The position numbers and the translations under genes were made by a program. Source: Frankiaceae bacterium (GTDB lineage: Bacteria; Actinomycetota; Actinomycetes; JAFAQI01). From it: a stretch of DNA of 41,755 bases. The notes beneath the pieces are model-generated. The model was not told the origin of the DNA and ran no database searches. It saw only the letters and a program-made list of their open reading frames with translations. Of this stretch, positions 1 to 41,755 are shown piece after piece. The stretch covers positions 1-41,755 of the forward strand of contig JAICMG010000008.1 of the NCBI GenBank assembly GCA_025929365.1, in the 5' to 3' direction. The stretch's first letter is position 1, and every line of letters starts with the position of its first letter.

Positions 1-653
1 ACCGACGACTCGGTGGGCTTCGCGAGATCGGCGGTCATCGAGTCCAGCCGGGCAACTGCGTCGTCGTACGCCGCGCCCGGATCCTCGTCAGCACCCGGCG
101 TGAGCCCGTGGATCACGTTCGCGACCAACAGGATCGAGCCGTCCCGGTGATCGACGACGGCGACGTCGGTCGCGAGCAGGAAGTGCAGCTCGGGCATCGC
201 AATGTCGTCCTCGGCGAGGACCGGCAGCCGTTCCATGCGGCGCACCGAGTCATATCCGAGATACCCGACCAGCCCGCACGTCAGCGGCGGCAGATCGGGA
301 TTGCGCGGGGTGTGCAGCCGTTCAGCCGCGTCCCGCAGCGCGGCGAGCGGGTCCTCCGGATGGTCGTCGGGCCCGATGCCGGTCCATACCGCCTTGCCAC
401 CCTGCTCGGAGAGCGTCGCCGCGGAACGCACACCGATGAAGGAGTACCGCGCCCACACCCCGCCGTGCTCGGCCGACTCGAGCAGGAACGTGCCCGGTCG
501 CCCGCCGGCCAGCTTGCGATAGGCGCTGATCGGCGTCTCGGCATCCGCCAGCACACGACGTACGACAGGTACGACGCGATCCTCTGCAAACGCACTGAGG
601 AATGCCTCACGGTCCGGACGGTCGATGCCGTCCGGCGCAGACCCGGCGCTCAC
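1..653 (-). CDS. trpE: Anthranilate synthase component I (partial, C-terminus off the window)
   Basis: Reverse-strand translation from GTG at 653 reads [48 protein letters not shown]...[21 protein letters not shown]...[31 protein letters not shown], typical of the TrpE N-terminal domain. GTGA overlap with hisI stop. Not listed as such in the ORF track because it is open at the edge. Confidence 0.93.
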
Positions 654-1030
654 GAGGTCGGCGCGCCGACGACAGCGTCGAGCACGTCGGCGTCGAAGCA
701 GCGGCGATCACCGGTGTGACAGGCGGCCCCGACCTGGTCGACCGACACCAGCACGGTGTCGCCGTCGCAGTCGAGCGCCACCGACTTCACCCACTGCTGG
801 TGGCCGGACGTCTCGCCCTTGACCCAGTACTCCTGGCGGCTGCGGCTCCAGTAGGTGCAGCGGCCGGTGGTCAGGGTGCGATGCAGCGCCTCGTCGTCCA
901 TCCAGCCCACCATCAGCACCTCGCCGGTGTCCCACTGCTGGGCCACCGCAGCGATCAGGCCGTGGTCGTCGCGCTTGAGACGCGCGGCGATCCCGGGATC
1001 GAGCGAGGACGGACGGGCAGGACCGGACAT
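650..1030 (-). CDS. hisI: Phosphoribosyl-AMP cyclohydrolase
   Basis: [69 protein letters not shown]; start likely MSGPARPSS at 1030 (ORF open to 1057). Confidence 0.95.
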
Positions 1031-1090
1031 GAGATCCATTGTGCCGCGTGCATGCACACCATTTATTTCAGTGACCGCGACGACGAGCCG

Positions 1091-2572
1091 CTAGCCGCAG
1101 CGGATGATGCGGGGGCCGCCGGTCTGGCGAGCCACGGTGGGGGCCGCCGGTCCCTGACCCGACAACGGATCCTGGAACCGCATGACGACGGCGTCGCCAC
1201 ACGGATCGGTGGTCAGCCCAACCGTGTTGTGTTCGCCGTCGTACGGCGAGCTGCGGACATCGCACGCCGGGCAGATGACACCGTGGTGCTCGACGCCGGA
1301 TACGGTGACCTGACGGAACGTGGGCTCTCGCGCCGCGTCTGACGACTGCGCCAGCCGAACGGTCCACCTCGCGGCCGGATCCATCTGATCGGGCGCGGTC
1401 GTCGCCTGCCAGGCGACGTCGATGTGCCCGGCGTCACCAGCGACGATCGCGGGACCGAAGTTGTTCGTCGTCCCTGGTGCGTCGACTCGTGATTCGCGGA
1501 AGGTACGACCGTCGTCACGGGAACGGAACAGCTCGATGTGACTGCCTTGATGACCCGTCTTTCCCGGGCTGATCTCACTGACGACGCAGTACAGATTGCC
1601 GGCGGCGTCGACTGCGGCGGCTGGGAACAGGTTTGCGAGCTCGGGGACGCGCTGGTGATCGTCTCCGTGCGAGCCGCGCACAATCCCGCACGGCGGTTTG
1701 GGCTGCATAGCGGCGAGCTCGCGGCCATGCCACGTGGCTCCGCCGTCGACCGAATCGGCATAGAAGAGGTTCGACATGAAGTTCCACGGACCGGGAGTGG
1801 AACACAACGCCTGGTCGCGGGCCGTGCTGGAAATCCAGAACAACGACAGCCGTCGGCTGTCGCGCGGGTCGACGAGCACCGGGGTGAAGAAGTTGGCTAC
1901 GTCGTCCGGTACCTCGGAAGCGCTCGCACCGTCCGGCGGCAGGTTGACCACGTGCTGCGTGAAAGCGGCACCGCCGTCGGTGGAGATCGAGACGACGATC
2001 GCGGTGAAGTACGTCGGGACGAGGTGGCTGACAACGTAGACGTGCGAAGGATGCTTCGGGTCGCTGGAGATCACGCCTTCGTCGTCCGCGACGCCGGTGA
2101 CGGACTCGGACGTCGGCCGCCAGCTGCGTCCGTTGTCATGCGACACCTCGACCATGTTGACCGAGGCGCAATCGGAGACGGCGTACATCGTGCCCGGCGC
2201 GGGCGCCGTGACGGTGGGGAATCCCAGCGCCTCCCCGGGCCGACAGGCCGGCGGCTCGATCTCGGCTGGTCGCGACGCCCATTGCCGACCGTCGTTGGCT
2301 GAGGACCAGGTGGTGATGTAGCCCTGCGCCGTAGCGGCGTGCTTGGACGGCTGGTTGTGGGCGTACGAGGCGACCACGTCGCCGCGACGATCGGAGGCCA
2401 AGCGGGCGCCGTAGCGCGGCGAGGTGCGGTCCGGGTCGCCGCTGAGAACGGTATCGACGAACCGCAGCGAGGAGGAGGGGCGCGCCTGCGGAGCGCTCCC
2501 GCCAGCCGTCGCCGTGCCCGGCGCGCTGGTGGCGACGGCCAGTCCCGCCGCGACGAGCGCGAAAGTCCGCAT
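1091..2572 (-). CDS. Secreted BNR/Asp-box repeat (sialidase/exo-alpha-sialidase-fold) protein
   Basis: Signal peptide MRTFALVAAGLAVATSAPGTATAGG; several Asp-box-like motifs (SANDGRQW, SHDNGRSW, STDGGAAF, SVDGGATW, SRDDGRTF). Confidence 0.8.
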   Translation of the reverse strand: MRTFALVAAGLAVATSAPGTATAGGSAPQARPSSSLRFVDTVLSGDPDRTSPRYGARLASDRRGDVVASYAHNQPSKHAATAQGYITTWSSANDGRQWASRPAEIEPPACRPGEALGFPTVTAPAPGTMYAVSDCASVNMVEVSHDNGRSWRPTSESVTGVADDEGVISSDPKHPSHVYVVSHLVPTYFTAIVVSISTDGGAAFTQHVVNLPPDGASASEVPDDVANFFTPVLVDPRDSRRLSLFWISSTARDQALCSTPGPWNFMSNLFYADSVDGGATWHGRELAAMQPKPPCGIVRGSHGDDHQRVPELANLFPAAAVDAAGNLYCVVSEISPGKTGHQGSHIELFRSRDDGRTFRESRVDAPGTTNNFGPAIVAGDAGHIDVAWQATTAPDQMDPAARWTVRLAQSSDAAREPTFRQVTVSGVEHHGVICPACDVRSSPYDGEHNTVGLTTDPCGDAVVMRFQDPLSGQGPAAPTVARQTGGPRIIRCG

Positions 2573-2719
2573 TACCCCGGCGTACACGTCGACTGCCCCC
2601 AACTCGCATCACTCGCACTTGCGTGGACACAAGAAAGGACGCGGTCGAACCAAACCGGTTGACACGAACTTCACCCGATCGCCGGCAAAGGTATTCCGGG
2701 TTGGGGGGTTCGGTTCGGA

Positions 2720-3490
2720 CTAGCGGACCTCGTAGCCCTCGCTGAGCAGGGCGTCCTTCACCTCGCCGATCCGCAACGTCCCGAAGTGGAACACGCTCGC
2801 CGCGAGTACGGCGTCGGCGCCGGCCGCGACCGCCGGCCCGAAGTCCTCGACCCGCCCGGCACCACCCGACGCGATGACGGGGACGCTCACGACGTCACGG
2901 ACCGCTTCGATCATCTCGATGTCGAATCCCGCGGTCGTGCCGTCGGCATCCATCGAGTTGAGCAGGATCTCGCCGACCCCGAGCTGCTCGCCACGCGCCG
3001 CCCACTCGACCGCGTCCATCCCGGTTCCTTCGCGACCGCCGTGCGTCGTCACCTCGTAACCGCTCGAGGTCACCGTCGCGCCGGTGACCCGGCGGGCGTC
3101 GACCGACAGCACGAGCACCTGGCTGCCGAACCGTTGCGAGATCTCGCCGAGCAGCTCGGGACGCGCGATGCCGGCGGTGTTGACACCGACCTTGTCCGCA
3201 CCGGCACGAAGCAGGCGGTCGACGTCGTCGACCGACCGCACGCCGCCGCCGACCGTCAGCGGGATGAAGACCTGCTCGGCGGTACGACGAACCACGTCGT
3301 AGGTGGTCTCGCGGTCGCCACTCGACGCCGTGATGTCGAGGAACACCAGCTCATCGGCCCCCTCGCGGTCGTAGGTCGCCGCCAGCTCGACCGGGTCCCC
3401 TGCGTCGCGGAGCTCGCGGAAGTTCACGCCTTTGACGACCCGGCCGGCGTCGACGTCCAGACAGGGGATCACGCGGACGGCAATGCTCAC
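2720..3490 (-). CDS. hisF: Imidazole glycerol phosphate synthase cyclase subunit
   Basis: [37 protein letters not shown]...; full-length HisF. Confidence 0.97.
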
Positions 3491-4221
3491 GAGCGGACCG
3501 CTTTCAAGGCCTCGGGCAGCGTAAAGGCGCCCGCGTACAGCGCCTTGCCGACGATCGCGCCCTCGACGCCCGCGTCGACGAGCCCGGCGATTGCGCGGAG
3601 ATCGTCGAGGCTGCTCACGCCTCCACTCGCGATCACCGGCCGATCGGTTGCGGCGCAGACGTCGCGCAGCAGGTCGAGGTTCGGGCCGGTCAGCGTGCCG
3701 TCACGGCGTACGTCGGTCACGACGTAGCGCGCACATCCATCGGCGTCGAGCCGCGCAAGCACGTCGAAGAGCTCGCCGCCGTCCTGCGTCCAGCCGCGCG
3801 CCGACAACGTGGTGCCACGCACATCGAGACCGACCGCAATCCGATCGCCATGTTTCGCGATCGCCGCGCGAACCCAGTCCGGTTGCTCGAGCGCGGCCGT
3901 GCCGATGTTCACTCGCGCGCATCCGGTCGCGAGCGCTGCCTCGAGTGACGCATCATCGCGGATGCCGCCGGAGAGCTCGACGGCGACGTCGAGCCGGCCG
4001 ACCACCTCGGCGATCAGCTCGCGGTTCGCGCCTCGCCCGAACGCCGCGTCGAGGTCGACCAGATGCACCCACTCCGCGCCGCCCTCCTGCCAGGCAAGCG
4101 CAGCGTCGAGCGGGGCGCCGTAAGACGTCTCCGAACCCGCCTCGCCCTGGACCAGACGCACCGCCTGCCCGTCCGCCACGTCCACGGCCGGCAACAGGAC
4201 GAGGCATCGATCCGCGGTCAT
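3487..4221 (-). CDS. priA: Phosphoribosyl isomerase A (HisA/TrpF bifunctional family)
   Basis: [27 protein letters not shown]...ELSGGIRDD...[18 protein letters not shown]; actinobacterial HisA/PriA type, between hisH and hisF. Confidence 0.9.
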
Positions 4222-4832
4222 AGCGCCTTCAGCCAGTTCTCGAGCAGCGTCAGCCCGGCGTCGCCGGACTTCTCAGGGTGAAACTGCGTCGCCGACAGCG
4301 CGCCGCTCTCGACAGCGGCGACGAAGGGCGCCCCGTGCACCGTCAACGTCTCCCCCTCGGTCGCGCCCGGCCGGACCCCGTAGGAGTGGACGAAGTAGAA
4401 CCGCTGCCCGCCCACACCGGCGAACAGGACGGAGCCAGCCGGCGGCTCGACCGTGTTCCAGCCCATGTGCGGCAGGATCGGCGCGTCGAGGCGAACCACC
4501 TCACCCGGCAGCACTCCGATGCCGTCGGTTCGCTCCCCGTGCTCCTCCCCTACGTCGTAGAGCACCTGCATGCCCACGCAGATGCCGAGCACCGGGCGAC
4601 CGAGCTCGATCCGTTGGCGGACGAGAGCGTCAGCGCGCACGTCGCGGACGCCTGCCATGCACGCGGCAAACGCGCCGACGCCGGGCAGGACGACGCCATC
4701 CGCGTCGTACGCCGTGTCCAGGTCAGCAGTGACGCGCACATCCGCGCCGACCCGGGCGAGAGCGCGCTCGGCCGAACGAAGGTTCCCCGATCCGTGGTCG
4801 ATAACGACCACGGACGGTTTCGCGTCGGCCAT
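4218..4832 (-). CDS. hisH: Imidazole glycerol phosphate synthase glutaminase subunit
   Basis: [25 protein letters not shown]...[11 protein letters not shown]...FYFVHSYGV...[10 protein letters not shown]. Confidence 0.96.
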
Positions 4833-4837
4833 GAGCG

Positions 4838-5425
4838 CTAGAGGACGCCCTTGGTCGACGGCACGCCGACCGACCGCGGATCCAGTGACATCGCGTCGCG
4901 CAGCGCCCGGGCGACTGCCTTGAACTGCGCTTCGACAATGTGGTGAGCGTTGCGCCCGCCGAGGACGCGCACATGCAGGCAGATCTGGGCGCTCGAGACG
5001 AGCGACTCCCAGATGTGGCGAGTCAGCGTCGTGTCGTAGCTGCCGATCAGCTCGACCAGCTGCGGCTCGTCGTGCACCAGGTAGGGCCGGCCCGACAGGT
5101 CGACCACCGCGTGGGCCAGCGCCTCGTCGAGCGGCACGTAGGCGTCGGCAAAGCGCCGTACGCCGGCCTTGTCACCGAGCGCTTCGCGAAGCGCCTGGCC
5201 GAGCGCGATCGCGGTGTCCTCGACGGTGTGGTGCGCGTCGACCTCGAGGTCACCGACTGTCTTCACCGTGAGATCGATCCCGCCGTGTTTCGCAAGCTGC
5301 GCGAGCATGTGGTCGTAGAACGGCACCCCCGTCGAGATCTCGGAGACGCCGGTGCCGTCGATGTCCAGGGACACCGACACCTGCGACTCCTTGGTGGATC
5401 GCTCGACTTTCGCGCTTCTCGCCAC
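4838..5425 (-). CDS. hisB: Imidazoleglycerol-phosphate dehydratase
   Basis: [52 protein letters not shown]...[17 protein letters not shown]...; GTG at 5425. The ORF-track start at 5764 is an over-extension into hisC. Confidence 0.94.
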
Positions 5426-5465
5426 GAGACCAGTATCGCTGGGCGCTCGCCCGAACCCGCTGGAT

Positions 5466-7854
<2,389 letters not shown>

Positions 7855-7858
<4 letters not shown>

Positions 7859-8415
7859 GAGGAGCCAGGGTAGGCGGACGCCACCAGCCGCGTCGGCTCA
7901 TTTGCGACTCGGAAGCCCGCGATCAGCGCGTTCAACAGCACGGATGCCAACGGCCACGTGAAGAGCACCGATTTCCAGCGAGCGGAGAAGTCGAAGTAGC
8001 TCAGGACGAGCTTGATGTCGGCGGAGCTGATCCCGGGCGCCCGCGCCCGCAGCACGTTGGTGAGATCGCGGTGGCCGGCGAGGTGCCCGACACGTGCGGC
8101 GACCAGCGCCCCGAGCAAGCCCCCGACCGCAAGCCCGATGAACGCGCCCGGCCCGCGGGAAGCGTGCGGTGCCGCGACCCACATCAGCGCGACGCAGACG
8201 ATGCCCGCGATGATGCCGAGCAGGCCGAGCCACAAGTCATCGCCGATGAGGGCCTTCATCGCGGAGGCGGACCCCTGCGCCGCCGCAACGATCTCCACCT
8301 GGGGCGCGAGTGCGTGCCAGAGCACCCCGACGACGGAGCCCAGCAGCGTCGCGAAAGTCGCGACCAGCAGGGCACTGCGTGCCTCCGCCCACCAGCTCAC
8401 CGGGTCGCTCAGCAC
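7855..8415 (-). CDS. Conserved hypothetical multi-pass membrane protein
   Basis: [39 protein letters not shown]...; about 4 hydrophobic segments; probable GTG start at 8415. The upstream part of the listed ORF (to 8733) is antisense-like and overlaps the deacetylase gene. Confidence 0.6.
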
Positions 8416-8429
8416 CCAACCAGTGTTGC

Positions 8430-9149
8430 TCAGCCCGCTGCCGAGCCGAACCTCGCCACCGTGAGTCCGCGCGCAGACAGCCGTTCGGCAAGCAGTGGCA
8501 GCGCGGCGACGGTCGTGCGCCAAGACCCCGGATCGCTCATCTCGTCGGAGTCGTGCAGCAGCACCGTGCCACCGGCCGGCCGGCCCGACTCGAGATCGGC
8601 CACCACCGACTCCGGGGTGGCCGCCGCCCGCCAGTCGCGCCCCCATGCCGACCACAGCACCGGACGCAACCCGAGCGCGCGAGCCGCGAGGTACGACGGG
8701 CCGGACATCACGCCGTACGCCGGCCGCCACCACTGCGGCGCCCGCCCGGTCACCTCGCCGACCGTGTCCCGACCCCGGCGCAGGTCATCGGCGATGCCCC
8801 ACGGCGTGCGGGCGATCGTGTACCGGTGGTCGTCGCCGTGCAGCTCGACGGCATGGCCACGACGCAGGGTCTCCGCGACAACGTCGGGGAACCGGCGTAC
8901 CTGCGAGCCGACGACGAAGAAGGTGGCGTGCCAGCCGAGCTGGTCGAGCTGGTCGAGGACCGCGATGGTGCCCTCGGGATGCGGGCCGTCGTCGAAGGTC
9001 ACCGCAACCCGGTCTCTCGGCATCGGCCCGCACAGTGACGGCGTGAGCGTGGCGCGCAGCGGGGGCAGCCAGGTCCCGGCCGGGACGATCTGCGCGGCGG
9101 CCGCGGCGGCGAGCGCCGCACCGGCCGTCGCCACCGCGGGGCTCACCAT
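8430..9149 (-). CDS. Polysaccharide deacetylase (NodB-homology) family protein
   Basis: RVAVTFDDGPHPEGTIAVLDQLDQLGWHATFFVVGSQVRRFPDVVAETLRRGHAVELHGDDH...RPAYGVM...GGTVLLHDSDE. Confidence 0.9.
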   Translation of the reverse strand: MVSPAVATAGAALAAAAAAQIVPAGTWLPPLRATLTPSLCGPMPRDRVAVTFDDGPHPEGTIAVLDQLDQLGWHATFFVVGSQVRRFPDVVAETLRRGHAVELHGDDHRYTIARTPWGIADDLRRGRDTVGEVTGRAPQWWRPAYGVMSGPSYLAARALGLRPVLWSAWGRDWRAAATPESVVADLESGRPAGGTVLLHDSDEMSDPGSWRTTVAALPLLAERLSARGLTVARFGSAAG

Positions 9150-9159
9150 GCCGACTCGG

Positions 9160-10224
9160 TCAAAACAGCGTGCTCAGCACGTCGATCGCTCGCGCGCCGC
9201 CGAACACCGCGCCGGCGTCGCGTGGCGGCTCGGCCCGGCGTACGGCGTCCACGAGCTCCGGCCCGCTGCTCGTGCAGGTGGCGAGCCCACTGCGTTCGAG
9301 GACCACCGCGTTGATGCGACCGTGACCGGCGATCGGCCGGTACACCACGGTCGGCTTTCCCATCGCGAGCGCCTCCCAGCACGTCGTCCCGCCCGCGTTG
9401 TCGACCACGACGTCCGCGGCAGCGAGCAGGCCGACGACGTCACCGGTCCACGGGATCGGACGAACCTTCTCGATTCGGCTGAGCCGGCTCGCCAGGCGGA
9501 CCGAGCGGCCGGTGAGGACGAGCACGACGTCGGCCGCCTCGGCGAGCAGGCGCGCAGCCGCCTCGACCTGCCCGACGCCCCAGCTGCCGCCGTTGACGAG
9601 GACGACCCGGGCGTCCTCGCGCAGCTGCCAGCGTCGCCGCGCGTCGGACCGATCGGCGGGCTGGGTGTACTTCGCGGCGATGAGAGGCGCGACCGGCTTC
9701 ACGACCTCCGCGCCCATGTCCTCCAGGGCGGAGGCCGTATCGGGCATCGGCGCCAGGTGGAGGTCGACGCCCTCCCACACCCAGTAGGGGTGCGCGCCCG
9801 GATCGGTGACGTACGTCGCCACCGGAACGGTGAGCCGACCTTCGCTGCGCAGCCGGGCCAGCACCTGCGCGGCCAGGTTGTAGACCGCAACGACCGCGTC
9901 CGGGCGATAGCGCGCAACCTCGTCGAGGAGCGGCTTCTCGCTGCTGCGGCCGCCGTTGCGGGTGATGAACACGAACAGGCTCGGATGGTCCAGCCAGGTC
10001 CGCATCGCCCAGTCGTACAGCCATGGGAAGACCGCGATCATGGCGTGGTAGAAGATCCGCAGCGCGGCGCCCTGACCGTGCCGGGGCATCGCGAGCAGGT
10101 CCACCACGCGGGCTTCGTGACCTTCCGCCTCGGCCTGCGCGGCGAGCGCGGCGGCAGCCGCGTCATGGCCGGCGCCCATCGACGCCGACACGATCAGCAG
10201 CCGCTTCGAAGCCATTGTGGTCAC
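9160..10224 (-). CDS. MGDG-synthase/UgtP-like glycosyltransferase (GT28 type)
   Basis: MTTMASKRLLIVSASMGAGHDAAAAALAAQAEAEGHEARVVDLL...; C-terminal VDNAGGTTCWEALAMGKPTVVYRPIAGHGRINA resembles the GT28 donor-binding motif. Confidence 0.85.
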   Translation of the reverse strand: MTTMASKRLLIVSASMGAGHDAAAAALAAQAEAEGHEARVVDLLAMPRHGQGAALRIFYHAMIAVFPWLYDWAMRTWLDHPSLFVFITRNGGRSSEKPLLDEVARYRPDAVVAVYNLAAQVLARLRSEGRLTVPVATYVTDPGAHPYWVWEGVDLHLAPMPDTASALEDMGAEVVKPVAPLIAAKYTQPADRSDARRRWQLREDARVVLVNGGSWGVGQVEAAARLLAEAADVVLVLTGRSVRLASRLSRIEKVRPIPWTGDVVGLLAAADVVVDNAGGTTCWEALAMGKPTVVYRPIAGHGRINAVVLERSGLATCTSSGPELVDAVRRAEPPRDAGAVFGGARAIDVLSTLF

Positions 10225-10280
10225 GTTAGATCACTAACCCGCCGGAACCGTTGCATTCCTCAACGGTCGGGTGATCGCGC

Positions 10281-10590
10281 GTCAGATCAAAAACAAACCC
10301 GCTAAGACGAGGGGATGGCGCCCGCTCATGGTCGGCTTCCGCTCATGGCCGCTTCCGCTGCCCCGTTGCGTTTCGCTGCTGATTCGTATGTCACATAGGT
10401 GTTGCGAATCACGACCCGCATGTCACACCGGTGTCGTGATTCGCGACACCGGTGTGACATAGGGGCGAGGTGGCACAACACGCATGTGACATGCGAGCAG
10501 CGCAGCGGCACGCAGCGCGGCTCGCTTGCGCGGCAGCGAAAAGCCCAGGAAGCGGAAGCGACCCCTGGTCTTAGCGGGGCTTGACCTGAC
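10281..10590. repeat. MITE-like / large imperfect palindromic intergenic element
   Basis: Left end GTCAGATCAA(aaacaaa)CCCGCTAAGACGAGGGG; reverse complement of right end GTCAGGTCAAGCCCCGCTAAGACCAGGGG. Both arms continue through CTTCCGCT-type sequence and end in TATGTCACATAGGTG / CATGTCACATGCGTG; core holds a perfect 17-bp inverted repeat. Confidence 0.65.
10420..10460. repeat. Perfect 17-bp inverted repeat, 7-nt loop
   Basis: ATGTCACACCGGTGTCG-tgattcg-CGACACCGGTGTGACAT. Confidence 0.9.
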
Positions 10591-10610
10591 CTAAGCCCGG
10601 CGAGGGCGAC

Positions 10611-13600
10611 CTACGAGACGCAGTTGGGACCCAACAGCTGCTTGAGGTCCGCCATGAGCGCCGGCGTGGGAGCAACTCGGTAGCCGTCGCCGATGCGCAT
10701 CACGGTCGACCGCGCGGCGGTCGTCAACGACAGGTGCACGTCGGTTGCACCGGGATGTGCGGCGAGCACCTCTTTGAGCCGGTCCACAACGAGCGGCGTG
10801 CAGCGGTTCGCCGGCAGCGAGATCACGACCGGCCCGCGCGGCCCCTGGCTGATGTCCGGGACCGTCACCTCCATCGCGATGAACCGCGGCACCTCCTCGC
10901 GTTTGTCCAGCCGGCCCTTCACAAGCACGACCGCGTCCTCCGAAAGATGGACGCCGTACTCCTCGTACGTGCGCGGGAAGAACAGCACCTCGACCGCGCC
11001 CTCGAGATCTTCGAGCATCGCCGTCGCCCACGAGTCGCCACGCTTCGTCATCTTGCGCGTGACGGTCGACAGGATGCCGCCGACAGTGAGGATCGCACCT
11101 TCCGGCTTGTCGTCGCCGGCCATCGCGGAGATCGGGCAGTCGACCGCCGCGGCCAGCACGTGCTCGACACCGAGCAGCGGGTGATCGGAGACATAGAGCC
11201 CGAGCATCTCCCGCTCGTAGGCCAGCAGGACCGACTTCTCCCACTCGCTGACCGGGATCGTGAGGTTCAGCCCCAGCGTCGGCTCCGCCTCGCCGCCGTC
11301 GCCGTCACCGCTGAACAGGTCGAACTGCCCGACCGCTTCGTTGCGCTTGGTGTCCATGCACGCGTCGATCGCCTCGGCGTGAATCCGCAGCAGGCCCTGG
11401 CGGGTGTGACCCAGCGAGTCGAAGGCGCCCGCCTTGATCAGCGACTCGATGACCTTCTTGTTGCAGACGACCGGCTCGACCTTCGTCAGGAAGTCACCGA
11501 AGTCGGCGTAGGCGCCCTTGCTGCGCCGGGTCGCGCAGACCGACGCGACGACGTTGCTGCCGACGTTGCGGATGCCGGCCATGCCGTAGCGGATGTCCGT
11601 GCCCACCGGCGCGAAGTCCGCGTCGGAGGAGTTCACATCGGGCGGGAGCACCTTGATGCCCATTCGCCGGCACTCGTGGAGGTAGAGGGCGCTCTTGTCC
11701 TTGTCGTCGCGCACGGACGTCAGCAGCGCCGCCATGTACTCGGCCGGGTAGTTCGCCTTGAGGTACGCCGTCCAGTAGCTGACGACGGCGTAACCGGCTC
11801 CATGGCTCTTGTTGAACCCGTAGTCGCTGAACGGGACGAGGATGTCCCAGATCGTCTTGACCGCGTCCTCGCTGTAGCCGCGCTGCAGCATGCCGTCGCG
11901 GAAGCCGGCGTACTCCTTGTCGAGGATCTCCTTCTTCTTCTTGCCCATCGCGCGCCGCAGCAGGTCGGCCTGTCCGAGGGAGTACCCGGCAAGGCGCTGC
12001 GCGATCGCCATGACCTGCTCCTGGTAGATCACCAGGCCGTAGGTCTCCGACAGGATGTCCTCGAGCGGCTCGGCGAGCTCACGATGCAGCGGGACGACCG
12101 GCTTGCGCCCGTTCTTGCGATCCGCGTAGTCGTTGTGGGCGTTGGCGCCCATCGGGCCGGGTCGATAGAGCGCGATCAGCGCGGTGATGTCGTTGAACCC
12201 GGTGGGGCGCAGCGACCGCAGCAGCGATCGCATCGGCCCGCCGTCGAGCTGGAACACGCCCAACGTGTCCCCACGTCCCAGCAGCGCGTAGGCCTCGGGG
12301 TCGTCGAAGTCGAGCTCCTCGAGCACGACCGTCTCGCCGCGGTTGCTCTCGATGTGACGCAGCGTGTCGTCGAGGACGGTGAGGTTGCGCAAGCCCAGGA
12401 AGTCCATCTTCAGCAGACCGAGCGCCTCGCACGCGTTCATGTCGAACTGCGTGATGATCGCGCCGTCCTGCTCGCGACGCTGGATCGGGATCACGTCGAG
12501 GAGCCGCTCCCGCGACAGGATGACTCCTGCGGCGTGCACGCCCCACTGGCGGCGCAGCCCCTCGAGGCCGCGCGCGGTGTCGACCACCTTTTTCACGTCG
12601 GGCTCGGCGTCGTAGAGCGCGCGGAACTCCTTCGCCTCGCCGTAGCGCTCGTGGGTCGGGTCGAAGATCCCGGCCAGCGGGATGTCCTTGCCCATCAATG
12701 CACCGGGCATCGCCTTGGTGATCTTGTCGCCGATGCCGTACGGGTAGCCGAGCACGCGGGCTGCGTCCTTGATCGCCGCCTTCGCCTTGATCGTCGAGTA
12801 CGTGATGATCTGGCTGACCCGGTCCTCGCCGTACTTCTCGGTGGCGTAGCGGATCATGTCGCCGCGGCGACGCTCGTCGAAGTCCAGGTCGATGTCAGGC
12901 ATCGAGATGCGCTCGGGGTTGAGGAAGCGCTCGAAGAGCAGCCCGTGCGGGATCGGGTCCAGCTCGGTGATCCGCAGTGCCCATGCGACGAGCGAGCCCG
13001 CGGCTGAACCGCGGCCCGGCCCGACCCGGATCCCGTTCTCGCGCGCGTGCCGGCACAAGTCGGCGACCACGAGGAAGTAGCCGGGGAAGCCCATCTGGAT
13101 CATCACGCCGAGCTCGTAGTCCGCTCGCTCGCGATAGTCCGCCGGTATGCCGCCGGGGAACCGGAACTGCAGGCCGCGGTGCACCTCCGCCCGCAGCCAC
13201 GACTCCTCGGTCTCCCCCGGCGGCACCTCGAAGCGGGGCAGCAGGTTGGCGCCCTCGTCGAAGGTGACCTCGCAGCGCTGTGCGATGAGCAGCGTGTTGT
13301 CACAGGCGGCGGGCATGTCGCGCCACACGGTCCGCATCTCCTGCGGCGTCTTCAGATAGAAGTCACGCGCGTCGAACTTGAGGCGGTTGGGGTCGGCCAT
13401 CGTCTTGCCGGACTGCACGCACAACAGGACCTCGTGCGCCTCGGCATCCTTGGCATAGGTGTAGTGCAGGTCGTTCGTCGCGATCGTCGGGATCCCGAGA
13501 TCCTCGGACAGCCGGAGCAGATCGGCGTGGACCCGGCGCTCGATGTCCAGACCGTGGTCCATCAGCTCGACGTAGAAGGACTCGCGGCCGAAGACGTCCT

Positions 13601-14159
13601 GCAGCTCGCCCGCGACCGCCCGAGCGCCGGCGTAGTCCCCGATGCGCAGCTTCGTCTGGATCTCCCCGGACGGGCAGCCGGTCGTCGCGATCAAGCCCGC
13701 GGCGTACTCGCTCAGCAGCTCGCGGTCGGCCCGGGCCTTGTAGAAGTACCCCTCGAGGCTGGAGCGGCTGGCCAGCCGGAAGAGGTTGTGCATGCCCACG
13801 GTCGTCTCGGCGAGCAACGTCATGTGCGTGTACGCCCCACCGCCGGAGACGTCGTCCTCGCCGCCCTCCGCCCAGCGCACCCGGCTGCGGTCGTAGCGCG
13901 ACGTGCCGGGCGTGACATAGGCCTCCATGCCGATGATCGGCTTGACCCCGGCGGCCTGTCCCTTCTTCCAGAACTCGTAGGCCCCGAACACGTTGCCGTG
14001 GTCGGTCATCGCGAGGGCCGGCATCCCCATGCGGGCCGCTTCGGCGAACAGCTCGCTCACGCGCGCGGCGCCGTCGAGCATCGAGTACTCACTGTGCACG
14101 TGGAGGTGGACGAACTGCTCGTCAGGCGCCGGGCTGCCTGGCGACTCAGTCACGGACAT
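10611..14159 (-). CDS. dnaE: DNA polymerase III subunit alpha
   Basis: 1182 aa; N-terminal PHP domain FVHLHVHSEYSMLDGAARV...MTDHGNVFGAYEFWKKG; catalytic PDIDLDFDERRRGDMI; C-terminal OB-like LTVGGILSTVTRKMTKRGDSWATAMLEDLEG. Confidence 0.97.
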   Translation of the reverse strand: MSVTESPGSPAPDEQFVHLHVHSEYSMLDGAARVSELFAEAARMGMPALAMTDHGNVFGAYEFWKKGQAAGVKPIIGMEAYVTPGTSRYDRSRVRWAEGGEDDVSGGGAYTHMTLLAETTVGMHNLFRLASRSSLEGYFYKARADRELLSEYAAGLIATTGCPSGEIQTKLRIGDYAGARAVAGELQDVFGRESFYVELMDHGLDIERRVHADLLRLSEDLGIPTIATNDLHYTYAKDAEAHEVLLCVQSGKTMADPNRLKFDARDFYLKTPQEMRTVWRDMPAACDNTLLIAQRCEVTFDEGANLLPRFEVPPGETEESWLRAEVHRGLQFRFPGGIPADYRERADYELGVMIQMGFPGYFLVVADLCRHARENGIRVGPGRGSAAGSLVAWALRITELDPIPHGLLFERFLNPERISMPDIDLDFDERRRGDMIRYATEKYGEDRVSQIITYSTIKAKAAIKDAARVLGYPYGIGDKITKAMPGALMGKDIPLAGIFDPTHERYGEAKEFRALYDAEPDVKKVVDTARGLEGLRRQWGVHAAGVILSRERLLDVIPIQRREQDGAIITQFDMNACEALGLLKMDFLGLRNLTVLDDTLRHIESNRGETVVLEELDFDDPEAYALLGRGDTLGVFQLDGGPMRSLLRSLRPTGFNDITALIALYRPGPMGANAHNDYADRKNGRKPVVPLHRELAEPLEDILSETYGLVIYQEQVMAIAQRLAGYSLGQADLLRRAMGKKKKEILDKEYAGFRDGMLQRGYSEDAVKTIWDILVPFSDYGFNKSHGAGYAVVSYWTAYLKANYPAEYMAALLTSVRDDKDKSALYLHECRRMGIKVLPPDVNSSDADFAPVGTDIRYGMAGIRNVGSNVVASVCATRRSKGAYADFGDFLTKVEPVVCNKKVIESLIKAGAFDSLGHTRQGLLRIHAEAIDACMDTKRNEAVGQFDLFSGDGDGGEAEPTLGLNLTIPVSEWEKSVLLAYEREMLGLYVSDHPLLGVEHVLAAAVDCPISAMAGDDKPEGAILTVGGILSTVTRKMTKRGDSWATAMLEDLEGAVEVLFFPRTYEEYGVHLSEDAVVLVKGRLDKREEVPRFIAMEVTVPDISQGPRGPVVISLPANRCTPLVVDRLKEVLAAHPGATDVHLSLTTAARSTVMRIGDGYRVAPTPALMADLKQLLGPNCVS

Positions 14160-14319
14160 GCCCTCCCGAGCGCCGACCAGAGGTACGAGAACGGTGCGAT
14201 CCTCCCGGCGGGGAGACCGGAGAGCTCACCCTAAGCCCGGCCGGTGACGCTCGCCGGAAGGCCGACCCGGCGCGTCGCGCGGAGCGCGAGCCGCAGGCCC
14301 GTTCTCATACCCTTTGAGC

Positions 14320-15174
14320 ATGCCGCGCGGGTATCACCGGAGTTCCTCGCGCACTCTCGTGGGCCTGGCGGTGGCCGTCAATCTCGGAGTCGTGGCGCTC
14401 GGGACGACCGCGATCGTCGCGGCGCCGTCGAGCTCGGTGGGCAACGGCACCGCGGTCATGAGCACCGCCGCGCCGTCGAGAGGTACGGCGGGACAGCGCC
14501 TGCTCACCTGGTCAGGAATCACCTGGGACGTCTATCCCAACTGCCCCGACTGCGGCCCGGAGCAGACCCCGACCACCAACGCGGAGCAGGCCGTGTACGT
14601 CGACCGTCGCGGCTACCTCCATCTGCAGGTCACGAAGATCGGCGGCAAGTGGCGCGGCGTCGAGTTGCGGGCCTTGACCCGGCCGACGTACGGCACGTAC
14701 CGGTGGATCGTCGACACGGCAACCGCCGACATGGACCCGTGGGCCGTCCTCGGCATGTTCGTCTACCGGCCCGGAGCGAAGAAGCAGACCAGCGAGATCG
14801 ACATCGAGGACTCCCGGTTCCCCCGCCTGCTGCCGGCACCGAACAACGCCCAGTTCGTCGTCCAGCCGTACTTCGTCAAGGGGAACTTGCACCCGTACCA
14901 GGTGCTGCCGACGGACCACCCGCTGCTGCAGCAGTTCACCTGGTCGCCCGGCGTGACGTTCGGTGGACCCGGTCGGGTCGACTACGAGACGCGGGTCGGG
15001 TCGAGCTCACGCGCGCCGCTGCTCGCCCAATGGACCTACACCGGCTACAGCGTCCCCAACCCGCAAAGCATGCAGCTGTTCATGATCCTCTGGATGAACA
15101 AGAACACGGCCCCGACCACCGGATCCCACTCGGCCGTGATCCGCAGCCTGACCATCCAGCCCCTCGGGGGCTGA
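14320..15174 (+). CDS. Secreted GH16-like (concanavalin-fold) protein, paralog 1
   Basis: N-terminal hydrophobic segment; E-I-D-I-E at 14794-14808 (TSEIDIEDSRF). Very similar layout to the next gene. Confidence 0.6.
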   Translation: MPRGYHRSSSRTLVGLAVAVNLGVVALGTTAIVAAPSSSVGNGTAVMSTAAPSRGTAGQRLLTWSGITWDVYPNCPDCGPEQTPTTNAEQAVYVDRRGYLHLQVTKIGGKWRGVELRALTRPTYGTYRWIVDTATADMDPWAVLGMFVYRPGAKKQTSEIDIEDSRFPRLLPAPNNAQFVVQPYFVKGNLHPYQVLPTDHPLLQQFTWSPGVTFGGPGRVDYETRVGSSSRAPLLAQWTYTGYSVPNPQSMQLFMILWMNKNTAPTTGSHSAVIRSLTIQPLGG

Positions 15175-15227
15175 GCACCGCCCGCGCATCACTCGAATCA
15201 CAGGAAAGGCGCCGTAGAATCGCAGGC

Positions 15228-16073
15228 GTGCCCAGCCGGTTTCGCGTGAGTTCCTCGCGCGCGCTGATCGGCGTCGCCGCGTTCACGACGGCCGGCGTGC
15301 TCGCGTCCGGGACGTCCGCGACCGGCGCGCCGCCGGCCCAGCACGCGAGCGGGGACCGGACGGCGACGGTGGGCGCCGGACCGGGACGCAAGGGCGACTC
15401 CGCGGTGCGGCTGATCAGCTGGTCCGGTCGTCCCTGGCTCGTCTACTCGAACGCGTCGAAGGGCCCGGAGCACGTCAAGCTGACGAACTCGACCCGGGCG
15501 ATCTGGATCGACAGCCGTGGCCGGCTGCACCTGCACATCGTCAAGATCGACGGGGTGTGGCGCTCAGTGGAGCTTCGGTCGCTCAACACGGTCAGCTACG
15601 GCACGTACCGCCTCGTCAACGACACGGCAACCGGGAAGTTCGCGCCGCAGACCGTGTTCGGAATGTTCGTCTACCGGCCGGGGACGAAGACCTACACCAA
15701 CGAGATCGATGTCGAGAACTCGCGGTTCCCGCGCTACCTCAAGGCACCCAACAACGCGCAGTTCGCGGTCCAGCCCTACACCCAGCCGCACCACGAGCAC
15801 GCCTACCACGTGAAGCCGTCGTACGTTCCGCTGTTCCAGCAGTTCACGTGGTACCCGCCGGTGCAGGGCAACGGCCTGGTGAAGTTCGAGACCCGGGTGG
15901 GAAGCACGCCGCACTCGCCCCTGCTCACGCGCTGGAAGTACTACGGATACAGCACGCCGACCGCGCAGAACATGTACCTCTACATCGATCTGTGGCTCAA
16001 CCGCGGCCAAGCGCCCACGAACGGCACCCACACGGCCGTCCTTCGCTCGCTGACCGTCACGCCGCTGAGCTAA
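15228..16073 (+). CDS. Secreted GH16-like (concanavalin-fold) protein, paralog 2
   Basis: GTG start VPSRFRVSSSRALIGVAAFTTAGVLASG (signal-like); YGTYRLVNDTATGKFAPQTVFGMFVYRPGTKTYTNEIDVENSRFPRYLKAPNNAQFAVQPY parallels paralog 1; the motif falls at codon 159 in both. The listed start at 14244 is an over-extension. Confidence 0.6.
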   Translation: MPSRFRVSSSRALIGVAAFTTAGVLASGTSATGAPPAQHASGDRTATVGAGPGRKGDSAVRLISWSGRPWLVYSNASKGPEHVKLTNSTRAIWIDSRGRLHLHIVKIDGVWRSVELRSLNTVSYGTYRLVNDTATGKFAPQTVFGMFVYRPGTKTYTNEIDVENSRFPRYLKAPNNAQFAVQPYTQPHHEHAYHVKPSYVPLFQQFTWYPPVQGNGLVKFETRVGSTPHSPLLTRWKYYGYSTPTAQNMYLYIDLWLNRGQAPTNGTHTAVLRSLTVTPLS

Positions 16074-16939
16074 TCCCCGGCGAAGGACAGCGCCGGCACC
16101 GTGCCGGAGACCTGTGGCTCCAGCGGCACGATCATGAGCGAGCGCAGGCTCGCGCCGACCGGCGCGGGATCGAGAATCCGGACCGCGGCCTGGCGGTCCA
16201 GCTCCTGCAGCTGACCCACCGGGCCGGTCACGACCAGGGCGAACACGCACGCACAGCGCGGACCGAGGCCGTTGGCGTCGATGCGAGCCTGTGCCGCCAG
16301 TGCCGCGCCAGCGGCCACCCGCGCCTGCAGCCGAGGCGATGGACGGGTGATCGATCGGGACAGCTCGCGCTCGTAGCGCAAGGCGATCTGGCTCGCGCTC
16401 TGTGTCGCTGCTGCCAGCCCGGCGGACAGATCCGTCGTCGCGGAGGTCAGCACGACGTGCACCCGGGCGTCCTGCGGGGGTGGCACCCTCGCAAACCCCC
16501 GCCGCACGACGATCCCCGGGGTCTTGCTCAGTAGCTCGGCCACCGCCTGCGGCGAGAGGTAGTCGCTCAGGTCAACCACCGCGTTGAGCTGCTGCGAGCC
16601 CGCGAGCTGGTCGAGTGAGCTGCGGCGCTGCGCGGCCAGCGACTCGTAGGACGTGACCGAGCTCCCCGTCACCGGCCCCAGCAGGTGCCCGGCCGGGAGC
16701 TTCGGGCCGGTGTGCGCGGGCGGCCGGACCGCGCCCTGATCGTCACCGCCGGTAGCCGCGATCAGGATCGCCGCGAACGCCACCGCAACGAGCGCGACCG
16801 CCACCACTGGCTCGCGCCGGATCCACGGTGTCACGCGACGGCCGATCGCACCGTCTGGTCCCGCGAGCGCGCGAGACACGCGGCCCAGACGGCGCAGCAT
16901 GTTGGCCACCACCGGCAGGGCCCGGTCGTCGAGCTCCAC
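16070..16939 (-). CDS. Hypothetical single-pass membrane protein
   Basis: GTG at 16939 preceded by GGGAGGAA; TM segment REPVVAVALVAVAFAAILIAA; large C-terminal domain; no family recognised. Confidence 0.65.
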   Translation of the reverse strand: MELDDRALPVVANMLRRLGRVSRALAGPDGAIGRRVTPWIRREPVVAVALVAVAFAAILIAATGGDDQGAVRPPAHTGPKLPAGHLLGPVTGSSVTSYESLAAQRRSSLDQLAGSQQLNAVVDLSDYLSPQAVAELLSKTPGIVVRRGFARVPPPQDARVHVVLTSATTDLSAGLAAATQSASQIALRYERELSRSITRPSPRLQARVAAGAALAAQARIDANGLGPRCACVFALVVTGPVGQLQELDRQAAVRILDPAPVGASLRSLMIVPLEPQVSGTVPALSFAGD

Positions 16940-16956
16940 GAGCCGTTCCTCCCGGC

Positions 16957-17886
16957 TCAATGCGGCTCCGCCAGCATCACGAGAGCACGCGCGAGATCCT
17001 CCGGCGGCTCGCTGTCGAACCGCACCGGCGTGCCATCGGCCGGGTGGTCGAAGCCGAGCGACGCGGCATGCAGCCACTGCCGGTCCACCCCCAGCCGCGC
17101 GGCGAGCGTCGGATCGGCGCCGTACGTCAGGTCGCCGACGCAGGGATGGCGCAGCGCGGCCATGTGGACCCGGATCTGGTGGGTGCGGCCGGTCTCGAGC
17201 CGGACCTCCAACAAGCTCGCGGCGCGAAACGCCTCCACCGTCTCGTAGTGGGTGACGCTCGGCCGGCCGCCGGAGACGACTGCCCACCGATAGTCGTGAG
17301 TGGGGTGACGGGCGATCGGGGCGTCGATGGTCCCCCGGCTCGGATCGGGATGTCCCTGCACGAGAGCGAGGTAACGCTTGTCGACGGTGCGCTGACGAAA
17401 CGCGTCCTTGAGGACCGTGTACGCCCGCTCGCTCTTCGCCACCACCATGAGCCCGGTCGTGCCGACGTCGAGGCGGTGGACGACGCCCTGCCGCTCGGCT
17501 GCGCCCGAGGTCGCGACACGGTAGCCGGCCGCCGCCAGACCTGCGGTCACGGTCGGCCCGGTCCAGCCCGGGCTGGGATGAACGGCCACGCCGACCGGCT
17601 TGTCGACGACGACGATGTCCGGGTCGTCGTAGACCACCCGCAGGCCCGCGACCGGCGTCGGGTCGCGGGTGGCCGCGGCGGGCGGACCCGGCAGGGTCAC
17701 CTCGATCCAGTCACCGGCGCTCACCCGCTCCGACTTCGCCGGGGCACGACCCTCGAGCAGCACCGCACCGCTCGTCACCAGCTCGGCCGCTGCCGTACGC
17801 GACAGCCCGAACAACCGCGAGACGGCGGCATCGACCCGCGAGCCGTCAAGCCCTTCGGGCAGCGGCACCCGTCGAGCGTCGGTCAC
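16957..17886 (-). CDS. rluD: Pseudouridine synthase, RluA/RluD family
   Basis: S4-like N-terminus ([30 protein letters not shown]), [66 protein letters not shown] start overlaps lspA stop. Confidence 0.93.
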
Positions 17887-18461
17887 CGCCGCGTCCCGTC
17901 CAGCTCGATGCCGCGCAGCGCCAGCAGCACGGCCAGCATGCCGCCGATCACGATCGCGGCGTCGGCGATGTTGAACACCGGCCAGTGCGGCAGCTCGATC
18001 CAGTCGACGACGTGACCGCGCAGCGGGCCCGGCGAGCGAAACAGCCGGTCGCTGAGGTTCCCGAGCGCCCCGCCGAGCATCAGTCCCAGTGACACCGCCC
18101 ACCCCGACGACACCAGCGAGCGCGCCGTGCGGGCGATCACGACGACAACGGCGACCGCCACGACCGTGAACAGGAGGGTGGCGCCGGTCCCGACGCTGAA
18201 CGCGGCACCGGCGTTGCGGGTGAACGTCAGCCACAGCACGTGCGGGACGAGTGTCACCCGCTCGCGACCCGCCAGCTCGGCGACCGCGACGAGCTTGGTG
18301 ACGACGTCGATGAGGAGCACTGCTGCCGCAATCCCGGCAACCAGCCGGGTCCGGGTCCGCCGCTGCGCCCCGGACGGTGGATCCTCGGTCAGGACGTTCC
18401 TCCCGATCCGACGGCCGGCACGCCCTAGCGCCGCTCCTCGCGTTGCTTGCATGTCACACAC
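17883..18461 (-). CDS. lspA: Lipoprotein signal peptidase (signal peptidase II)
   Basis: [14 protein letters not shown]...[14 protein letters not shown]...[25 protein letters not shown]; the start could also be ATG at 18452. Confidence 0.94.
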
Positions 18462-19891
18462 AGCGTGGCACGCGGGAAGGCCTGCAGCCGCGCCTTCCCG
18501 ATCGGGTTCCCGCAGCTCTCACAGATCGGGTACGACCCGTCCTCGATCCGCTGCAGCGCCCGCTCCACCTGGGAGAGGAGATCACGGCTGTTGGCGGCGA
18601 GGGAGAGCTCGTGCTCCCGCTCGAAGGTCTTCGTCCCCGCGTCCGCCTGGTCGTCGCCGGCGCCCTCGCCGCTGTCACGCTGCAGCGCGGCCCAGGACTC
18701 CTCCGCCTCCGTGATCTCCCCGCGCAGCTCCTTGACCTGCGCCTCGAGCTCGGCCTGGATCTTCGCCAGCTCCGGCTTCTGCCATGGCCGCTCGCCCGGC
18801 AGGACCGTCGCGCCCGGCTTCGCGGCCGGCGCCGGCGGTGGCGCCTGCGCCCCTGGCATCGCGGCGGCCCGCGCGATGAGCTCGGCCCGGGTCGGAGCGG
18901 CGGGCTCGGCCGGCACCTCGGCAGCGGCCTCGGCCGCTTCGGCCGCCTGGGCGGCAGCCTTGGCCGCGGCCTTGGTCTTGACGGCGGCTTCGGCCGCGTC
19001 GACCTTGGCCAGGGCTGCCTTGGCCGCAGTTTCGGCCGGCCTCGTCGCGGGCTTCGCTGTCGCGGGCTTCGCTGTCGCGACCTTGGCGGGCGCCGCCTTG
19101 ACCGGGGCGGCCTTCCTCGCCGCGGCCTTGGCCGGCGCGGCCTTCTTGACCGCGGCCGAGGGCTGCTTCGCGACGAGCTTGACCGGAGACTTCTTGGCGG
19201 GTGTGGCCTTCTTGACTGCCGCCTGCTTCGCGGAGGCCTTGTTCTTCGGCGCGGCCTGCTTCACCGCTGGCTTCGCAGGCGCCCCTTTCTTGACCGCCGG
19301 CTTCGAGACCGCCTTCGCGGGCGCCGCCTTCTTCACCGCTGCCTTCACCGGCGCGACCTTCTTCACCGCTGCCTTCGCGGGCGCCGCCTTCTTGACCGCC
19401 GGCTTCGAGACCGCCTTCGCGGGCGCGGCCTTCTTCACCGCTGCCTTCGCGGGCGCCGCCTTCTTCACCGCCCGCTTCGAGACCGCCTTCGCGGGCGAGG
19501 CCTTCACCGGCGCGGCCTTCTTGGCGGGCGTGGCCGCGGCTTTCTTCGCGGCCGGCTTGCCTCCGGCCGGCTTCTTGGGCGCCGCTTTCTTCGCCGTCGC
19601 CGGGCGGGCGGTCTTGGTCGCTGCCTGCTTCACGAGCGCCTTTCGAGTCGCTGTCTGCTTCGCTGCCGGTGTCGCGGGTCGGGGAGCCGAAGCCGCACCG
19701 GCCTTGACCGGGCGCCGTAGCCCCGCCCCCCTCGATGCAGGACGGGGAGCCGACACCACAGCGGCTGCCGCTACCGGCGAGGCTGATGTGACGGACGGGA
19801 CGAACTCCGCCACGCCGGCGTTCGCCGGTGCGTCGCGGTGCGGCATCAGGCGGCGCAGCCGACCACCAAGGGTCGCGTGCTCCCGTGCCAT
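18425..19891 (-). CDS. TraR/DksA-family zinc-finger protein with long Lys/Ala-rich histone-H1-like N-terminal region
   Basis: C-terminus [48 protein letters not shown] (C4 finger); N-terminus rich in KKAAPAKA repeats. Confidence 0.85.
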
Positions 19892-20054
19892 GGTCGGCCT
19901 CCCGAACGCCTCCTCGCGAGGTCACGAGGCATTGCCGATCTTGGGTCAGCGAAGGATAGGACCGCGCTCACCCGCCAGCAACGCAACGCGCCGAAGGGGA
20001 ATCCCTGCAGCTCTCGCCTGCCGTCAAGGCTACGCTTGCGGTTCGCAACCAAGG

Positions 20055-20240
20055 CGTTGAAGAGGCCATCACCTCGGAGCCGCCGGAAGAACGCCGATTC
20101 GCCCCAAAATGGGATAAATCGGTCATTAGAACCGGCTTGCGACCTTCGAGTGGGCCTCCCACGAGCGTGGGAGCCAAGGAGGGTGGTACCGCGGGGCCGC
20201 ACGAGCGGGCCTCGTCCCTCCGCCGACGACCACCCCCCGG
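20055..20240 (+). promoter_or_regulatory. T-box leader (tRNA-Ile-sensing) upstream of ileS
   Basis: AAGGAGGGTGGTACCGCGG at 20177-20194 contains T-box core TGGTACCGCG; upstream gagg-CCATCA-cctc hairpin (20063-20074) presents ATC (20068-20070) as candidate Ile specifier, followed by GCCGGAAGAACGCC. The sequence cctcgtccctccgcc could sequester the ileS SD ggaggacc, suggesting translational control. Confidence 0.85.
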
Positions 20241-20271
20241 CGTGCCGGGCGGATCGACGACGGAGGACCGG

Positions 20272-23200
20272 ATGCCGCCCCGACCCGGCTACCAGCACAT
20301 GCCGCCGCAGGTCGACCTGCCCGCGCTCGAGCACGAGGTGCTCACCCGCTGGCGGGAGCGCGACACCTTCGCCCGCAGCCTGGCTCAGACGGCCGACGGC
20401 GCGACCTGGACGTTCTACGAGGGCCCCCCGACCGCCAACGGCCGGCCCGGCACCCATCACGTCGAGGCGCGGGTCTTCAAGGACCTGTTCCCGCGCTACC
20501 AGACGATGCGTGGCCATCATGTGGAGCGCCGCGCCGGATGGGACTGTCACGGTCTCCCGGTGGAGCTCGAGGTCGAGAAGCGACTCGGCTTCTCGGGCAA
20601 GAACGACATCGAGGACTACGGCATCGAGGCGTTCAACGCCAAGTGCCGCGAGTCCGTCCTCGAGCACGTCGACACCTTCGCGCGGATGACCGAGCGCATG
20701 GGCTACTGGGTCGACCTCGACGCGGCGTACTGGACCATGGACCCGGCCTACGTCGAGAGCGTGTGGTGGTCGCTCAAGTGCATCTACGACAAGGGGCTGC
20801 TGGTCCAGGACTACCGCGTCACGCCGTACTGCCCGCGCTGCGGCACCGGCCTGTCCGACCACGAGGTGGCGCAGGGCTACCTCGACGTGACCGACCCGTC
20901 CGTCTACGTCCGGTTCCCCGTGACGAGTGGGCCGCTGGCGGAGCCGAACGCCTACGGGCGAAGCGTCGCGCTGCTGGTCTGGACGACGACCCCGTGGACG
21001 CTGGTCAGCAACACCGCCGTGGCGGTCAACCCGGCGGTGGCGTACGTCGTCGCCAGGCCGGCCGGTTCGGAGGAGCTGCTGGTCGTCGCCGAGCCGCTCG
21101 TGGGGCATGCGCTCGGTGACGGTGCCGAGATCCTCGAGCGGTTCGCGGGGACCGAGCTCGAGCACGTGACCTACTCGCGTCCGTTCGACCTGGTCGACAT
21201 CCCCGACTCGCACTTCATCGGGCTCGCGGACTACGTCACGGTCGAAGACGGGACGGGTCTCGTGCACCAGGCCCCCGCCTTCGGTGCCGACGACCTCGCG
21301 GTGGCGCGCCGTTACGGCTTGCCGGTCGTCAACCCGATCGAGGCCGACGGCCACTTCGCGACGGGTCTCCCGCTCGTCGGAGGGACCTTCTTCAAGGCGG
21401 CCGATCCGGCGATCGTCGCCGATCTCCGCGAGCGCGGGTTGCTCTACCGAAGCGAGGACTACACCCACTCGTATCCGCACTGCTGGCGGTGCGACACCGC
21501 ACTGATCTACTACGCGCTGCCCTCGTGGTACATCCGGACGACCGCGGTCAAGGACGCCCTGCTGCGCGAGAACGCCCGCACCGACTGGCACCCGGCGACC
21601 ATCAAGACCGGCCGCTACGGCGACTGGCTGAACAACAACATCGACTGGGCGCTGTCGCGCAACCGGTACTGGGGCACCCCGCTGCCGATCTGGCGTTGCG
21701 CGGACGAGCACCTCACCGTCGTCGGCTCGCTGGCCGAGCTGGGCGCGCTGGCCGGCGCGGACCTGTCGGGGCTCGACCCGCATCGGCCGTTCGTGGACGA
21801 CGTCGTGATCCGCTGCGCGACCTGCCAGGACGAGGCCCGCCGGGTGCCGGAGGTCATCGACTGCTGGTACGACGCGGGCTCGATGCCGTTCGCGCAGCAC
21901 CACTATCCGCACAAGCCCGGGTCGGTCGAGGCCTTCGAAGCCGCCTATCCCGCGCAGTTCATCTGCGAGGCACTCGACCAGACCCGCGGCTGGTTCTACA
22001 CGTTGATGGCGATCGGGACGCTCGTCTTCGACCGCTCGTCGTACGAGACCGTGCTCTGCCTCGGTCTCATCCTGGCCGAGGACGGCCGGCGGATGAGCAA
22101 GCACTTGGGGAACATCCTCGATCCGTTCGACCTCATGGAACGGCACGGCGCCGACGCGGTGCGGTGGTTCATGCTGGCCGGCGGCAACCCGTGGGCAGCA
22201 CGCCGCGTCGGCGACAAGATCCTCGACGAGGTCGTGCGCAAGGTCCTGCTGACGTACTGGAACACGGCGTCCTTCCACGTCCTGTACGCCCGGGCAAACG
22301 GGTGGACGCCGGCGGATGACGCGCCGGCGCCGGCGGACCGCCCGCTGCTCGACCGCTGGGCGCGCTCGGAGCTGCACCGCACCGTCGTCGAGGTCACCGC
22401 CGCGCTCGACGACTTCGACCCCACGCGTGCCGGACGGCGGCTCACCGAGTTCGTCGACGACCTGTCGAACTGGTACGTCCGCCGCTCGCGGCGACGCTTC
22501 TGGGACGGCGACCCGGCGGCGCTCGCGACGCTCGCCGAGTGCCTGGACGTCGTCACCCGGCTGCTCGCCCCGTTCGTGCCGTTCATCACCGATGAGGTCC
22601 ACGAGCGGCTGGTCCGCGACCTCGACCCGACCGCGCCGGACAGCGTGCACCTCGAGACGTGGCCCGCTGCCGACCCGACCGCGGTCGACGGAGCCCTCGC
22701 GGAGCAGATGTCCCTCGTCCGCAGGATCGTGGAGCTCGGCCGCTCGGCGCGGGCCGAGTCCGCGGTGCGGACCCGGCAGCCACTGGCGCGAGCCCTCGTC
22801 TCGGCTCCCGGTTGGGACCGACTGCCCGGCGAGCTCGTGGCGCACGTCGCGGACGAGCTCAATGCCCGGGTCGTCGAGCCTCTGGCTACGGCGGCAGACG
22901 GTGCCGGTGGCGCCGGAGGGCTGGTCGACGTCTCGGTCAAGGCCAACTTCCGCTCTCTGGGCAAGCGATTCGGCCCCCGCACGCCGCGGGTCGCCGCGGC
23001 GATTCAGGCGGCCGATGCGAGCGCGCTCGCCGCCGCGCTGCGCCACGCCGGCACCGCGACGGTCGACGTCGACGGCGAGAGCGTCGAGGTCGAACCGGAT
23101 GACGTGGTCACCAGTGAGACGCCCCGTGCGGGCTGGGCGGTCGCCACTGCCGGGCCTGAGACCGTCGCGCTCGATCTCGAGCTCGACGACGAGCTGCGCG

Positions 23201-23460
23201 CCGCCGGCATGGTGCGCGAGCTCGTGCGAAGCGTGCAGGAGGCTCGCAAGAGCCAGGGACTCGAGGTCACCGACCGGATCGAGCTGTGGTGGGAGTCCGA
23301 CGATGCGTCGGCGGCGGCGGCCGTCCGGGGCGCGGCCGACGCCCTTGCGGGTGAGGTGTTGGCAACGGACCTCACCGAAGGCCGGCCGGCGGCGCCGCTG
23401 GCAGACCACGCAGTGGTGGATCCACCGGTGCGCTTCTGGCTCCGTCAGGCCGGCGGGTGA
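20272..23460 (+). CDS. ileS: Isoleucyl-tRNA synthetase (GTHH-signature variant)
   Basis: FYEGPPTANGRPGTHHVEARVFKDLFPRYQTMRGHHVERRAGWDCHGLPVELEVEKRLGFSGKNDIEDYG...; RRMSKHLGN (KMSKS position). SD GGAGG 5 nt before ATG. Confidence 0.96.
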   Translation: MPPRPGYQHMPPQVDLPALEHEVLTRWRERDTFARSLAQTADGATWTFYEGPPTANGRPGTHHVEARVFKDLFPRYQTMRGHHVERRAGWDCHGLPVELEVEKRLGFSGKNDIEDYGIEAFNAKCRESVLEHVDTFARMTERMGYWVDLDAAYWTMDPAYVESVWWSLKCIYDKGLLVQDYRVTPYCPRCGTGLSDHEVAQGYLDVTDPSVYVRFPVTSGPLAEPNAYGRSVALLVWTTTPWTLVSNTAVAVNPAVAYVVARPAGSEELLVVAEPLVGHALGDGAEILERFAGTELEHVTYSRPFDLVDIPDSHFIGLADYVTVEDGTGLVHQAPAFGADDLAVARRYGLPVVNPIEADGHFATGLPLVGGTFFKAADPAIVADLRERGLLYRSEDYTHSYPHCWRCDTALIYYALPSWYIRTTAVKDALLRENARTDWHPATIKTGRYGDWLNNNIDWALSRNRYWGTPLPIWRCADEHLTVVGSLAELGALAGADLSGLDPHRPFVDDVVIRCATCQDEARRVPEVIDCWYDAGSMPFAQHHYPHKPGSVEAFEAAYPAQFICEALDQTRGWFYTLMAIGTLVFDRSSYETVLCLGLILAEDGRRMSKHLGNILDPFDLMERHGADAVRWFMLAGGNPWAARRVGDKILDEVVRKVLLTYWNTASFHVLYARANGWTPADDAPAPADRPLLDRWARSELHRTVVEVTAALDDFDPTRAGRRLTEFVDDLSNWYVRRSRRRFWDGDPAALATLAECLDVVTRLLAPFVPFITDEVHERLVRDLDPTAPDSVHLETWPAADPTAVDGALAEQMSLVRRIVELGRSARAESAVRTRQPLARALVSAPGWDRLPGELVAHVADELNARVVEPLATAADGAGGAGGLVDVSVKANFRSLGKRFGPRTPRVAAAIQAADASALAAALRHAGTATVDVDGESVEVEPDDVVTSETPRAGWAVATAGPETVALDLELDDELRAAGMVRELVRSVQEARKSQGLEVTDRIELWWESDDASAAAAVRGAADALAGEVLATDLTEGRPAAPLADHAVVDPPVRFWLRQAGG

Positions 23461-23690
23461 GGTCGAGCGACGGCCGTGAGACAGTTGGGCGGTCGGAGTG
23501 TTGATCCGCCAAACGGCCGCATCGCCTACACCCGGCTACGCTGGGCTCGTCAGAAATTAACCCGTTCAGTCTAGTGATTCCGACGTGTCCTCTGGCCGAT
23601 GCTTAAGGTGCGTCATGTTAGATACCACCAGCGTGACGCGATTGGTGCATATCCAGCACCGGTCGCCTGGCCCGGATTCGGAGGTGCGAG

Positions 23691-24158
23691 GTGTCGCTGA
23701 CGCTGCTGAAGACGTCGGCTGACGGCTTGCGGCTCAAGACGGAAGCGGTTGCCCGCCCGGCGCTGACCAGTCAGGTTCGTCCTGCGCTGGTCCTGCCGGA
23801 GCTACAGGCCCGCGCCTTGCTTGATGCTGCTGCCCGCGAAGACGTCACCCAGGGCGGGCGGTTCTCGGCCGGCCCGGCCGGCATCCAGCTGTGGAGCGGC
23901 CCGTTCAACGGACCCGACGGCAGCCGCGGGACCGCGGTTCACCTGGGCTCGGTCGACTGGACCTACGACACGCCCGCGAAGCACTGGGCGCTGATCTACC
24001 GCGCGATGGTGACCCAGGAAGGCATCGAGGCGGGTGAGACCACCCTCTCGGTGCTCTGCCACGTCCTCGGCCTGACCGGGCTGTCCATCGAGGGCGACCG
24101 CGTTCAGCTTCCTACTCCCCCCGCGCGCGACCCGTTCCGCCGCACCGGCTCGGCCTGA
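23691..24158 (+). CDS. Conserved hypothetical protein (155 aa)
   Basis: GTG start with GGAGGTG upstream; ends just before a strong terminator; no family recognised. Confidence 0.6.
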   Translation: MSLTLLKTSADGLRLKTEAVARPALTSQVRPALVLPELQARALLDAAAREDVTQGGRFSAGPAGIQLWSGPFNGPDGSRGTAVHLGSVDWTYDTPAKHWALIYRAMVTQEGIEAGETTLSVLCHVLGLTGLSIEGDRVQLPTPPARDPFRRTGSA

Positions 24159-24177
24159 CCGCCGGACACCAGCCAAC

Positions 24178-24213
24178 GAAGAAGGCCCCCGCCATTCGGC
24201 GGGGGCCTTCTTC
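24178..24213. terminator. Strong GC-rich hairpin terminator, probably bidirectional between convergent genes
   Basis: GAAGAAGGCCCCCGCC-attc-GGCGGGGGCCTTCTTC: perfect 16-bp stem with 4-nt loop. Confidence 0.9.
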
Positions 24214-24242
24214 ATTGCCGCGAGCGGCTGGACGCTCGGTCG

Positions 24243-24959
24243 TCAGCGAGCGGTCTTCTTGGCAGCGGTCTTCTTCGCCGCCGTCTTCTTGGCGGTCTTG
24301 GCCGCAGTCTTCTTGGCCGGCGCCGCCTTCTTCGCCGCAGCCTTGGCCGGAGCCGCCTTCTTCGCCGCAGTCTTCTTGGCCGGCGCCGCCTTCTTCGCCG
24401 CAGCCTTGGCCGGCGCCGCCTTCTTCGCCGCAGTCTTCTTGGCCGGAGCCGCCTTCTTCGCTGCGGTCTTCTTGGCGGTCGCGCTGTCCTGGTTGGCGAG
24501 ACGGGCCGGCAGGACGGCGCGTGGCCGGCCGGAGGTCGCGCCACGAAGCCTGCTCGAAGCAGGCGCGGACCCGGCGCGCACGGGACGACGGGTGGGAGTA
24601 GCCGGGCGACGTTCGACGACTCGCGCCGGAGCGGGCTCAGCGCGCTCCTCGAGCACCGCCGCGGTCGCCGCAGCCGCGGCCGCGCCGCCTGCCGCCGTCT
24701 CCGCCGCACGCCGACCGGCTGGGACCAGGGTCACGTCAGCCGGCTCCGCGGCCACGGCCGCGCCACCCCGAGGGGCAGCGGGTGTGAGAGAGGCGGCCGC
24801 GACCGGAACGTCACGGCGCTGGCGCACCCCGACGAGCAGGAACACGAACGACAGCACGCTGACGGCGATCGAGGCGTACACCCACGCCAGCGGGCCGAAC
24901 AACCCGATGACGAGGAACACAACCGCAATGAGCAGCAGGATCCCGCTGATGACGATCAC
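24243..24959 (-). CDS. Two-TM membrane protein with histone-H1-like Lys/Ala-rich C-terminal tail
   Basis: VIVISGILLLIAVVFLVIGLFGPLAWVYASIAVSVLSFVFLLVGVRQRRD...[59 protein letters not shown] at 24959 with GGAG upstream (the listed start at 25067 is likely too long). Confidence 0.7.
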   Translation of the reverse strand: MIVISGILLLIAVVFLVIGLFGPLAWVYASIAVSVLSFVFLLVGVRQRRDVPVAAASLTPAAPRGGAAVAAEPADVTLVPAGRRAAETAAGGAAAAAATAAVLEERAEPAPARVVERRPATPTRRPVRAGSAPASSRLRGATSGRPRAVLPARLANQDSATAKKTAAKKAAPAKKTAAKKAAPAKAAAKKAAPAKKTAAKKAAPAKAAAKKAAPAKKTAAKTAKKTAAKKTAAKKTAR

Positions 24960-25141
24960 GTCGTCGACTCCGTTTCCCTCATCGAGCTGGTGTGGTGGTG
25001 CGACGGCAGTCGCCGCGAACCCCAGGTATTTCTCGCGCTCCCGGTGATTCGCGGCAGTTGCGCACATCGTAGTGGCAGCACGAAGTCAGCAGACTAGTTG
25101 CCCCGCAATCGCGGTCCGGCCAACGACACGAGTGGCGATGC

Positions 25142-26368
25142 TCACGCCTGAGCAGGCGGTCCGCTCGGCGGATCGTCCTCCGGCTGCACCGGCTGGCTGA
25201 CGAACGTCGCCTGGCCCGGAGCTTGCGACGCGGGTGGTGCCAAGGACGGCACCGACGGGGCGGCGGCCCGCGGCGGCAGCTCGGCGGTCGGCGCGTCGGA
25301 TTCCGGCTGGCCAGGCGCTGACGCGGACGCCGCGGCCTCGGCGGCCTCGGCGAGCGCGGACCGGCCGTCGTCGGCCGGTCGCGGCGGCTGGCCGGGCTGG
25401 GCCTGCGGCGGCTGCGGCGGCGGCGCTGCCGATGCGGACGGCTGTCCCGGACCTGGCTGTCCCGGACCTGGCTGTCCCGGACCCGGCTGTCCCGGACCCG
25501 GCTGTCCCGGACCCGGCTGTCCCGGACCCGCCTGTCCCGGACCTGGCTGTCCCGGACCTGGCTGTGCCGGACCCTGACTTCCGGCAGGCGGAGCCACCGT
25601 GGGTGCCACGACGGGCGGAGGTCCGGCCGCGAAGGCGGAGGCGCTCGGCGGCCCGCCGGGACCGGCCGGTCCGGCCGGGGGCGCGTCCGCCGGCCGGGGG
25701 GTCTGCTGCACGGCAGGTGCCGGCGCACGAGGCGCTGGTGAAGCGGCCGGCAATGCGGGTTTGGGTGGCGCCGCGGGCTCGACGCTCGGCCTGGCGTCCA
25801 GGTCCTTGATCGAGGAGTCGAGGTAGGCCCGCAGCCGCGTGCGGAACTCCCGCTCGAAGCTGCGCAGCGCCACGATCTCGGCCTCGAGCGTCTTGCGGTC
25901 GTCCTCGAGCGTGGCGAGCCGGGTGTGGTGCGCGGCTTGGGCTTCGTGCTCCAGCGCCGCCGCCTTGAGCCGGGCGGAGTTGAGGATGCCTTCGGCCTCC
26001 GCATGGGCCTGTGCAATCGCTTCCTCTGCGGTCTTCTGCGCCAGCATCAGCGTCTTCAGCGCCGCGTCGCCGGTCTCCTCGTGCGCCGGAGCCGGCGGCC
26101 GGACCGGCACGGGCGGCGGGGGCGGCGGCGGCGGTGCGGCCGGCGGGGGCGTGGCCGCGGTCTGCGCCGGTGCGCTCGGTGGCGGCACCGGCGCCGCATG
26201 CGCCGCGCCCGCGACGGCCTGGCGAAGCGAGGTGTTCTCTGCGATCAGCCGGCGAAGCTCTTCCTCGATCTCGTCGAGGAAGTTGTCGACCTCCTCCTCG
26301 TCGTACCCGGACTTGAAGCGCACCACGGTGAACCGCTTGTTCTGGACGTCCTGTGGCGTGAGGGGCAT
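25142..26368 (-). CDS. divIVA: DivIVA/Wag31 polar growth protein with Pro/Gly/Gln-rich C-terminus
   Basis: MPLTPQDVQNKRFTVVRFKSGYDEEEVDNFLDEIEEELRRLIAENTSLRQ; central coiled coil; repetitive GPGQP tail. Confidence 0.94.
   Translation of the reverse strand: MPLTPQDVQNKRFTVVRFKSGYDEEEVDNFLDEIEEELRRLIAENTSLRQAVAGAAHAAPVPPPSAPAQTAATPPPAAPPPPPPPPVPVRPPAPAHEETGDAALKTLMLAQKTAEEAIAQAHAEAEGILNSARLKAAALEHEAQAAHHTRLATLEDDRKTLEAEIVALRSFEREFRTRLRAYLDSSIKDLDARPSVEPAAPPKPALPAASPAPRAPAPAVQQTPRPADAPPAGPAGPGGPPSASAFAAGPPPVVAPTVAPPAGSQGPAQPGPGQPGPGQAGPGQPGPGQPGPGQPGPGQPGPGQPGPGQPSASAAPPPQPPQAQPGQPPRPADDGRSALAEAAEAAASASAPGQPESDAPTAELPPRAAAPSVPSLAPPASQAPGQATFVSQPVQPEDDPPSGPPAQA
25441..25575. repeat. 15-bp in-frame tandem repeat (about 9 units) inside divIVA
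   Basis: Consensus gctgtcccggacctg/ccg; minus-strand translation (GPGQP)n. Confidence 0.9.
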
Positions 26369-26412
26369 CTGGAGGTCACCTTCGCGGGTTCGGGGAAGCG
26401 GGACGAGCGAGG

Positions 26413-26697
26413 TCAGGCGTACGGCGAGAGGACGGCGATCAGGGCATATGCGGCGATGAACAGGACGATGAAGGACAGGTCGATCGACACCTGCCCGAGC
26501 CGCAGCGGCGGAATCACCCGGCGCAACGCCTTCAAGGGCGGGTCAGTCGCGGAGTACGCGAGCTCGAGCACGGCGGCGACGGCACCGCTCGGGCGGTAGC
26601 TGCGGGCGAACATCATCACGTAGTCCATGATCAGCCGCACGAACAGCAGGCCGACGACCGCCCACAGCACGTAGATCCCGATGATCGCCGCGATCAT
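26413..26697 (-). CDS. YggT family membrane protein
   Basis: VLWAVVGLLFVRLIMDYVMMFARSYRPSG...ATDPPLKALRRVIPPLRLGQVSIDLSFIVLFIAAYALI. Confidence 0.9.
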   Translation of the reverse strand: MIAAIIGIYVLWAVVGLLFVRLIMDYVMMFARSYRPSGAVAAVLELAYSATDPPLKALRRVIPPLRLGQVSIDLSFIVLFIAAYALIAVLSPYA

Positions 26698-26710
26698 TTG
26701 GCGGCCATTC

Positions 26711-27196
26711 TCAAGACTGGTTGAAGAAGCCAGCCCCCGCCAGCCGAGACTTGTCCTCGGCGGTGATCTCGACGTTGGCCGGGGTCAGCAAGAAGACCTT
26801 CTGGGTGACCCGCTCGATGCTGCCGTGGCGGCCGAAGACCAGACCCGCAGCGAAGTCGACGAGTCGCTTCGCGTCGGAGTCCTCCATGTCGGTGAGGTTC
26901 ATGATGACCGGGGTGCCGTCACGGAAGTGCTCACCGATCACCCGTGCCTCGTTGTAGTTGCGCGGGTGCACGGTCGTGATCCGGTAGGCCTCGAGGGCGT
27001 CGATCGGCTCCGGGCGGGGCGTGGCGGAGGCCCGGTCGGCGCGCTCGTCGGGACGGGTCACCCGCAGTACGGGCTCCTCGGCACGCCGAACGACATGGGC
27101 GCGCTCGTCGAAGCCGCCCTCGTCGTACTCGCCGTCGAACTCCTCGTCTTCGACGAGGCCGAGATAGACGGCCATCTTGCGCATTGCGCCGGCCAT
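26711..27196 (-). CDS. sepF: Cell division protein SepF
   Basis: MRKMAVYLGLVEDEEFDGEYDE...TTVHPRNYNEARVIGEHFRDGTPVIMNLTDMEDSDAKRLVDFAAGLVFGRHGSIERVTQKVFLLTPANVEI. Confidence 0.95.
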   Translation of the reverse strand: MAGAMRKMAVYLGLVEDEEFDGEYDEGGFDERAHVVRRAEEPVLRVTRPDERADRASATPRPEPIDALEAYRITTVHPRNYNEARVIGEHFRDGTPVIMNLTDMEDSDAKRLVDFAAGLVFGRHGSIERVTQKVFLLTPANVEITAEDKSRLAGAGFFNQS

Positions 27197-27256
27197 GCGA
27201 GGTCCTCCGGTCGTTCGGTCGCTCGGGCGGCGGGGCGCGCGAGCATTGGATCAAGG

Positions 27257-28012
27257 CTAGCCGACAACAGCCTCGCGACGGCCGAGCAACGCGGTTCCGA
27301 CACGCAGGTGTGTCGCGCCGTTGGCGACGGCCGCCTCGAGGTCGCCGCTCATCCCCGCCGACAGCATCGTCGCGCCGGGGAAGGCGGCCCTGACCTGCAT
27401 CGATAGCGACGCCAACGCCCGATACGGCGGACCCGGATCGGCGCCGTGAGGAGCGATTGCCATCAGTCCGGCGAACCGCAGCCCCGCCGTGGTGGCGATC
27501 CGCTCCCCCAAATCGATGACGGCGTCGGGGGCGGCGCCGCCCCTGCTCGTCGAACCCGGTGCCGTCGAGCCGGGCGGATCGAGCGACACCTGCACAAGCA
27601 CGTCGATCTCGCGGCTCGCCCGCTCCGCCGCGGCACCGAGCGCGGTTGCCAGCTCGGGCCGGTCGACCGAGTGCACGACGTCGGCGTACGTCGCCACCGA
27701 GCGGCACTTGCGCCGCTGCAGCTGCCCGATGAAGTGCCAGCGAAGTCCGAGGGCCACCGTCCCGGCGGCCGACGGCGAGCAGAGCTCGACGTGCTTGGCC
27801 ACGGCCTCCTGGTCGCGGTTCTCGCCGATGTCGACCACCCCGAGGTCGGCCAGCAGCGCGACATCGGAGGCTGGATAGGTCTTCGTGACGGCGATCAGCG
27901 TCAGCTCGGCGGGATCCCTCCCGGCGGCGCGGGCAGCGGAAGCGATCCGGGCGCGAACCCGCTCGAGGTTGGCGGCGAGCTCGGCAGGCCGGCCCGACGC
28001 GGGGTCAGCCAT
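27257..28012 (-). CDS. YggS family PLP-binding (PLP homeostasis) protein
   Basis: LIAVTKTYPASDVALLADLGVVDIGENRDQEAVAKHVEL...RWHFIGQLQRRKCRSVATYADVVHSVDR...GLMAIAPHG...LSAGMSGDLEAAVANGATHLRVGTALLG. Confidence 0.95.
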   Translation of the reverse strand: MADPASGRPAELAANLERVRARIASAARAAGRDPAELTLIAVTKTYPASDVALLADLGVVDIGENRDQEAVAKHVELCSPSAAGTVALGLRWHFIGQLQRRKCRSVATYADVVHSVDRPELATALGAAAERASREIDVLVQVSLDPPGSTAPGSTSRGGAAPDAVIDLGERIATTAGLRFAGLMAIAPHGADPGPPYRALASLSMQVRAAFPGATMLSAGMSGDLEAAVANGATHLRVGTALLGRREAVVG

Positions 28013-28754
28013 CGGGCGACAGCATGACGACCCCGGCGAACCGGCCGGTCAGGCCGTCTCGGCGATAGGAGTACAAGCGATCGTCCTCGGCGGTGCAGAT
28101 CCCGGTCGCGCATGCCTCGACCCCGGCCCGGTGCAGCAGGCCGAGCGCGCCGGCCACGAGGTCCAGACCCGGCGTTCCGGCGGCGGTCACGCACGCCGTT
28201 CCCGGGACCGCCGTATCCACCTCGTCGCGCATCCGGGCGGGGACTTCGTAACAGCGGCCGCAGATGGCCGGGCCGACGACGGCTCGGATCCGGGGCCGCT
28301 TCGCCCCCAGGCCGGTCATCGCGTCGAGCGTGGCCTGCAGCACACCGGCCGCGAGCCCCCGACGCCCGGCATGGGCCACGCCGGCCACTTGGGCCACCGG
28401 ATCCGCGAGCAGGACCGGCATGCAATCGGCCACGAGGACGCCGATCGGCACGTCCGGCAGGGCAGTGACCAGCGCGTCGGCGCCCGGTTCGCCGCCGGCC
28501 ATGATCTGGCTCGGATCCCCGCGCCGCTCGGCGATCACCCGCACTCCGGCACCGTGGACCTGTTCGGGGAACGTGACCACCGGCCCGCCGATCCGGTTCG
28601 CCACCGCGATGCGGTTCGTGCGGACGGCCGCCGGGTCGTCCCCGACGTGCGGTGCGAGGTTCAGCGAGGTCCACGGGGCCAGGCTGACCCCGCCGACACG
28701 CGTGGTGAAGCCACCGACCGCCCCGGGCAGCCCCGCGTCGATCAGCTCGAGCAG
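28005..28754 (-). CDS. pgeF: PgeF/YlmD (laccase-domain, multicopper-oxidase-like) protein; apparent non-canonical start
   Basis: ORF track starts at GTG 28604, but the same frame upstream reads LALLELIDAGLPGAVGGFTTRVGGVSLAPWTSLNLAPHVGDDPAAVRTNRIAVANRIGGPVVTFPEQVHG, a recognisable YlmD N-terminus. No ATG/GTG/TTG occurs between the ftsZ TAG and 28604; CTG at 28754 or 28745 are candidate starts. Confidence 0.75.
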   Translation of the reverse strand: MLELIDAGLPGAVGGFTTRVGGVSLAPWTSLNLAPHVGDDPAAVRTNRIAVANRIGGPVVTFPEQVHGAGVRVIAERRGDPSQIMAGGEPGADALVTALPDVPIGVLVADCMPVLLADPVAQVAGVAHAGRRGLAAGVLQATLDAMTGLGAKRPRIRAVVGPAICGRCYEVPARMRDEVDTAVPGTACVTAAGTPGLDLVAGALGLLHRAGVEACATGICTAEDDRLYSYRRDGLTGRFAGVVMLSPDG

Positions 28755-28760
28755 CGCGAG

Positions 28761-29996
28761 CTACTTCAGGAAGTCGGGGACGTCGAGGTCGTCGGAGTCG
28801 TCGAACACGATCGTGCGGCGAGGCGGCGTCGGGCGCGACGATGCGCGGGCCGGCTCACGCACCGGCTCCGGTGCGGGTTCGGCACTGCGACGGGGCGAGC
28901 GCACCGGGGGTGCCGGCGCCTCTTCGGTCAGCTCGGCGAGCAGGAGACCGTCGTCCTCCTCGTCGTCGTCGAACTCCACGGCAGGGGCCGGGGCCGGCGC
29001 CCGCTCTGCGACCTGGGTGCGCCGCGGCTCGTAGGACCGCGCCCGCGGCATGCCGCCGTCGAAGCCGGCCGCGATGACCGTCACCCGGACCTCGTCGCCG
29101 AGCGCGTCGTCGATCACGGCTCCGAAGATGATGTTGGCCTCCGGATGCGCCGACTCGGCGACCAGCTGCGCCGCCTCGTGAATCTCGAACAGGCCGAGGT
29201 CGCTGCCCCCGGAGACGTTCATGAGCACGCCGTGCGCGCCCTCGATCGATGCTTCGAGCAGCGGGCTGGCGATCGCACCCTCGGCAGCGACCAGCGCCCG
29301 GTCGTCTCCGCGCGCCGATCCGATGCCCATCAGTGCGGTACCCGCACCGGTCATGACCGACTTGACGTCGGCGAAATCGAGGTTGATCAGACCCGGCGTG
29401 GTGATCAGGTCGGTGATGCCCTGCACGCCGGAGAGCAGGACCTGGTCGGCCGAGTGGAAGGCCTCGAGCACACTGACCCGCTTGTCGCTGATCGACAGCA
29501 GCCGGTCGTTCGGGATGACGATGAGGGTGTCGACCTCCTCGCGCAGAGCGGCGATGCCCTCCTCTGCTTGGACCGAGCGGCGCTTGCCCTCGAAGCCGAA
29601 CGGCCGGGTGACCACGCCGATCGTCAGTGCGCCGATCTCGCGGGCGATCCGGGCCACGACCGGGGCCCCGCCGGTGCCAGTGCCGCCACCCTCGCCGGCG
29701 GTGACGAAGACCATGTCGGCCCCCTTGAGGACCTCCTCGATCTCCTCGACGTTGTCCTCGGCGGCCTGTCGCCCGACGGCCGGGTCGGCGCCAGCGCCGA
29801 GACCCCGCGTGAGGTCGCGACCGACGTCGAGCTTGACGTCGGCGTCACTCATCAGCAGCGCCTGCGCATCGGTGTTGACCGCGATGAACTCGACCCCTTT
29901 GAGGCCCACCTCGATCATCCGGTTCACAGCGTTGACGCCACCACCACCGATGCCGACGACCTTGATGACGGCGAGGTAGTTCTGCGGTGCGGCCAT
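28761..29996 (-). CDS. ftsZ: Cell division protein FtsZ
   Basis: [39 protein letters not shown]...[24 protein letters not shown]-terminal tail [10 protein letters not shown]. Confidence 0.98.
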
Positions 29997-30068
29997 GAGC
30001 TCTTACGCCTCCGGGGAATCGGCACTAAGGACATCGACAAAGATCTGCGCCCTACTCCTTGCTACGCC

Positions 30069-30119
30069 GTAACCGCACTGTCGGCGACCCGGGGAAGGTG
30101 TCGCCGACACTGCGGTTAC
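30069..30119. repeat. 20-bp inverted repeat (1 mismatch, 11-nt loop) in the ftsZ 5' region
   Basis: GTAACCGCACTGTCGGCGAC-ccggggaaggt-GTCGCCGACACTGCGGTTAC. Confidence 0.85.
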
Positions 30120-30167
30120 TCTCGACCTCGAGTTTAAGGTTGGGCTTACCACGCTCGAAGCCCGGGG

Positions 30168-30197
30168 ACATTAGGCCGGATTCGCAAAGTCGGTCAA
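30168..30197 (-). promoter_or_regulatory. Putative sigma-70-type promoter for ftsZ
   Basis: Minus strand TTGACC-N18-TAATGT between murC and ftsZ. Confidence 0.5.
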
Positions 30198-30271
30198 GGC
30201 CGGATGAGCTGATCCCCGTTCAACAGCCTCAGAAGTTCACTTTCTCTGGAGTCTCTACCTCAACTCCATGA

Positions 30272-31717
30272 TCACCTTGCCGCGAGCTCATCGAGGACTG
30301 CGGGCCCGATCATCGTCACGTCGCCTGCGCCGATCGTGATCACGACGTCCCCGGGCCGGGCCAGCCCCGCGACCAGGCCGGGCACCGCCGACCACGACGC
30401 CTCGAAGTGGACCCGGTCGGCGGCGAGCGGCACCGCGGCCGCGATCAGCTCGCCGGTCACCCCGGGCAGCGGGTCCTCCCGGGCGGCGTAGATCTCCATG
30501 ACGACCACCTCGTCCGCGGCGCCGAGCGCCGCCCCGAAGTCGGCGGCGAACTGCTCGGTCCGGGTGTACAGATGCGGCTGGAACACCGCGATGACCCGTC
30601 CGTCGCCGGCCGCACCGCGCGCCGCCACGAGGGCGCCGCGGGCGAGTTCGGTCGGATGGTGGGCGTAGTCGTCGAAGACCCGCACTCCCCCGGCGATGCC
30701 CTTCAGCTCGAACCGCCGCCGGGCGCCGGAGAAGCCAGCCAGTCCGCGCGCCATGTCGGCGAACGGCAGCCGGAGCGCCAGCCCGAGCCCCAGCGCGCCG
30801 GCCGCGTTCACCGCGTTGAAGGCGCCGGGAACCGTCAGCTCCATCCGGCCGAGCCGCCGCCCGCCGGCGACCACGTCGAAGGTCGATCCGGCGGCACTCA
30901 CCTCCAGGTCGGCGATGCGGACGTCGGCGTCGGCAGCTTGCCCGAAGGTCCGTACGTCGAGGCCCCGCTCACGCGCGAGCTCGAGCAGGCTGCGCGATCC
31001 GGGGTCATCGGCTCCGAGCAGCAGCGGTCCCCCGTGGTCGATGCGCCGGACGAAGTCTTCGAAGGCCGCCCGCACCGCGCCGGGATCGCCGTAGTTGTCG
31101 AGATGGTCCGGCTCGACGTTCGTGATGACCGCACCGCGGGGCGAGAGCAACAGGAAGGAGCGATCACTCTCGTCGGCCTCCGCCACGAAGTGCTCGCCGG
31201 TGCCGTGATGGGCGTTGGAGCCCGGCTCGTTCAGGTCGCCCCCGATCGCGTAGCTCGGGTCGCGCCCGCAGGCCTGCATCGCCACCGTGAGCATCGACGT
31301 CGTCGTCGTCTTGCCGTGGGTGCCCGCGACGGCCAGACCGATCCGGTCTGCCATCACCGAGGCAAGCGCGGCAGCACGCGGAAGCACGCGGCGACCTGCC
31401 TCACGGGCGTGCTGCAGCTCGGGGTTGCCGTCCCGGATCGCGCTCGAGACCACGACTGTGTCGGCGGCATCGGAGTGTGAGGGTTCATGGCCGACGGCAA
31501 CGTCGGCACCGAGCGCGCGCAACGCGGCCAGGGCGGCCGAGTCCTTGGCGTCGCAGCCGCTGACCGGCACGCCGCGCGCGAGCAGGATCCGGGCGATCCC
31601 GCTCATGCCCGCCCCGCCGATCCCCATCAGGTGGACCCGGCCGAGGTCGGCGGCGGCGGGGATCTCCCCCGGCGACTCGACCAGGCCGCTAATCGCTGCC
31701 TCCCGCGATGGCCGCAC
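30272..31717 (-). CDS. murC: UDP-N-acetylmuramate--L-alanine ligase
   Basis: RVHLMGIGGAGMSGIARILLARGVPVSGCD...VAGTHGKTTTTSML...VFDDYAHHPTEL; start uncertain (GTG 31717, or ATT 31693 behind a GGGAGG). Confidence 0.95.
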   Translation of the reverse strand: MRPSREAAISGLVESPGEIPAAADLGRVHLMGIGGAGMSGIARILLARGVPVSGCDAKDSAALAALRALGADVAVGHEPSHSDAADTVVVSSAIRDGNPELQHAREAGRRVLPRAAALASVMADRIGLAVAGTHGKTTTTSMLTVAMQACGRDPSYAIGGDLNEPGSNAHHGTGEHFVAEADESDRSFLLLSPRGAVITNVEPDHLDNYGDPGAVRAAFEDFVRRIDHGGPLLLGADDPGSRSLLELARERGLDVRTFGQAADADVRIADLEVSAAGSTFDVVAGGRRLGRMELTVPGAFNAVNAAGALGLGLALRLPFADMARGLAGFSGARRRFELKGIAGGVRVFDDYAHHPTELARGALVAARGAAGDGRVIAVFQPHLYTRTEQFAADFGAALGAADEVVVMEIYAAREDPLPGVTGELIAAAVPLAADRVHFEASWSAVPGLVAGLARPGDVVITIGAGDVTMIGPAVLDELAAR

Positions 31718-32780
31718 GCACCAGGGTGGCGAGCTCCCGGTCGGCGTCGAGCCGTCCGAAGCCGCGTGCTGCCTCCCCCATCGTGCGTCGGCGATCGGAA
31801 TCGGCGAGCAACGGCAGCAGATTCGCGCGCAGCCAGTCGGGCGACAGGTCCGCGTCGGCCACCATGAGACCGCCACCTGCCGCCACGACGGGTTCGGCGT
31901 TGAGCCGCTGTTCGCCGTTGCCGATCGGGAGCGGGACGTAGACGGCAGGCAGGCCGAGCGCAGTCAGCTCGCTGACCGTGTTCGCCCCGGCACGCCCGAC
32001 CACCAGGTCGGCGGCGGCGTAGGCGAGCTCCATGTGGTCGACGTAGTCGACCACGACGTACGCCGGCGCCCCGCCGGACAGCCCGGGATCGGCGACCGGC
32101 TTGCCGTGGCCGCACACGTGCAGGACCTGCACGCCGGCGGCCGTGATCTGCGCCGCAACCCCCGGAACCACGTCGTTGAGGCGCTGCGCGCCGAGCGAGC
32201 CGCCGAACACGAGCAGCGTCGTACGGTCCGGATCGAGGCCGAACGCCGCTCGCGCGGCCGGGCGCATCGCCGCCATGTCCAGGCTCACGATCTCCGCACG
32301 CAACGGCAGCCCGGTGCGCACCGCGTGCCGCAGCGGAGTCCCCGGGAAGCTGATCGCGACCGAGCGGGTCAGCCGGGCGCCGAGCCGGTTGGCGAAGCCG
32401 GGACGGCTGTTCTGCTCGTGGACGACGATCGGCACCTTCGCCCGCCGGGCCGCGAGGTACGCCGGCGCCGCGACGTAGCCACCGAAGCCGACCACGACGT
32501 CGGCCCCGAGCTCGTCGATCGCCTGCCGCGCCGCCCGGACCGCCCGGGTCAGGTTGGTGGGAAGCCGCAAGACATCCAGCGAGGGCCGGCGCGGCAGCGG
32601 AACCTTGGGAACGGTGTGCAACCGGTAGCCCCGCGCGGGCACCAGCCGCGCTTCGAGCCCGGTCTCGGTCCCGAGCGCGACGATCTCGGTGGCGGGGTCG
32701 TCGGCGACCAGCCGGTCCGCGAGGGCCAGCAGCGGCGACACGTGCCCGGCGCTGCCGCCACCCGCCAGGACCGCCTTCAT
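31689..32780 (-). CDS. murG: UDP-N-acetylglucosamine--undecaprenyl-pyrophosphoryl-MurNAc-pentapeptide transferase
   Basis: MKAVLAGGGSAGHVSPLLALADRL...VGFGGYVAAPAYLAARRAKVPIVVHEQNSRPGFANRLGAR...VVGRAGANTVSELTALGLPAVYVPLP. Confidence 0.97.
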   Translation of the reverse strand: MKAVLAGGGSAGHVSPLLALADRLVADDPATEIVALGTETGLEARLVPARGYRLHTVPKVPLPRRPSLDVLRLPTNLTRAVRAARQAIDELGADVVVGFGGYVAAPAYLAARRAKVPIVVHEQNSRPGFANRLGARLTRSVAISFPGTPLRHAVRTGLPLRAEIVSLDMAAMRPAARAAFGLDPDRTTLLVFGGSLGAQRLNDVVPGVAAQITAAGVQVLHVCGHGKPVADPGLSGGAPAYVVVDYVDHMELAYAAADLVVGRAGANTVSELTALGLPAVYVPLPIGNGEQRLNAEPVVAAGGGLMVADADLSPDWLRANLLPLLADSDRRRTMGEAARGFGRLDADRELATLVRAAIAGGSD

Positions 32781-32798
32781 GCGGTCACCCTCCCGCGA

Positions 32799-34058
32799 CT
32801 ATCGCGACCAGGCGAGCCGAGCGGACCGGCGCCCACGTGCCGCCCGCCGGGCAGCCAGCGCCTTCGCGGTCGTCGGCTCGCAGCGAGCGAACGAGATCAG
32901 CATGCCGATGGCGAACATCGTCGGGACCAGCGCCGAGCCGCCGAAGGACACCAGCGGCAGCGGGATGCCCGTGATCGGCAGGAGGCCCACGACGGCGCCC
33001 ATGTTCACCAGCGCCTGGCCGAGCAACCACGCGGTGACACCCGCCGTCGCCAGCTGGCTGAACCGGTCCCGGCACCGCTGCGCGATGCGGATCGAGGCGT
33101 AGGCGAGGAGGCCGAACAACGCGAGCACGAGCAGCGTGCCGAGCAGCCCGAGCTCTTCGCCGATGATCGCGAAGATGTAGTCGGTGTAGGTGTTGGGCAG
33201 ATAGCCGAACTTCTCGCGGCTGCCGCCGAGACCGACGCCGAACCACCCGCCCGACGAGATCGCGTAGAGGCCCTGGCAGGCCTGATACCCGACCGACAGC
33301 GCGTGCTGCTTGGCACATGGGTCCCGGAAGCCGACGAGGCGCTGCATGCGATAGGGCTCGGCGATCGCAAGCAGACCGGCCAGCCCACCGAGGCTCAGCC
33401 CCAGCTTCGCGAACAATCCCAGCTGTGCGCCCGCGGTGAACAGCAACGCGAGCAGCACGAGAACGAGGACGATCGTCGTTCCCATGTCGGGCTCGACCAT
33501 GACCAGCCCGGCCATGAGCAGCGCCATCGGCAGCAGCGGCACGAGGAGGTGCTTGGTGTCGGCCAGAAGCTTCTCTTTGCGAGTGAGCAGGTCCGCTCCC
33601 CACAGCACCAGCGCCAGCTTCGCCGGCTCGGAGGGCTGCAGCTGCATGCCGCCCGGCAGCGCGATCCAGCGGGTTGCCCCCGACACGTTCTGGCCGACGC
33701 CCGGAACGAGCACCGCGAACAGCAGCACGATCGAGGCGAGCATCAACGGGTAGGCGAGCATCCGGTAGGCCTTGACCGGCAGCCGCGCTGCGACCAGCAA
33801 CGCCGGCATCCCGATCACGACCCACAACGCCTGGCGGCCGGCGATGGTGAACGACGAGCCGCTGGAGTCGAACGACGTCACGCTCGACGCCGACAGCACC
33901 ATGATCAAGCCGAGCACGAGCAACAGGGACGTGGTACCGATGACGAGGTAGTACGACGCCTGCGGCCGGCTCAGCAGATCGATCAGGGTGGCGATCGGCG
34001 AGCGCGCCGCGGCGGTTCGACGGGCACGCGGTCGCCCGGCAAGCGAGGTGATCGTCAC
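32799..34058 (-). CDS. ftsW: Lipid II polymerase/flippase-family SEDS protein FtsW
   Basis: SYYLVIGTTSLLLVLGLIMVLSASSVTS...RWIALPGGMQLQPSEPAKLALVLWGADLL...YLPNTYTDYIFAIIGEELGLLG...TGIPLPLVSFGGSALV. Confidence 0.96.
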   Translation of the reverse strand: MTITSLAGRPRARRTAAARSPIATLIDLLSRPQASYYLVIGTTSLLLVLGLIMVLSASSVTSFDSSGSSFTIAGRQALWVVIGMPALLVAARLPVKAYRMLAYPLMLASIVLLFAVLVPGVGQNVSGATRWIALPGGMQLQPSEPAKLALVLWGADLLTRKEKLLADTKHLLVPLLPMALLMAGLVMVEPDMGTTIVLVLVLLALLFTAGAQLGLFAKLGLSLGGLAGLLAIAEPYRMQRLVGFRDPCAKQHALSVGYQACQGLYAISSGGWFGVGLGGSREKFGYLPNTYTDYIFAIIGEELGLLGTLLVLALFGLLAYASIRIAQRCRDRFSQLATAGVTAWLLGQALVNMGAVVGLLPITGIPLPLVSFGGSALVPTMFAIGMLISFARCEPTTAKALAARRAARGRRSARLAWSR

Positions 34059-35503
34059 GTCAGATGTTCGATGATCCGGCGGACGGCAGCCGCGTAGCGT
34101 TCCCCCCTGTCGGCGTAGTCACGGAACATGTCCATGCTCGCTGCAGCGGGGGCGAGCAGCACGGCGTCGCCGGGCTGAGCCAGCTCGGCGGCAGCCTGCA
34201 CTGCCTCATCCATCCCTGCAGTGTCTTGCGTAACTACCGTCACAACCGGCACATCCGGCGCGTGTCGCGCAAGAGCTTCGGCAATTCGGCCGCGGTCCCG
34301 GCCGATCAGAACAGCCGCTCGCAGCCGGCCGGAATGCTCGACGACAAGTGGCTCGACGTCGGCCCCCTTGAGCAGTCCGCCGGCAACCCACACCACGGAG
34401 GGGTACGCCGACAGGCTCGCGGCGGCCGCATGCGGGTTCGTGGCCTTGGAATCGTCCACCCAGGTGATCCCGGCGGCCTGGGCCACCACCTCGTTGCGGT
34501 GACGGCCGGGACGGAAGGCCCGCAACCCCTCCCGCACGGCGGTCCACGGGAGCCGCCGGGTCAATCCGAACACCTGGGCGGCGGCAGCAGCGGCGGTTGC
34601 GTTGGCGACGTTGTGCGGTCCACTGACCGCGAGGTCGGCGAGGTCGACCAGCCGGAATCCCGGGCCGAGCCGCTCCGGTTCGGGCTCGTCGTCGGGCGAC
34701 CAGCCGCTCATCGCGTCGACGATCGCGCCGTCGATCACCCCGAACCCGCCGGGGGCGGGCGCTTCGGCCGTGAAGGGGTGCGGATCGTCGAGCGCCTCGA
34801 TCGCAAGCCGCGCAACCAGCGAGTCGTCTGCGTTGTAGGGCGCGCATCCACCGTGCCGCCAGACGGCCGCCTTCGCCGCGGCATAGGCCGCCATCGAGCC
34901 GTGCCAGTCGAGGTGGTCCTCGGCGATGTTGAGCACGGTGCCGACCTCGGGAGCGAGCTCGGAGCTCCAGTGCAGCTGAAAGCTCGAGAGCTCCACCGCG
35001 ATCACGTCGTACGGATCGGGGTCGAGCACGACGTCGATGAGGGGACGTCCGACGTTGCCGGCGGCAACGGCCCGGTACCCGGCGGCCCGCAGGATCGACT
35101 CGACCATGCCGACCGTCGTCGTCTTGCCGTTGGTTCCGGTGATCGCCACCCAGGGCGTCGCGCCACGCCCGGCCGGAGCCGGCCGCAGCCGCCACGCGAG
35201 CTCGGGTTCGCCGATCACCTCCACTCCATCGCGCTGCGCGGCCGCGAGCATCGGCTGATCCGGCCGCCAACCGGGTGAGGTGACGACGAGGTCGGCGTCG
35301 ACCGGCGACTCGGCGTCGCCCAGACGGACGCCGGCGCCGGCGGCGACGAGCGGCGCGACCGACTCGCGGATCGGTTCGTCGTCACGCGCGTCGACGAGCA
35401 GGACCCGCGCGCCGCGATCGAGCAGGACCCGGGCGACCGCAAGACCGGAGACCGCGGCCCCCGCGACGGCGACCCGCACGCCGTGGTACGCGGTAGCCGT
35501 CAT
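34055..35503 (-). CDS. murD: UDP-N-acetylmuramoylalanine--D-glutamate ligase
   Basis: [38 protein letters not shown]...[19 protein letters not shown]...[17 protein letters not shown]; the start at 35503 overlaps mraY stop. Confidence 0.95.
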
Positions 35504-36558
35504 TTGAAGTTGAGGAAGGCGGCGTAGAACACGCCCAGGCCGAATGCGACCGCTAGCCCCGCGATGATCCAGAACCGCACAATGACGGTGTTCTCCGACC
35601 AGCCCGCGAGCTCGAAGTGGTGATGGAAAGGCGCCATGTTGAACACCCGACGGCCGAAGCCGCGGAACGACGCGACCTGGATGATCACCGACAGCGTCTC
35701 GATGACGAACAGCCCGCCGAGGATGAGCAGCAGCAGCTCGGTCCGTGTCGTGACGGCAAGGCCGGCAAGCACGCCACCGATCGCGAGCGACCCGGTGTCG
35801 CCCATGAAGATGCGCGCCGGCGAGGCGTTCCACCACAGGAACCCGAAGCAGGCGCCCATGGCAGCCGCCGCGATGACGGCCAGGTCCAACGGGTCACGCA
35901 CCGAGTAGCACGCACCCGAGGTCGTGGTGACGCAGTTGTTGCCGTACTCCCAGAACGCGATGACCACGTACGAGCCGAACACCATGCACGACGCGCCGCT
36001 CGCCAGTCCGTCGAGGCCATCGGTGAGGTTCACGCCGTTCGAGGTGGCCGTGACCATCAAGTACGCCCAGATCACGAAACCGACGGTGCCGAACGCCCAG
36101 CCGTAGTCGCGCGTGAAGGACAGGTGCGTCGACGCGGGCGCCAGGTGGTGCGCGTTGACGAAATGCGTCGCGAGCACGCCGAAGACGATCGCCACGACCG
36201 CCTGGCCGGAGAACTTCGCGAGCTTGGTCAGGCCGAGGCTGCGCTGCTTGCGGATCTTGATGAAGTCGTCGATGAAGCCGACCAGACCGAGGCCGGTCAT
36301 GAGCGCGAGGACGAGCAGGCCTGATGCCGTGACGCCGCTGAGGAAGACGAGGTGCGCCGCGGTGTACCCGAGCAGGGTCGCGGCGATGATGACGGTGCCG
36401 CCCATCGTCGGCGTGCCGCGCTTGGTGTGATGGCTGGTCGGGCCGTCATCGCGGATCAGCTGGCCGATGCCGTGGCGGCGGAAGCTGCGGATCGCGAACG
36501 GCGTGCCCACCAGCGAGACGATGAGCGCGACGAGCGCCGCGACGAAGACGTCCCTCAT
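35500..36558 (-). CDS. mraY: Phospho-N-acetylmuramoyl-pentapeptide transferase
   Basis: [54 protein letters not shown]...[12 protein letters not shown]...[12 protein letters not shown]...[12 protein letters not shown]. Confidence 0.97.
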
Positions 36559-37946
36559 GCTGCGTCCTCGCCGACGAGGAGGTCGGCGACGCGCCACAAC
36601 CGCAACGCGTTGGAGGCCTTCACGAGCACGACGTCATTCGGTCCGGTGGCCGCCTCGACGGCAGCTGCCGCTTCCTCCGCGGTCGCGAACGATGTGCAGC
36701 TTCCCGCCCAGCCCACAACCGACCTGGCGCCGGTCGCCAGGGACGCCGCGCCTTCACCGACCACCACAAGATGATCCACTCCGACGGTCGCCAATGCGCG
36801 ACCGGCGGCCTCGTGCAGCGTGTCGGACTCCTCGCCCAGCTCGCGCATCTCGCCGAGAACTGCCCAGGAGTGGCCGCCTCGCGGAACCGCCAGCCGGACC
36901 AGCGCGTCGAGCGCCGCACGCACTGACTCCGGGTTGGCGTTGTAGGCGTCGTCGACGACAAGGAGCCCGTCTCCCCGTCGGCGCACCGCCATTCGGTGCG
37001 GGCTTTCCGGGCTGGCCGACATGAGCGCGTCGACGACGTCGGCCAGCCTCATGCCCACCTCGAGTCCGACCGCGGCCGCCGCTGCCGCATTGCTCGCTTG
37101 GTGCCGGCCGTGAACGGCGAGGGTGACGTCTGCACTCCCGGCTGGGGTGATGAGGCGAAACCGCGGCCGCGCGTCGTCGTCGACGACGACGTCCTCGATG
37201 CGTACGTCGGCGGCGGGTGCCTCGCCGAAGGTCACGACGCGCGCCGGCGTCCGCTCTGCCATGCCCGCGACGAGCGGATCGTCGAGATTCAACACCGCGA
37301 CACCGGCCGGTGGAAGCGCCTCGACCAGCTCACCCTTCGCTGCAGCGATGCCTTCTCGGCTGCCGAACTCACCGAGATGGGCTTGCCCGACGTTGAGCAC
37401 CACCCCCACGTCGGGCGGCGCGATCCCCGCGAGATAGCTGATGTGCCCACGACCGCGGGCGCTGTACTCGAGCACGAGATGCGCCGTGGCGGCGTCGACC
37501 TGAAGGACCGACAGCGGCAGACCGATCTCGTTGTTGAAGGAGCCTCGCGCCGCAACGGTGGCGCCGTCGAGCCGCAGCACCGCGGCGATCAGATCCTTTG
37601 TCGACGTCTTCCCTGACGAGCCGGTCACGCCGCAGACGGTGACGGACGGAACCCGACGCAACAGGCCGCCGGCGAGGAAGCCGAGCGCCTTCTCCACGTC
37701 GTCGACAACGACTGCCGGCTCGCCCACCGGCCGCTGGGTGAGTGCCAGCACCGCGCCTCGCCTCGCGGCATCACCGACGAAGCTGTGCCCATCGTGATGT
37801 TCGCCGGGTAGCGCGACGAACATCGATCCCGCTGCGGCGCCGCGCGAGTCGATGACAACCGGACCGCGCACCACCACAGCTCGGTCGGCCTGGTCGAGCC
37901 GGCCGCCCGTGAGCGCGGCGATCTCGTCGGCCCGCATCGGGATCAC
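36555..37946 (-). CDS. murF: UDP-N-acetylmuramoyl-tripeptide--D-alanyl-D-alanine ligase
   Basis: [14 protein letters not shown]...[21 protein letters not shown]...[11 protein letters not shown]...[20 protein letters not shown]. Confidence 0.95.
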
Positions 37947-39487
37947 GACCCGGCCCCCCGGCTCGCGGCGATCGCCTCGCCGAGCACCACCCGATCATCG
38001 AACGGCACCACGACGCCCGCGGTCTCCTGCCCCTGCTCATGTCCCTTGCCGGCGACCACGAGGACGTCACCCTGTCGCGCCAGACCCACCGCCAGCTCGA
38101 TCGCGCGACGACGATCGGGCTCGACGTGGATCGGTGCGCCGGCCGGCACCCGCGTCTGCATGGACGCGAGGATCTCAGCGGGATCCTCCGAACGCGGGTT
38201 GTCGTTCGTGAAGACCGCAATGTCGGCGGAGCTCGCCGCGGCCTCACCCATCAGAGCGCGCTTGTCGCGATCACGGTCACCGCCACAACCGAGCACCACT
38301 AGCACCCGTCCGCCGGCCGCCGTGAGCGCACGGGCATCAGCCAGCACCGCGCTCACCGCCCGAGGCGTGTGCGCGTAGTCCACCAGAGCGACGTACGGCT
38401 GGCCTACGTCGATGCGTTCGAGCCGGCCGGGCACCACACGCAGTGACGCGACGCCGTTGCCGGCGACGTCGGGATCGACCCCGATGTCGACGAGGACGAG
38501 ATATGCGAGTGCGGCATTCGACAGGTTGACCCGGCCGAGCAGCCCGCAGCCGACCGTGACGGTCCGATGATCGGGCCCGGTCAGTTGCAGCGAGCCCGGC
38601 GTTGTCGCGCCGGCGGGCGATTCGTCGTGGCGTCGCCAGTCGGCGGTCTCACGTGCGCCGGTGGTCGTGACCGGGGTACCGCACGTAGCGGCGATCCGCT
38701 CCCCCCACTCGTCGTCGACGGTGACGATCGCCCGTCGGGAGCGCGCCTCGGAGAAGAGGAGGGACTTGGCCGCGAAGTAGGCCGCCATGTCGTGATGGAA
38801 GTCGAGATGGTCCTGCGACAAGTTCGTGAACGCGGCGACGTCGAAGACCACGCCGTCCACGCGCCCGAGAGCGAGCGCGTGGCTGGACACCTCCATCGCG
38901 ACGGCGTCGACGCCTCGCTCCCTCATCACCGCGAGCAGCGCGTGCAGTTCCGTCGCTTCCGGTGTGGTGCGCGCGCTGGGAAGCGCCTCGCCGGCCACGC
39001 GCGTCTCGATCGTGCCGATCAACCCGGTACGTCGGCCCGCAGCTCGAAGGCCCGCATCGACGAGATAGCTCGTCGTCGTCTTGCCGTTGGTGCCGGTCAC
39101 ACCAACGAGGGTCATCGCTTCGGCCGGATCGTCGTACGCCCACGCGGCCGCCGGTCCCATCGCGACGCGCGGGTCGTCGACGACGAGCGTCGAGGCGACG
39201 CCGGTCCCGGCCGCGGCGGCTGCCGACGCCGGGTCGGTGAGGACGGCGACGGCACCGGCCGCCACCGCCTGCGCAACATGCGCGATCCCGTGGGTGTGGG
39301 CACCGGCTCGCGCGACGTAGAGGTCGCCGGGCATCACGAGCCGCGAGTCATGGGTGATGCCCGTGATCCCGGTTGCCGTGGCGCCCTCGATGCGGGCCCC
39401 GCCGATGCCGTCGCGGTGAAGCCGCTCGAGCAGATCGGCAACCGGCTTCGGCGCCACCGCGGACGGCCGCACAGACAGGTCAGGCAT
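37943..39487 (-). CDS. murE: UDP-N-acetylmuramoylalanyl-D-glutamate--2,6-diaminopimelate ligase
   Basis: [21 protein letters not shown]...AMEVSSHALALGRVDG...NLSQDHLDFH...FTNDNPRSEDP (meso-DAP-type DNPR). Start ATG 39487; the listed ORF to 40072 over-extends into ftsI. Confidence 0.95.
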   Translation of the reverse strand: MPDLSVRPSAVAPKPVADLLERLHRDGIGGARIEGATATGITGITHDSRLVMPGDLYVARAGAHTHGIAHVAQAVAAGAVAVLTDPASAAAAAGTGVASTLVVDDPRVAMGPAAAWAYDDPAEAMTLVGVTGTNGKTTTSYLVDAGLRAAGRRTGLIGTIETRVAGEALPSARTTPEATELHALLAVMRERGVDAVAMEVSSHALALGRVDGVVFDVAAFTNLSQDHLDFHHDMAAYFAAKSLLFSEARSRRAIVTVDDEWGERIAATCGTPVTTTGARETADWRRHDESPAGATTPGSLQLTGPDHRTVTVGCGLLGRVNLSNAALAYLVLVDIGVDPDVAGNGVASLRVVPGRLERIDVGQPYVALVDYAHTPRAVSAVLADARALTAAGGRVLVVLGCGGDRDRDKRALMGEAAASSADIAVFTNDNPRSEDPAEILASMQTRVPAGAPIHVEPDRRRAIELAVGLARQGDVLVVAGKGHEQGQETAGVVVPFDDRVVLGEAIAASRGAGS

Positions 39488-39525
39488 CGACAGGCACGCT
39501 AGTCGGCAGCGGTCGCCGGGCGCTG

Positions 39526-41316
39526 TTACCAGGTGAGCTTTGCTTTGGCGGGTTTGGTGAAGGTGGGGGCGATCCCAAGGGTCCGCAGCGCGAACGACAT
39601 CACGGTCTTGAAAACAGGTGCTGCCACCAGACCGCCGAAGTAACCGCGGATGGGCCGCTCGAGCACGACCTCGCAGACCAGCTTCGGGTCGTCTGCCGGG
39701 ACCATCCCGACGAAGGTGGCGTCGTATCCGGCGCCGGTGTATCCGCCGTGGCCGTTGGCGCGGTTCGCCGTGCCCGTCTTCCCGGCGATGCGGTAACCCG
39801 GGATCCGCGCGGCAGGTGCGGTTCCTTCGTTGGTGGTCACGGACTCGAGGATCTGCCGCATCTTCGCCGCGACGTCGGGGCTGATCACCTGCTGGCGGTG
39901 CGGCGCCGCAACCCGCTTGAGCTGACCGTTGCTGCCGATCGTTCCCTCGACGATGTTCGGCGTCACCCGGACACCGTTGTTGGCGATCGTCGAGTAGAGG
40001 CTCGCGACCTGCATCGCCGTGACACTGAGTCCTTGACCGAACGCGAGGGTCGGCAGCGTCGTGCCCGACCACTGGTCCACCGGAAGCAGCACGCCGGCGC
40101 TCTCGCCGGGCAGGCCGACTCCGGTCGGCTGCCCGAAGCCGAACGCCCGCAGGTAGTCGTACAACCGCTGATCGCCGACTCGCTTCGCGATCTCGATCGC
40201 CCCGATGTTGCTGGAGTACGCGAGGATGCCGGTCAGCGTCAGATGCTCGGTGCCGTGGTTCTCGGCGTCGTGGAACCGGCTCCCGCCGTAGCTCAGGCTG
40301 CTCGGGATCACGAACTTCGACTTCGGCGTGACCAGGCCGTTCTGCAGCGCCGCCGAGACCGTGACCGACTTGATGACGCTGCCCGGCTCGTACGCATCGC
40401 TCACTGCAGGATCACCGAGGTCGGCCGAGCTGGCCTTGCTGAGATCGTTGGGGTCGAACCCGGGGGCGACCGCCAGCGCGAGGACCTGGCCGTTACGCGG
40501 ATTCATCACGATGACGGTGCCCGACAACGCGTGCGTCGCCTTCACCTGCGCGGTGATCGCCTGCTGCGCCTCGAACTGGATGTCACGCTGCAATGTGAGG
40601 CGTAGACCTTCGCCGGCCTTGGCCGCCGTGGTCAGGTCCCGGCCATCGGGAATCGGTGCACCGTTTGCCCCGACCTCGTAGTGCGCGACGCCGTTGCGGC
40701 CGGCGAGCTGGCGCTGGTAGGACAGCTCGAGGCCGCCGAGTCCCTGCCCCGACGCACCGACGAAGCCGACGACGTTGGACGCGAGCGCACCATCGGGGTA
40801 GATCCGCCGGCTGGCGTCCGGGGTCGAGATTCCCGCCAGGTTGAGCGCGTCGACCGCGTCGCCCTCCGCGGGCGACACCGCTGCCGCGAGCCGCGAGTAC
40901 TGGTTCGTACCCGTGAGCTCTCGCACGAGCGTGGCGCGTTTGATCTGCAGGACCGGCGCCAGCACATCGGCCACCTTCGCCGGGTTCGTGATCTCGCTCG
41001 GATCGGCGACGATGTCGCGCGCGTCGATGGTCTCGGCCAGCGGATGGCCACTGCGATCGGTGATCATGCCGCGGGTCGCGGTCAGTGTCACGGTGTGCAA
41101 CCGTTGCGCGGCAGCCGCGACGGCGTACGTCGCACGATCGACACCTTGCAGCTGCACGAGTCGCGCCGCAATGAGCGACATCAGCATCATCGTGACCAGC
41201 AGTACGGCGTTCAGGCGGCGGCGGGGGCTTGGCCCACGACGGCGCCGGCGCGCGCCGGCGCTCGTCCGCGGTGCCGGACGAGAGGTACGGCGTTGCGGGG
41301 CGCGCGATGACGTCAT
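39526..41316 (-). CDS. ftsI: Septal transpeptidase, class B penicillin-binding protein
   Basis: TM segment NAVLLVTMMLMSLIAARLVQLQ; SxxK YEPGSVIKSVTVS; SSN YSSNIG; KTG RIAGKTGTANR. Confidence 0.96.
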   Translation of the reverse strand: MTSSRAPQRRTSRPAPRTSAGARRRRRGPSPRRRLNAVLLVTMMLMSLIAARLVQLQGVDRATYAVAAAAQRLHTVTLTATRGMITDRSGHPLAETIDARDIVADPSEITNPAKVADVLAPVLQIKRATLVRELTGTNQYSRLAAAVSPAEGDAVDALNLAGISTPDASRRIYPDGALASNVVGFVGASGQGLGGLELSYQRQLAGRNGVAHYEVGANGAPIPDGRDLTTAAKAGEGLRLTLQRDIQFEAQQAITAQVKATHALSGTVIVMNPRNGQVLALAVAPGFDPNDLSKASSADLGDPAVSDAYEPGSVIKSVTVSAALQNGLVTPKSKFVIPSSLSYGGSRFHDAENHGTEHLTLTGILAYSSNIGAIEIAKRVGDQRLYDYLRAFGFGQPTGVGLPGESAGVLLPVDQWSGTTLPTLAFGQGLSVTAMQVASLYSTIANNGVRVTPNIVEGTIGSNGQLKRVAAPHRQQVISPDVAAKMRQILESVTTNEGTAPAARIPGYRIAGKTGTANRANGHGGYTGAGYDATFVGMVPADDPKLVCEVVLERPIRGYFGGLVAAPVFKTVMSFALRTLGIAPTFTKPAKAKLTW

Positions 41317-41755
41317 CGGCGGGGCGCTCCGTGGCGATGGTGCTTCGTCGTGGCCGAGGTCGACGTGGCCGATGTCGACGTGGCCGATGTCGACGTGGCC
41401 GATGTCGACGTGGCCGATGTCGACGTGGCGGCGGCGGTCGCGGGGGACACGCTCGTCGCGGGGACCTCGCGGGCCACGACACGACCGTCGGCGCGGCGGT
41501 GATAGCCGGTCACGACCGACGGCACCAGGCCAAGAGCCTTCGCACGCTGCCGCAAGGTGATCGGCGAGGAGTCGACCTGCACCTTCTGCTCGAGCTGTTG
41601 CTCGGTGTCGGTGAGCGCGGCCAGACGCTGCTGCAACGAGGTCTGGCGGAACGCATCCTGCGCGGCGAGTGTGTGCAGCATCAGCAACGCGATCAAGCCG
41701 GCGAGCATCAAGCCGCCCACGAGCACCACGAAGGGAGTGCGACCGACGGGGCGCC
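41313..41755 (-). CDS. ftsL: FtsL-like/septum-formation-initiator-type protein (partial, N-terminus off the window)
   Basis: Frame stays open to the edge: RPVGRTPFVVLVGGLMLAGLIALLMLHTLAAQDAFRQTSLQQRLAALTDTEQQLEQKVQVDSSPITLRQRAKALGLVPS; position directly upstream of ftsI. Confidence 0.8.
   Translation of the reverse strand, partial: RPVGRTPFVVLVGGLMLAGLIALLMLHTLAAQDAFRQTSLQQRLAALTDTEQQLEQKVQVDSSPITLRQRAKALGLVPSVVTGYHRRADGRVVAREVPATSVSPATAAATSTSATSTSATSTSATSTSATSTSATTKHHRHGAPRR
41350..41424. repeat. 15-bp in-frame tandem repeat (5 units) in the ftsL tail
   Basis: gtggccga(g/t)gtcgac x5; encodes (TSTSA)n on the minus strand. Confidence 0.92.

Follow-up and report, generated by a model that had tools for sequence, protein, structure and literature searches.

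A palindrome between dnaE and a glycosyltransferase gene

The window, that is, the whole 41,755-nt stretch of DNA analysed here, lies on contig C164 of the Frankiaceae bacterium genome (G000; 3.27 Mb, 246 contigs). In it, dnaE and a GT28/MGDG-synthase-like gene are located on the same strand with a palindrome between them, and the end of dnaE lies 20 bp beyond the right end of the palindrome. The features of the locus are the following:

10281–10590, no strand: composite palindrome, whole (family A arms and central family B array), from direct reading, arm alignment and folding
10281–10383, plus strand: family A left arm (GTCAGATCAAAAACAAACCCGCTAAGACGAGGGG..CTTCCGCTGCCCCGTTGCG), with exact or near copies at C82:62936 and C190:12062 and homologous arms in C57, C230, C118, C100 and C190
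10497–10590, minus strand: family A right arm, inverted, from arm alignment and genome copies
10387–10493, no strand: family B array with four TGTSACA cores at 10389, 10421, 10453 and 10485, from the exact 32-bp spacing and genome copies in the 32-bp register
10285–10314, minus strand: terminator-like 3' half, the stem CCCCTCGTCTTAGCGGG and then TTTGTTTTTG, along dnaE transcription, from a consensus scan and direct reading
10611–14159, minus strand: dnaE (DNA polymerase III alpha), upstream neighbour, from Pfam
9160–10224, minus strand: MGDG-synthase/GT28-type glycosyltransferase, downstream neighbour, from Pfam

Direct reading placed the left end of the palindrome at 10281, where GTCAGATCAAAAACAAACCCGCTAAGACGAGGGG starts, and the right end at 10590, to which CCCCTGGTCTTAGCGGGGCTTGACCTGAC runs. 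The arms were aligned in inverted pairs at 10298–10314/10562–10578 (17 nt, 94% match), 10347–10362/10548–10563 (16 nt, 88%) and 10368–10379/10533–10544 (12 nt, 92%), and the core at 10384–10439/10441–10496 (56 nt, 75%). The single-strand folding of either strand gave −187 kcal/mol versus means of −123 and −121 for shuffled sequences (z = −13 and −15), and none of the 100 shuffles was equally stable. The palindrome at 10281–10590 is real, far beyond chance. The initial annotation had described it as a near-symmetrical, non-coding element of ~310 bp, 20 bp past the dnaE stop, with imperfect inverted ends and matching inner arms. Reading and alignment confirmed the symmetry, gene calls and Pfam the position, and the folding it had recommended placed both strands 13–15 SD below the shuffles. 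Its non-coding nature was also supported, and direct reading of the window copy revealed no target-site duplication, in agreement with the annotation. An Rfam search of the window gave no match.

The 310-bp sequence was then used as a query against its own genome. No second full-length copy was found there; the search returned many copies of element positions 104–216, and the ends were copied separately. The inner arms contain a 32-bp unit in two pairs that face each other, and this unit is dispersed in the genome; the outer arms come from a separate repeat family. The composite window element consists of two repeat families, one nested in the other.

The outer and inner repeat families

The outer arms (family A; AAACCCGCNANNACCAGGGG..., then CTTTCCGCTGCCC.G.TGCG) recur at about nine loci of the genome and enclose different cores. 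These loci are on C164 (the window), C82, C190, C57, C230, C118 and C100, with a weaker arm at C212 and at C82:35.6k. Family B forms the core in the window; a third palindrome, C (ACGTAGGTNGCC...), takes this place in the C82, C57 and C230 copies, and C190 has yet another sequence there. Family B arrays are found in or beside family A arms at C164, C212 and C82:35.6k. On the dnaE strand, the arms carry a G+C stem and then a T-run (TTTGTTTTTG), as expected of an intrinsic terminator, and the terminator consensus scan of the stem found one where 0.3 was expected; judged by its sequence, family A appears to be a terminator-like stem. No target-site duplication was seen by eye at the flanks of the family A copies, and no nuclease partner of the kind described below was seen for this family.

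The third palindromic family (ACCTACGTTGGGCTC...) was often observed as the core of family A (C82:62930–63154, C57:3392–3521, C230:17348–17479, C131, C72, C133, C30 and others). In the relative G010, four tandem ~70-bp units resembling a family A arm (GTCAGGTCAAACCCCGCAACGACCAGGG) occupy C44 ~1440–1700, which looks like an rplJ-leader spacer, and the family A element on C190 of G000 lies in a spacer that appears to correspond to this pre-rplJ spacer. A further hairpin, GTGATCTTGACG...CGTCAAGATCAC, was noted in intergenic junctions of G004 (C18, about 11350–11450) and G010.

The inner family (family B) consists of arrays of ATGTSACAT sites placed exactly 32 bp apart, with two to six sites each. 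In its own genome, 29 loci carry two or more sites, and a lone site is present in three further contig stretches, of which two lie at contig ends. The register is unbroken in 75/75 units, and positions 3, 5 and 6 of the TGTSACA core are invariant in all 75. The 25-bp spacers are imperfectly palindromic, and the end sequences of the arrays are close to GATCGCA...TGCGATC or, by direct reading, to GATCGCATGTSACATA. Family B has neither a GTAG/CGTC tag at the palindrome end nor a T-run. The pairing between the spacer halves amounted to 6.39 of 11 positions, lower than the 6.91 of permuted halves. As the spacer halves do not covary, the conservation of a hairpin in family B is unsupported; recognition as double-stranded DNA seems to fit better, 32 bp being approximately three turns.

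The family B arrays lie mostly immediately beyond gene stops. At the 20 loci where both neighbours could be called, these were convergent in 9 cases, tandem in 10 and divergent in 1. Arrays were also observed at the starts of contigs C49, C161 and C198 and at the ends of C104 and C163, the latter two carrying reverse-complementary array sequence near their ends. Because the arrays, judging from contig-end positions, seem to break the assembly, the family B count is probably an underestimate. Searches with the exact unit gave only three chance-like single matches in named organisms other than its own genome, and six single matches in viral contigs.

A probable recent insertion at the dnaE–GT28 junction

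The dnaE–GT28 spacer is short and free of the element in G004, a genome of the same genus, and in G011, of the same family. The window element is probably a recent insertion at this junction. The initial annotation had proposed to look for further copies and for empty sites, and both were found: parts of the element recur elsewhere in the genome, and these two relatives have a compact orthologous junction, so the element is not a single-copy structure fixed at dnaE loci.

Six junctions carrying family B were compared between G000 and G004, of which about 1 Mb was covered, and their lengths were 383/40, 333/34, 131/28, 181/108, 123/105 and 294/250 bp, respectively. Family B was absent from all six orthologous junctions of G004.

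A nuclease gene flanked by the same sites

A degenerate search for paired ATGTSACAT sites was performed over 395 genomes of the class Actinomycetes. In family f1, that of the genome studied, it yielded 50 matches in G000, 11 in G010, 3 in G004 and 1 each in G011 and G006. The sites are 30, 31 or 32 bp apart (30–31 bp in G004, G006, G010 and G011), and the spacers are quite different. Outside f1, only single matches were obtained, in six genomes; the reversed control gave 3.

Of the three G004 arrays, two lie on either side of a single 327-aa gene (G004:C47), a nuclease gene as judged from the predicted structure given below. Its homologues at G011:C14 and G010:C75 are likewise flanked on both sides by ATGTSACAT arrays; with Rhodococcus ruber, described below, there are in all four other actinobacteria in which the same core with 30–31 bp spacing is found on both sides of a ~320-aa gene. 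Other f1 homologues have different matching repeat pairs, for example arrays of ATGGCCCAT, GTGGCACAC, ATGGCACAT or CCAGCAACG, or single palindromes of 34–50 bp. In the tree, the array-type and the single-palindrome-type proteins form two clades with a support of 100/100 each.

Five homologues are present in the genome carrying the window, and among those read (C152 left out) none is flanked by ATGTSACAT; the C26 nuclease has the near variant ATGGCACAT at its flanks. It should be noted that this draft is 92% complete and that several contig ends are occupied by family B arrays; our guess is that a small contig with the cognate nuclease of family B may be missing. The C143 nuclease of the same genome is flanked by a near-perfect palindrome of ~42 bp with a CTCTAG centre (4286–4329), which occurs at about 20 loci of this genome. 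The pairing within this ~42-bp family was not above that of permuted sequences, and no compensatory changes were seen. In the same search, the palindromes flanking the C160 and C217 nucleases were found only at those genes.

The citA–serC junction measures 1338 bp in G010, where it holds a frameshifted nuclease gene with arrays on both sides, versus 38–175 bp in G001, G003, G004 and G006. Here, gene and repeats are inserted together where relatives have a compact junction. The C75 junction of G000 is occupied by family B, and its counterpart in G004 by a CCAGCAACG array, the repeat of the G004:C22 nuclease. Arrays of CCAGCAACG..CGTTGCTGG with a period of about 30 bp were observed in G004 both at citA–serC and at this ortholog of the C75 junction. 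At G010:C75 3976–4960 and G005:C95:8216–8827, the nuclease gene is interrupted by a frameshift or a stop, suggesting gene decay with the repeats remaining. The gene family was not found on phages, and on plasmids in one R. ruber record only.

That record, NZ_CP145323.1 of R. ruber MSA14, is filed as plasmid pmega_4; its serS, pks13, fadD32 and arabinosyltransferase genes suggest that it is a piece of a chromosome. It encodes WP_029540190.1, annotated as 'hypothetical protein', which is flanked by GGCCGAATGTCACAT...ATGTGACATTCGGCC palindromes of the form GAATGTCACAT-N21-ATGTGACATTC. The 74-kb record holds six palindromes, five of them with two exact cores at 30-bp spacing; two lie at the gene and four away from it, at or near gene ends. 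The neighbours of the gene are accD and a gene for a hypothetical protein, and no AbiEii was identified beside it. The same core and the same gene family are here seen together in a named organism from a different family of this class.

Matching flanks of the nuclease genes

For each gene, the 300-bp sequences on its two sides were compared by the score of their best local match, with a threshold of 17 that was picked after the control distribution was seen. This score was reached by 30 of the 45 homologues (15/21 in f1 and 15/24 in other families of the class), and the other 15 showed no flank match at the threshold. Among the control genes, which came from G000 and f1 relatives only whereas the homologues also came from other families, 1 of 191 reached it, itself a neighbour of a nuclease gene; the next control scored 16.5. 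When the flanks of different homologues were cross-paired, 19 of the 1980 pairings reached the threshold, and several of the top ones look like a shared neighbour gene or a near relative. The p-values for the excess among homologues (about 1e-42 in the Fisher test and about 1e-21 in a threshold-free rank test) do not count independent events, since the homologues are related to each other.

The predicted nuclease protein

No Pfam or NCBIfam family matched the protein above the cut-off. PADLOC AbiEi models matched residues ~16–190, and each of the 17 members was matched by one model or more. The AlphaFold2 model (pLDDT 90, pTM 0.81) was compared with known structures by Foldseek: the first half matched AbiEi (6y8q) and Rv2827c (1zel), and the second half the catalytic domain of I-Bth0305I (3r3p), the halves being assigned to these matches by inference from lengths and the PADLOC range. 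The 3r3p match had a TM-score of 0.78 on the target, an rmsd of 2.8, a probability of 0.99 and a weak E-value of 0.12, with a good superposition. Residues E210, D212, N229, D243, E254 and H261 are invariant, which is consistent with a putative active nuclease. According to the model, the partner is predicted to combine an AbiEi-like DNA-binding half with a nuclease half of the homing-endonuclease type (I-Bth0305I/Vsr-like).

AbiEi and Rv2827c are reported to bind 23-bp inverted repeats in pairs, with gaps of 3 and 13 bp, and to autoregulate via tandem inverted repeats in their own promoters (PMC7319586). By analogy, such paired binding would match a tandem recognition of double-stranded sites. 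No gene for the nucleotidyltransferase-like AbiEii toxin lies beside G004:C47, where the neighbours encode a PEP-utilising enzyme and an MFS transporter. We found no prior report of DUF559/AbiEi/Vsr-type genes with palindromic repeats in the open-access literature, most subscription papers lying outside this search, and within that literature the gene family is undescribed.

Interpretation of the repeats and their apparent partner

We read the window element as a nested insertion and the family B arrays as non-autonomous, REP-like satellites of the AbiEi-like/nuclease fusion gene family, with a probability of roughly 0.6. The same nine-base core in family B and in the repeats flanking nuclease genes of related actinobacteria suggests that the gene spreads the repeats. 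The observed association, dispersal and insertion could have arisen as follows. A terminator-like palindrome of family A would have entered the dnaE–GT28 junction, with a family B array coming to lie in its centre. The AbiEi-like half would bind the repeats as double-stranded DNA and the nuclease half would cut near repeat sites or at intergenic 3' ends, after which break repair would mobilise the repeat arrays, and sometimes the gene together with its arrays, by copying them into the cut. The 3' ends past stop codons may be occupied because insertion is tolerated there.

The main rival is that the repeats are operators through which the AbiEi-like half regulates its own gene, the dispersed copies being a regulon or a passive accumulation and nuclease-driven mobility playing no part. 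The autoregulation of AbiEi and Rv2827c through tandem inverted repeats in promoters (PMC7319586) speaks for this, and double-stranded protein sites would fit both the rigid 30–32 bp spacing and the absence of compensatory changes from the family B spacers. However, the sites also occur downstream of the gene and mostly beyond stops rather than in promoters, each homologue has its own repeat with copy numbers from 2 to about 30, and gene and repeats are inserted together in the conserved citA–serC junction. A repressor also needs no nuclease half. We consider this explanation unlikely.

The initial annotation favoured a mobile element of the MITE or REP/BIME type. What stood of this is a non-coding, palindromic, dispersed and insertion-type element like REP/BIME structures; a single MITE bounded by terminal inverted repeats and dependent on an unseen transposase is improbable. 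The near-perfect inverted ends, the lack of coding capacity and the empty junctions in relatives would suit such a family, but the 310 bp are nowhere repeated whole, the cores differ among family A copies, and neither a target-site duplication nor an autonomous element with the same ends was found. The transposase with matching ends that the annotation would have looked for was not seen, and no Y1 transposase (PF01797) or RAYT gene is present in the genome, the profile having matched in 5 control genomes; the apparent partner is the nuclease gene instead. Ordinary bidirectional terminators or mRNA-stabilising hairpins, with nuclease genes merely lying between two of them, would account for the position past stop codons and for the T-run after the family A stem. 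This is very improbable, as matching flank pairs were found in only 1/191 other genes and flanks match their own partner and rarely those of another gene; moreover, neither family B nor the 42-bp family shows compensatory changes, family B has no T-run, and its arrays are missing at the six orthologous junctions of the same-genus G004.

The nuclease-partner reading most resembles the REP/REPIN systems with RAYT (TnpA-REP), the so-called 'REPtrons'. Both have short palindromic intergenic repeats, often at 3' ends and in tens of copies; in both, the partner gene lies between copies of its own repeat, which is also dispersed, partner and repeat diversify together, and some genomes lack the partner. 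In contrast to REPtrons, the partner here is predicted to be AbiEi-like and of the homing-endonuclease type rather than an HuH/Y1 transposase, and the repeats have no GTAG/CGTC tag, a rigid 30–32 bp register and no compensatory hairpin changes. Membership in REP/RAYT was rejected on enzyme and tag, the organisation alone being REPtron-like; family B appears to be a REP analogue whose partner is a nuclease and not an HuH transposase. The phyla covered in the GTAG/CGTC survey do not include Actinobacteria (PMC3733652). The TIRtrons with their TIRYTs likewise consist of one gene between longer inverted repeats that bear no relation to REPs, but their enzymes are IS200/IS605-type tyrosine transposases (PMC3733652), whereas the predicted nuclease has another fold. 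The predicted catalytic domain superposes on that of the EDxHD/Vsr-like homing endonuclease I-Bth0305I (3r3p) and would share its fold; unlike that type, it is fused to an AbiEi-like half, lies outside any intron or intein and is flanked by repeats that are also found alone. Likewise, the N-terminal ~190 residues match the AbiEi models and both AbiEi and Rv2827c structures, but, unlike in these proteins, a nuclease half is attached, and, unlike in the AbiE type IV toxin–antitoxin systems, no AbiEii gene was seen beside G004:C47.

More broadly, and with slightly less than even confidence, we propose a distinct class of bacterial mobile DNA, in which the fusion protein would recognise its own palindromes as double-stranded sites in a 30–32 bp register and would spread both the gene with its repeats and the repeats alone by break repair. 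Such elements might be common in Actinomycetes and a source of many of their intergenic palindromes. To our knowledge, REP-type repeats are explained today only via HuH (RAYT) transposases, and repeat families that lack such a partner, the CGTC repeats among them, still pose a puzzle. If partners of the nuclease type, with matching repeats, are present in many actinobacterial families, this would open a second, testable route to bacterial intergenic palindromes, and a candidate function could be assigned to a class of unannotated proteins now listed as 'hypothetical'.
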